48,661 nt of DNA. Source: an uncultured Fidelibacterota bacterium (GTDB lineage Bacteria; Fidelibacterota; Marinisomatia; Marinisomatales; UBA1611). Shown here piece by piece: positions 1 to 48,661 of the stretch. The notes beneath the pieces were generated by a model, which did no database searches, was not told the DNA's origin, and saw only the letters and a list, made by a program, of their open reading frames with translations. Location: assembly GCA_902611135.1 (NCBI GenBank), contig CACLYL010000005.1, positions 1 to 48,661 of the forward strand, in the 5' to 3' direction. Numbering within the stretch: the first letter of the stretch is position 1; the number at the start of each line of letters is the position of its first letter. The position numbers and the translations under genes were made by a program.

Positions 1-1287
1 TGTGGATGTTTGATTGTTTGGCTGCTTTTTTGGTGTATAAATAAACTCTCTTAATATCTTTTTGAGTTGATCGTAACCAATGAGATACCTCAACATATGT
101 AATACGTGCGCCCCTTTGTAATAAACATCATTTCCCGGTAATTCATTTATCTTCGAACTATTGTTTCCAACAAGTTTTTTATGATTTTTAATATTTGTTT
201 TTAATCTCTTTCGTACAAAACCTTTTAAGGCTTCGCTTCCATATTTCTCTTCCACAAACATCGCTTCTGCATATGTATCAAACCCTTCATGGATCCAAAA
301 ATCGGACCAGTCGAAAACACTTAAATAATTCCCCCACCATTCATGGCCCATTTCATGAAACAATAAAAAATCATAGCCCAACTGCGTACTTTTATAATTA
401 TTTCCATACGCATTAATCGTTTGATGTTCCATGCCCAAATATGGAGTTTGGACCAATCCAAACTTTTCATTTATGAAAGGGTATTGACCAAAGTTCCTTG
501 CATAAAAATCAAGATATTCTTCTGCTTTACCTAAGAGCGTTTCTGCTCCATCAAGCAACTCGGGCAACACGTAATAAACTAGCTTTATTGGCTCATCCAA
601 TATATATCCAGTTTTTTCCACTATCTTAAAATACCCCGCTGTGAAATTAATATTATAGGTTGAGATTGGATATTTTGTTTCCCACACCCACTCTTTCCAA
701 TGACTTTCTTCCTTGCTACTAATTAAGAGACCATTAGATGCAACAACCAAAGGCTTTGGGACGCTTATAGATATTTTAGCACCCTCATCTGATTTATCGC
801 TTGGATGTTCTTTACAAGGATACCAAATGTGGGCGCCGTTCAGCTGACACGATACAGCGATCCAAGGTCTCCCTTCTTTACTTTTTTCCCAACTAAAACC
901 ACCGCTCCAAGGAGGGTTTTTAGCAACAGGGGGTTTTCCGCTATAATTAATCTGCACTTTATGTTTTTTATTTAAATCAAAATAAGGGTTGTTGATTTTT
1001 ATTTTATTTTCTTTGTGAATAAATGAAAGGTCCATCCCGTTAACGTCTACAGATGAGACTTTAAAAGAATCAATTAAATCAAATTCAAATTTATCGGGCT
1101 GACTTTTTAATAAAAAAGAAATAGAAACAAATCCTGATATAAGCTTTCTTTTAGAGTCTATTTTTAGATTTAAATCATAAAACTTAACATCCATCGCTCT
1201 TTGATTATCTGAAAGATAACCGCCACTATGTGTGTCTATTGCAAGCAAGTTTGATAAGATACCTAACGTAAAGAAAAGGTTGATCAA
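1..1287 (-). CDS. M1 family zinc aminopeptidase, C-terminus beyond window edge
   Basis: This is a partial gluzincin aminopeptidase that removes N-terminal residues from peptides. The zinc site is complete: HEMGH at about residues 311-315, followed after exactly 18 residues by Glu334 in a HEGFDTYAEA segment, which matches the M1 HExxH-x18-E rule. The exopeptidase signature is GMEHQ at residues 285-289, and a YYKGAHVLHML segment near 390 carries the expected catalytic Tyr. The frame stays open to base 1. I chose the TTG at 1287 because it overlaps the upstream gene's stop (TTGA) and gives a hydrophobic export signal (INLFFTLGILSNLLA); no earlier start fits. It is the last visible gene of a tight minus-strand run that holds two other zinc peptidases, so it probably works in the envelope on peptide catabolism. 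Family assignment is firm; the exact substrate is unknown. Confidence 0.93.
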   Translation of the reverse strand, partial: MINLFFTLGILSNLLAIDTHSGGYLSDNQRAMDVKFYDLNLKIDSKRKLISGFVSISFLLKSQPDKFEFDLIDSFKVSSVDVNGMDLSFIHKENKIKINNPYFDLNKKHKVQINYSGKPPVAKNPPWSGGFSWEKSKEGRPWIAVSCQLNGAHIWYPCKEHPSDKSDEGAKISISVPKPLVVASNGLLISSKEESHWKEWVWETKYPISTYNINFTAGYFKIVEKTGYILDEPIKLVYYVLPELLDGAETLLGKAEEYLDFYARNFGQYPFINEKFGLVQTPYLGMEHQTINAYGNNYKSTQLGYDFLLFHEMGHEWWGNYLSVFDWSDFWIHEGFDTYAEAMFVEEKYGSEALKGFVRKRLKTNIKNHKKLVGNNSSKINELPGNDVYYKGAHVLHMLRYLIGYDQLKKILREFIYTPKKQPNNQTST

Positions 1288-1739
1288 CTTTTGATAACTC
1301 TATATTGATATTGAAAGATACCTTCTTTTTTATCAAAAGAATTTAAACTTTCAAACTTTAGCCTTAATTCCTTAATCCTTAAATCAAATAACCGAACGCC
1401 TTTATTAAAGACATAAGGATGAGGCGTGATAAATAGGTGGGTTAAAAAACTAGAAAATTTAGAATATGTTTTACCTCCACCAATCACAAAACATCTTTTC
1501 TCTCTTATTGACATTAAAATTTGTCTTGGATCTTTTGTTCGAGAGTATTTTATGATCTTTCTTCCAGGCAAATCTTTTAAGAGAGTGTCATAAGTATTAG
1601 AGCCAACAATTACCGTGTGCCCGAGGGTTTGTTTTTTAAAAAGTTTTAGATCTTTCGTCCAGTTTGTAATTTCATTGTTATGCCTTGCAATAAAACCATC
1701 AACGGTAACCGCTGCAATAAGAATGATCTCTTCTGGCAT
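1284..1739 (-). CDS. DHFR/RibD C-terminal-like reductase domain protein
   Basis: A 151-residue protein that begins with the strand-loop typical of the dihydrofolate reductase/RibD-C fold (IILIAAVTVDGFIA). It then has TVIVGSNTYDTL, like the DHFR 'GRKTYE' helix start, and CFVIGGGKTYS, like the NADPH-binding glycine loop (IGGG). The length suits a one-domain family member. Such proteins reduce pteridines or riboflavin precursors with NADPH, but this copy is divergent and lacks a clear DHFR signature Asp/Glu active-site context, so the substrate is open. It sits four bases after the M16 peptidase stop and its own stop overlaps the TTG start of the M1 peptidase, indicating translational coupling. 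Confidence 0.72.
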   Translation of the reverse strand: MPEEIILIAAVTVDGFIARHNNEITNWTKDLKLFKKQTLGHTVIVGSNTYDTLLKDLPGRKIIKYSRTKDPRQILMSIREKRCFVIGGGKTYSKFSSFLTHLFITPHPYVFNKGVRLFDLRIKELRLKFESLNSFDKKEGIFQYQYRVIKS

Positions 1740-1742
1740 CTT

Positions 1743-4568
1743 TTAATTATATTTTCTTGATTCTTTCCACTTCTTAATATTTTTAAAATCGTTTTCTATT
1801 TTCTCTTCCATTTTATGTTGTTCTGCAAACATCATAAAGTTCACAGTTTTTCTCGTTTTATTTGATACTGCTTTATCTAAGAAGTTAAACGCTTGATCTT
1901 TTTGTAAGCTTTTAATCGCCTTGATAGTTTTATTATCACGATCAAAGTCTGCATCATGTTCAAAAACGAAGTTTTTTAATTTTCCTGCTCGCTCAGCTAT
2001 ACTCATTGGTTTTTTTTCTAACTGTTCAATTGCGGATTGTTTTAACTGCTCAAAGGTTTCATCTTCTAAGTTTTGGATTGTTTGAGGAAGATCATATATC
2101 AGTTTGGATGCCCTCTTTGATAATTCTGAAGCACTGTAAACACCTGACTGAATTAAGAAAGCCAAATAGTGTGTGTTATCTCTCATCCTTGGATAAGACC
2201 AAACAATGTAACCTAGTTGCTGATTTGTTCTCATTTCAGTATAAAATGGCTGCTGAATTGCTTGGCTAACCACCTGGGACAAAGCTCTATTAACCGGAGT
2301 ATCTTCACCTAAACTATACTCCCTGTAAAAGCATGAGTTGTTAACTTTTAGACGATCAACGTATTGTAAAAATTCAGGCTTATCTTGGTTTAAATATTTA
2401 ATATCGAAAGCGCTAGTTCTGCTGATTCCTCTTGTTTTTGTTTTTTCTTTAAACTTATCAAGAATGCTTTTTGCATCTTTTTCTAAAAAGTCACCATAAA
2501 CAAACGCTTCTACAAAGGTGTCTTTATAAATATTTTTAGCATAGTCTTTTATGGTATTTAAACTCGCTTTTTTCGCAAAGGGCAGACTTTCTTCCCAACT
2601 ATACTTTACATTATCAAAAACATCATAGCCTTTTTCTCTGGTTTGTTGGTGTGCGTCAGACAAAGAAAAGTTTTCATAGCTTCTGATAATTTTATCTTGT
2701 ATAGCGCTAAACTGCTCTTCAGACACCTTAAAATCAATCATATGGTTTAATAACATTTCATACAGCGATGTTGCAGATTCTGAATATCCATTTATCATAA
2801 TATAAAAACCTTCATATCCCTCTCTAAAAGAATAATTTAGTCCGGCTTGTTTTGCGGGATAACCTAACTCATTAAGTGATTCGTTTACGCAGGCAGAGTA
2901 AATTTTTGAATATACCCTATGGTTCAAACTCATTTGTTCTTGAGGCATAAGAATTTTTAAAGAGATCATCCCTTTTGGTCTTAAAAATTCGTGGTCCTCA
3001 CCAAAGTATAGCTCATGACCTAGATCGCTTGAAAGCAAACGAGGTAGTTTATTATCAATTATATCCCTGTTTGGAACTGAAGCTGTCGTAGGTATAAAAG
3101 GATTTACCTCTGGAATTTTTAACTTTTTATTTTCTCTTTTTTCTAATAGTAGACTATAGAGAGCTTCATCTTCCTGATAAGAATACGGAGCGCTGTAATA
3201 ATACTCTACTTGATCTGTACTAACACCTTTCGCAGTTATAACTACTAACATATTATTTAATTCTAATTGTTCAAGCAGATCTTCATAAGGCTTCGGGTTC
3301 TTATCGTTATACATATAATTTATCTTTCCGACATTTTCTAGAGGATACATCATGGCTTCATTGGCTAATTGAGTTGCTCGCCACATTCCTTCTCCTTTTG
3401 CCCCATACACATACTCTAGCTCCGCCATTGTTTTGAGCTCATTAAAGACGTGTTCTTGATAACCTGCGTTTTTCATTAATCTTATATAATCAACCGTAGC
3501 CATTAATACCTCTTCATAGTCTTTTAAACCTTGTTCGGTTAACCCGATCTTGACACTGGCCCTTCCATATTCTTTTGTATCTGAACCTGCACCAGCAGAT
3601 AATGAGGTTGCCCAACCTTTTTCCTTCAAAAAAGAAAGAAGGCTCCCTTTTCCTTCGTGTCCAAGAATAAAACCCATTTGCCTTCCTGGTTTACTTTGAT
3701 ACTTATCTCTTGTTCCTGAAATTGGAAAAAACAGTTGAAGATCTCTTATATCTTTAACGGGATCTATTTGAACTATTCTAACCGTCTCTTTTTTTGTAAA
3801 GACTTCTGGATCATGAACTGTACGGTCTAGGTTTCGATTTTTTATATCAGAAAAATATGTTTTTGCCCAACTTTCTAAATTGTCTAACGTGTGGTTGCTC
3901 AAAAGGGCTAGACCCATAGTGTTGGAACTGTAATATTTTTCATAGAAACTGATTAACTCATCTCTGGTAATATCTCCTATCGTCTCTAAGTTACCCGTTC
4001 CAAACTTCCTAATTGGATGGCCTTCTTTTGCAAATAGGCTTGTCACTCTGAATTGTCTCCAATTGTCGCTCATTATATTTTTCTGATGTTCTGAATTAAC
4101 AGCGTTTACCTCCCTCTCTGTGTATTCATTTGTAAATAGGGGCGCTATAAAGAACTGAGCAAATCGATCAATCGCTCCCTCAAACCCGTCGTGCAAAACC
4201 TGTAACTGATAGTTTGTGTGGTCTGAGGCGGTGTATGCGTTTGCGTATCCACCATATGTTCTCAAATATTCTGAATATTCATCTACATCTGGAAATTTTT
4301 CTGTTCCTAAAAAAAGCATATGCTCAAGAAAGTGTGCGATTCCTTCCCTGTCTTGAGGGTTTTCAAGCGATCCAACTTCTACTGCCATTGATGCAGCTGA
4401 CATATTAAACTTAGGGTCGGACAAGAGATAAACCTTTAAACCGTTCTCCAGGACAAGTGTTCGGCTTTTAGATTGATCAAGAGGGTGTTGTGTTAAGCTT
4501 GTTTTAGTTTGATTCATACAACTAAAGGCTGTTAACAGAGCTAATAGAGCGAATAAGTTTCTTACCAT
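1743..4568 (-). CDS. M16 family (insulysin/protease III-like) zinc peptidase, lipoprotein
   Basis: A 941-residue, four-repeat pitrilysin-type metallopeptidase, close in length to E. coli protease III and insulysin. The inverted zinc motif HFLEH occupies residues 79-83, in a GIAHFLEHMLFLGTEKFP context. The downstream EREVNAVNSEH segment supplies the third ligand. The N-terminus is a lipoprotein signal with a lipobox ending at Cys17 (TAFSC), so it is probably anchored in the periplasm and degrades peptides that fit its closed chamber. A C-terminal PFYTEMRTNQQLGYIVWS segment is typical of the inactive half. It lies 12 bases after the DUF5117 protease gene in a run of three unrelated zinc peptidases. 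Confidence 0.93.
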   Translation of the reverse strand: MVRNLFALLALLTAFSCMNQTKTSLTQHPLDQSKSRTLVLENGLKVYLLSDPKFNMSAASMAVEVGSLENPQDREGIAHFLEHMLFLGTEKFPDVDEYSEYLRTYGGYANAYTASDHTNYQLQVLHDGFEGAIDRFAQFFIAPLFTNEYTEREVNAVNSEHQKNIMSDNWRQFRVTSLFAKEGHPIRKFGTGNLETIGDITRDELISFYEKYYSSNTMGLALLSNHTLDNLESWAKTYFSDIKNRNLDRTVHDPEVFTKKETVRIVQIDPVKDIRDLQLFFPISGTRDKYQSKPGRQMGFILGHEGKGSLLSFLKEKGWATSLSAGAGSDTKEYGRASVKIGLTEQGLKDYEEVLMATVDYIRLMKNAGYQEHVFNELKTMAELEYVYGAKGEGMWRATQLANEAMMYPLENVGKINYMYNDKNPKPYEDLLEQLELNNMLVVITAKGVSTDQVEYYYSAPYSYQEDEALYSLLLEKRENKKLKIPEVNPFIPTTASVPNRDIIDNKLPRLLSSDLGHELYFGEDHEFLRPKGMISLKILMPQEQMSLNHRVYSKIYSACVNESLNELGYPAKQAGLNYSFREGYEGFYIMINGYSESATSLYEMLLNHMIDFKVSEEQFSAIQDKIIRSYENFSLSDAHQQTREKGYDVFDNVKYSWEESLPFAKKASLNTIKDYAKNIYKDTFVEAFVYGDFLEKDAKSILDKFKEKTKTRGISRTSAFDIKYLNQDKPEFLQYVDRLKVNNSCFYREYSLGEDTPVNRALSQVVSQAIQQPFYTEMRTNQQLGYIVWSYPRMRDNTHYLAFLIQSGVYSASELSKRASKLIYDLPQTIQNLEDETFEQLKQSAIEQLEKKPMSIAERAGKLKNFVFEHDADFDRDNKTIKAIKSLQKDQAFNFLDKAVSNKTRKTVNFMMFAEQHKMEEKIENDFKNIKKWKESRKYN

Positions 4569-4580
4569 GGTTTTTTTCCA

Positions 4581-7139
4581 TTAATTGTTAGTTTCAAGTG
4601 CTTTATCAATTCTATATGTCAAAAATTTCCTATGTTGTTTAGTCGCCTCATTCATACCTCCTGTTTTAACCGAAAACTTTTTAATCTTTAAGAGATTGTT
4701 GTGAGCAGCAGAAATAGAGATATGATCATATACACTTCCTTTATTATGCAACATTTTTATATATCTGTTCATTAGCTCTACCTGCAAGTTTCTGCGTGTT
4801 ATGTTAACATTTGAACCAGAGTCATATGAAAAACAAGCATCAGTTAATTCAGACATCATTTCATTAACCGTATACGTGTTTCCATAGTGCTCTGTATTTG
4901 ACATTCTTTTTAGAACGTTTTTATGGAGAAGTTGATCTAAGATTCCCTTTTGTACACCTAAATATAGACTATTTAGGTCTGGATCATATGTTCCGCTAAA
5001 CCCTCTTCGTTCATACTGCAAATGTGATATAATATCCTCAGAAACATCAAATGCGTCTGGAGAAAACAGATTTTTTTCCAAAAGGGTCATCGCCCATTTT
5101 TGTTCGCTTCTGGGAACCGGTCTAAATGGAATATTTTTTCCTACTTGACCAGACATAGACCTGTCCATATAAACACCACCAACATACCTTGATATTGTTC
5201 TCGAAGCACTGGCATATTCTCTGTGCAAAACAAGAAAAGCATCTTTTAAAGCATGGTAGGATTGATCTTTTTTATCAAATTTAATTTTGAGCGTTGGGAT
5301 TGTTTTTTTGATAATTTCCATCCTCTCTTTAGCATATCCCATAGGGTCACTTGTTAAATCTCCGATCATTATTCTTGGATCTATTCCTTTTCCCGGAGAT
5401 CGCATGTCGTCAGAATCATTGCCAAACATTAATTCCCTGTTTGTTGACTTTTCTAATAAAACCTCTTGCCTTTCCTTTTCATCTTGAGGATTTAGTATTT
5501 CTTGTTCATAACCAAACTGTATAGCCCAAATATCATATGGGCCCGGTGTTGTGGTATAAAATTGACCTTGGTGCTTTTTATCCCGACTTATGTTTGAAGG
5601 AACATAATCCATCACTGAAGAAACAAGGCCTACTGGCTCTGTAATGTGTCGATCATGGATGTTTTTAAGGTTATGTAAATTACTTGAAAAGAAGTTATGG
5701 TTTAAGCCTAGGGTATGACCAACTTCATGAAGCGTTAGGCTGATCAGGCTTTCATAAATGATTCGATGCTCTTTTAAATTAGAAAAATCCTCTATAGAAC
5801 CTGATACAATAGAAGAAAAAAGGTTTCCTTGATGAAAAAGGCTTGGCGCAAAACACATTTCACCATGATTGGGTTCGAATTCTTCAAACGAACTATAGGT
5901 GTCATATATCTCTTCATATTTTACTCTATTTGTGAAATATACATATTCTAACATGATGTCAGCCCCTAGAATTTGACCTGTTCTTGGGTTAACAAAGCTG
6001 GGCCCATAGCCACCAAAAGGAGGATTTGGTGAAGAGGTCCACCTTAGAACATTATACCTTATATCACCAGCATCCCATTCTGCGTCATCAGGCTGGACCT
6101 TTACTTCAATTGCATTGATAAAGCCGGCGTTTTCAAACGCCTTGTTCCAAAGCAAAACGCCTTCCTTAACAACCTCTCTAAATTGGATAGGGGTTGTGTT
6201 TTCTATCCACCAAGTGATTGGCTCCTTGACTTCGGATTTATCCTGACCGGGGTCCTTCTTTTCTAGGTGCCAACGATGTATCATGTCTCTATATGGAGTA
6301 ACATCATCTGGAACCGTCATATCTGTTGTTTGGGTTGTAAAATAACCTACTCTTGGATCTTCAAACCTTGGTTTGTAGTTGTTTTCTGGCATTTTTAAAA
6401 AAGTGTGTTGAAGCGTCACGTTTAAAGACCTTGGGTCTGTTATTCCTCTATCCGAACCTCTGTTTGTTGGCATTGGATTTGAATAAACATATTGAACAAC
6501 TAAATCTGTATTCTCAGGATAATTTTTAATTGGTGTAATGTACTTAGTTCTGTCTTTTGCTAACTTTCCTAGTCTAAAAGGGTTTTTGTTTGGGCTTCCT
6601 GGTCTAAAACCTCTCGTTATTTGATGAAGGGCTTCAGATAAAAAAACATTATCTACCCCTATTAATATTTGATCATCTTTTTCTGATACAATGGGGCACG
6701 ATGCTAATATTGCCGTACTTACATTAGAGCCGGCAGACTTACTTATCGGGTTTTTGGGGTCATAGTAGAAGGAGTTGTTCTGAACTTCAAACTCTATTCT
6801 ATTAAAATATCTTTTTAATTTAAAAACACAAGCACCTCGGTAATTACCTTTAAATACCCCTGCATTTAATTGTCCGTTCAAACCATGAACGAAATGGATA
6901 TATTCATCTTTTAATTGCTCACTTTTTATCAACATATGAAGCTTTCCATCTTCTTTTCCTTGGTAAAGTGTAAAAAGACCCTCAATGGCCTCTTTTCCCT
7001 TTAGCGCCTCTTCCATTGTTTTCTTCTTTTTCGAAGTGTCGGTTTTTTTAACAGCAGTTGTTTGACCATTTCCTGCTGGTTCTTGACCAATTAAAAACGA
7101 AAAGAATATCAACAAGTAAATATTTAATTTTATCCTCAT
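4581..7139 (-). CDS. Zinc-dependent metalloprotease, DUF5117/DUF5118 type
   Basis: An 852-residue exported protein with an N-terminal signal peptide (residues 1-18, MRIKLNIYLLIFFSFLIG). It has an extended metzincin-type zinc motif, HEVGHTLGLNH, at residues 471-481. A Met-turn-like segment (VSSVMDYVPSN) follows about 40 residues later. The overall layout of an N-terminal DUF5118/5117 region and a C-terminal DUF4953-like zinc domain is that of a family common in Bacteroidota and relatives whose substrates are mostly unknown. It is encoded six bases after lpd and 12 bases before the M16 peptidase. Together with the M1 enzyme this suggests an envelope peptide-degradation set. Family identity is from motif and architecture memory, not a search. 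Confidence 0.85.
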   Translation of the reverse strand: MRIKLNIYLLIFFSFLIGQEPAGNGQTTAVKKTDTSKKKKTMEEALKGKEAIEGLFTLYQGKEDGKLHMLIKSEQLKDEYIHFVHGLNGQLNAGVFKGNYRGACVFKLKRYFNRIEFEVQNNSFYYDPKNPISKSAGSNVSTAILASCPIVSEKDDQILIGVDNVFLSEALHQITRGFRPGSPNKNPFRLGKLAKDRTKYITPIKNYPENTDLVVQYVYSNPMPTNRGSDRGITDPRSLNVTLQHTFLKMPENNYKPRFEDPRVGYFTTQTTDMTVPDDVTPYRDMIHRWHLEKKDPGQDKSEVKEPITWWIENTTPIQFREVVKEGVLLWNKAFENAGFINAIEVKVQPDDAEWDAGDIRYNVLRWTSSPNPPFGGYGPSFVNPRTGQILGADIMLEYVYFTNRVKYEEIYDTYSSFEEFEPNHGEMCFAPSLFHQGNLFSSIVSGSIEDFSNLKEHRIIYESLISLTLHEVGHTLGLNHNFFSSNLHNLKNIHDRHITEPVGLVSSVMDYVPSNISRDKKHQGQFYTTTPGPYDIWAIQFGYEQEILNPQDEKERQEVLLEKSTNRELMFGNDSDDMRSPGKGIDPRIMIGDLTSDPMGYAKERMEIIKKTIPTLKIKFDKKDQSYHALKDAFLVLHREYASASRTISRYVGGVYMDRSMSGQVGKNIPFRPVPRSEQKWAMTLLEKNLFSPDAFDVSEDIISHLQYERRGFSGTYDPDLNSLYLGVQKGILDQLLHKNVLKRMSNTEHYGNTYTVNEMMSELTDACFSYDSGSNVNITRRNLQVELMNRYIKMLHNKGSVYDHISISAAHNNLLKIKKFSVKTGGMNEATKQHRKFLTYRIDKALETNN

Positions 7140-7145
7140 CGCTTT

Positions 7146-8567
7146 TTATTTTTGCTTTTTAGGAACATATAAATCTGTTATAGCACCTGTATAAACCTCT
7201 GCAGAAGCAGCCATTGTTTCTCCAAGAGTCGGATGTGGATGCATTGTCAAAGCTAAATCCTCTACATCAGAACCCATCTCTATTGCAAGCATTGCTTCTG
7301 ATATGATATCACCTGCAGCAGGGCCAACAACCCCAGCACCAATAATTTGTTTAGTGTCAGGATCTAATAATATCTTTGTTTTTCCTTGGCTAGCATTTAA
7401 AATAAGCGCTTTACCGCTTGCTGCCCAAGGAAACTCACCAAGTTCATAAGGAATGTTTTTCTCTTTAGCCTCCATCTCAGTTACACCTGCCCAGGCCACC
7501 TCTGGATCTGTATAAATAACACTGGGAACTGCACGAACATCATAAATTGCTGGATGCCCTGATGCAACTTCAGCGGCTATTTTACCTTGATATGTTGATT
7601 TGTGTGCTAGCATTGGATTTCCAACAACATCGCCAATTGCATAAATTGAGCTAACCGACGTTCGTTGATATTCATCAACTTCAATAAAACCAGAGTCTGA
7701 TATTTTAATTGATGTGTTTTCTATATTTAGAGTTTCAATGTTTGGCTTTCTACCAACTGAAATCAAAACTTTATCAAATACTTTTTCGATTGTTTCAACT
7801 TCGCTTTCTATTTTTACTTTCAGCTTGTTTTCATCAAACGAACTTACTTCTGTTACTTTTGAGGAGAGCAAAATCGACTCAAATTGCTTTTTTAATTTTC
7901 TATGAAGGGGTTTCATTAAGTCTAAATCCGCTCCTGGAACTAAATTAGGTAAAAACTCAACCACCGTAACCTTTGAACCTAAGGCCGCATATACTTGCCC
8001 CAACTCTAAACCAATTATTCCTCCTCCAACAACTAAAAATTTTTCGGGAACGCTTTCAAGATCTAAGGCTGTTTTTGACGTTAAGATAGATTTGTTGTTT
8101 TTAGGAAGTCCTGGTATTAAAGATGAAGAAGAACCTGATGCTATAATACAGTCTTTAAACTGGACTTTCACCTCTTTGTTGTTTTCTTTTACTAACAACT
8201 CTTGATTTGAAACAAAAGAAGCAAGACCTTGGAGCGTCTCTACGTTTCTTACTTTAGCAAGTTGAGAAATTCCACCACTGAGTCTTGAAACTATCTTCTC
8301 TTTATGTTTGCGAATCTTATTTGCATCTATATGTGGCTTCCCAAAGTCTACCCCTACAGACTTTAACTCTTCAGCTTCATTTATAATTTTAGAAACATGT
8401 AGATAAGCCTTAGAGGGAATACAGCCTCGGTTTAAGCAAACACCTCCTAGATAAGGGTCCTTTTCAATTAGAAGAACTTTTCTTCCGAGATCTGACGCTC
8501 TAAAAGCAGCAGCATATCCTCCTGGCCCAGATCCAATAACAACGAGGTCTATTTTCTTTTTTTCCAT
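7146..8567 (-). CDS. lpdA: Dihydrolipoyl dehydrogenase (E3)
   Basis: A 473-residue flavoprotein that reoxidises the dihydrolipoyl arms of the pyruvate dehydrogenase complex and passes electrons to NAD+. The N-terminal FAD-binding loop is VVIGSGPGGYAA. The redox-active disulfide is Cys44/Cys49 in GGVCLNRGCIPSK. An NAD-binding GGGIIGLELG segment follows. The C-terminal interface holds the catalytic His445-Glu450 pair in HPHPTLGE. The length is normal. It is the third gene of the aceE-aceF-lpd cluster, six bases after aceF, so it most likely serves pyruvate oxidation, although E3 can be shared with other 2-oxoacid complexes. Confidence 0.97.
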   Translation of the reverse strand: MEKKKIDLVVIGSGPGGYAAAFRASDLGRKVLLIEKDPYLGGVCLNRGCIPSKAYLHVSKIINEAEELKSVGVDFGKPHIDANKIRKHKEKIVSRLSGGISQLAKVRNVETLQGLASFVSNQELLVKENNKEVKVQFKDCIIASGSSSSLIPGLPKNNKSILTSKTALDLESVPEKFLVVGGGIIGLELGQVYAALGSKVTVVEFLPNLVPGADLDLMKPLHRKLKKQFESILLSSKVTEVSSFDENKLKVKIESEVETIEKVFDKVLISVGRKPNIETLNIENTSIKISDSGFIEVDEYQRTSVSSIYAIGDVVGNPMLAHKSTYQGKIAAEVASGHPAIYDVRAVPSVIYTDPEVAWAGVTEMEAKEKNIPYELGEFPWAASGKALILNASQGKTKILLDPDTKQIIGAGVVGPAAGDIISEAMLAIEMGSDVEDLALTMHPHPTLGETMAASAEVYTGAITDLYVPKKQK

Positions 8568-8573
8568 TACTAA

Positions 8574-10130
8574 CTAATCTTTAAAAACAGAGATATCACT
8601 TAGCGCCGTTGCAAAGGTTGCTGTAAATCTTGCAGCCGTTGCGCCATCTATCACTCTATGATCATATGAAATTGAAAAAGGCATAACCAATCTAGGTTCA
8701 AAAGTCTTTGTTTTTTCAAGATAAACCGGCCTATGCTGGCTCTTTGAAACTCCCATTATTGCTACTTCTGGTGGATTTACAATCGGAGAAAACCCTGTTC
8801 CGCTTATTCCTCCCAAACTTGAAATGGTAAAAGTTCCACCTTTCATTTCTTCTGGTTTTAACTTTTTATCTTTTGCTCGAGAACTTAAATCAACTAACTC
8901 CTTTGAAAGCTGAACGATGTTCTTTTGGTCTACGTCTTTGATCACGGGAACAACCAGTCCGGTCTTGGTGTCAACAGCTATCCCAATGTTATAATACTTT
9001 TTAATAATTAAATTATTTTCTTCAATGTCTAAGGAACTGTTAAATGTAGGATGTTTTTCTAAGGTCTTCACGCAAGCTTTCATTAAAAAGGGTAGAAAGG
9101 TGATTTTAACACCTTTTTTACTTTCTCTTTCTTTTATTTCTTTACGATAAGAGTTTAAATCTGTTATATCAGCTTCATCATATTGAACAACATGTGGAAT
9201 TGTTTGCCATGCTTGTTGCAACCTCTGTCCGGTTATTTTATTAACTCTTGTTAGCTTTTTAGTTTCTAGTTCTCCCCAAGCTGAAAAATCGACCCTCGCT
9301 ATCTTATCTGTATCCTTAAGACCGCCAGAAGCTATTTTTACCTTTATAAAGGTAAGTAAATCCTCTTTTGTTAGTCGACCTCCTCTACCCGTACTTTTTA
9401 TCGATGACAGTTGAATTCCTAATTCCCTCGCTAATTTTCTCACCCCTGGAGAAGCTAAGCTTTTAGAGCCTTCACTATATGAGCTATCTTCTACTAGCTT
9501 TTGGATATTTGTATTTGCAGCATCGTTTTCCGCAGAAGGAAGCTCTACTTTCTCCTTGACTGTTGTGTTCTTTTCTCTTATATCTTTAAGTTGAGTTTCT
9601 ACCTTTAGCAAGAGTTGTCCTGTCTTTATTTCGTCTCCAACTTTAATCAATACTTCTTTTACAACACCAGACACCTCGGCTGGTATCTCCATTGAAGCCT
9701 TGTCAGATTCTAAAACAAAAAGGGTTTGGTTTACCTCAACTTCATCTCCAGAAGAGACTAAAATTTCACTCACCTCTGCGCTTTCAATCCCTTCGCCTAG
9801 ATCTGGTAGTGAAAAATCAAACACTTCTCCCTTGCTATTTTCGATTTTTGTTGTTTTTGTTGAATCTGATATTTCTTTTTTTGATTCTTGACCTTGAGTT
9901 TCTACCTTTAGCAAGAGTTGTCCTGTCTTTATTTCGTCTCCAACTTTAATCAATACTTCTTTTGCAACACCAGACACCTCGGCTGGTATCTCCATTGAAG
10001 CCTTGTCAGATTCTAAAACAAAAAGGGTTTGGTTTACCTCAACTTCATCTCCAGAAGAGACTAAAATTTCACTCACCTCTGCGCTTTCAATCCCTTCGCC
10101 TAGATCTGGTAATAAAAAGTCCTTTATCAA
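8574..10130 (-). CDS. aceF: Pyruvate dehydrogenase E2, dihydrolipoyl acetyltransferase with two near-identical lipoyl domains
   Basis: A 518-residue core subunit that moves acetyl groups from E1 to coenzyme A on swinging lipoyl arms. It has lipoyl domain 1 (about 4-78, lipoylated Lys43 in ESDKASMEIP), lipoyl domain 2 (about 105-179, Lys144), a peripheral-subunit-binding domain (about 225-262, LASPGVRKLARELG...STGRGGRLTKED), and the catalytic domain ending with the active-site motif DHRVIDGA. The two lipoyl domains match at all but one amino acid and one base over 218 bases, while the linkers between them are different. This points to a recent duplication or continuing gene conversion. It lies between aceE (eight bases upstream) and lpd. 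Confidence 0.96.
   Translation of the reverse strand: MIKDFLLPDLGEGIESAEVSEILVSSGDEVEVNQTLFVLESDKASMEIPAEVSGVAKEVLIKVGDEIKTGQLLLKVETQGQESKKEISDSTKTTKIENSKGEVFDFSLPDLGEGIESAEVSEILVSSGDEVEVNQTLFVLESDKASMEIPAEVSGVVKEVLIKVGDEIKTGQLLLKVETQLKDIREKNTTVKEKVELPSAENDAANTNIQKLVEDSSYSEGSKSLASPGVRKLARELGIQLSSIKSTGRGGRLTKEDLLTFIKVKIASGGLKDTDKIARVDFSAWGELETKKLTRVNKITGQRLQQAWQTIPHVVQYDEADITDLNSYRKEIKERESKKGVKITFLPFLMKACVKTLEKHPTFNSSLDIEENNLIIKKYYNIGIAVDTKTGLVVPVIKDVDQKNIVQLSKELVDLSSRAKDKKLKPEEMKGGTFTISSLGGISGTGFSPIVNPPEVAIMGVSKSQHRPVYLEKTKTFEPRLVMPFSISYDHRVIDGATAARFTATFATALSDISVFKD
9591..9808 (-). repeat. Direct repeat copy A (lipoyl domain 2 of aceF)
   Basis: This 218-base segment encodes the second lipoyl domain. 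It matches positions 9894-10111 with an offset of 303 bases, that is 101 codons. The only difference seen is at 9661 (A here, G at 9964), giving Val instead of Ala in the domain. Confidence 0.95.
9894..10111 (-). repeat. Direct repeat copy B (lipoyl domain 1 of aceF)
   Basis: This is the partner of the repeat at 9591-9808 and encodes the first lipoyl domain. The 85-base linker between the copies is not repeated, so identity stops sharply at the domain borders. Confidence 0.95.
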
Positions 10131-10138
10131 TTTAACTC

Positions 10139-12793
10139 CTAAACGTTGATTGGGTTAGGTTTTTCGGGGTCTAAGTTATATTTTTTTATTACTTTATCAA
10201 TTATTTTTATTTCAAAATGTCCGTTATCAACTAAAGCTCTAATTGAATTCAGGACAATATAATGTCTGTCCACTTCAAAGAAACGACGCAGATTTTCCCT
10301 TGTGTCACTCCTCCCAAAGCCGTCCGTTCCCAAAGAATAATACTTAGAAGATACAAAGGGCGATATTTGCTCTGAAACCATTTTCACATAGTCAGAAACA
10401 GCCACAACGGGCGTTTTGTTTTTATTAAGGCATTTCTCAACATGAGACTTTTTCTGTTTCGAGGTTGGGTGCATTAAATTCCACCTATTAACCTCTTCAG
10501 CCTCTTTTCTTAATTCACTGTAACTTGTAACATTCCAAATTTCTGCAGAGACACTCCAATCTTTTTCCAATATCTTTGCAGCCTCAAGCGTTTCATTCAG
10601 CAAAGGGCCACTCCCCAGCAATTTAATTTTTGCCTTTTCAGTCTTTTTTATGCTGTAAAGACCTTTAATTATATCACTCTCTACTCCTTTAGGCATTGGC
10701 GGGTGAATATAATTTTCATTTTCCAGTGTGAGATAATAAATGACATCAATACCTCGCTCAACCATATCATCTATTCCGTGTTTTACAACTACTGCAATTT
10801 CGTAACTGTAGGCCAAATCATATGCGTTAATATTAGGCGTAACAGAGGCAGCTAAAAGGCTGTGTCCATCTTGATGTTGTAGCCCTTCTCCATTTAAAGT
10901 TGTTCTTCCAGCTGTAGCACCCAACAAGAAACCGCGTGCACGCATATCACCTGCGGCCCATATAAAGTCCCATACTCTTTGGAAACCAAACATAGAGTAA
11001 TAAATATAAAACGGTATCATATGAATTCCATGGTTGCTATAGCTCATGCCTGCTGCAATAAAAGAAGAAACAGCACCAGCCTCGTTAATTCCTTCTTCTA
11101 AAATTTGACCATCTTGGGCCTCTTTATAGTAAAGAAACTGATCAGAATCTACAGGTTCATAGAGCTGACCTTTATGGGCATAAATCCCCAACTGTCTAAA
11201 GAGGGGGTCCATTCCGAACGTTCTTGCTTCATCTGGAACTATTGGCACGATGTTTTTACCAAGATCTTTATTTTTGGATAGTATTGTAATTAGACGCACA
11301 AACACCATTGTGGTCGAAACTTCTCTGTTTTCGGTTCCGTTAAGCATTTCTTTAAAGAAGGATAGTTCCAGTGTTTTTAATTTTGATGGGTTAACAATTC
11401 TTGCTGGTAAACCTCCACCAAGAAGCTTTCTTTTTTCCATTAAATATTTATATTCTTTTGACCCCCTATCTAATTCATACAATTCAGCATTTTTTGCTTC
11501 TTTATCCCCAATCTCCATTTTGAAGCGGTCACGAAAGTATAAGAGAGAATCTTTATCTAATTTTTTCTGGTTATGTGTAATATTTTTTCCTTCACCCGCT
11601 TCTCCCATTCCATAACCTTTAATGGTTCTTGCCAAGATGGCTGTAGGTTGCCCCTTATGGTTTATTGCCTCATTAAAAGCTGCGAATACTTTTTCTGGAT
11701 CATGACCTCCTGGTTTTAAATCCTCAAGATCTTTGTCTGAAAGGTGATCGACTAAAGATAGGAGTTCTTTATCTTTTCCAAAGAAGTGCTCTCTGAAATA
11801 AGAACCATCTTCAACTGTATATTTAAGTAGGTCTCCATCAACTATTTCTTCCATCCTGTTTAATAAAAGACCCTTGGTGTCTTTTGTTAGAAGTTTGTCC
11901 CAACCAGAACCCCAAATAACTTTTATCACATTCCAACCAGCTCCGCGAAAAGCGCTTTCTAATTCTTGGATGACTTTTGAATTTCCTCTCACTGGTCCAT
12001 CTAATCTTTGCAAATTGCAATTGATAACAAAAATAAGGTTATCTAGTTCTTCTCGTGAAGCGAGAGTTAACGCGCCCTTAGACTCAGGCTCATCCATTTC
12101 TCCATCGCCTAGAAATGCGAAAACTTTTCTCTTTGTTTCATTTATAAACTTTCTATCTATCATATAGCGCATAAATCTAGCTTGGTAGATAGCCATTAGA
12201 GGACCCAAACCCATGGAGACTGTTGCAAATTGCCAAAAACTTGGCATAAGATATGGATGAGGATAAGAAGAAAGCCCCCCTTCTTTTGCAAGTTCCTGTC
12301 TAAAGTTTTTTAGATTATCTTTATTGAATCTCCCCTCAAGAAAAGCCCTCGAATACATTCCTGGAGATGCATGACCTTGAAAAAAGATTAAATCTTGACC
12401 TTCTTTATGGTTTGGTCCTTTAAATACATGATTAAACGCGACTTCATACAATGTTGCTGCAGATGCGTATGTTGATATGTGACCACCAATTCCAGGGGTG
12501 CTTTTATTTGCTTTTGTTACCATTGCCATTGCATTCCACCTTATAATTGATTTCAGCTTTCGCTCAATCTCCCTGTCACCGGGGTATTTAGGTTGTTGGT
12601 TTGGAAAGATAGTGTTTATGTATGGTGTTCCAGTATTAAAAGGGAGCCTTGCTCCTTTTGCCTGAGCAAACTCAACAAGCGTTTCTAAAAGGTGTCGTGT
12701 TCTCTCATATCCATGCTCTTCGAGCGCTTCTTCTAACGATTCAATCCACTCTCTTGTTTCTTGTGGGTCAGGGTCTTTATAGTTGTAATTCAT
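10139..12793 (-). CDS. aceE: Pyruvate dehydrogenase E1 component, homodimeric
   Basis: An 884-residue thiamine-diphosphate enzyme that decarboxylates pyruvate and acetylates the lipoyl arm of E2. The length and sequence (RLPFNTGTPYINTI near the start, FFQGHASPGMYSRAFLEGR) are those of the homodimeric AceE type, not the alpha/beta type. The ThDP motif is GDGEMDEPES with the following NCNLQRLDG. The transketolase-like central domain carries DEARTFGMDPLFRQLGIY and AGRTTLNGEGLQHQDGHS. The ATG start at 12793 begins a typical N-terminus. The 91 bases upstream separate it from the MATE gene, so a promoter for the PDH cluster could lie there, although no clear boxes stand out. Confidence 0.97.
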   Translation of the reverse strand: MNYNYKDPDPQETREWIESLEEALEEHGYERTRHLLETLVEFAQAKGARLPFNTGTPYINTIFPNQQPKYPGDREIERKLKSIIRWNAMAMVTKANKSTPGIGGHISTYASAATLYEVAFNHVFKGPNHKEGQDLIFFQGHASPGMYSRAFLEGRFNKDNLKNFRQELAKEGGLSSYPHPYLMPSFWQFATVSMGLGPLMAIYQARFMRYMIDRKFINETKRKVFAFLGDGEMDEPESKGALTLASREELDNLIFVINCNLQRLDGPVRGNSKVIQELESAFRGAGWNVIKVIWGSGWDKLLTKDTKGLLLNRMEEIVDGDLLKYTVEDGSYFREHFFGKDKELLSLVDHLSDKDLEDLKPGGHDPEKVFAAFNEAINHKGQPTAILARTIKGYGMGEAGEGKNITHNQKKLDKDSLLYFRDRFKMEIGDKEAKNAELYELDRGSKEYKYLMEKRKLLGGGLPARIVNPSKLKTLELSFFKEMLNGTENREVSTTMVFVRLITILSKNKDLGKNIVPIVPDEARTFGMDPLFRQLGIYAHKGQLYEPVDSDQFLYYKEAQDGQILEEGINEAGAVSSFIAAGMSYSNHGIHMIPFYIYYSMFGFQRVWDFIWAAGDMRARGFLLGATAGRTTLNGEGLQHQDGHSLLAASVTPNINAYDLAYSYEIAVVVKHGIDDMVERGIDVIYYLTLENENYIHPPMPKGVESDIIKGLYSIKKTEKAKIKLLGSGPLLNETLEAAKILEKDWSVSAEIWNVTSYSELRKEAEEVNRWNLMHPTSKQKKSHVEKCLNKNKTPVVAVSDYVKMVSEQISPFVSSKYYSLGTDGFGRSDTRENLRRFFEVDRHYIVLNSIRALVDNGHFEIKIIDKVIKKYNLDPEKPNPINV

Positions 12794-12884
12794 TGATTGT
12801 TAAATTTTTTGTTTTAATAAGAAGTGACAAATTTACAAAAAGTTTCCTGTTATATCACAAAGTCTTCTGGCCTCGATTGTTTTT

Positions 12885-14321
12885 TTATACCTCTATCTTT
12901 TTCCAGTCAGCAGAGTATAGCTTAAGTCCTAAAATAATCGAAAACACTAAGAAGTGGAACGGCAAAGCAAAAATCGGTCCTAAAAACCCAACTTCAAAGT
13001 ATATTCCTAAAATATAGCTTGAGGGCAGTAACCACAGGTATAACAAGCCAACTTCAACCAAAGCAGGAAAGATGGTGTTTCCAGCAGCATTTAATGACAG
13101 CCAAAATGTTATACCAAGAGCGTCCAAAAATTGTAACAACCCTAGAATTCGCAACCCCGTTTCTCCCATTTCAAGAATTTCAACATCTGAGGTAAAGAGC
13201 ATTATAATTGGTTTTGGGAAAACAATAAACAAGACACCCATTGTTCCCATAATATACTCGGATATCCTTATCGATTCTTTGATTGTGTCTTCAGCGCTTT
13301 GTGGTTTTTTTTCTCCTAAATACTTTCCCACATATGTTGCGCAAGCCTGACCAACGCCAACCGCGGGCATAAAAGAAGCGTGCATAATTGAAAAAATGAC
13401 ATGGATAGTTGCAAATTCTATTATTCCCATAATGGAAAATATTCTCAAATAAAAAGCCCAACCAATTGCCAAAGCAAACTCTTGAACCCCCATAGGCAAT
13501 GCTAACTTCACCTGCTTTTTAAGCATTGTTATATCTAAACCAAAAGGAAACAGTTTAAACGAAGTTCTTATTTTTGTAAAAAAGGTGTAAATAAAATATT
13601 GAAAGATAGAAAACAAAGAAGAAAGAACTGTTCCAAGTGCTGCCCCTTTTACACCTAATGCCTCAAAGTTAAAGGGAGCCCAAAGTTTTGTAAAGAAGGT
13701 TAAGTCTGGATATTTTGTTTGAAAAAAGGCGACAACACCTCTAGAGCCATAAATTAAACCTGCATTTAAATAGACGTTTAGTGCATTGCTTGAAATTGCA
13801 ATGAACAGATGTATTTTTGTTTTTTCAATACCAGTTAAAAACCCGTGAAAAACAAAATTTATAGATGTAAATAAAAGTCCAGCAAAAAGAACTTGGGTGT
13901 ATTCTATTGCCATTAAAGACGAAATAGGGTGGTCTAAATAAACCAAAACTATTTCACTAGCAAAGTTATACCCTACAAAACAAACTGGCGTTGAGTATAT
14001 TACTGCCATTAAAACACCATTGTAGAAAGATCTTCCGCTATCCTTTAGTTTCTTTTGCCCAAGTCTTCTTGAAGACAGTGTCTGAACTGATGTTTTTATT
14101 CCAAGCGTAACACTAGTAATGCTCCATATTATTATTCCTCCTGTTGCTGTTGCTGCTAAAGCCTCGGGTCCTAACCCGCCTACCATTGCCAGATCAACTA
14201 AACTCATCAAAACACGACTAAGTTGACTAAAGATTAGCGGTAACGCTAAAAACAGGATCTTTTTAAATATCCCCACTTTTTTGGGATATATTATTGATCT
14301 TTTTAAAAAGTTAAAAGACAA
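12885..14321 (-). CDS. MATE family efflux transporter
   Basis: A 478-residue, 12-helix membrane protein of the multidrug and toxic compound extrusion family, which exports cationic or organic compounds using Na+ or H+ gradients. The first helix segment LALPLIFSQLSRVLMSLVDLAMVGGLGPEALAA carries the family-typical 'D..MvG.lG..alaA' pattern. The second half repeats it as LALPMGVQEFALAIGWAFYLRIFSIMG. The length is normal. Its start overlaps the end of the upstream 84-residue gene by 11 bases, so the three genes from 15039 to 12885 are probably cotranscribed. The substrate cannot be read from the sequence. Confidence 0.93.
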   Translation of the reverse strand: MSFNFLKRSIIYPKKVGIFKKILFLALPLIFSQLSRVLMSLVDLAMVGGLGPEALAATATGGIIIWSITSVTLGIKTSVQTLSSRRLGQKKLKDSGRSFYNGVLMAVIYSTPVCFVGYNFASEIVLVYLDHPISSLMAIEYTQVLFAGLLFTSINFVFHGFLTGIEKTKIHLFIAISSNALNVYLNAGLIYGSRGVVAFFQTKYPDLTFFTKLWAPFNFEALGVKGAALGTVLSSLFSIFQYFIYTFFTKIRTSFKLFPFGLDITMLKKQVKLALPMGVQEFALAIGWAFYLRIFSIMGIIEFATIHVIFSIMHASFMPAVGVGQACATYVGKYLGEKKPQSAEDTIKESIRISEYIMGTMGVLFIVFPKPIIMLFTSDVEILEMGETGLRILGLLQFLDALGITFWLSLNAAGNTIFPALVEVGLLYLWLLPSSYILGIYFEVGFLGPIFALPFHFLVFSIILGLKLYSADWKKIEV

Positions 14322-14565
14322 TCTCTATATCTTCGTTAAATAAGAAATGCTTGGTTTTGCTACAAATAGGAGTACTTGTTTTTAATTTTACTTTAGCATT
14401 TGAGTCGAAAGATTTTATCTGTGTCGCCTGGTTTTTTATTTTTATACCATCTTTCATAATAATTCTAGACTTCCGATTAACAACTATATAATAGGTGTTT
14501 TCGCTGTCCTTCTCTAAGTTTAACCGGGACGAGAGATTATACTTTCTTGGATCAACTTTTTTCAT
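14311..14565 (-). CDS. Hypothetical small protein, 84 residues
   Basis: Not recognised. The protein is basic and rich in Lys, Asn and Ser, with no signal peptide or membrane segment. It seems to be mostly beta-strand, with alternating polar and hydrophobic stretches such as TYYIVVNRKSRIIMKDGIKIK. The ATG at 14565 directly follows the TAG stop of the upstream gene, and its end overlaps the MATE start by 11 bases. Tight packing between two genes on the same strand is the main support for its being real. Confidence 0.6.
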   Translation of the reverse strand: MKKVDPRKYNLSSRLNLEKDSENTYYIVVNRKSRIIMKDGIKIKNQATQIKSFDSNAKVKLKTSTPICSKTKHFLFNEDIEIVF

Positions 14566-15039
14566 CTAAAAGCTTCTAGCTGATACATCAACACCTAAAT
14601 AGTGCCAGAGTGGAGATATCAACCCAACAAACTCAGATATGTATATATCTTTTTCATTAAAACCTGAATAACGTTTTGGACCAACCGTATGCACAACAAC
14701 TTCTTTTAGGGCCTTAGTCCTATTATATATATTAGACATATCAGGAAAGGTTGGTAAATCTTTATACGGCGTTCTTCCTATTAAATAGTTTAAGCCCGAC
14801 CTATTAACATGACCTTTAATACCCAGAACCTCCTTTGAGTTTTTTACTTTGTCAAAAATTAGTATTTGTTTAATCTTTAGTTCTTTCTTTAAAACATCAA
14901 TTGCTCTGGGGTTTATATGATTCTTAGAGGTAGAATTTGGGACAATTGTTTTGCTTTTATCTCTACAAAAAACTGTATGGTTTGCAAGTTCATAAGCTCT
15001 TTTATAATTTTTTGGTTTATGTAATGAATAGTTATACAA
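14566..15039 (-). CDS. Unrecognised 157-residue protein with a purine-nucleoside-phosphorylase-like segment
   Basis: No firm family. A central segment (about residues 72-104) reads GHVNRSGLNYLIG followed by LPTFPDMSNIYN. It resembles the phosphorylase pattern 'dHiN.tG.NpLiG...FpDMs..Y' of PNP/MTAP enzymes, but the protein is about half their length and the rest does not match. The C-terminus (VVHTVGPKRY...SEFVGLISPLWHYLGVDV) is conserved-looking. There is no ATG: the TTG at 15039 is the only usable start before an upstream in-frame TAA, and ATT codons precede it. It lies 28 bases from the divergently transcribed barrel gene. It could be a complete small enzyme of unknown function or a remnant. 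Confidence 0.6.
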   Translation of the reverse strand: MYNYSLHKPKNYKRAYELANHTVFCRDKSKTIVPNSTSKNHINPRAIDVLKKELKIKQILIFDKVKNSKEVLGIKGHVNRSGLNYLIGRTPYKDLPTFPDMSNIYNRTKALKEVVVHTVGPKRYSGFNEKDIYISEFVGLISPLWHYLGVDVSARSF

Positions 15040-15067
15040 AAATTGCTTTTTGGTTGTAATTTATTTA

Positions 15068-16105
15068 ATGAAGTTAATTATTATATTTTTTATTTTTCTC
15101 TTTTCTTTATCTGCTCAATGAGCACTTTGAAATAACCCTTCGTTGCCGGTCGGCAACTCGGAAAAAGGTGTTGGTTTGTGGGCTGGTCAAGTTATGTTTA
15201 GTTCAGACCAGATGGTTGATTATATAGATTGGTTTCATGGTCCTTTAAGAGGAGATGATGAACAAAGGGACCATAGAGGCAATATGGTTTCATCTTTATT
15301 AAACCCCAAATTAACAATTGGGATTACCAATTATTGGAATTTAACGTTGGGAACAACAATCGGTCAAAGAAATATGGGTTGGGAAAGCGGGTTTAACTCA
15401 ATTCATCACAGAGATGAATCAACAAGTACAGACTTTGATAACTCGATCGGTGGATACCTCGGCGATAGTAAAATTATTGCAAATTATTTGGTTTTTAACG
15501 ATGGTCAGGGTATTGGAAAAAGGTTTTATCTAGGGGGGGGGTTAGTCATACCGTCTAAAAATACTTTAACCTCAGACCCCTTTTTTTTAAATGGTGAAGA
15601 AAGAGCGCAACATAGACACTTTAGTTTAAGTGAAGGTGTGTATAAAAGCATTTTTGAAACACAGTATTTTCTCAAAAGAAACACTAACCCTGTTTTTATA
15701 GGTGGGGTCTTTACATTAACAAGTCCTTTGATGGAAAACAACTACGGGTTTAAAAGCGGTACTGTTTACGATGTTGCACTCACTGGGATCACAAGAGAAA
15801 TAGTGCGGTTAAAGGGGGCTTTAGGGGGTAGCATAAATATTCAAAAAAACACTGGTTCATTTTGGAACGGAGAGTCTGCTCCAAACTCTAAATCTACCAT
15901 TCTTGTTTTTGGAATTAGTTCCGTCTGGAGCATTAAACATAGTGGAATAAATTTTAATATAAGGGTTCCTATCTTTTTAAAAGGTGGTTTTAATGAAGAT
16001 ATCGAAAACATTGATCAAGAAATAAAGGGGCTACAGATATCAATAGGCTACAGAAAAATATTTAATTGGACCGTTCCATGGATAGATCCACTAAAAGGTT
16101 TATAG
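15068..16105 (+). CDS. Predicted outer-membrane beta-barrel protein with two in-frame UGA codons (candidate UxxU selenoprotein or double nonsense)
   Basis: From the ATG at 15068 the frame encodes a clean signal peptide (MKLIIIFFIFLFSLSAQ), then TGA at 15119, Ala-Leu, TGA at 15128, and an intact reading frame to TAG at 16105. An ordinary gene caller would begin only at TTG 15143 and lose the signal peptide. The mature part (about 320 residues) has many short amphipathic strands and Gly/aromatic turns, as in outer-membrane transporter-like barrels; I recognise no named family. UGA cannot be read as a general sense codon because dnaA, mnmG and the DHFR-like gene end with it. UGA as selenocysteine would give U-x-x-U just after the cleavage site, the place where some exported barrels have CxxC. 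Alternatives are two nonsense mutations or sequence error. It is the only plus-strand gene left of the origin, and its stop overlaps the YggS stop. Confidence 0.7.
15142..15157 (+). promoter_or_regulatory. GC-rich hairpin with GGUC loop, SECIS-like
   Basis: GTTGCC (15142-15147), loop GGTC (15148-15151) and GGCAAC (15152-15157) form a perfect 6-bp stem with a 4-base loop. A lower stem is possible through TTC (15139-15141) and GAA (15161-15163) with a small bulge. The loop starts 20 bases after the U of the second UGA and 29 bases after the first. The E. coli fdhF SECIS has a GGUC apical loop at almost the same distance from its UGA. No T-tract follows, so it is not a terminator. The function is inferred from position and loop only. 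Confidence 0.5.
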
Positions 16106-16792
16106 CCTATTTCTAGACCCAAACAAGACTGTACCCAAACGCACCATCGTAGATCCTTCTTCTATTGCAATATCATAATCTCCGCTCATTCCCATAGAAA
16201 GTTCTGTTAGACCTTTATTATAGTCAGCATTTATTTGATCTTTTAAAGATCGCAATTTGGAAAACGCCTCTTTTATTTCTGTTTTAACTCTTGTATTTGG
16301 ACCAAGTGTCATCAACCCTTTAATATCTAAATTTGGAAGATCTAGACAAGCTGTAATTTCATCAACATTGTCAATATTAAAACCTTTCTTTTGTGGTTCT
16401 TTGCTTGTATTTATCTCGATCAAACCAGTCACTTGTTTTTTCAATTGATTAGCTGTATTTGATATTTTTTTTGCTAATTTTAAAGAATCAATTGAATCAA
16501 TTGTATTAAAAAGGTTTAAGCACTTTTTAACTTTATTTCTCTGAAGGTGGCCAATAAAACGTCTTTGCATATTTTGCATTTTTTCAAAGGATTTAAACTT
16601 TCTTTCTGCCTCTTGAACCCTGTTTTCCCCAATGCAATGGATACCTAGACTGTAACACTTTTTAATTATAGAAAAAGGTTGTGTCTTTGTCGCCGCGACT
16701 ATTGTTATGTGCGAATTATATTTCCTTTTTTCTTTGAGTTCGAGAATCTCTCTTTTTATTCTAAGTATGTTTTTACTTAGGTTTGTCTTCAT
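16100..16792 (-). CDS. YggS/PLPBP family pyridoxal-phosphate homeostasis protein
   Basis: A 230-residue single-domain PLP-binding protein (alanine-racemase N-terminal barrel) that keeps free PLP and amino- and keto-acid pools balanced; no enzymatic reaction is known for the family. The PLP lysine is Lys36 in VAATKTQ. Other family motifs are [22 protein letters not shown] and [30 protein letters not shown] near the end. Length is normal. Its start lies inside the last 20 bases of gyrA, so it is coupled to the gyrase operon. Its TAA stop is nested with the TAG stop of the convergent barrel gene in the six bases TTATAG. Confidence 0.95.
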
Positions 16793-19298
16793 TTTTACTT
16801 TTCTCTTCTAAACCCTCAATAGAAATTTGACTGTCTTTTTCTTTTTTCTTTTCGTTTTCCGTTGCTTTTTCTTCACTGACCACCCTTGTTATAGATGATA
16901 TAATGGTTCCTTGGTCTAATTTGACCAACTTAACACCTTGTGTGACCCTACCTATTGTTCTAATTGCAGCTATAGGTTGCCTCATCAAAACTCCAGAGTC
17001 AGTTATAACGATCAAGTCATCAGAATCAACCACCTCCATAATACTGACCATTTTTCCTGTTTTTTCTGTACACCTCATAGTCAAAACACCTTTGCCGCCT
17101 CTGGTTTGTGTTCTATATTGTATTATATCTGTCCTTTTCCCATATCCTTTTTGTGTTGCTACTAGAATTGTTCCTTCTCTTTTAACAACAAGCATACCTA
17201 TAAGATAATCTTCCTTTGAACTTAATCTAATTCCTCTTACGCCCATTGTTTTTCGTCCACTAGCTCTGATATCGTTTTCTGAAAACCTGATAGATTTTCC
17301 TTCAAACGTACCTAAAAGGATGTCATTTTCCCCGTTTGTTATTCTAGCTTCAATTAATTTATCATCTTCTCTGATTTCGATGGCATATATACCGCCTTTC
17401 CTTGGATTTCCATATGCAGAAAGTACTGTTTTCTTTATTGTTCCCCTTTTAGTCGCCATAACAATATAATGATCATCGTCAAACTCTTTTACACTAACAA
17501 AAGCTTCTACTTTTTCTCCAGGAGCACATCCAATTAAATTAACAATCGCTCTTCCCCTTGTTGCTCTGCCTCCTTGGGGTATATCATACACCTTTAACCA
17601 ATAGCATTTTCCCAAATCCGTAAAAAACAACATGTAGTTATGGGTGTTTGCAATGAACAAGTGTTCGACAAAGTCTTCTTCTTTACTCATCGCCCCTTGA
17701 ACACCTCTTCCTCCTCTTCTTTGAGTCCTGTAGGTATTTAAAGCAGTGCGTTTAATATATCCTTGGTGGGTAATTGTTAAAACAACCTCTTCTTCCGCAA
17801 TCATATCTTCCATTGAAAAATTTGAATCTATTTCTATGATTTCAGTTTTTCTCTCATCTCCATATTGTTCTTTGATCCCTATCAATTCTTTTTTGATTAT
17901 CTCCATCCTTTGATCTCGGTTTTCTAGAATCCCTTTTAAATGAGAGATCAACTTTAATAGTTCTTTATATTCAGTAACAACTTTATCCACTTCTAAACCC
18001 GTGAGTTTTTGTAGTCTCATATCCAGAATTGCTTGAGACTGAATCTCGGATAAATTAAAATTATTCATTAAACCTTCTTTCGCCATTGTTGGATTTTTAC
18101 TTCCTCTAATTATTGATATTACTTCATCAATATTATCTAAGGCTATTTTTAAACCTTCTAATATATGTGCTCTTGCTTCTGCCTCTTTTAACTCAAAGGT
18201 AGTTCTTCGAACAACAATTTCATGTCTAAAGTCAATAAAATGGTTTAAAATTGTTTTAAGGGGCATTATTTGGGGAACGCCATCTACAAGAGCTAGTAAA
18301 ATAATACCAAAGGTGTCTTGGAGCTGTGTGTTTTGGTATAATTGGTTTAATATTATTTCTGGAACAGCATCTTTTTTTGTCTCAACAACAACACGAATTC
18401 CATCTTTATCTGATTCGTCTCTGAGATCTGTAATTCCAGTTATTTTTTTATCTCTTACTAGATCTGCAATTTTTTCAACTAAACTTGCTTTGTTTGTTTG
18501 GTATGGGACCTCTGTGATAACTATACTGTCTTTTCCGTTTTTCGCTGTTTCTATATGGGCACGAGCTCTCATTTTTATCTTTCCTCGACCTGTTTGATAT
18601 GCGCTTTTAAGTCCATCCATTCCCATTATAAAACCCGCTGTTGGGAAATCTGGTCCTTTAATGTGTTTCATTAACTCTTTAGATGAAATCTTACTATTAT
18701 CAATAAGGGCAACTATTCCATCAACAACCTCAGTTAAGTTGTGGGGTGGTATTTTTGTAGCCATACCAACAGCTATTCCCTCAGATCCATTTATTAAGAG
18801 CGTTGGTACAGCAGAAGGAAGAACCGATGGTTCTTTTAAGGTTTCATCAAAATTTAATTCCCACTCTACGGTGTCTTTGTCAAGATCTTTTAACATCTCA
18901 CTTGTTAGTCGAGTCATTCTAGACTCTGTGTATCTCATTGCCGCCGCATTGTCTCCATCTATTGAACCGAAGTTACCTTGACCATCAACCAATTGGTACC
19001 TCATAGAAAAACCTTGGGCCATTCTAACTAAAGCGTCATAAACAGAACTGTCCCCATGGGGATGGTATTTTCCTAAAACATCTCCAACAATTCTTGCAGA
19101 TTTTTTATATGGTCTGTTCCAACCAGAGCCCAATTCGCTCATTCCATACAAGATCCTCCTATGAACTGGTTTTAAACCATCCCTAACATCTGGAAGAGCT
19201 CTTGATACAATAACAGACATTGAATAATTGAGATAACTTTCTTTCATTTCATCAACAATGTCTCGAGGAAGTGTGTTGTCTCTGTTAAAATCTACCAT
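16773..19298 (-). CDS. gyrA: DNA gyrase subunit A
   Basis: An 841-residue subunit that breaks and rejoins DNA in the gyrase A2B2 complex, introducing negative supercoils. The N-terminus ends in a typical [21 protein letters not shown]. The catalytic Tyr is in [11 protein letters not shown]. The quinolone-determining region reads [17 protein letters not shown], with the Ser and Asp of drug-sensitive enzymes at the positions equivalent to E. coli 83 and 87. The C-terminal pinwheel domain contains the GyrA box [10 protein letters not shown], separating it from ParC. The tail is acidic and Lys-rich ([11 protein letters not shown]). It follows gyrB by 15 bases. Confidence 0.98.
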
Positions 19299-19313
19299 GG
19301 TTTATATCCTATT

Positions 19314-21530
<2,217 letters not shown>

Positions 21531-21556
<26 letters not shown>

Positions 21557-22649
21557 CTCTTTTTAACTCATAAATATTGTTTTCCTTTGAATTAAAATCA
21601 AAACCTATATTGTTCAGTTTATATATGTCCGTGGTTGTTATTATTGTTTGGACATAATCATGTTTTTTACTCTTATTTAAGATTTTTATTATTTCTTTAC
21701 TTCTTTTTATATCTAAAGTCGCAAAGAGATCATCAAATAAGAATATTGGGTTTTCACCCGTTTTTTCTTTAATGAAGTCTAATTCCGTTAACTTTAATAG
21801 AACTAGAAATATCTTGTGCTCTCCTTGTGAGCCGAAATTTCTTAAATTCTTATCATTCCAAAAGAATGAATATTGATCAAGGTGTGGCCCGAAAGAAGTC
21901 CTTTTCAAAAGGATATCTTTTCCCCTGTTTTTTGACATCTTTTCCTTGTATTCTTTTTGGTTAATGATGTTTTCATTGAAATTAAATTTAAGATTTAGTT
22001 TACTATTATAATTATTAGTAACATTTTTGAATAAACTTTTAAAAGTTAGCAGTTTTGTATACCGTTGTTTCCATAATTTCAAACCTTTTTGTATGATTAT
22101 ATCATCCCAAGGTTCTATTTTTTTATCAGACTTTATAAAGTCTGTAGTGTTTTTTAAAACGGTATTTCTTTGTTTTAATACTTTATTGTATTCTTGAAGT
22201 GTTGTTACATAGTTTTTTGATGTTATTGAAAATAATTTATCAAAAAATATTCTTCTTTGTTTAGTTGAATCCTTTGTTATCTTTTGTTCTTCTGGTGATA
22301 AGACAACAACGTTATTATACCCTAATAGTTCATTTCTCTTAAATACTTCTTTTCCGTTTATTTTTATCCTCTTTTTTAATTTTGAATCAACTAAAACATC
22401 TATTTTATTTGTGATATTGTTTTTAAAAAAGGAACCGTTTATTATTGCTTTATCCATACCTTTTTGAATCATCTCTTTTTGTCTATTAGTTTTGAAACTC
22501 TTTCCCATAGACAATAAATATATTGCTTCTAATACAGATGTTTTTCCGGATCCATTTTCACCAAAAATCACTGTTACCCCTTTTTTAAAGGAAAAGTTCT
22601 TTTTAGTATGATTTCTAAATGAGTTGATGTTGAGATAACTAATTGCCAA
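21531..22649 (-). CDS. recF: DNA replication/repair protein RecF
   Basis: A 372-residue SMC-like ATPase that helps load RecA at gaps and supports restart of stalled forks. The N-terminus LNINSFRNHTKKNF is typical. Walker A is GENGSGKTS at about 30-38. The ABC signature region FGSQGEHKIFLVLLKLTE and the Walker B FLFDDLFATLDIKRSKEI are present. Length is normal. It is 21 bases after dnaN and overlaps the DciA-like gene, giving the classical dnaN-recF-gyrB order. Confidence 0.96.
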
Positions 22650-22670
22650 CTTATTATTTTTTTGACGTTA

Positions 22671-23783
22671 TCAATCATTTAACCTTATAGGCATCAACAA
22701 CATTAATATATTTGAATTACTATCTTCTTTACCTGAGCTAAATAAAGCAGCGCTTATTGATGTATTAAATTCAATTTTAACATCATCACCTGATATATGA
22801 GAAATAACATCTTTCAAATATTCTGCATTATAACCTATTAAAAGATCTTCTCCTTTATATACGACATTTAAAACTTCCTTAGCTTTTGATGATTTTTCAG
22901 GATCCTCTGTCAAAACTTCACAATTATGCTTTTCTTTTAGATTAATGGCGACCTGATGAGTGGACCTATTAGAAAAGATAGAAACTCTTTTCACTGCGCT
23001 CAGAAAATCGCCTTTGGTTACTTTTAAAATATTATTATTATCTTTGGGAATAACACTTTCATAATCAGGAAAACGTTCATCTATTAATCTTGAAACAATT
23101 AAATCATCTTTAAATTTTGCCGCTATATAAACATCTCCTAAGATAATATTAATCTTATTATCAAGGTTTTGTGTTTGTAAAAAGTTAAGAAATTTTCTGG
23201 GTGCTATAAAATCACCATCTATATCATTGGATATTGAATCTTTCTTAATATATCTTACTAATCTGTGCCCATCGGTTGAAACGGCTGTTATTGATTTATC
23301 TTTTAACCTAAACAAAACCCCTGTTAAAGCGGGTTTCAGTTCATCTATACTTATGGCAAAGTAAGTTTTTTTTATAACATCTTTTAAACTTTTTCCAGAT
23401 AAAGTTATATTCTTTTCTTCTTTTATTATAGGTATAGCGGGGAATTCTTCATGTGATTTACCCATAATATTATACTTACCAAATTTAGTTTCTATTGTTA
23501 CATTTAGTTTTTTTTCTATTATTGTTATTCTGGTTTCTGGTAATTCGTTGGTTATATCTAGTAGAGTTTTTATAGGTAAACAGATCTTACCCTCTGATTC
23601 AACACTTACAGGTAATTCAACTTGAATTGTTAATTCTAAGTCTGTACTTCTTAAAGTTGTTTTCGACTGAAAAGTTTCTATTAAAACACAACTTAATATA
23701 GGTAGTGTCGATCTAGTTGGCGTAGCTTTAGATACTTTTTGTAATGCTGTTTGTAGTTCTTGCCTTGATGTAGAAAATTTCAT
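22671..23783 (-). CDS. dnaN: DNA polymerase III beta subunit (sliding clamp)
   Basis: A 370-residue processivity clamp with three repeated domains. Family landmarks include LPILSCVLIET near the N-terminus, FPAIP followed by SISIDELKPALTGVLF-like sequence in the middle (here FAISIDELKPALTGVLF), VSTDGHRLVRY, and a C-terminal LMLLMPIRLND. It is the first gene of the dnaN-recF-dciA-gyrB-gyrA-yggS operon, and its promoter should lie in the 265-base AT-rich gap upstream. It is separated from dnaA by more than 10 kb, unlike the usual adjacent arrangement. Confidence 0.97.
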   Translation of the reverse strand: MKFSTSRQELQTALQKVSKATPTRSTLPILSCVLIETFQSKTTLRSTDLELTIQVELPVSVESEGKICLPIKTLLDITNELPETRITIIEKKLNVTIETKFGKYNIMGKSHEEFPAIPIIKEEKNITLSGKSLKDVIKKTYFAISIDELKPALTGVLFRLKDKSITAVSTDGHRLVRYIKKDSISNDIDGDFIAPRKFLNFLQTQNLDNKINIILGDVYIAAKFKDDLIVSRLIDERFPDYESVIPKDNNNILKVTKGDFLSAVKRVSIFSNRSTHQVAINLKEKHNCEVLTEDPEKSSKAKEVLNVVYKGEDLLIGYNAEYLKDVISHISGDDVKIEFNTSISAALFSSGKEDSNSNILMLLMPIRLND

Positions 23784-24048
23784 TTATTCTTATAAATTAA
23801 TACCTTCTAAAATAGTAATAACGTTTTTTTTTAAAAAGGAAATAATATATATATATTTTATATTTATATAGTATGTTTATATGTAGATAACGTTAAAAAG
23901 CAATATTCTATTAACCAATAATATTAATTTTATCAATTTTAATTAAAGCAATTGTTTATGTGTGTTTCTCGTTAAAAATTATCTAGTTATGTTAGTTTAT
24001 AGGTTTTAACTATTAAATTTGTGATAATAAGCACAACACCTTTTAATG
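23784..24048. promoter_or_regulatory. AT-rich intergenic region upstream of dnaN
   Basis: A 265-base gap between the start of dnaN and the end of the surA-like gene; no ORF is supported. It includes an alternating AT tract at 23844-23856 and a DnaA-box-like TGTAGATAA at 23882-23890, one mismatch from TGTGGATAA. It must carry the promoter of the dnaN operon. The AT tract could also serve as an unwinding element, but strand organisation places the origin at dnaA instead. Confidence 0.55.
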
Positions 24049-25323
24049 TTAATAACCTTGTTTATAAATATAAAGATTAGACTTGGCATTTTGTATCCAC
24101 GTGTTGAACCATTTTGCTTTTTTGTAGTTTAAGGCAAGGTTTTCTATTTCAGAATAGTGATCTATTAGATTCAAAAACCCACCTTCCCTCACATCTTCTA
24201 TCCACAGTAAATGAATTCCTAAAGAAGAATGAATAGGAGGACTACACTCTTTTACATTTAAATAATTAATTGCTTGTCTTATTTCTTCTATGTAAAACGT
24301 TTCAGGTGTAATCCAACCTAAATTACCTCTTACCTTTTTTGTTGTTTCATCTTCATTGTACTTTTCAGAAAGACTCTTAAAATCAACTAAGCTTTCTATC
24401 TCATATACCCTTAGACTATCTAAAAAATTATAGACATTTTCAGTATCTAGTTTTGTTACTGGAGGTTTAATTAAAATATGTCTAACCTTGACCCTTTCCC
24501 CTTTCTTATTTAAAGTTTCTAAAATATGAAACCCAAACTCTGTTTCTATGGGATAACTAATTTCGTTTATTTTTAAAGTAAAAGCAGTGTTTTCAAAGTT
24601 TTTAACCAGAGAACCTCTCTTTACCCAACCTAATTCTCCTCCCCTTTCTTTTGAACCGATATCTTCTGAGTGTAACTTAGCCTGTTCGGAGAATGAGACC
24701 TCTTTTTGAATCAATCTTTTTCTCAAACTTGTTAATTTATTAATCGTAGCTTGTTTTGATTGTTCATTTGGTTTTACTTTAATTAGAATATGATAAAGTT
24801 GTACTTTTGTTGGAACAACAGGTAAACTATCTCTATATGTTTCTAAAAATCTTTCGACGTCTTGTCTTGTTAATTTAACATCTGATAATAACGTTTGTTG
24901 ATATCTTTCTGCGATTAATCTGTTTTGCATTTCATACCAAAATTCTCTTCGAAAACTGTTTATACTTTGACCAAGTAGTTTTTCAGCGTTTTCTTTTCCA
25001 TTAGATTCAAATATAAGACTTTCAATTTGTTGCTCCAGTGCTTGATCTACTTCTGACTCATCAACAACAACAGAATCTAATAGAGCCATTTCTAGAATTA
25101 CTTTTTGATCAATCATTGAGTTAACAATCTTTTCCTCAAGGTTCTTATAAACAACAGGTTCGTTCAAATTTAACTTGTTTTGTGCAGCAGTTATACTGAT
25201 CATTTGGGACAGGTCACTTTTTAAAATTATATTATCTTCAACTATAGCAACTATACCATCAATTGTCTTGTTTTGACCACAGCAAAAACAAAAAATAAAG
25301 AGTAAAAGCACGTTAATTTTCAT
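24049..25323 (-). CDS. SurA-like periplasmic chaperone / parvulin peptidyl-prolyl isomerase
   Basis: A 424-residue exported protein with a signal peptide ending near CFCCG, a SurA-type N-terminal helical domain (GIVAIVEDNIILKSDLSQM, then MIDQKVILEMAL), and two parvulin domains. The first is around VQLYHILIKVKPNEQ...GGELGWVKRG...FGFHILE. The second is VKVRHILIKPP...RGNLGWITPETF...SLGIHLLWIED. The architecture matches E. coli SurA, which escorts outer-membrane proteins to the Bam machine. It overlaps the end of the upstream parvulin lipoprotein gene by 11 bases. Many barrel proteins in this window (SusC, the 15-kb barrel) would be clients. Confidence 0.9.
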   Translation of the reverse strand: MKINVLLLFIFCFCCGQNKTIDGIVAIVEDNIILKSDLSQMISITAAQNKLNLNEPVVYKNLEEKIVNSMIDQKVILEMALLDSVVVDESEVDQALEQQIESLIFESNGKENAEKLLGQSINSFRREFWYEMQNRLIAERYQQTLLSDVKLTRQDVERFLETYRDSLPVVPTKVQLYHILIKVKPNEQSKQATINKLTSLRKRLIQKEVSFSEQAKLHSEDIGSKERGGELGWVKRGSLVKNFENTAFTLKINEISYPIETEFGFHILETLNKKGERVKVRHILIKPPVTKLDTENVYNFLDSLRVYEIESLVDFKSLSEKYNEDETTKKVRGNLGWITPETFYIEEIRQAINYLNVKECSPPIHSSLGIHLLWIEDVREGGFLNLIDHYSEIENLALNYKKAKWFNTWIQNAKSNLYIYKQGY

Positions 25324-26104
25324 TTCTGTCTCTATATCTTGAGTTTATAAAAATATTTGTTTCAGATTTTAAACTATCAATTAGTCTACTCTTGTACTCT
25401 GATTTTTTCTTTTTTAATAAACGTTGATAGATTTCATCGTGAGCCAACTCCAAACCGACTTTTGTTCCCTTTTCATATCTTTTAATAATATCGAAAACGT
25501 GAAAACCAAGTTTACTCCTTACGGGCCCAATGACGCCAACTTTTCTACTCCTAAATAATTCAGTATCTATCTCATTAATTGAATAACCCCTTTTTATAAC
25601 TTTTGATTCAACATTAAAGAGCTGATTTATCTCCTCAGTTCTCTTTTTATTGTTTTTCTTTAATAATTCCCTTTTTATAGAACGGGCTTGCTCAAGCTCT
25701 TCCAAAAAAAAGTGATGAACAAAAACCTCCTCCTCCTTTCTAGTAAACAAACCCTTTGATGATGTATAATACTCTAAAATTTCTTCTTTAGAAATCGAAA
25801 TATTAACAGATAGAGAATTATCTAAAAACGATGAAATGATTAAATTGTTGTAAAAAGAGTCTCGTTCTTTCTTTAAACGCAAATCTTCTAAATATCCTTC
25901 ATCTATTGCTTTTTTTAATAAAACTTTTTCAGTCGTCCAGTTTTCTATAAAGTCATACGCTTTTTCTTTTGTTTTGATTTTATATCCGTGGTTGTTGACT
26001 AAATCTTTTTCATATAAAACAGAAGAACCAACTCTTGCTAAAGGTGTTTCACTAGTTTTTGAACAACTAAAAAACAAAAAAAGAAATATTATAAAATTCA
26101 TCAA
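25313..26104 (-). CDS. Parvulin-type (PpiC) foldase lipoprotein
   Basis: A 263-residue lipoprotein (lipobox LFFSCSK, Cys14) with a SurA/PrsA-like chaperone region and one divergent parvulin domain: VFVHHFFLEEL for the usual 'HILv', and GVIGPVRSKLGFHVFDIIKR for 'G..GpV.t.fG.HiI'. The usual catalytic residues are partly missing, so it may be a chaperone more than an isomerase. It is coupled to mfd (overlap of four bases) and to the surA-like gene, suggesting a paired folding module for the outer membrane. Confidence 0.8.
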   Translation of the reverse strand: MMNFIIFLFLFFSCSKTSETPLARVGSSVLYEKDLVNNHGYKIKTKEKAYDFIENWTTEKVLLKKAIDEGYLEDLRLKKERDSFYNNLIISSFLDNSLSVNISISKEEILEYYTSSKGLFTRKEEEVFVHHFFLEELEQARSIKRELLKKNNKKRTEEINQLFNVESKVIKRGYSINEIDTELFRSRKVGVIGPVRSKLGFHVFDIIKRYEKGTKVGLELAHDEIYQRLLKKKKSEYKSRLIDSLKSETNIFINSRYRDRNEN

Positions 26105-29100
26105 CTAACTTGTGATTTTAAAACATTTGAAAACAATTTGGCAATATTCGATATAATTCTTATGTTAATTTTACATAAAAAAGCAACAGAAAAAACATTG
26201 TTGTTTTTGCTTTGATAACTTACTTGAAGTCTGTTCTTGTCTTTGAAGAATGAAATATCCTTTAATAGGCGTTCAAAATTAACAGGGTCAAGGTAGTTTG
26301 CTATGTCTATTCGTAATAGCTTTTCTTTTATTGTTATAGTTTTAATAAGTGGCCCGTAAAAAAGCAGGGCGATTTTTGTTACAAAAAAAAGGTTTTCTGT
26401 TTCTAACAACAACTTACCATAACGATCAACGGTTTCTACTTTTAACCTGTCTAAATCCCCTTTTTGGTTTATCTTCGATAGTCGTTCGTAGAAAATCAAT
26501 CTCTCATGTTTAGTTTTAATATATCTCTTGTTTACAAAGGCATCTTTGTAGTAATTAACGGTGGGTCGAAATGATTCCATTTGCCTTACTTTAGAAACCT
26601 TTGAAATTTCTTCTTTTAACAGGTTGCAGTACATTTCAAAACCAACTGAAGAAACATGCCCACTTTGTTTGTAGCCAAACAAGCTACCTGCCCCTCTTAT
26701 TTCCAAGTCTTTTAACGAAACATTATACCCAGAACCAAGAGAAGTTAGCTTTTGAAGAGACTTTAGCCTCACCTGTGCATCGCTTGTAATTTTGACCTGG
26801 GGAATAAACAATAGACAATGTGCTTGTTTCTTCGACCTGCCAACACGGCCCCTAATTTGGTAAAGTTGAGACAAACCAAATTTGTGAGCATTATTAACAA
26901 TTATACAGTTTGCGTTTGGTATATCCAACCCAGACTCGATTATTGTAGTACACACCAAAATATCAATTAACCCATTGAAAAAACCTAAAATTATTTTTTC
27001 TATATCTTTAACTGGTTGTTTTCCATGAATCGCCTCTATGTTGTGTTTAGGAAACTGTCTTTTTAACTTTTCTTTATAAAGATCTAATGTTTTCGTTTCG
27101 TTGTGCAAAAAAAAAACCTGACCATCTCTTTGCAGCTCTCTGCTTATATATTCAAAACAAATAGACCAATTAAAATATCTAACAAACGTATTAATTGGTT
27201 TTCTTGATTTAGGGTGCGTCTGAATTAAACTAACAGACCTAAAACCAACCAGAGACTGTTGCAGTGTCCGCGGAATAGGTGTAGCCGTAAGGGTTAAAAT
27301 GTCTATGTTTTCTTTAACCTTTCTTATTTTTTCCTTATGTGTTACTCCAAAACGGTGTTCCTCGTCTATCACTAAAAGGCCAAGGTCGTAAAAAGAAACA
27401 TCGCTCGAAAGGGCTCTGTGGGTCCCTACAACAACATCAACAGAACCGTTTTCCAAAGAACTTATGATCTTTTCTTGCTCTTTCTTTGTTTTAAATCGAG
27501 ATAGCAAAGCAACTCTTACACCTAAAGGTTCTAATCTTGTCTTACAAGAAATGTAGTGTTGATCCGCTAACACAGTCGTTGGACATAAAAACAAACACTG
27601 TTTACTTGATAAAGAACACTTAAATATTGCCCTAAGAGCCACTTCTGTTTTACCAAAACCAACATCTCCACAGATTAATCTATCCATAGGTGTGTTTTTG
27701 TTCATGTCAGAGTAAACGTCCTCAATTGCTTTTTGCTGGTCTCTTGTTTCAACAAAAGGAAATGACTTTTTCAACATGTTGTCTAGGTCGTTATTTTTAA
27801 CAAACTTAAATGATCGAGGGTTTTCTTTTTTTGAGTAAACCTTTAACAAGTCTTCTGCAATTAAAGCTAGAGCTTTTCTTGTTTTCTTTACTTCATTTCC
27901 CCATCTAGTAGAGCCAAGAGAATTAACTTTTGGAGATTTAAAAGACCCCACATATCGATGAACCAGCTCTAGTTTGTCAAGCGACACAGAAACTTTGGAG
28001 TTGTTTGCATATTCTATTTCAAAAACTTCTTTCTTTGTGCATTTTGTTGTTGAAAAAAACAAACCTTTAAAGATACCTATGCCAAACACCTTGTGCACTA
28101 CAAAATCTCCCTCCCTTAACTCAGAAATACTTGTTAGGTTGAAACTAACATCTTTTTCTTTCTTGTTAAGCTCCCACTTCCCCTTTTTGATACTTTTATT
28201 AAATAAGTCAAACAGAGATACAAAAAAAACTTTGTGACTTTTTAATATAAAACTTTCCTTAATCTCTATTTCCTCTACGGTATGTTCAAAACCTAGACTG
28301 TTATAAATAAGACTGGTGTTTGACTCTCCGCAAAGAATAATATTATACCCATCTATAAAATATTGCTTTATTCGCTTAACCCGATCTTCAATATTATCAG
28401 ATTCAAAAGACACACTAATTGTTTCAACGGTCCGATATTCAGACCCCACAGAAAAACTATAGCCCCGTCCTTTTAAACGGGACTTAACCAAAACAATTGC
28501 CTTGAACACAGACATAAGGTTAATCTTATCAACAACTTGCGTACCTCCGGCGATGTCTTTTATTGTTAGGTTTGAAAGTTCCCTTTTCGCCTTTTGAGTG
28601 ATTGGGTCGAAAAAATTTATCCTTTCAACTTTTTCGTAATCAAACAATATTCGAATAGGACACTCTAGGTGTAGCGGATATATTTCTAAAATTTCACCCT
28701 TTCTTCCATATGTGTTTGGTTTGTCTACAAAATCAGTTTTTTCATAATTCCACTCTAAAAGTAAACTTATAATATGCTCTTGTTCAAGCTCTTTTCCTTT
28801 TTCTATTTTGAACTCCTTTACAAGGGAACTTGTGTTTACAGGAAGATCTTTATCGAAAAAAGATCGCTCTGTACCAATGCAAATATACTTTGACTTTTTA
28901 TTGTGAAGACTTAAAACAGCTTCTTTCCTGTATCTATCGTTTTCTGAAATAAAGCCAGGAACAACACCTTCGTTGTCTGTTTCTGGATAATACAAAAAGT
29001 GGTTGTTTCCTAAATTCTGTGTGTAACAGTAAAAATTAAAAGCATCGTCTTCGCTATTAAAACAAAGAAAGATGCTTTTTCCGCTTTCCTTTCTTATTAT

Positions 29101-29190
29101 ATTCAAAAAAACTAAAGAAGCGTCCTCTAAAAGGTCAGAGAGGCCTGTTCCATCTAAAAATGAAGAAATGATTTCAGGGTCTTTGATCAC
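26101..29190 (-). CDS. mfd: Transcription-repair coupling factor
   Basis: A 1029-residue ATP-driven translocase that removes RNA polymerase stalled at lesions and recruits UvrA. An N-terminal UvrB-like region is followed by the RNA-polymerase-interacting domain ([17 protein letters not shown], Tudor-like). The helicase core has Walker [15 protein letters not shown], Walker B DEEHRFGV and motif [17 protein letters not shown] domain is at the end. It is shorter than E. coli Mfd (about 1150), mostly in the N-terminal third. The start is GTG at 29190, overlapping the mnmG stop by four bases (GTGA). Confidence 0.96.
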
Positions 29191-31049
29191 TTTTTTGTTT
29201 CACGTGAAACTCTTTTAGAAAAGGTAACCAATAAAACAGAAACATCTGATGGTTTTATACCTGAAACACGCATTGCTTGACCAAGCGTTTCGGGCCTTAT
29301 GAACGAAAGTTTTTCCTTTGCTTCGTTTGATAAACCTGGTATATTTATAAAGTTTACATTTTTAGGGAGGGCCAGGTTTTCGTTTCTTTTAGCTCTTTTT
29401 ATTTCACTAAGATGTCTGTTTACATATCCCTCATATTTGATTTCTGACTCAACCTCTTTTTGAATTTCAGTTGATAACCAAAAAGGGATTGAGTTGCTGT
29501 TTTCTGTAAATCTTTTGGGAAAATCTTCAATATTTACTTCTGGTCTCTTTAACACCTTTCTTGCAGGGGTTGATTGGGTAAGCCCAATTTTCGGTATTTC
29601 CTGGGGAAGTAAAGATGTGTTAAACCTTTCTATTATCATCTCTTTTTCATTTTTTAAACTCTTTAAAAAGGTCTCTTCCCTTTTATCAATTAACATGTGT
29701 TTTTTTGAAACATCCAACAATCTCTCAAAAGTGTTGGAATATCTTAAAATAAGACGGTATTCTGCCCGCGATGTAAACATTCTGTAGGGCTCATCGGTGT
29801 CTTTTGTGATTAGGTCATCAATCATCACACCAATGTATGAAGAAGACCTAGGCAAAATAACCGGCTCCTCACCTTTTACTTTTAAAGCGGCGTTTATTCC
29901 TGCAATTAACCCTTGGGCTGCTGCCTCCTCATATCCAGAGGTGCCGTTTATCTGCCCAGCAAAAAATAAACCCGAGATCAATTTAGATTCTAAGGATGCC
30001 TTTAGTTGAGAAGGGAAAAAATAATCATATTCAATTGCATATCCAGGCCTTAGAAACTCCACCCTTTCAAACCCAGGTATCGTTCGCAATGATTGAATTT
30101 GGACTTCTTCAGGGAGGCTTGTTGAAAAACCATTTAAGTATATCTGATCTGAGTTTAACCATTCAGGTTCTAGGTATAATAAATGAGAGTCTTGATTTTT
30201 AAATCTGTAAATTTTGTCTTCGATTGACGGGCAATACCTTGGCCCCACTGCCTTTATTTCACCTGAAAACATGGGTGATTTGAAAAGATTATCTTCTATT
30301 ATACTGTGTGTTTTTAGATTTGTTCTTAATGAATAACAGGGAATATTTAATGGTTTAAAACTTTTTGTTTTATATGAAAAGGGAATTGGTTCTTTGTCTC
30401 CAAACTCAATGGTTGTTTTATTTATGTTTATCGAATCAAGTCTTAACCTAGGGGGAGTTCCTGTTTTTAGCCTACCTGATTTTAGGCCAAGTTTTAAAAG
30501 AGATTCAGTAATTCCTTCGGCTCTGCTTTCTCCCATTCTTCCCGCTAAGATTTTTCTTGATCCGATATGAATTCTTCCAGAAAGAAATGTGCCGCACGTA
30601 ACAATAACTGTTTTGCCACAAAAAACTGATTTAGACCGAGTTCTAGCTTTTAAGCTTCCGTTGCTTTTTGGTTCGACAGAAACAACTTCATCTTCGAATA
30701 GATTTATCTTCGTGTTTGAAAGCATAGAAACAACAGTCTTTTCATATAGACGTTTGTCTATTTGAGCACGGGGGGACCAAACAGACCTTCCCTTTGACTT
30801 GTTGAGTGTTTTAAACTGGATTCCTGACAAATCAGCAAAACAACCCATTTGACCGCCAAGAACATCAATTTCCCTCACTAGTTGACCTTTTGCTAAACCA
30901 CCAATAGCGGGGTTACAAGACATTCTACCAATTGCTTTTAGATCCTGTGTTATCATCAAAACAGTACAACCTTTTTTAATACATATTAATGCAGCTTCCA
31001 CACCAGCATGCCCACCGCCAACAATAATTATATCAAAAGAATGTTTCAC
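29187..31049 (-). CDS. mnmG: tRNA uridine-5-carboxymethylaminomethyl modification enzyme, FAD subunit
   Basis: A 620-residue FAD protein that with MnmE installs the cmnm5 group on U34 of several tRNAs. The N-terminal dinucleotide fold [14 protein letters not shown] and [26 protein letters not shown] are diagnostic, as is TGTPPRL. The C-terminus has [15 protein letters not shown] and [10 protein letters not shown]. The start is GTG at 31049 (MKHSFD...). A parS-like palindrome overlaps each end of the gene: 29196-29211 inside the last codons and 31042-31057 over the start. It follows mnmE by six bases. Confidence 0.97.
29196..29211. other. parS-like centromere site inside the mnmG 3' end
   Basis: TGTTTCACGTGAAACT contains the perfect 14-base palindrome GTTTCACGTGAAAC and differs from the widely conserved ParB site TGTTTCACGTGAAACA only in the final base. 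It encodes Val-Ser-Arg-Glu-Thr near the MnmG C-terminus. It is about 5 kb from the predicted origin, the usual zone for parS. No parA or parB gene is in the window. Confidence 0.88.
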
Positions 31050-31057
31050 GTAAAACT
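31042..31057. other. Degenerate parS-like site over the mnmG start
   Basis: TGTTTCACGTAAAACT matches the parS consensus except for one base in the right arm (A for G) and the last base. It overlaps the GTG start codon of mnmG. Together with the exact site at 29196 it brackets the gene. Binding may be weak, or the site may be decayed. Confidence 0.6.
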
Positions 31058-32381
31058 ATTTTCCAACACAAAAGTTCGAAAAAATGTTTCTCAAAATGTC
31101 GTCTGTCGTTGTTTTTCCTAACAAAACATCGAGTTCTTTTATTCCTTCACGAATATCGAGTGAAACAATTTCTGGTTCATAAATGTGGTCTTTTAAAATA
31201 AAAGTTTCTATTCCTTTTAAGAAATTTAAGCATCGTTGAATACAGTCAAATTGCCTTTGGGTTGTTATTAAGACATCTCTGTGACTTCCCTCTCTGCTTT
31301 TTAGCAAGGTTGAAAGCGCCCTTTTTAACTTGTGGATGTTCTTATTCTTGGTAGCTGAAACACCTATTGCCTTGTCAAATCTTTTTGGTTTTTCATAAAG
31401 ATCTGTTTTGTTGAAAACAAACAGGTGGTCTTTTCCATCTTTAAAATGGGGATGGTTTGAATCTTTCGTTACAACATAAATTACTATGTCAGCCTTGTCT
31501 ACAGCACCTTTTGCCCTTTTTATCCCCTCAATCTCGATTTCATCTTTTGATGATCTTATGCCAGCTGTATCAACTAAAATCGCTTGGGTCTTGCCAATAG
31601 ATAGATGAACATCAATGCTGTCTCTTGTTGTTCCTTTTTTTGAATTCACAATTGCACGATCCTCACCGACCAACCTGTTTAAAATTGTTGATTTTCCAAC
31701 ATTTGGTTCACCTGTTATTACAATCCGTGGAATTAAAAACATATCGTCACCATAATAGTTTTCAAGAAGTTTTTCACAATGTAAACAGCTGTTTTTATAT
31801 GTTTTATACATCGTACCTGTTGTTTTTTTTGTTGTGGACTCTTCAGAGATATCTATTTCATATTCTATGGTTGAAACCAAAAATATTAAATTCTTTTTAA
31901 TGTTCTTTATGGCTCTGGATAAACTTCCAGATAAAACTTCATTGCTAATGTTCGCTGCTGTTAAGGATTTAGATTCGATTAGTGAAGCAACGGCTTCTGC
32001 CTGTATAAGATCCATTTTTCCATTTATAAAAGATCTCATAGTGAATTCGCCTGGGTTTGGACTTCTGGCTCCGTTTTTGCAGGCTGTTTTTATAATCTCT
32101 TGAACAATCAAAGGGTTGCCGTGACAAGCAACCTCTATAATGTCCTCACCAGTATATGAATGGGGAGCATTAAAATATGTTACCAGAGCCTGATCTATTT
32201 TTATATTTTGTCTTGAATAAATACTATGGAGAGTGGGAGTTTTGGCTTTTGGAGTTCTACTTTTTCTAGTTAGCCTTTTTCCTATATCTATTGCTTTAGG
32301 ACCACTAACTCGAACTATTGAAACGCCACCCAAACCTTGTGGGGTTGCTTGGGCAACAATGGTATCATTAAACATAACCAC
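31056..32381 (-). CDS. mnmE: tRNA modification GTPase
   Basis: A 441-residue GTPase, partner of MnmG in U34 modification. The N-terminal folate-binding domain has TIVAQATPQGLGGVSIVRVSG and the GEFTMRSFINGKMDLIQAEAV motif. The G domain has P-loop GEPNVGKST, the GTTRDS loop, DTAGIR, and NKTD. The C-terminal CVGK supplies the catalytic Cys usually seen as CIGK. Length is normal. It is four bases after yidC in the conserved rpmH-yidD-yidC-mnmE-mnmG order. Confidence 0.97.
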   Translation of the reverse strand: MVMFNDTIVAQATPQGLGGVSIVRVSGPKAIDIGKRLTRKSRTPKAKTPTLHSIYSRQNIKIDQALVTYFNAPHSYTGEDIIEVACHGNPLIVQEIIKTACKNGARSPNPGEFTMRSFINGKMDLIQAEAVASLIESKSLTAANISNEVLSGSLSRAIKNIKKNLIFLVSTIEYEIDISEESTTKKTTGTMYKTYKNSCLHCEKLLENYYGDDMFLIPRIVITGEPNVGKSTILNRLVGEDRAIVNSKKGTTRDSIDVHLSIGKTQAILVDTAGIRSSKDEIEIEGIKRAKGAVDKADIVIYVVTKDSNHPHFKDGKDHLFVFNKTDLYEKPKRFDKAIGVSATKNKNIHKLKRALSTLLKSREGSHRDVLITTQRQFDCIQRCLNFLKGIETFILKDHIYEPEIVSLDIREGIKELDVLLGKTTTDDILRNIFSNFCVGK

Positions 32382-32385
32382 TAAC

Positions 32386-34038
32386 CTAATTTTTATCGGT
32401 AATAAACTTTTGTTGAAGAATTGTTAGTATATTGAAAAGGGTATAATACAAGTTTAAACCTGAGGGAAAACCGTTAAAAATTAGAAAAAAAACAGGTATC
32501 ATTATGTATTGCATGGTTTTTTGTTGTGGTTGTTGTACAGTCCCTCCTGTCATCATCTTTTGTTGTAGGAACATTGAAACAACCATGAAAATTGGTAAAA
32601 CTGCAACCTGGGATCCATAGATTGGTATATGAAATGGAAGTTCAAAAACATAATCCGGAACAGATAAATCTTGTATCCAAAAAACAAAAGGCTCTGAACG
32701 CAGTTCAATTGTTGTTCGAAAAACAACAAAAAGAGAGTAAAGAAGGGGCATTTGTATTAACATTGGTAAGCAACCACCAAGCGGGTTTACACCTCTTTTT
32801 TTGTATATCTTCATTTGGGCCTGGTTTAATTTTTGTGGATTGTTTTTATATTTTTCTCTTATCGCTAATAGTTCTGGTTGTATCTTTTGCATAGCTGTAG
32901 TTGACTGGTAGGCTTTCCTTGTTAGGGGGTATACCACTATTTTGACCAGAAGAGAAAAAAGAACTAATATATAACCGTAGTTTGGTATGTATTCGTGCAT
33001 CTTGGTTAGAGTTAATAAAACAGCCTTCGAGATGGGCCTAACCGGAGACCAGCCAAAATCCATTATTCCTTCAAGGCCTTGACCAACCTCTTTTATTCTA
33101 TCGTACTCCAAAGGCCCTAAATACATATGAAAGACAGCCTTTTCAGACGCTCTTGAAACCATTGAAAGGTTATATACTTCACTACTGTCTTGTTTCAGTC
33201 CAGAAACTATAGTCTTTCTAATAGAGCTGGGATCTTTGGGTAAAAAAGCCAGAGTGAAATATTTTGTTCTTATTGCACTCCACTCTAAAGCACCATTGTA
33301 TGTAAAAGACTCTGGCTTGTTTTCTTTTACTTTAAAGGTTTCTTTTTCTCCTCCAAGAAGAGAATAAATCTGAAAATATAGTTGATCATCGTCAATGTTT
33401 TGTTCTGTTGGTTTAAGGCCGCCGAACCAACTAACTGTAAGGTTGTTTTCTATTAAATCCTTTGGAACCATTCTTAAATCCAGTTCACAAAGAATTTCAT
33501 ATGAGTCTGAATAGAAGGTTAGCGATTTTGAAATAGGGTAGCGGTTTAATATTTTTTTTGTATAAATGAGTTTTAAGGAATCTTCAATGATTTCTGGTAT
33601 TAAACTGTTTTGAAGGTTCCAAGAAGAGGATAGGTCCAAGACGTCTCCATCAAATGTCTTTAAATCGCTCATAAGTGTTTGTGTTTTATTGTTTATCAAA
33701 TTCACTTGCTGGCTGTCTTTATCAAAGTAATCCTTTAGATAAAAAGACTCAAAGGAACCTCCGTTTTTTGATGTTAGCTCAGTTTTAAAAAGATTGTTTT
33801 CAATAACGGTTATGAATTCTACTTCTGAGTTTTCATTTTTAACGACAGATTCATCTGGTGGAAAAAAATCAAGATCTTCCAATTGGGAGCTGTTAATTGT
33901 TTTTAAAGAGTCGGCTTCACTGTTTAGGAAACCCCCTTCTTCAGTTTCGTTCTTTCCGGATATTAACTCTATGTATTTCGGAGTAAATATCAAAACTAAA
34001 GATATCAAAAAAAAAGCTAGAAGTGTATTTCTGTCCAT
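32386..34038 (-). CDS. yidC: Membrane protein insertase YidC
   Basis: A 550-residue inner-membrane insertase of the Gram-negative type: a first membrane helix (LLAFFLISLVLIFTPKYI), a large periplasmic beta-rich domain (about 60-340), then the conserved five-helix core with YGYILVLFSLLVKIVVYPLTRKAY, the coiled cytoplasmic MQKIQPELLAIREKYKNNPQKLNQ and PLGGCLPMLIQMPLLYSLF. It inserts and folds membrane proteins with or without Sec. It lies two bases after the yidD stop. Confidence 0.97.
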   Translation of the reverse strand: MDRNTLLAFFLISLVLIFTPKYIELISGKNETEEGGFLNSEADSLKTINSSQLEDLDFFPPDESVVKNENSEVEFITVIENNLFKTELTSKNGGSFESFYLKDYFDKDSQQVNLINNKTQTLMSDLKTFDGDVLDLSSSWNLQNSLIPEIIEDSLKLIYTKKILNRYPISKSLTFYSDSYEILCELDLRMVPKDLIENNLTVSWFGGLKPTEQNIDDDQLYFQIYSLLGGEKETFKVKENKPESFTYNGALEWSAIRTKYFTLAFLPKDPSSIRKTIVSGLKQDSSEVYNLSMVSRASEKAVFHMYLGPLEYDRIKEVGQGLEGIMDFGWSPVRPISKAVLLTLTKMHEYIPNYGYILVLFSLLVKIVVYPLTRKAYQSTTAMQKIQPELLAIREKYKNNPQKLNQAQMKIYKKRGVNPLGGCLPMLIQMPLLYSLFVVFRTTIELRSEPFVFWIQDLSVPDYVFELPFHIPIYGSQVAVLPIFMVVSMFLQQKMMTGGTVQQPQQKTMQYIMIPVFFLIFNGFPSGLNLYYTLFNILTILQQKFITDKN

Positions 34039-34040
34039 TT

Positions 34041-34279
34041 TTATTTAACGGGGTCTTTCCCACCAACAGAGTAGGGATGACATTTTAAAATTCTAATTAT
34101 GATTAAACCTATTGCAAAAAAAATTGTTTTTTTTTTAAAGCTGTTATTGCATATTGAGAGCAAGTTGGGTTGAACCGACAATTGTTTCCTAAGCATGGCG
34201 AAATCAAGAGGGAATAAGCTTGCACCAACAACTTCAAACTGTGTCTTAAAAGTAAATCTAGAAAACGAAAAAGGGACAT
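34041..34279 (-). pseudogene. yidD: YidD (membrane protein insertion efficiency factor), frame broken at an A10 run
   Basis: Translation from ATG 34279 gives a recognisable Yid[32 protein letters not shown]. At a run of ten A on the coding strand (T10 at 34127-34136) the frame is lost and a TAG follows at 34109-34111, leaving 56 residues. In the next frame the conserved second half continues ([27 protein letters not shown]) to TAA at 34041. One extra A would join both halves into a 79-residue protein with normal family spacing. The gene may be a true mutant, may be expressed by slippage on the homopolymer, or may reflect a base-count error. It lies five bases after rpmH and two before yidC. 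Confidence 0.88.
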
Positions 34280-34284
34280 TTTTA

Positions 34285-34419
34285 TTAAGCTGTTATCTTT
34301 TTTCTTCCTTTTTTCCTTCTGCGCCTTATAACAGAGCGACCCCCAATTGAAGTCATTCTCGACCTAAAGCCATGCTTGTTTTTTCTTTTTCTTTTGCTTG
34401 GTTGATAAGTTCTTTTCAT
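34285..34419 (-). CDS. rpmH: 50S ribosomal protein L34
   Basis: A 44-residue, highly basic ribosomal protein starting [20 protein letters not shown], followed by [21 protein letters not shown]. This is the full L34 signature and length. It sits next to oriC and reads away from it, as in most bacteria. The next gene is yidD after five bases; the usual rnpA gene between them is not there. Confidence 0.97.
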
Positions 34420-34575
34420 TTTTAGTATTATTTAATTACCTAAAATTAATAAAACAGCAACTACATACCCAAAGCATTATTTTGTTATAACACCAACTGT
34501 TTTTTTAAACAATAAAGCTAGTGTAATTAAACAAAAAAGTAGTAATTTTTATAATATAGTGTATGTTGATAACTT
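34420..34575. other. Predicted replication origin region (oriC) between rpmH and dnaA
   Basis: About 155 AT-rich bases with no ORF, placed exactly where gene direction switches from minus to plus. Two DnaA-box sequences lie at its right end, in the same orientation: TGTTGATAA (34564-34572, one mismatch) and TGTGGATAA (34575-34583, perfect). The region must also hold divergent promoters for rpmH and dnaA. The origin role is inferred from gene order, strand switch and boxes. Confidence 0.78.
34564..34572 (-). promoter_or_regulatory. DnaA box, one mismatch
   Basis: TGTTGATAA on the plus strand, read as TTATCAACA on the minus strand; the consensus is TTATCCACA. It is three bases from the perfect box. 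Confidence 0.65.
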
Positions 34576-34583
34576 GTGGATAA
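34575..34583 (-). promoter_or_regulatory. Perfect DnaA box overlapping the dnaA start codon
   Basis: TGTGGATAA is the exact complement of the consensus TTATCCACA. The GTG start of dnaA lies inside it, so DnaA bound here could block its own translation start region or transcription, which would be direct autoregulation. Confidence 0.8.
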
Positions 34584-35928
34584 TGTTATAAAAAATCATG
34601 TTCTTGTTTGGGGAGCTGTCTTTGACTATTTGTCAAAGGCTTTACCTTCTCACGCTATAAAAACATGGTTTGTGCCAATTGCTCCTCTTTCCTATGAGGG
34701 AGGGGTTCTATCTCTTCTAGTTCCAAGTCAATTCTTTCTTGAATGGATTCAGTCACACTATAAAAAGAACCTTATTAATTCATTGCAAAAGGTTGTAAAA
34801 GACGAGAGAGCGACATATAACCTTGTTGTTGAAAAAAAACCACAGACAATAGAATTTGAACATATTCAGAAGACGCATAAAAAAGAAAGGCGTTTTAGCC
34901 CAAATATTAACAAGAACTACTGTTTCAAAAATTTCATCGAAGGCTCAAACAATGAATTTGCTAAAAATGCATCTCTTTCTGTTTCAAGCAAACCAGGAAA
35001 ATCCAATTTTAATCCATTGATTATTTATGGGGGTGTCGGATTAGGTAAAACCCATCTTCTTCATTCAATAGGAAATTACGTCTTTGAAACCGACCCATTA
35101 AAAAATGTTATACTGGTTACCAGTGAAAAATTCACATTAGATTTTGTTAATAGCTTAAGAAAAAATAATACAGACGAGTTTACTCGACTTTATAGATCTG
35201 CTGACATCTTACTAATAGATGATGTTCAGTTTTTTAGGGGTAAAGAACAAACTCAAGAACAGTTTTTTCATACATTCAACGAACTTTATCAGTCCGGTAG
35301 ACAAATTGTGATGACTTCAGATGTACTACCCTCTGAAATGAAAGGCCTTCAAGACAGACTTGTTTCTCGATTTCAATCCGGATTGTCTGTGGATATTCAA
35401 CCTCCAAATTATGAGATTAGAATTGCAATTCTTTTAGAAAAATCTGAACAAAACGGTATTAATCTTGAATATGGATATCTTGAGTTTATAGCAAGGCACA
35501 TAAAAAGTAATATTAGAGATTTGGAAGGTACAATTATTAGAATTTTGGCAAAGTCCTCACTTATGAATAAAGAAATAGACTTTGACTTAATAAAAGAGGT
35601 CGTAAAAGAAAGAGTTGGATCTTCTTTTCTATCTGAACTCTCTATTGAGTCTGTTGTTAAAAAAGCTTCAGAGTTAACAAGGGTGAAAGAAAAAGACCTT
35701 GTTGGAAAAAGCAGAAAGGCAGAAATAGCTTTAGCAAGACAGTTGTCAATGTACCTTTGTAGGGATGTATTAGGAGCATCGCTTAATAAAATAGGTTTGT
35801 TTTTTGGTGGAAGAGACCACAGCACTGTGATTCACGCTCTAAAGGTGGTTGAAGATAAGAAACAAAAAGATGATAACTTTTGTAAAAAAGTTGAATTCAT
35901 TAAAAGAAGTTTTGAAACACTAGTTTGA
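34576..35928 (+). CDS. dnaA: Chromosomal replication initiator DnaA
   Basis: A 450-residue AAA+ initiator that binds DnaA boxes and melts the origin. Domain I is at the N-terminus (WGAVFDYLSKALPSHAIKTWFVPI). A short linker leads to domain III with Walker A GGVGLGKTHLLHSIG and Walker B ILLIDDVQFFRGKEQTQEQFF. Domain IV has the signature GLFFGGRDHSTVIHALK. The GTG at 34576 is the first usable start after an in-frame TAA at 34570, and the protein then has the normal length before the first conserved Trp. It ends in TGA. Confidence 0.97.
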   Translation: MDNVIKNHVLVWGAVFDYLSKALPSHAIKTWFVPIAPLSYEGGVLSLLVPSQFFLEWIQSHYKKNLINSLQKVVKDERATYNLVVEKKPQTIEFEHIQKTHKKERRFSPNINKNYCFKNFIEGSNNEFAKNASLSVSSKPGKSNFNPLIIYGGVGLGKTHLLHSIGNYVFETDPLKNVILVTSEKFTLDFVNSLRKNNTDEFTRLYRSADILLIDDVQFFRGKEQTQEQFFHTFNELYQSGRQIVMTSDVLPSEMKGLQDRLVSRFQSGLSVDIQPPNYEIRIAILLEKSEQNGINLEYGYLEFIARHIKSNIRDLEGTIIRILAKSSLMNKEIDFDLIKEVVKERVGSSFLSELSIESVVKKASELTRVKEKDLVGKSRKAEIALARQLSMYLCRDVLGASLNKIGLFFGGRDHSTVIHALKVVEDKKQKDDNFCKKVEFIKRSFETLV

Positions 35929-35934
35929 TTCTAC

Positions 35935-38148
35935 TTGATTTTACTTGATTTTAGATCTTTTAGAACTTTAATTGTGTCAAAAATTCTACCGTTCTTGGCT
36001 TTTGGAATCTTGTTTTCACAAGTAGAAGAAATAGGTGACAGTTCTTTTACGATAAACCAAAACTCAGTGCTTATTTCAATACCTTATTATAGCAATGAAC
36101 ATCAAATAAGTTATAACGAACAGGTTAGCAGAATAGTTCTTATCGTTCATGGACAAAACAGGAATGCAAATGATTATTATTCGTATCTTTTCAATATATC
36201 AACTAATTTAAACCTTGATGAAAACACATTAGTTTTAGCTCCACAATTTCTTCTGAGCCAAGACATATCGTCTTTAAACTTAGGTAGTGAATATGCTTAT
36301 TGGTCTGGAACTTCTCAATGGACGGGTGGGTATTTATCATCTTCAACAGAACAAAACCCTAGACCAGAGGTTGTTAGTTCTTTCGAGATTATGGACTCTT
36401 TAATCCAGCTTTTAGATTACTCATATACTAGTGTGAATGAAATTGTTCTGGCTGGTTATTCTGCGGGGGGTCAATTTGTCAACCGTTATGCATCAGGCTC
36501 GTCAATTACAGCAGGTGGTAAAGTGAAATATGTAGTAGCAGCCCCATCGCACTATTTATATTTTAATGATGAAAGGTCTCAAAACAACTTTGAAATACCC
36601 ATTACATGGGATCAAGAAACGGAATGTGTAGGTTATAATCACTATAGATATGGTCTTGAAAATTTAAATAATTACATGGGTCAGATCAACATTGATACCA
36701 TTCGCTATCGATATAGTTCTAAAAGCATTAATTATCTAATTGGGAATGAAGATAATGGAGGAACATCATATTGTGAATCAACTGTGCAAGGAGAAGGGCG
36801 CTACCAAAGAGCTCTAGTGTACTATAATCACCTTATTTCTCAATTCGGCGAAAATGTTATTGAAAATCACAAAATAGCAATTATCGATAATGTATCGCAT
36901 GATGCTGCACAAGCTTTTGGCTCAGAGTGCGGCGTGTTTTCTGTTTTTGGATTAGCCAGTTGTGAGCAAATGTCAAACTTAACATTCCCAGTTACCAACT
37001 TTACATTATATAATAATGAAGGAGGTTACCCCCTTGAAGTTAGCTTTGTAAACGGGTCTGTACAGGGAACACATGAAATTACCCAAAACCAATGGAATTT
37101 TGGTGACGGGACGCTAATTAACAGTAATAATATAATTGAGAGTTATATCTATTCACGCCCTGGGGAATTTGATGTTTCTCTTGTCTCTTACGATATATTG
37201 GGTTTAAGTGACTCCTTAAGACAACAAAATATAATAAAAGTAGACACTCTTTTTGGAGACTTTGATTTTAATGCAAACATAAATCAAAATGATGCCAATC
37301 TAATACTAGAAAGCATCGTTAATTTAAGCTTTGCGGATCCGCTTCAATTAAAAGTTGGCGATGTGAACAAAAATGAAGTGCTTTCTACTTATGATGCTTC
37401 ACTAATATTACAATACCATCAAGATGTAATTGATACTTTGCCCTACACCCTAGAGCCACTTCTTGGAGAAGGACAAATCTTTTCAGAGTCGCAAGTTGTT
37501 AATCAAAACGACATTATTACTCTGCCTATTGTATTTGATAATATGGAAAACATTAAATCTTTTTCTTTTCGAGTTCAATATAACGAAGTGTTTTTAGATT
37601 ATGGCTCTTTTTACGCACCAGGTCTAAATGACTTAGGGTTTTTAATTAAAACCAATAATCAAGGATCGACAATTTTAATAGCTGCTGCCAGCGCACATGA
37701 CATTCCTCATTCGGATGAAAGTATAAATCTGTATTTTACTCGAACAGACAGTGCTTTTCTTGAAACAAATATTCTAATAGACAATATTATCTTAAACGAT
37801 GAAATAACATCGCATGTTCTTAACGTATTTTTATATGATGGGCTATCAAACACTACCGTAATACAACCAAAAAATGTTTCAATTTCACAAAACTATCCAA
37901 ACCCTTTTAATCCAAGAACAAGCATAGATTATCACACAAAAAAAGGCTGTTTGGTTTCAGCTGACATATATGATGTTAAAGGTGCCCTGGTGAGGATGCT
38001 TTTTTCAGAATTCAAAGTTAAAGGAAGCCACACGGTTTCTTGGGATGGAAAGAATTATAAAGGAAACAACGCCTCAAGTGGTATTTATTATTTCAGGGTT
38101 AAAGTAGACAACTATGTGGAATCGAAAAAGATGCTTTTAATTAGATAA
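35935..38148 (+). CDS. Secreted multidomain alpha/beta hydrolase with PKD, dockerin-like and Por-type sorting domains
   Basis: A 737-residue exported protein. The catalytic part (about 20-340) is an alpha/beta hydrolase like PHB depolymerases and esterases: IVLIVHGQNRNANDYY, nucleophile Ser176 in GYSAGGQ, and a likely catalytic His in IDNVSHDAA. A PKD domain follows (about 351-436, WNFGDGT). Then comes a dockerin-type pair of calcium loops (GDFDFNANINQNDANL and GDVNKNEVLSTYDASL, about 440-500). A cohesin-like strand region is next (about 510-640). The end is a sorting domain with QNYPNPFNPRTS and SSGIYYFRV. Start TTG 35935 gives a long signal peptide; GTG 35974 (MSKILPFLAFGILFSQ) is an equally good choice. 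The substrate is not evident; an ester bond is likely. Confidence 0.85.
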   Translation: MILLDFRSFRTLIVSKILPFLAFGILFSQVEEIGDSSFTINQNSVLISIPYYSNEHQISYNEQVSRIVLIVHGQNRNANDYYSYLFNISTNLNLDENTLVLAPQFLLSQDISSLNLGSEYAYWSGTSQWTGGYLSSSTEQNPRPEVVSSFEIMDSLIQLLDYSYTSVNEIVLAGYSAGGQFVNRYASGSSITAGGKVKYVVAAPSHYLYFNDERSQNNFEIPITWDQETECVGYNHYRYGLENLNNYMGQINIDTIRYRYSSKSINYLIGNEDNGGTSYCESTVQGEGRYQRALVYYNHLISQFGENVIENHKIAIIDNVSHDAAQAFGSECGVFSVFGLASCEQMSNLTFPVTNFTLYNNEGGYPLEVSFVNGSVQGTHEITQNQWNFGDGTLINSNNIIESYIYSRPGEFDVSLVSYDILGLSDSLRQQNIIKVDTLFGDFDFNANINQNDANLILESIVNLSFADPLQLKVGDVNKNEVLSTYDASLILQYHQDVIDTLPYTLEPLLGEGQIFSESQVVNQNDIITLPIVFDNMENIKSFSFRVQYNEVFLDYGSFYAPGLNDLGFLIKTNNQGSTILIAAASAHDIPHSDESINLYFTRTDSAFLETNILIDNIILNDEITSHVLNVFLYDGLSNTTVIQPKNVSISQNYPNPFNPRTSIDYHTKKGCLVSADIYDVKGALVRMLFSEFKVKGSHTVSWDGKNYKGNNASSGIYYFRVKVDNYVESKKMLLIR

Positions 38149-38256
38149 ACAGAGCCATTTATTTGAAAAGGAGCTAAATAAAATCTAGTGTTTTTTGATT
38201 GCAAAACAAAAGTATTAATATATGGCACATAATTTCGACGTAATATGAGGTTTTTT

Positions 38257-40746
38257 ATGAAAAAGTTTTTTGTTTTTCTGTTTTGCTTTTCTAGCGTAAA
38301 GTCACAGGTTGTAGATCTTTTCATTAGTGATTGGTATATAGGCTGGAGAGGAGACGGTGTATATAATAACCTTGTTGAGCTGTATAACCCTAAAGAGGAC
38401 ACGATAAACCTTACTGATTATCTGTTTAGAAGAACTCAAAATGGATCTGACTGGCTTTCTTCAGACCCAGATCATATGATTAGAATGTCTGGAATTATTC
38501 CACCAGGAGGGACATTCGCTATTACACGCGCTGCCGCTAATGAAGCGCTTGTTAATTGTGCCAATCAAACAACGAGTGGCGGAGATGCTGCGGGATATGT
38601 AGACCCCGATGCATTTTTAAAACAGAACGGAAATGATGCGTTTGGTGTCTTTTATATAGGGGGACTAGGAGATGACACCACAGCATGGATAGAAAACGGA
38701 GTTTTGTTAGATGCTTTGGGAAACATTAACGATGACTCTTATTGGGACGTTTCAGGCACCTCTGAAGCAACAAGGTACCATATTCTTCAAAGAAAATTTA
38801 ATATATGTGGTGGAAACTCAGGAAACTGGGATGCTTCGAGAGGGTGTATAGATGATGATTGTACAGAAACGTCTTATTCTTTAAGTGAATGGGAGGTGAT
38901 TAATTGTGCGCTTGCTGACCCAAATGGTTCAAATTATCCGGAACCTGAATCTCAGGATGCAACACAAGATATGGAGGTTGTTTGTGGGGGCCACCAGTAT
39001 TTATGTTTGGATGCGCCAAACAGCCCACCTGGAGAATTTGCTTTAGAAAGTCCAGTTACAAATTCTAATCTCTTTATAGATGATACAAATCTTTCTGAAA
39101 TTCTTAATGTTTCATGGTTTGAATCTTATGATTCAGATGGGCATGATCTGATCTATACATTTGACTTATATAATTCTGCAGGAGATACTGTTTTCAGTAC
39201 GAGCGTTACAAATGATATAACCTTAGAAATTCCCTTTGAAGCTATATATAATTTGATAGGCGCTGATAATTCGCTACTCTGTTATTGGGATGTTTCAGTT
39301 ACTGATTTATATGATACAACAGCTTCCTCAAATGGTCCTTTGCTGTTACAAATTTCAACGCAACAAGGTGGAGGGCTTGACCAACCACCAACAGAATTTA
39401 ATCTGAATTATCCATCAGATTATACTTTGTTTTATTTAAATACAGACAATTCCAATGAGGACATTTTGATCAATTGGCAAGAATCTGTTGATCCAGATGG
39501 AAACGATATAAGTTATTATTATCAGGTTAGCGAATATCCTGATATGAGTGACCCCATTGGCGGTCTTTGGGAATCAGAGACAAACTCAATTTTAGCATCA
39601 CTTCAATCAACATATGATTACCTAATAAGTATTAACTTAAATGAATCCACTCTCTATTGGGATGTAGTAGCAAGCGATGGTGTTTTTGAACAAGTTTCAA
39701 GTAACGGACCCTTCATGTTTTATGCTTACATAGGGGAAAATCCTGTAAACAATGAAGATACCTATATAGACCTTTTTATTAGTGATTGGTATATTGGATA
39801 CAGGAGTAGCCCAACCTATAATGCCGCACTTGAGCTATATAACCCAAAAGATGAGCCTGTTGACTTATCTAATTACATTTTAAGAAGAACTCAAAATGGA
39901 AGTCATTGGATGGAAAGCAGTTGGATTAGATTAGACGGTGTATTGCCCCCGAATTCAACCTATGTTGTAACAAGGCAAGCATCAGATGAATCTATTCAAA
40001 ATTGTTCCGACTTTATTGAGCCTGATGAGTTTTTGAAACACAATGGCGATGATGGAATTAAAATTACACATATCGGCTATCTTCCGGATGTTTTTCAAAA
40101 CGATACGACTGCATGGATGAAAATGAGCATAACGCTCGATGCAATAGGTTATGCTGGCGAAGATCCCGGAAGTGCGTGGGATGTTAGTGGTGTTAATGAG
40201 GCAACACGCTATTATATGCTAACGAGAAAGATGGACGTTTGTGGTGGAAACGGTGGAGACTGGAATGATTCAAGGGGTTGTGTTAATGAAGCATGCGATT
40301 CTACAAATTTTGATCTTGGAGAGTGGACTCCAATCCAATGTGGTTTAAGCCCTTCCGCGGGTGATATGCCTGAGGGGGCAGATGCTTCTGCAGATGTAGC
40401 AATTTTTTGCGGAAATCATAATTACTTTTGTTCTTCAGCTGCTGTTTCTTCAGACGGTATAGTGCCAAGTAAAGTTGAGTTGTATCAAAACTTTCCAAAC
40501 CCATTTAACCCCTCTACAGAGATTATATATGACATATCTCAAAGTAACGAAATAGAACTTGTAATTTTTAATTTACTTGGAAAAGAAGTTAAGCAGTTAG
40601 TTAGTAAAAAGGTAGAGCCTGGTAAGTATAAAGTTGTTTGGAACGGGAAAGATAATTTAGGAAATGAAGTTTCATCCGGGGTTTATTTTTACAGGTTGAA
40701 GACTGAGCAGGTACTGAAACAAAAAAAGCTGATTCTACTAAGATAA
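38257..40746 (+). CDS. Secreted protein with two lamin-tail (LTD) domains and a Por-type sorting domain
   Basis: An 829-residue secreted protein built by internal duplication. Two lamin-tail-like domains (about 18-250 and 503-727) share LFISDWYIG, ELYNPK, RRTQNGS and a Cys-bearing CGGN.G.W..SRGC segment. Between them lie two Fn3/Ig-like domains (about 258-493, each with DSDGHDL or DPDGNDI turns). The C-terminus carries QNFPNPFNPSTE and SSGVYFYRL, a sorting domain for outer-membrane export. I chose ATG 38257, which has GAGG six bases upstream and gives the signal peptide MKKFFVFLFCFSSVKS; ATG 38245 is an in-frame alternative. No catalytic site is seen, so it may bind or scaffold substrate beside the hydrolases. 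Confidence 0.85.
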   Translation: MKKFFVFLFCFSSVKSQVVDLFISDWYIGWRGDGVYNNLVELYNPKEDTINLTDYLFRRTQNGSDWLSSDPDHMIRMSGIIPPGGTFAITRAAANEALVNCANQTTSGGDAAGYVDPDAFLKQNGNDAFGVFYIGGLGDDTTAWIENGVLLDALGNINDDSYWDVSGTSEATRYHILQRKFNICGGNSGNWDASRGCIDDDCTETSYSLSEWEVINCALADPNGSNYPEPESQDATQDMEVVCGGHQYLCLDAPNSPPGEFALESPVTNSNLFIDDTNLSEILNVSWFESYDSDGHDLIYTFDLYNSAGDTVFSTSVTNDITLEIPFEAIYNLIGADNSLLCYWDVSVTDLYDTTASSNGPLLLQISTQQGGGLDQPPTEFNLNYPSDYTLFYLNTDNSNEDILINWQESVDPDGNDISYYYQVSEYPDMSDPIGGLWESETNSILASLQSTYDYLISINLNESTLYWDVVASDGVFEQVSSNGPFMFYAYIGENPVNNEDTYIDLFISDWYIGYRSSPTYNAALELYNPKDEPVDLSNYILRRTQNGSHWMESSWIRLDGVLPPNSTYVVTRQASDESIQNCSDFIEPDEFLKHNGDDGIKITHIGYLPDVFQNDTTAWMKMSITLDAIGYAGEDPGSAWDVSGVNEATRYYMLTRKMDVCGGNGGDWNDSRGCVNEACDSTNFDLGEWTPIQCGLSPSAGDMPEGADASADVAIFCGNHNYFCSSAAVSSDGIVPSKVELYQNFPNPFNPSTEIIYDISQSNEIELVIFNLLGKEVKQLVSKKVEPGKYKVVWNGKDNLGNEVSSGVYFYRLKTEQVLKQKKLILLR

Positions 40747-40775
40747 ATTTCCCAAAGAAACATATAATAGCTTAG

Positions 40776-41786
40776 ATGAAAAAAATGTTCTGGTGTCTCA
40801 CCGTACTTTTAGTTTCTAGTTGCGAGGAGGCGGAAGTTACAGATGTATATAATGAAGAACCAATAACCGCTGAGTACCCATGTGTGTCTGATGCTTTAAG
40901 CTGTTTAGATTCTATAAATATTGAAGGGGGATCGGTTAACTTCTATTCTTCTTTTAGCCTAGACTCTTTAAACCTTGTATCTGGTGCAATAATAGTTGTC
41001 CATGGAGCAACTCGAAATGGAGATGATTACTTCAATAGAATGATATCAACTATTAAGAGTGTAGGATTAGAAGATAGCATTATGGTTATTGCTCCTCAGT
41101 TCATAACTGAATATGAAAAAGTTCATGGTAAGGACTGGTATTGGAATACAACATCGTGGAAGTGGGGAAATCAATCATATATGAACGGTAGTCAAATCAG
41201 CATAAGTTCTTTTGAGGTAATAGATCACTTGTTATCCAGGGTAGCAAACACAGATAAGTTCCCAAATCTTTCAAAAGTATTAATAACGGGTCACTCTTCA
41301 GGTTCTGCTTTTACACACACCTTTTCCTCCACAAAAACAAGCAATGCTTTTGGGGATTTAAGAGTAGACTTTGCAGTTGTTAACAACCAATATTTTTTAT
41401 ATCCTGATTCGAATCGCTTTTTAAATGGTGCTCTCTTCACTCCAAATGATTGCGACAGCTATAATGATTGGCCACTTGGATTGACACATCCAAACCCGTA
41501 CATAGAAAGTTTAGGAAAAAATCTTGCAAGCGATAATTTAATTAGCAATAGAATAGATTATTTTATAGGGTCAAATGATACCCAAATTAACGACATGTCT
41601 TCAGGATGTGCATATGAAATTCTTGGGGAGCATCGCCTTCAAAAAACAATTAACTTCAATGACTATTTAGACATATCATTTGAAAATAATCTACATCAAT
41701 ATACAATCCTTCAAGGAATTGGACACAGTAGCACTGGAATGTTTTCTTCAAATGAATTTAAAAGTTATATAAATGAATTATTTTAA
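40776..41786 (+). CDS. Alpha/beta hydrolase lipoprotein (PHB depolymerase/esterase-like)
   Basis: A 336-residue lipoprotein with a lipobox at Cys16 (VLLVSSC). The hydrolase core resembles the secreted enzyme at 35935: AIIVVHGATRNGDDYFNRM, nucleophile Ser174 in GHSSG, and a probable catalytic His in LQGIGHSS near the end. The domain appears complete and of normal length. The end overlaps the SusC-like gene by 14 bases. It likely sits on the outer membrane and cleaves ester-linked products before uptake. The exact substrate is not readable. Confidence 0.83.
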   Translation: MKKMFWCLTVLLVSSCEEAEVTDVYNEEPITAEYPCVSDALSCLDSINIEGGSVNFYSSFSLDSLNLVSGAIIVVHGATRNGDDYFNRMISTIKSVGLEDSIMVIAPQFITEYEKVHGKDWYWNTTSWKWGNQSYMNGSQISISSFEVIDHLLSRVANTDKFPNLSKVLITGHSSGSAFTHTFSSTKTSNAFGDLRVDFAVVNNQYFLYPDSNRFLNGALFTPNDCDSYNDWPLGLTHPNPYIESLGKNLASDNLISNRIDYFIGSNDTQINDMSSGCAYEILGEHRLQKTINFNDYLDISFENNLHQYTILQGIGHSSTGMFSSNEFKSYINELF

Positions 41787-44700
41787 CTTTAAACAGTTTT
41801 TAGAAAAATTACTAATAATGCTCTTGTTGATTCAAGGCGCTTATTCATCTCTTATATTATCAGGAAAAGTTTTAGATAAAAAAGGAAATCCCCTTCCAGG
41901 GGCAAATGTCATAATTGTAAACAGTAATCTCGGTACAGCAAGCGGAATTGATGGCTTTTACCAATTAGAGGTTTTTGATGTTGTTATTTTAAACAAACCA
42001 ATAAAACTAAAAGCATCTTATATAGGACATAAAAGCGAGATAAAAAATTACATACATAATAAAACCATAAATAAGGTGAATGGGTTTGACTTTAATTTAG
42101 CAACAGATGTTATGAATCTGGAGGCAATAGTCGTTACAGGTCTTGGCGTTGAACAAGAAACAAAAAAGCTTGGTGTTTCCATTGAATCTGTTAGCAAAGA
42201 AAGAGTTGAGGATTCTCCAGAGGTAAGCTTGGTATCTGCACTTCGGGGCAATGTTTCTGGTTTAGAAGTGAGAAAAACAAGTGGCGACGCTGGAACGAAT
42301 GCATTCTTTCGAATTAGAGGAACCGGCACTATATCCGGAGGACATGAGCCCCTTGTTGTGGTTGATGGAAGCCCCATAAGCACAAGAACGCTTGATTCAG
42401 GAGGAAGAGAGACGAGTGAAAGAGGGCATCCTGAATCCTCTAGTAGGTTGGCTGATGTAAACATGAACGACATTGAGTCTATCGAGGTTCTAAAAGGAGC
42501 AGCTGCTTCAGCAATATATGGATCAAGAGCTTCAAATGGTGTTATTTTAATTACTACGAAATCTGGAACGACAGGGAAAACAAAAATCACATATAAATCA
42601 AATTATGGCATCAGTGGTATGAATAGAATATATCCTCTTCAACAAAAGTTTGGTCAAGGGGATGCAGGCGACTTTGAAGCTGGAAGATCTTACTCTTGGG
42701 GAAAGGCCCTTAATGTAAAGCAAGCAAAATGGTTTGATCCAAACGTAGAAGAGGATGTGGTATATGATCATGTTGAAGATATATCAGAAATTGGAAATAA
42801 CTTTGAACAGTCGATTTCTGCTTACGGTGGCAACGATAGAACGACTTTTTACTTTTCAATGTCTCAAAATTATGAGAGAGCACACTGGCAAACATTTAAT
42901 CAATATAAGCAAACGGTTACTTCTGTCTTTGGGCATGAACCAACCCGAACAGTTCCTTCTGATTTTACGCGTCAAACGTTTCGCCTAAAAGGAAGTCATT
43001 ATTTGACAAAAAAAGTAAGCTTAACAGGAAGCATGTCATATGTTAATGTATTTGGAAACCAAGTCATTAGAGCTCACAGCACGGATGGCTTAGCTAAAGG
43101 ACTGTTAAGCACGCCACCAGACTTTAATCTGAGGCCATACTTAGATCCCAACACCCAGTTCCATAGAACCTCAACGGACCCCTATCCAGAGACAAGAGAT
43201 GGTGATCACAGGTGGAATAATCCTTTTTGGGTGCTATATGAGCTGTCCCAAACCCAATCTGTAGAAAGGGTGTACGGGAACATAAAACTTAGATACGATA
43301 TTAATAATTGGATTGATCTCAATTATGTTTTAGGAACAGATTTTTCGCTCGATGAGAGAAATGATATTATGCCATCAGGCACTTATAGAAACGGTGGAAT
43401 CGGCAGATATATTCACGAAGATATATTAGACCACGAGTGGGACTCAAATCTAAATTTCAACTTTAACATAAAAGAGAGGTTTAATCTTCCCATCCAACTT
43501 GTAATGGGTCATAATTTAAACAGCAGGGCCTTGAGTCGATTTGAAACAACGGGGGAAGATCAGGTGTTGCCTTATTACTACCAAATTGAAAATTATTCAT
43601 CAGTAACTGCAGATCAGTATTTATCCTTGATACATCTCGAATCATACTTTGTCCAAGGGACAATGGACCTGTTTGACCAATTATACTTTACGAGTGCACT
43701 CAGAAATGACGGTTCTTCAACTTTTGGACCAGCAGACAGAAGACATAACTTTTTTAAATTTAGCACCGCGTGGGAGTTTTCAAAGTTGTATAAACCGTCG
43801 CTGCTCAGCTTTGGTAAGCTGAGACTTGCTTATGGACAAGCAGGTGAAGAGCCCAGAGCCTACAGTATTTTCTCAGGATATACATCTCCATCTTTATTTT
43901 CTGTAGGAGAAAAAGTTTCTCTAGGCCTGACGTACAACGGGGTTACTGGATATCGATCAGATGATGAGGTTAGCAACTTTAGAATTAGGCCAGAAAGACG
44001 AAATGAATATGAAGTTGGTACAGATATTTCTCTTTTTGATGGAATGCTTGGTTTAAATGCAACGTTGTACAATGCGATAAGCAATGATATTATTTATGAT
44101 GTTGACGTGATCCCTTCAACCGGAGCTGATGAAATGACAGCGAATGGGGCTTCAATCCAAAATAAAGGCTTAGAGTTTAATATCAATTACAAAGTTGTTG
44201 ATAAAAACAACTTTAAATGGAATTCAAAATTTATATATGCAGCTAATAAAAACACTGTCTTAGAAATGAATGGCATCACGGGAGAGATGGCTAAAACTAT
44301 GAATCCTAGTCTTGTGCCAAGTAGAGGCATAGCAAAGTTTAGTGAAGTTTCACCGGGTCATGAATATGCAGAATTTAAGGTCTTAAGTTGGGCGCGATTC
44401 GGTCATGGTCTTGTAGTTGACCATGATCTTGACATTAATACTCCTGATGTAAATATTGATAGTCTTTCAAATTATGAATGGGAAAAAAATGATGTTTATA
44501 TTGCCAAAAACGGTCTTCCAATCATGTACTCTGAAAAGATATGGTCTGGGTACGCGCCAAACCCTGATTGGACCGGAAGTTTTTATAATGAATGGAACAT
44601 TGGTAAAAAATTTCAAGTGTCGTTCTTGTTAGATATCAGTATGGGAGGTCATATTGCAAATTATACAAAAAATGCGCTTTACGAATGGGGAACACATGGC

Positions 44701-45159
44701 GATACTGATAAAAGGTATCATCCTGACTTTGATAATCCAGAGTGGTTTGGTTATGAAGAGGGCGTTAGTACTGAGTGGGGTAAAGGTACTTTTGAAAAAT
44801 TAATTAATCATGGACATAGAGCTTTAGGTCCAGGAAAAGATACGATTATTACTTATTCTCAAAACATGTATGAAAATTATATGGGAAGGAATACAGACGT
44901 TATCAACAACATAGAAGACGCAAGCTATATGAAATTAAGAGAAATAGCAATTTCATATACTCTAGGCCGATCAAACCTCCAGTTTTTAGGGGAACCATTG
45001 TTATCCTTTAGGTTAAGCGCTCAGGATTTAATTAATTGGACAAATTATTCAGGTTGGGATCCTGAAACCAACATGTACCAAGATAGAATATCAGGTGAAG
45101 ATTATTTTAATCAACCTCAAACGTGGAGAATTAATTTTGGAGTACAATTAGAATGGTAA
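41773..45159 (+). CDS. SusC/RagA-family TonB-dependent outer-membrane transporter
   Basis: An 1128-residue barrel with a signal peptide (to about residue 25), a carboxypeptidase-D regulatory-like domain (SGKVLDKKGNPLPGANVII, about 28-110), a plug domain (VVTGLGVEQETKKLG, then ALRGNVSGLEVRKTSGD, SIEVLKGAAASAIYGSRASNG) and a long barrel ending in WRINFGVQLEW with the usual aromatic last residue. It imports large oligomers in partnership with SusD, using TonB energy. It overlaps the upstream lipoprotein hydrolase by 14 bases and the SusD-like gene by seven, so the set is one operon. The regulator (sigma/anti-sigma) seen beside many such pairs is not in the window. Confidence 0.96.
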   Translation: MNYFNFKQFLEKLLIMLLLIQGAYSSLILSGKVLDKKGNPLPGANVIIVNSNLGTASGIDGFYQLEVFDVVILNKPIKLKASYIGHKSEIKNYIHNKTINKVNGFDFNLATDVMNLEAIVVTGLGVEQETKKLGVSIESVSKERVEDSPEVSLVSALRGNVSGLEVRKTSGDAGTNAFFRIRGTGTISGGHEPLVVVDGSPISTRTLDSGGRETSERGHPESSSRLADVNMNDIESIEVLKGAAASAIYGSRASNGVILITTKSGTTGKTKITYKSNYGISGMNRIYPLQQKFGQGDAGDFEAGRSYSWGKALNVKQAKWFDPNVEEDVVYDHVEDISEIGNNFEQSISAYGGNDRTTFYFSMSQNYERAHWQTFNQYKQTVTSVFGHEPTRTVPSDFTRQTFRLKGSHYLTKKVSLTGSMSYVNVFGNQVIRAHSTDGLAKGLLSTPPDFNLRPYLDPNTQFHRTSTDPYPETRDGDHRWNNPFWVLYELSQTQSVERVYGNIKLRYDINNWIDLNYVLGTDFSLDERNDIMPSGTYRNGGIGRYIHEDILDHEWDSNLNFNFNIKERFNLPIQLVMGHNLNSRALSRFETTGEDQVLPYYYQIENYSSVTADQYLSLIHLESYFVQGTMDLFDQLYFTSALRNDGSSTFGPADRRHNFFKFSTAWEFSKLYKPSLLSFGKLRLAYGQAGEEPRAYSIFSGYTSPSLFSVGEKVSLGLTYNGVTGYRSDDEVSNFRIRPERRNEYEVGTDISLFDGMLGLNATLYNAISNDIIYDVDVIPSTGADEMTANGASIQNKGLEFNINYKVVDKNNFKWNSKFIYAANKNTVLEMNGITGEMAKTMNPSLVPSRGIAKFSEVSPGHEYAEFKVLSWARFGHGLVVDHDLDINTPDVNIDSLSNYEWEKNDVYIAKNGLPIMYSEKIWSGYAPNPDWTGSFYNEWNIGKKFQVSFLLDISMGGHIANYTKNALYEWGTHGDTDKRYHPDFDNPEWFGYEEGVSTEWGKGTFEKLINHGHRALGPGKDTIITYSQNMYENYMGRNTDVINNIEDASYMKLREIAISYTLGRSNLQFLGEPLLSFRLSAQDLINWTNYSGWDPETNMYQDRISGEDYFNQPQTWRINFGVQLEW

Positions 45160-46571
45160 AATATATAAAGACTGCAATTGTTTTTCTGAGTATGTCCTTC
45201 TTTAGTTGTGAAAACTTTTTAACAGGGCCTCTTTTAGATCAAAATCCAAATGAGGTTGACGATGTTACGGTGGTTTCGCCAGAAGCTTTGTTGGTTGGTA
45301 CTCAAGTTACAATGTATGGAGTGATGGAAGGATATTTAAATCGAGCAGTTTCTATGGTCATGCAGCAAATGTCAGGCCTTCAAACAGACTATTATAGAGA
45401 TTATAATTGCGAGCCAATAGATGTAAACACTAATGGTAGATGGACAGCAATGTACGGAACCGGTGGTTTAATCGATATGAACACAACCCAAGAAGTTGCT
45501 CAAAGACAAGAGAGGCATGTCTTGCTTGGTATTTCACAAATGTGGGAGGCTCTCGTTTTTTCAACGGCAGCTGATATTTGGGGTGATGTTCCTTATTCTC
45601 AGGCGGCCAACGCAGAGTTTGCCCAGCCTAAGTTTGATTCTCAAAAAGAAGTACATGAAGCAATGTTAAGCCTTATTGATGATGCAATTATAAACTTTGA
45701 TAAGGGACAAGTTTTCACGCTGCCGTCCGACTTTGATTTTACATTCAGCTCTGATATTGAAAAATGGAAAAGAGCAGCATATACATTAAAGAGTAGAATT
45801 TTACTCAACTGGGCTGAAGTTGAAAGTGATAATTACTCACTAGCATTAGAAGCGGCGCAAGAAGGGATAGTAGATGAATCAGGAGATGGGGATTGGAAGG
45901 CTTTGCACGGTGCTGCGATTTCTGAGAGGAATGTCTGGTTTCAATTCTTTTTATCGAACCCTGACTATATGGGTGCGGGGAAATTGCTTGTTGATATGCT
46001 TAAAAGAGAAAATGATGATAGACTAGGTATTTATTTCCTTCAAAGCGGAGCAAATGAAATAACAGGAGTAAGTCCTGGAGATTCAATTTTAAATGCTTCA
46101 ATGCTTAATGTTGTTGGCCATTTTGGAATGTCATGGAAACCTGAGTTTGTTAGTTGGTATGAAAACAAATTCATAATGGCAGAATGTTATTATAATCTTG
46201 GAAATGAAGAGGCTGCCTTGCAAGTATTAAATCAGACACTTTCTGGATTAGAGCAAAAATGGATTTCAACCGGTTATAATGACATAACGATTCCCCGATA
46301 TGAAGATGTTTCAGGAGCAATACTTTTAGAAGCGATTATGAACGAAAAATACAAAGCGCTATTTTTAAATATTCAATCATGGAGTGACTGGCGCAGAACA
46401 GGGTATCCGAGGTTTCTTGATTCTGAAGGAAATTCAACAGAGTGCGGTTTGCAAAATTCGGGAGTTGGTGTTCCAAGGCGATTATTATATCCTGAAAAAG
46501 AAAAAACGACAAATCCAAATTGTCCACAAGGCGATAACATCTATGATCGGGTAGAAAATGACCCCTACTAA
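45153..46571 (+). CDS. SusD/RagB-family substrate-binding lipoprotein
   Basis: A 472-residue lipoprotein (Cys19 in SFFSCENF) that caps the SusC barrel and binds substrate. SusD-type helical TPR features include the N-terminal NFLTGPLLDQNPNEVDDVTVVSP, the middle ADIWGDVPYSQAANAEFAQPKFDSQKEV and a C-terminal EKYKALFLNIQSWSDWRRTGYPRF followed by RRLLYPEKE. A GGAG sequence lies about nine bases before the ATG, inside the SusC end. Its end overlaps the next hydrolase by 14 bases. Confidence 0.95.
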   Translation: MVKYIKTAIVFLSMSFFSCENFLTGPLLDQNPNEVDDVTVVSPEALLVGTQVTMYGVMEGYLNRAVSMVMQQMSGLQTDYYRDYNCEPIDVNTNGRWTAMYGTGGLIDMNTTQEVAQRQERHVLLGISQMWEALVFSTAADIWGDVPYSQAANAEFAQPKFDSQKEVHEAMLSLIDDAIINFDKGQVFTLPSDFDFTFSSDIEKWKRAAYTLKSRILLNWAEVESDNYSLALEAAQEGIVDESGDGDWKALHGAAISERNVWFQFFLSNPDYMGAGKLLVDMLKRENDDRLGIYFLQSGANEITGVSPGDSILNASMLNVVGHFGMSWKPEFVSWYENKFIMAECYYNLGNEEAALQVLNQTLSGLEQKWISTGYNDITIPRYEDVSGAILLEAIMNEKYKALFLNIQSWSDWRRTGYPRFLDSEGNSTECGLQNSGVGVPRRLLYPEKEKTTNPNCPQGDNIYDRVENDPY

Positions 46572-47430
46572 AGTAGCGTTAGTTTTTCTTTTCATACTTA
46601 AACTCAGCTTAATAGCACAAGAATATATAGAACAAGTGACGCCCCCATGGGGATATATCTTTAAAGGGTGGAAAGGGCCGCCTATAGATGTTATAAACTA
46701 CTTTCCTGCAAGCGCCACAAAGAGTTCACCTATTTTAATTGTAATACCTGGAGCATCAAGAGACGCGCAAAGATTTCATGCTTCCTGGTTAGACTTAGCA
46801 AAAAAGAAAAGTTTCATAGTTTTAACTATAGGTGCAAGAAAAAAATATTTTCCTGATGAATATTCATATAATGCTGGTCGGTTAATAACAAGCCAAGGAC
46901 ACGCAATGGATAAAAGTCAATGGCTTTTCAGTGCAATTGAACCCCTTTTTGAAGACTTTAAAAAAAGATATAAGCTCAACACACAAAAGTTTTATTTATT
47001 TGGGCACTCCGCTGGAGGAGGTTTTGTACACCGATATCTCCTTTTTAAGCCAAAAGCGCCGGTTGAAAAAGCGGTTGCTGCAAACCCCGCATTTGTAACA
47101 GTTCCAGACTTTGATATACAATATCCTTTTGGTTTAAAAAACACACCATTAAAAAAGAGAGATATAAAACCTTGGTTCAAGCACAACCTTGCAATTGTTC
47201 TTGGTGAAAATGATTTAGGTCCAAGAACAAAACCGTTAAGCAATGGTGCTATGGCGAATGTTCAGGGCTCTAATTGTTTTGAGCGCGGACAGCTCTTATT
47301 CAGCGCTGCTGAGCAGGCATCAAAAAAAGCAAGGACAAAATTTAATTGGAAATTAATTACTGTTCCAAGTGTAGGACACAATAACTTTGAAATAGCGCCT
47401 GTCGCCGCTAACTATTTATTTGGTAATTAG
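46558..47430 (+). CDS. Exported alpha/beta hydrolase (PHB depolymerase/esterase-like), third paralogue
   Basis: A 290-residue hydrolase with an N-terminal signal peptide (VALVFLFILKLSLIAQ). The core has PILIVIPGASRDAQRFHASW, nucleophile Ser151 in GHSAGGG, and a likely catalytic His in VPSVGHNNFE. It has no lipobox and no sorting domain, so it is probably soluble in the periplasm, where it could finish products brought in by SusC/SusD. It is coupled to the SusD-like gene by a 14-base overlap. Relationship to the hydrolases at 35935 and 40776 is by shared motif order only. Confidence 0.85.
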   Translation: MTPTKVALVFLFILKLSLIAQEYIEQVTPPWGYIFKGWKGPPIDVINYFPASATKSSPILIVIPGASRDAQRFHASWLDLAKKKSFIVLTIGARKKYFPDEYSYNAGRLITSQGHAMDKSQWLFSAIEPLFEDFKKRYKLNTQKFYLFGHSAGGGFVHRYLLFKPKAPVEKAVAANPAFVTVPDFDIQYPFGLKNTPLKKRDIKPWFKHNLAIVLGENDLGPRTKPLSNGAMANVQGSNCFERGQLLFSAAEQASKKARTKFNWKLITVPSVGHNNFEIAPVAANYLFGN

Positions 47431-47434
47431 ATAA

Positions 47435-48661
47435 GTGATTTTAAAACAAAGAATTGGATTTATTTTCGGCATAGGGTTGTTTTGTCTTTGTGTCTTTTCG
47501 ACCCCTCCAGAGAATATGAATCCACTGGCTATGAAAGCAGCCGGGGTTTCTTTGTTAATGGCTGTTTTTTGGATTACAGAAGCTATTTCAATTTTTGCAA
47601 CAGCATTTATCCCTGTTGCTCTATTTCCTATACTAGGTGTTTTAGATGCAAAGCAAATTGCAGCAAGTTATGGTCACCACATTGTTATTTTAATTATTGG
47701 TGCTTTTTTTGTTGCTAAAGCAATAGAAACAAACCAGCTACATAAAAGAATCGCTCTCTTTACTATTCGAATCATTGGAACTAGTAGAAAAAGAGTTATG
47801 CTGGGCTTTATGATTGCAACAGGGTTTTTGTCAATGTGGACTTCAAATAATTCAACAACATTAATGATGCTACCAATAGGTCTTGCAATACTAGACAGAG
47901 AAGATAAAGCGGGCTCAGACATCTCTAAATTTGCTCCAGGATTAATGTTGTGCATCGCTTATTCGGCAAGTATAGGAGGGGTAGGCACGCTAGTTGGGAC
48001 GCCTCCAAATTTGGTTTTTTCTAGCACCTTAAAAGAGCTTTTCCCCCATTCTCCTGATATCTTGTTTGCAGATTGGTTAAAAATTGGAATCCCTTTTGTT
48101 CTTTTGTTTTTGCCTATTTCCTGGATTTACCTTGTCAGGTACTTTCACGTTCAAGGAGAACTTAGTGGCTCATCCGATATCATTGACAATGAATATAAAG
48201 CTCTTGGTAAAATGACAATTGCAGAGAAAAGAGTTTTCACTGTTATTATTTTATATGCACTGGGTTTTGTATTTAGAGGGGTTTGGTCCGATTATTTGGG
48301 CGTTAAGGGCTTTGCTAAAGATTCAACTGTAGCTATTTTAGCAGCGCTATTGCTTTTTTCAATTTCTAGCGGGAAGACGAATCAAAAAGGAAATTCGATT
48401 AAATTATTAGAATGGGAAGATGCAAAAACGGTTCCATGGGGGATTGCAATGTTAATAGGAGGCGGACTTGCAATAGCTTCTTCATTTCAGACCTCTGGAT
48501 TAATATCTTGGATAGGAGAAAACATAAACATTGATGGAGTGCCCATCTTTGTTATCGTGCTGTTGGTTGTCTTTTTAATGGTCTTTTTAACAGAAATAAA
48601 TTCAAATACAGCAACCACTGCTGTCTTTTTACCTGTCTTGGCAGGACTTTCAAAGGGAGCA
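47435..48661 (+). CDS. DASS/SLC13-family sodium-dependent carboxylate transporter, cut by window edge
   Basis: A membrane protein open to the window end (409 codons seen). GTG at 47435 is the first start after the stop of the upstream gene and gives MILKQRIGFIFGIGLFCLCVFSTPPENMN, followed by many hydrophobic helices. Both half-repeat signature loops are present: SNNSTTLMM (about 128-136) and, later, SNTATTAVFLP. There is also TLVGTPPNLVFSS, a DASS/ArsB-type hairpin motif. The family imports dicarboxylates, citrate, sulfate or related anions with Na+. The position after the SusCD-hydrolase genes suggests uptake of acids they release, but the anion is not known. Confidence 0.87.
   Translation, partial: MILKQRIGFIFGIGLFCLCVFSTPPENMNPLAMKAAGVSLLMAVFWITEAISIFATAFIPVALFPILGVLDAKQIAASYGHHIVILIIGAFFVAKAIETNQLHKRIALFTIRIIGTSRKRVMLGFMIATGFLSMWTSNNSTTLMMLPIGLAILDREDKAGSDISKFAPGLMLCIAYSASIGGVGTLVGTPPNLVFSSTLKELFPHSPDILFADWLKIGIPFVLLFLPISWIYLVRYFHVQGELSGSSDIIDNEYKALGKMTIAEKRVFTVIILYALGFVFRGVWSDYLGVKGFAKDSTVAILAALLLFSISSGKTNQKGNSIKLLEWEDAKTVPWGIAMLIGGGLAIASSFQTSGLISWIGENINIDGVPIFVIVLLVVFLMVFLTEINSNTATTAVFLPVLAGLSKGA

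Follow-up and report, generated by a model that had tools for sequence, protein, structure and literature searches.

Two UGA codons, three codons apart and in frame, lie directly behind the signal peptide of a long gene in the DNA of an uncultured Fidelibacterota bacterium. Are they the scars of a decayed gene, a sign of a different genetic code, or codons that are read, and if they are read, as which residue and to what end? We addressed this in the 48,661-nucleotide stretch that holds the gene, referred to here as the window, by comparison with related genomes.

Two in-frame UGA codons in an otherwise open gene

On the forward strand, the reading frame runs from ATG 15068 to a TAG stop at 16103–16105 and is interrupted by TGA just twice, at 15119 and 15128. 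It begins MKLIIIFFIFLFSLSAQ-TGA(15119)-A-L-TGA(15128)-NNPSLPVG, after which 324 codons are open up to the TAG, in keeping with the long intact body described in an earlier note on this DNA. Read through, the frame gives signal peptide-Q-U-A-L-U-N-N-P-S-L-P-V-G, and the coding sequence (15068–16105, + strand), which we annotate from phylum-wide conservation and purifying selection as a putative outer-membrane barrel selenoprotein of the UxxU type, comprises 345 residues including two selenocysteines (Sec). The export signal peptide, MKLIIIFFIFLFSLSA (15068–15115, +), was assigned by eye, with likely cleavage before Gln17. The earlier note had ended this signal at SLSAQ; the signal itself stands, and its end probably shifts to SLSA, which would make Gln the first mature residue and place the UGA codons at mature positions 2 and 5. 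Homologues have a hydrophobic leader that ends in (G/A/S/P)-Q directly ahead of UxxU.

The gene is alone on its strand. As named from reading of the open reading frames, a MATE-type transporter gene and a small conserved gene lie to its left, and yggS-gyrA-gyrB to its right. Standard gene calling with translation table 11 yields only a 320-residue frame from TTG 15143.

The UGA pair is conserved throughout the family

A protein search in which stops were counted and TGA was not required found homologues in 29 of 61 related genomes, nearly all with two TGA codons, and a profile search, likewise free of any requirement for TGA, recovered the family from 83 of 245 genomes in the Marinimicrobia phylum, which places the UxxU arrangement seen in the earlier note far beyond chance. 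All matches of the main copy that cover the N-terminus carry the TGA pair, apart from one UxxC and one CxxU sequence; these single-TGA exceptions belong to genomes G143 and G108, and their remaining codon is TGT (Cys). At either site, 68 of 69 non-redundant sequences have TGA and the remaining one has TGT: the first codon (Sec18, 15119–15121, +) is TGT in orthologue L146 alone, which is thus CxxU, and the second (Sec21, 15128–15130, +) in orthologue L145 alone, which is UxxC. Several of the loci among the homologues are fragments of metagenome-assembled genomes (MAGs).

When 84,980 bacterial and archaeal species were scanned with a TGA-bearing DNA pattern of the motif, 70 loci were returned, nearly all of them titled Marinimicrobia or Neomarinimicrobiota. 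Cys-coded patterns on genome contigs gave no relative, as expected since the family motif is UGA, and viral contigs and plasmids held no match to the UxxU family. Four UxxU genes (L081, L104, L119 and L109) lie in MAGs titled Methylococcales, Flammeovirgaceae, Rhodobiaceae and Bacteroidetes, labels that probably reflect misbinning or misnaming; a search of 346 genomes around the Flammeovirgaceae-labelled genome found no further UGA-bearing copy.

Pairwise dN/dS of the gene body is 0.06–0.26, indicating purifying selection, and together with the conserved UGA pair this argues that the TGA codons are not nonsense mutations. Nor are they miscalled bases, a possibility that the earlier note had raised against its own proposal, because more than 70 distinct sequences, assembled separately, share the motif. 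Within the window, TGA terminates 4 of 25 long frames; on this ground we rejected a genome-wide change of the code, as the earlier note had already done.

A covarying hairpin resembling a SECIS element follows the second UGA

A SECIS-like hairpin, TTGCC-GGTC-GGCAA (15143–15156, +), with its GGUC loop at 15148–15151, was recognised by covariation as a candidate element of recoding control. The loop starts 17 nt past the second UGA and 26 nt past the first. Across the 69 sequences, 95.7% of the paired cells are complementary, compared with a mean of 80% and a maximum of 83.6% in shuffled controls. Two pairs of the stem are invariably C-G and one varies between G-C, C-G, T-A, A-T and wobble, while the loop-closing positions, which are the third bases of a Pro and a Val codon, are G..C in 49 sequences and A..U in 20, without exception. 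In 68 of the 69, the hairpin exceeds its own synonymous recodings in stability (mean -8.7 versus -4.3 kcal/mol). The loop occurs as GGUC, AGUU or AGGU, with covarying outer bases. Both the UxxC and the CxxU variant keep the hairpin, in weaker form in L145, suggesting that either UGA can be served by one hairpin. An Rfam search gave nothing real at the locus; bacterial SECIS elements are, to our knowledge, not an Rfam family.

Selenocysteine genes accompany the gene

The genome from which the window derives encodes selB (323 bits over the curated cut-off), with a selA-like 455-aa open reading frame, identified by reading, directly upstream of it, and selD (359 bits), which has an in-frame UGA of its own in SHGAGUACKIG. 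Three of the four sel genes that the earlier note named are thus present; a search of this 58%-complete assembly (G000) with RF01852 and a 33-nt pattern did not find the fourth, selC (tRNA-Sec), its best match being a tRNA-Ser. A tRNA-Sec with anticodon tca is clear in relatives. Four other genomes (G001, G010, G017 and G019), some of them more than 90% complete, have selB and no convincing tRNA-Sec; assembly gaps or a diverged tRNA-Sec are possible reasons for its absence from selB-bearing genomes. Judged from these sequence comparisons, the window gene almost certainly encodes a selenoprotein with Sec at both UGA codons, and such decoding would be expected in the living cell.

Cysteine is the only substitute seen for selenocysteine

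Throughout the homologues and paralogues, Cys is the sole residue seen in place of Sec at both sites. Inspection of the homologous N-termini, which the earlier note had proposed as a check, found UxxU, UxxC, CxxU and CxxC, and no Trp or unrelated residue. Tandem paralogues adjoining the UxxU gene are CxxC in L149 and CxxU in L150 and L202. The motif of these paralogues reads QC-A-(M/L)-(C/U)-N-x-P-P-P-P-x-GG (from about 4088 in L149), and a DUF3179-like gene lies alongside. Cluster 31 of L149 and L150 (L150 open reading frame MVRKLTFQIF...) is another exported barrel-type protein, with GQACC straight after its signal peptide.

More distant homologues with CxxC (L189, L190 and L200) come from another phylum, probably Bacteroidota, and have Q-x-C-P-A-C-S-N-P at the aligned place, where the UxxU family has Q-U-P-L-U-S-N-P; the two groups align in hhalign with a probability of 99.2% (E 5.9e-20). 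They also share HHRxE, HxH and W-x-G..PNSG. The distant homologues differ in having Cys for Sec and a CPAC that is offset by one residue inserted after the Gln, and their identity to the UxxU family is about 18–19%.

The protein is predicted to form a 12-stranded barrel, with a possible N-terminal plug

An AlphaFold2 model built with 59 homologues (mean pLDDT 87.1, pTM 0.83) predicts a 12-stranded beta-barrel with strands from residue 41 to 335 (15188–16072, +). The best PDB match in Foldseek is 4rl8, a COG4313 channel (E 6e-10). In that channel, Pput2725, the lumen takes up the first 14 residues of the chain, which enter from the periplasm (PMC4493636). At the corresponding lumen-plug position, the UxxU family has a conserved tail, xNPSLPVG....G (15131–15187, +), with invariant N23, P27, G29 and G34. 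By analogy with the COG4313 plug, the UxxU tail may sit in the barrel lumen; its residues 12–28 have pLDDT below 50 in the model.

Two conserved histidine motifs fall on predicted loops: HHRDE at residues 113–117 (15404–15418, +), between strands 3 and 4, and H-R-H at residues 182–184 (15611–15619, +), between strands 5 and 6. H113, H114, E117, H182 and H184 are also present in the CxxC homologues, and by the usual topology of such barrels the two motifs, HHRxE and HxH across the family, would be extracellular. The window protein has no single dedicated metal-binding fold, no match to a solved structure by sequence and no match to a Pfam family, for which last reason we file it as COG4313-like and not as a member of COG4313/PF13557; 2 of 24 family members match PF13557 (E 4e-6). 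The predicted barrel, together with sites held by Sec or Cys only, selA, selB and selD, and the SECIS-like hairpin, upholds the earlier note's proposal of an outer-membrane-type UxxU selenoprotein.

Neighbouring genes point to soft metals in relatives

In relatives from other families of the phylum, the UxxU gene lies among genes for MerT/MerTP, MerA, MerB, CopZ-type proteins and ArsR-type metalloregulators, with CusA/CusB, multicopper oxidase and HMA genes as further neighbours. An independent search with PF02411 found MerT in 20 of the 245 phylum genomes. In 12 of these 20 (G012, G034, G047, G110, G126, G135, G147, G188, G190, G194, G196 and G198), MerT lies at most 6 kb from the UxxU gene, in 10 of them within about 2 kb, where a simple proportion gives a chance expectation of less than 1% per genome for MerT within 6 kb. 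The genes of the three CxxC homologues are likewise found in clusters, with HMA-thioredoxin plus MerTP, MerA, ArsR or a metal P-type ATPase. The window's own lineage has the UxxU gene without mer neighbours, and the PF02411 search found no MerT in the 58%-complete genome G000 or in most of its family; with no MerT in its own genome and the gene standing alone, a mer function is ascribed to the window protein by analogy.

Further metal-associated genes were seen around the family. In L206, L207 and L208, from another phylum, an undescribed CxxC outer-membrane barrel stands beside HMA-thioredoxin, accompanied by MerTP/MerA or by a metal P-type ATPase, which suggests an outer-membrane part in mer-type systems. 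Two flavoproteins resembling MerA and lipoamide dehydrogenase (L158:3407-4789 and L178:11676-13055, both on the minus strand) have their redox site altered by an in-frame UGA, to GGTUVNEGC in place of CxxxxC, and lie near MerB and the UxxU family; from their sequences, they are possibly selenoprotein disulfide or mercuric reductases. Directly 3' of a UxxU barrel gene, L151:5648-6352 (+) encodes an HMA-rhodanese fusion with MTUHSC (UxxC).

A proposed soft-metal trap or gate and its alternatives

We propose that SelB and Sec-tRNA would decode both UGA codons, one downstream hairpin serving the two, to give an outer-membrane barrel of the COG4313 type with 12 strands. Its mature N-terminus, Q-U-x-L-U-x-N-P-x-L-P-V-G, would be the counterpart of the lumen-plugging tail on the periplasmic side. 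The two selenols, with the histidines of the extracellular loops, could bind a soft metal, Hg(II) first and also Cu(I) or Ag(I), which might either be gated through the barrel or be passed to periplasmic carriers of the HMA or MerT type. In selenoproteins of metal resistance, Sec may serve as a metal ligand, according to the sections of a 2026 review of the prokaryotic selenoproteome that were at hand (PMC13188914). As a whole, this account of an outer-membrane UxxU selenoprotein that captures soft metals of the Hg type appears probable to us. Metal binding and the direction of transport are its conditional parts, and at the level of chemistry we lean, with slightly less assurance, towards metal over redox. 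Its most specific form is offered tentatively, at a little under an even chance: a phylum-wide diselenol on the plug of an outer-membrane barrel, acting as a trap or gate for mercury or soft metals, with one SECIS for two Sec 9 nt apart.

A redox function without metal is rather unlikely. In such a case, a diselenide would sense oxidants, gate the barrel, or reduce disulfides or peroxides. Both UxxU and CxxC are spacings classically associated with redox chemistry, UxxU being known in Prx-like selenoproteins (PMC9312934, PMC2398784), and pelagic lineages carry the UxxU gene without adjoining metal genes. However, the protein has no thioredoxin-like or other redox fold, and the model places UxxU in an unstructured tail. 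Since metal-resistance genes adjoin the UxxU gene in relatives and also the genes of Cys homologues, capture or gating of a soft metal is favoured over a purely redox role. The earlier note had remarked that a redox pair would fit at a CxxC-like site; the site is borne out by the Cys homologues, and the redox pair becomes one option, with the neighbourhoods pointing rather to soft-metal binding.

It is quite improbable that the UGA pair serves mainly as a regulatory stop, at which partial Sec insertion would tie the expression of an ordinary barrel to the supply of selenium. Recoding in E. coli is 30–40% efficient (PMC4513850), so two consecutive UGA codons would cut the yield strongly. Yet only U or C occupies the sites, and unrelated lineages have CxxC, which indicates that the side chains matter, and a pure switch could do without two codons at a fixed spacing that matches CxxC.

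Read-through of UGA as Trp is common in biology generally, and a near-cognate or suppressor tRNA could in principle insert Trp or another residue here. We rejected this reading as very improbable, because both sites hold Cys or Sec only in every homologue; the covarying SECIS-like hairpin, the Sec genes and the use of TGA to end other genes here also speak against it. That the gene is a pseudogene disabled by two nonsense mutations, that its sequence is in error, or that a short gene begins at TTG 15143, the only start that table-11 callers would give, can be dismissed as vanishingly improbable on conservation, with the identical two codons in so many separately assembled sequences, a gene body under purifying selection, and a TTG that lies inside the hairpin, downstream of a conserved signal peptide and motif.

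Significance

The phylum that bears this gene is among the common uncultured phyla of the ocean, and as gene callers stop at the signal peptide or use the false TTG, a widespread protein is probably mis-annotated everywhere. The UxxU gene enlarges the selenoproteins by a family whose outer-membrane barrel has two Sec, makes a natural exchange of Sec and Cys visible at each site, from UxxU through UxxC and CxxU to CxxC, and offers a compact case in which one SECIS hairpin apparently serves two close UGA codons. Should the metal reading prove right, marine selenium use would be tied to outer-membrane defence against mercury and other soft metals, and mer operons in other phyla would be suspected of having an outer-membrane partner that has gone unrecognised. 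If the protein is indeed a trap or gate, it would supply mer-type detoxification with a step at the outer membrane that is absent from the literature consulted, including the available portion of the selenoproteome review (PMC13188914).

Comparison with known systems

The UxxU outer-membrane barrel is a new selenoprotein family. The earlier note did not recognise such a protein as described, and we found it in neither Pfam nor NCBIfam, where release 20.0 gave no family for the window protein and only chance-level matches for 23 other members; nor does it appear in the accessible text of the 2026 review, which includes the second half of the family table (PMC13188914).

Its closest structural likenesses are the COG4313 channel Pput2725 (4rl8), PF13557 Phenol_MetA_deg and FapF (5o65), with which it shares a predicted 12-stranded barrel and an N-terminal tail before strand 1. 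Identity between Pput2725 and the window protein is about 12%, and no Sec or CxxC is reported for Pput2725 in the part of the paper available (PMC4493636). Conserved loops with HHRxE and HxHF set the UxxU family apart from COG4313 channels.

Among selenoproteins, the UxxU metal-binding (seleno)protein NF041115 and the MerT/CopZ selenoprotein NF045683 similarly have UxxU or Sec in proteins that handle Hg or Cu; however, they have HMA or MerT folds in the cytoplasm or inner membrane, are not outer-membrane barrels, and do not match the window protein. Sec in outer-membrane barrels is also seen in the GSU2204 family of the MtrB/PioB type (NF041027) and in the TonB-dependent receptor of the FCYXU type (NF049945), as given in the portion of the review at hand (PMC13188914); these have one Sec each and belong to other barrel families with other motifs, and neither model matches the UxxU family.

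At the RNA level, the SECIS of E. coli fdhF, checked against E. coli genomes, is likewise a hairpin with a GGUC tetraloop, 18 nt past the UGA, whereas here one hairpin appears to serve two UGA codons, 9 nt apart.

Follow-up and report, generated by a model that had tools for sequence, protein, structure and literature searches.

The described systems with which we compared the locus reported here are the polysaccharide utilisation loci (PULs) of Bacteroidota, the hydrolase PahZ1, the short-chain-length PHA depolymerases together with LpqC, and the polymalate hydrolases of Physarum and Comamonas. PahZ1 cleaves β-linked poly(Asp) (PMC4456602), and SusD homologues that bind synthetic polymers have been reported (PMC11267923). 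The Physarum and Comamonas enzymes carry out a reaction like the one proposed below and are reported to be non-serine esterases (PMC9210645); no bacterial gene for hydrolases of this type was found in the literature searched. A search of the open literature turned up neither a SusCD nor a TonB locus for polymalate or polyaspartate, and nothing that ties polymalate to TonB, SusD or Alteromonas loci. Our locus shares with Bacteroidota PULs a SusC/SusD pair, predicted surface and periplasmic hydrolases and coupled genes, but it has no carbohydrate-active enzyme, and instead carries hydrolases of the PahZ1 superfamily, a carboxylate carrier and two T9SS-tailed proteins in a Fidelibacterota host. 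The hydrolases resemble short-chain-length PHA depolymerases and LpqC in fold and lipase box, yet they score far under the family cut-offs and have other genomic partners. They differ from PahZ1 in that one of them, H3, falls in a separate clade and in that three enzymes are found within one SusCD locus.

The DNA analysed (the window, 48,661 nucleotides) is contig C5 of a 1.36-Mb MAG, 58% complete, from Fidelibacterota (Neomarinimicrobiota/SAR406). The relatives that carry a name belong to Candidatus Neomarinimicrobiota/Marinimicrobia (Fidelibacterota) and are for the most part MAGs and single-cell genomes from the sea. Seven genes follow dnaA on the + strand at 35935-48661, in the positions first assigned to them:

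35935..38148, + strand: H1, secreted PahZ1/PHB-depolymerase-like α/β hydrolase domain, PKD, dockerin-like repeat and T9SS sorting tail
38245..40746, + strand: LTD protein, T9SS-tailed and bearing two Lamin Tail Domains, PF00932 (1.8e-19) in two stretches, TIGR04183 at 37.6 bits
40776..41786, + strand: H2, lipoprotein-like paralogue of H1 with an LLVSSC lipobox
41773..45159, + strand: SusC, TonB-dependent outer-membrane transporter, TIGR04056 at 490.7 bits
45153..46571, + strand: SusD lipoprotein (SusD-like_2), PF12771 (8e-48)
46558..47430, + strand: H3, signal-peptide PahZ1-like hydrolase, presumed periplasmic
47218..47244, + strand: H3 signature loop GPRTKPLSN (aa 221-229), common to the Alteromonadaceae homologues and different in PahZ1
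47435..48661, + strand: DASS (SLC13) sodium-coupled carboxylate carrier, TIGR00785 at 219 bits, gene cut by the contig end

The H2/SusC, SusC/SusD and SusD/H3 pairs overlap, H3 is separated from DASS by 4 bp, and the spacers between H1 and the LTD protein and between the LTD protein and H2 are about 97 and 30 bp, as would be expected for a coupled operon. H1 probably begins at GTG 35974 and not at TTG 35935. SusC scored above the TIGR04056 cut-off of 368 bits, and DASS scored above the curated TIGR00785 cut-off of 198.6 bits despite its truncation at 48661; the solved structures nearest to the carrier are NaCT/NaDC. The earlier note had described a SusCD locus of coupled genes with hydrolases on both sides and a DASS carrier, and the gene positions, the overlaps and the domain scores all agree with that description, to which the LTD protein is an addition. 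As in other SusCD utilisation loci, SusC stands beside SusD and substrate-cutting enzymes (three triad-bearing hydrolases) are co-encoded; the glycoside hydrolase or polysaccharide lyase of the polysaccharide type is missing. Searches with glycoside hydrolase, polysaccharide lyase and sulfatase models matched nothing in the window locus, in keeping with the note's statement that no such enzyme is visible, and the annotated loci of relatives contained no glycosidase, lyase or sulfatase, so that the linkage of a relative's SusCD to glycosidases, which the note had named as evidence against its reading, was not seen there. The window locus likewise contained no amino-acid gene and no iron-related gene. 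A promoter scan of the window gave matches about as frequently as shuffled sequence did.

The three hydrolases had been called esterase-like, and each retains an intact catalytic triad (S176/D273/H322 in H1, S174/D268/H317 in H2 and S151/D219/H274 in H3). Searches of the PDB with H3 returned PahZ1 (6ve6, 2.5e-49; 9o7u, 2.8e-41) and LpqC (1.7e-32). H1, the hydrolase domain of which spans about aa 45-345, and H2 are paralogues with 25% identity, and neither matched a Pfam hydrolase model. Profile-profile alignment to H3 over the catalytic region gave 99.2% for H1 and 98.3% for H2. The H1 profile found PahZ1 in the PDB at 7e-8; the H2 profile found no match there, and a fold search was used instead. 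AlphaFold predicted the H1 domain and H2 with low confidence (mean pLDDT 59 and 56, respectively), yet PDB fold searches with these models placed PahZ1 and LpqC at the top, with ferric enterobactin and siderophore esterases among the lower-ranked matches of both models. Based on their mutual similarity, the profile-profile match to H3 and the fold, we conclude that H1 and H2 are α/β hydrolases. All three enzymes are closest to PahZ1/LpqC and not to cutinases or feruloyl esterases, and the kinship with the latter that had been considered was not borne out by structure prediction and fold search. The proposal of a PHB depolymerase fared no better: the PHB depolymerase model NF050058 (e-dPHAscl type 1; cut-off 150) gave 30.7 bits with H3, 19.8 bits with H2 and no match with H1, and the scores in the PHB-depolymerase families were 30.7 and 20.8 bits against cut-offs of 150 and 107.85. 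A better match to peptidases, which would have counted against the earlier reading, was found only in part, in that the nearest solved enzyme of H3 cuts the amide bonds of poly(aspartate). H1-H3 share with PahZ1 sequence or fold similarity and the Ser-Asp-His triad; H3 does not group with characterised PahZ1 in the tree described below.

H2 carries a lipobox, and hydrophobic signal sequences could be read in H1 and H3. The T9SS sorting domain TIGR04183 (cut-off 23 bits) was matched by H1 at 30.2 bits as well as by the LTD protein, which is possibly a surface binding or scaffold protein. The dockerin-like repeat of H1 is weak. SprA (TIGR04189) exceeded its cut-off in 11 of 13 genomes, and in this 58% complete MAG the match was weak; TIGR04189 was used in place of the Pfam model SprA_N, which matched nowhere, controls included.

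We next consider the kinship of H3. A collection-wide search for its relatives returned 80 loci. In a maximum-likelihood tree the window H3 grouped with Alteromonadaceae enzymes (98/89; 100/99 together with one planctomycete), apart from both solved PahZ1 enzymes and from the second Fidelibacterota family described below. H3 resembles PahZ1 (6ve6, 9o7u) in its α/β-hydrolase fold, its triad and the invariant residues G65, R68, H158, Q236-G237 and R243, but differs in having P64 for H, G155 for Q, A178 for G, an RTK loop at 223-225, and at position 179 F for W (T in 9o7u). Positions 155 and 178 hold G and A in all 19 clade members and Q and G in all 57 other sequences; P64, G155, A178, F179, R223-T224-K225 and N229 are among the clade residues that are absent or rare in the 57 others. 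One MAG titled Flavobacteriales (L036) has an H3 nearly identical to those of the Fidelibacterota TMED46 and AG-404-J18, and is probably mislabelled.

The question raised earlier of whether the set stays together in other genomes can be answered positively. The locus is kept with small losses in seven further genomes of the window's family, and such retention argues that the gene arrangement is not due to chance. An H1-type gene, the LTD protein, SusC, SusD and H3 are present in all seven; H2 is lost from two (L019, L021) and DASS from one (L018). A model based on H2, run against 101 genomes, matched the 8 locus-bearing genomes of family f1 and one other. A full-length H2 homologue (28%) was observed in another family (L126, 9177-10220), where it has no recognised SusCD neighbours and adjoins a T9SS-tailed protein of 870 aa. 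Just downstream of the locus in several relatives (L018, 5065-10959; L020, 2295-8507; L021, 14209-19899) lies a T9SS-tailed protein of about 1,900-2,070 aa, the L018 copy of which matched no other Pfam domain. The genes upstream of the locus vary by genus, with a sigma factor and others outside the window's genus, and dnaA is found near the locus only in that genus (G000; in G001 two genes intervene). The sign of the GC skew changes near 33 kb, beside dnaA, and one perfect DnaA box lies at the dnaA start (34575-34583); a scan of the window for DnaA boxes showed no excess over chance. The data support a replication origin near 33 kb in this genome. The origin-adjacent position remarked on earlier therefore stands for this genome, but dnaA adjacency is a property of this genus only and not a general one.

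The gene neighbourhoods of H3 relatives point to C4 acids. Nine Alteromonadaceae loci contain, in order, a kinase, a response regulator, a TonB receptor, an H3 homologue and DASS, followed in seven of them by an adjacent NAD-malic enzyme. The sensor domain of the kinase matches DctB structures (3by9, 9.5e-37; 2zbb, 7.9e-30), and in all six genomes tested this linked enzyme comes in addition to another NAD-type malic enzyme; the two tested genomes that lack the linkage have a single copy. These loci have in common with the window the H3 clade, an adjacent DASS carrier (36-39% identical to that of the window) and an outer-membrane TonB receptor; unlike the window, they have a single TonB-dependent transporter without SusD, one hydrolase, and the regulator pair and malic enzyme. 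In the window's clade, DASS touches or overlaps H3 (gap ≤7 bp) at 17 of the 18 loci found in the database; as relatives have only about 2-7 DASS homologues per genome, such adjacency is not due to chance. Throughout the family, a C4-dicarboxylate carrier (DASS, DctA or DcuC) lies within 8 kb in 41 of 74 loci, and thus three unrelated kinds of such carrier recur near PahZ1-like genes.

Other combinations were seen outside the clade. Brevundimonas loci contain a PahZ1-like gene, a TonB receptor, aspartate ammonia-lyase, DctA and an ECF sigma factor; in L052 (5313-14346), where the sigma factor is part of a FecR/ECF pair, the gene set is likely a polyaspartate locus. Salinicola/Vreelandella loci (L071, 6995-12347; L099) join a PahZ1-like gene to a DcuC carrier, a fumarase/ADSL-superfamily lyase and an OprD porin. 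In sphingomonad loci the PahZ1-like gene is accompanied by DctA, an esterase, a TonB receptor and an M14 peptidase; the M14 partner was considered as PahZ2 and rejected, as it matched only general M14 peptidases and no named PahZ2. A second Fidelibacterota family (L025, 1209-19143; L026-L030) has SusCD, a sortilin/BNR protein, DASS, an FGase-like gene and an H3 homologue together with DgcN- and DgcA-like genes, γ-glutamyltranspeptidase (GGT), a PLP decarboxylase and a BhcB-like dehydratase, and this set suggests a locus for acidic peptides or polymers that contain D-amino acids. A D-glutamate/γ-PGA reading, suggested by DUF1611 (DgcN), DgcA and GGT in family f8, was rejected for the window because DUF1611 occurs in 59 of 101 relatives generally and is absent from the window locus, and because the f8 H3 homologues fall in another clade.

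The order and domains of the genes, the triads, the conservation of the locus, the relationships of H3 and the linkage to C4-acid genes in relatives are taken directly from sequence, and from them we infer the cell locations, the substrate and every activity in the following scheme. H1, exported by the T9SS, and the surface lipoprotein H2 would cut the polymer outside the cell, where the LTD protein may bind or act as a scaffold; SusD and SusC, whose families are evident from their sequences, would bind the oligomers and import them across the outer membrane. H3 would then break the oligomers down to monomers in the periplasm, and the carrier, a DASS member by sequence, would move malate into the cell with sodium. 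The order of events put forward earlier, with cutting outside, import of oligomers, completion in the periplasm and uptake of the released acids, is thereby supported and narrowed to a C4 dicarboxylate. The released monomer is very likely a C4 dicarboxylate, best malate, given the DASS carrier, the DctB-type sensor and extra malic enzyme of the sister clade, and the DctA or DcuC genes, some with aspartase, that adjoin other PahZ1-like genes; that the sister clade joins malic enzyme and DctB-type sensing to DASS speaks for malate. We regard a C4-dicarboxylate polymer of some kind as a probable substrate, and polymalate in particular as one whose chances fall just short of even. The statement as a whole, that this is a SusCD locus for a water-soluble C4-dicarboxylic polyanion with β-poly(L-malate), a polyester that occurs in nature, as first choice, we hold to be slightly better than an even bet. 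By our own reasoning, β-polymalate is the ester isostere of β-polyaspartate. Against polymalate, the characterised relatives of H3 cut amides, and the single purified bacterial polymalate hydrolase described (Comamonas) was reported not to be a serine esterase (PMC9210645). Malic enzyme was found neither in the window's own genome nor in the 8 locus-bearing f1 genomes, several of which are incomplete, and its absence weakens a direct malate-to-pyruvate route in the locus-bearing Fidelibacterota; malate would instead have to be used by way of malate dehydrogenase and the TCA cycle. DASS carriers also transport succinate, fumarate or citrate, and the identity of the window's DASS to those of Alteromonadaceae is no higher than 36-39%. 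The abundance of polymalate in seawater was not established in the literature searched.

If the substrate were polyaspartate or another β/γ-linked acidic poly-amino-acid, H1-H3 would be isopeptide (amide) hydrolases and DASS would import aspartate or a C4 acid. The nearest solved enzymes are indeed poly(Asp) hydrolases, the Brevundimonas loci join a PahZ1-like gene and a TonB-dependent transporter to aspartate ammonia-lyase and DctA, the sphingomonad loci add an M14 carboxypeptidase, and the second Fidelibacterota family joins an H3 homologue, SusCD and DASS to DgcN/DgcA-like and GGT genes. However, the window H3 belongs to a clade other than that of PahZ1 and those loci and has another active-site signature, its clade is accompanied by malic enzyme and not by aspartase or a peptidase, and the window locus lacks an amino-acid gene; we therefore consider a poly-amino-acid unlikely. 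The hydrolases could also act on a glycan or on dissolved organic matter by removing ester-linked dicarboxyl groups (succinyl, malyl), with SusCD importing the glycan. Glycosidase, lyase and sulfatase are absent from the window and its annotated conserved relatives, and the presence of three family members at a single SusCD speaks for cutting of a backbone, which makes this explanation quite improbable even though SusCD normally serves glycans and the DASS carrier would suit free succinate or malate.

It is very unlikely that the locus serves a hydrophobic polyester, for example PHB or a different PHA, cutin or a man-made polyester. The similarity to PHB-depolymerase families is weak, with scores far under the cut-offs; LpqC, which carries the annotation of a PHB depolymerase, ranks with the best fold matches, but the linked transporters serve C4 dicarboxylates and not 3-hydroxybutyrate, and the substrate of PahZ1, the nearest relative that has been characterised, is a soluble polyanion. 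Of the polyester or ester-polymer locus postulated earlier, a non-glycan SusCD system for an ester-type (or isopeptide) polymer finds support, whereas the PHB and aryl-ester versions do not. Scavenging of an ester or peptide siderophore, or of another small molecule, through a TonB receptor and siderophore-esterase-like hydrolases would account for the lower-ranked fold matches to ferric enterobactin and siderophore esterases; we give it hardly any weight, as an iron-related gene is absent, the receptor is a genuine SusC paired with SusD, and neither the DASS carrier nor three secreted or surface enzymes fit such a role.

SusCD is read almost by reflex as a sugar importer, and here it points to a charged C4-acid polymer. 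The window locus gives a concrete, assayable substrate candidate, and the idea is directly testable since cultured Alteromonas species have the sister locus, which includes a malic enzyme of its own. If the proposal is true, these would be genes for the environmental breakdown of polymalate (or polyaspartate), markers with which to trace that polymer in ocean metagenomes, and an enzyme set for biodegradable polyanions. More tentatively, at somewhat under even odds, we suggest that polymalate scavenging spans several phyla, with SusCD in Fidelibacterota, TonB receptor, DASS and malic enzyme in Alteromonadaceae, and a new clade of PahZ1-like serine esterases; in that case polymalate, or a close C4 polyester, would be a regular part of marine dissolved organic matter.
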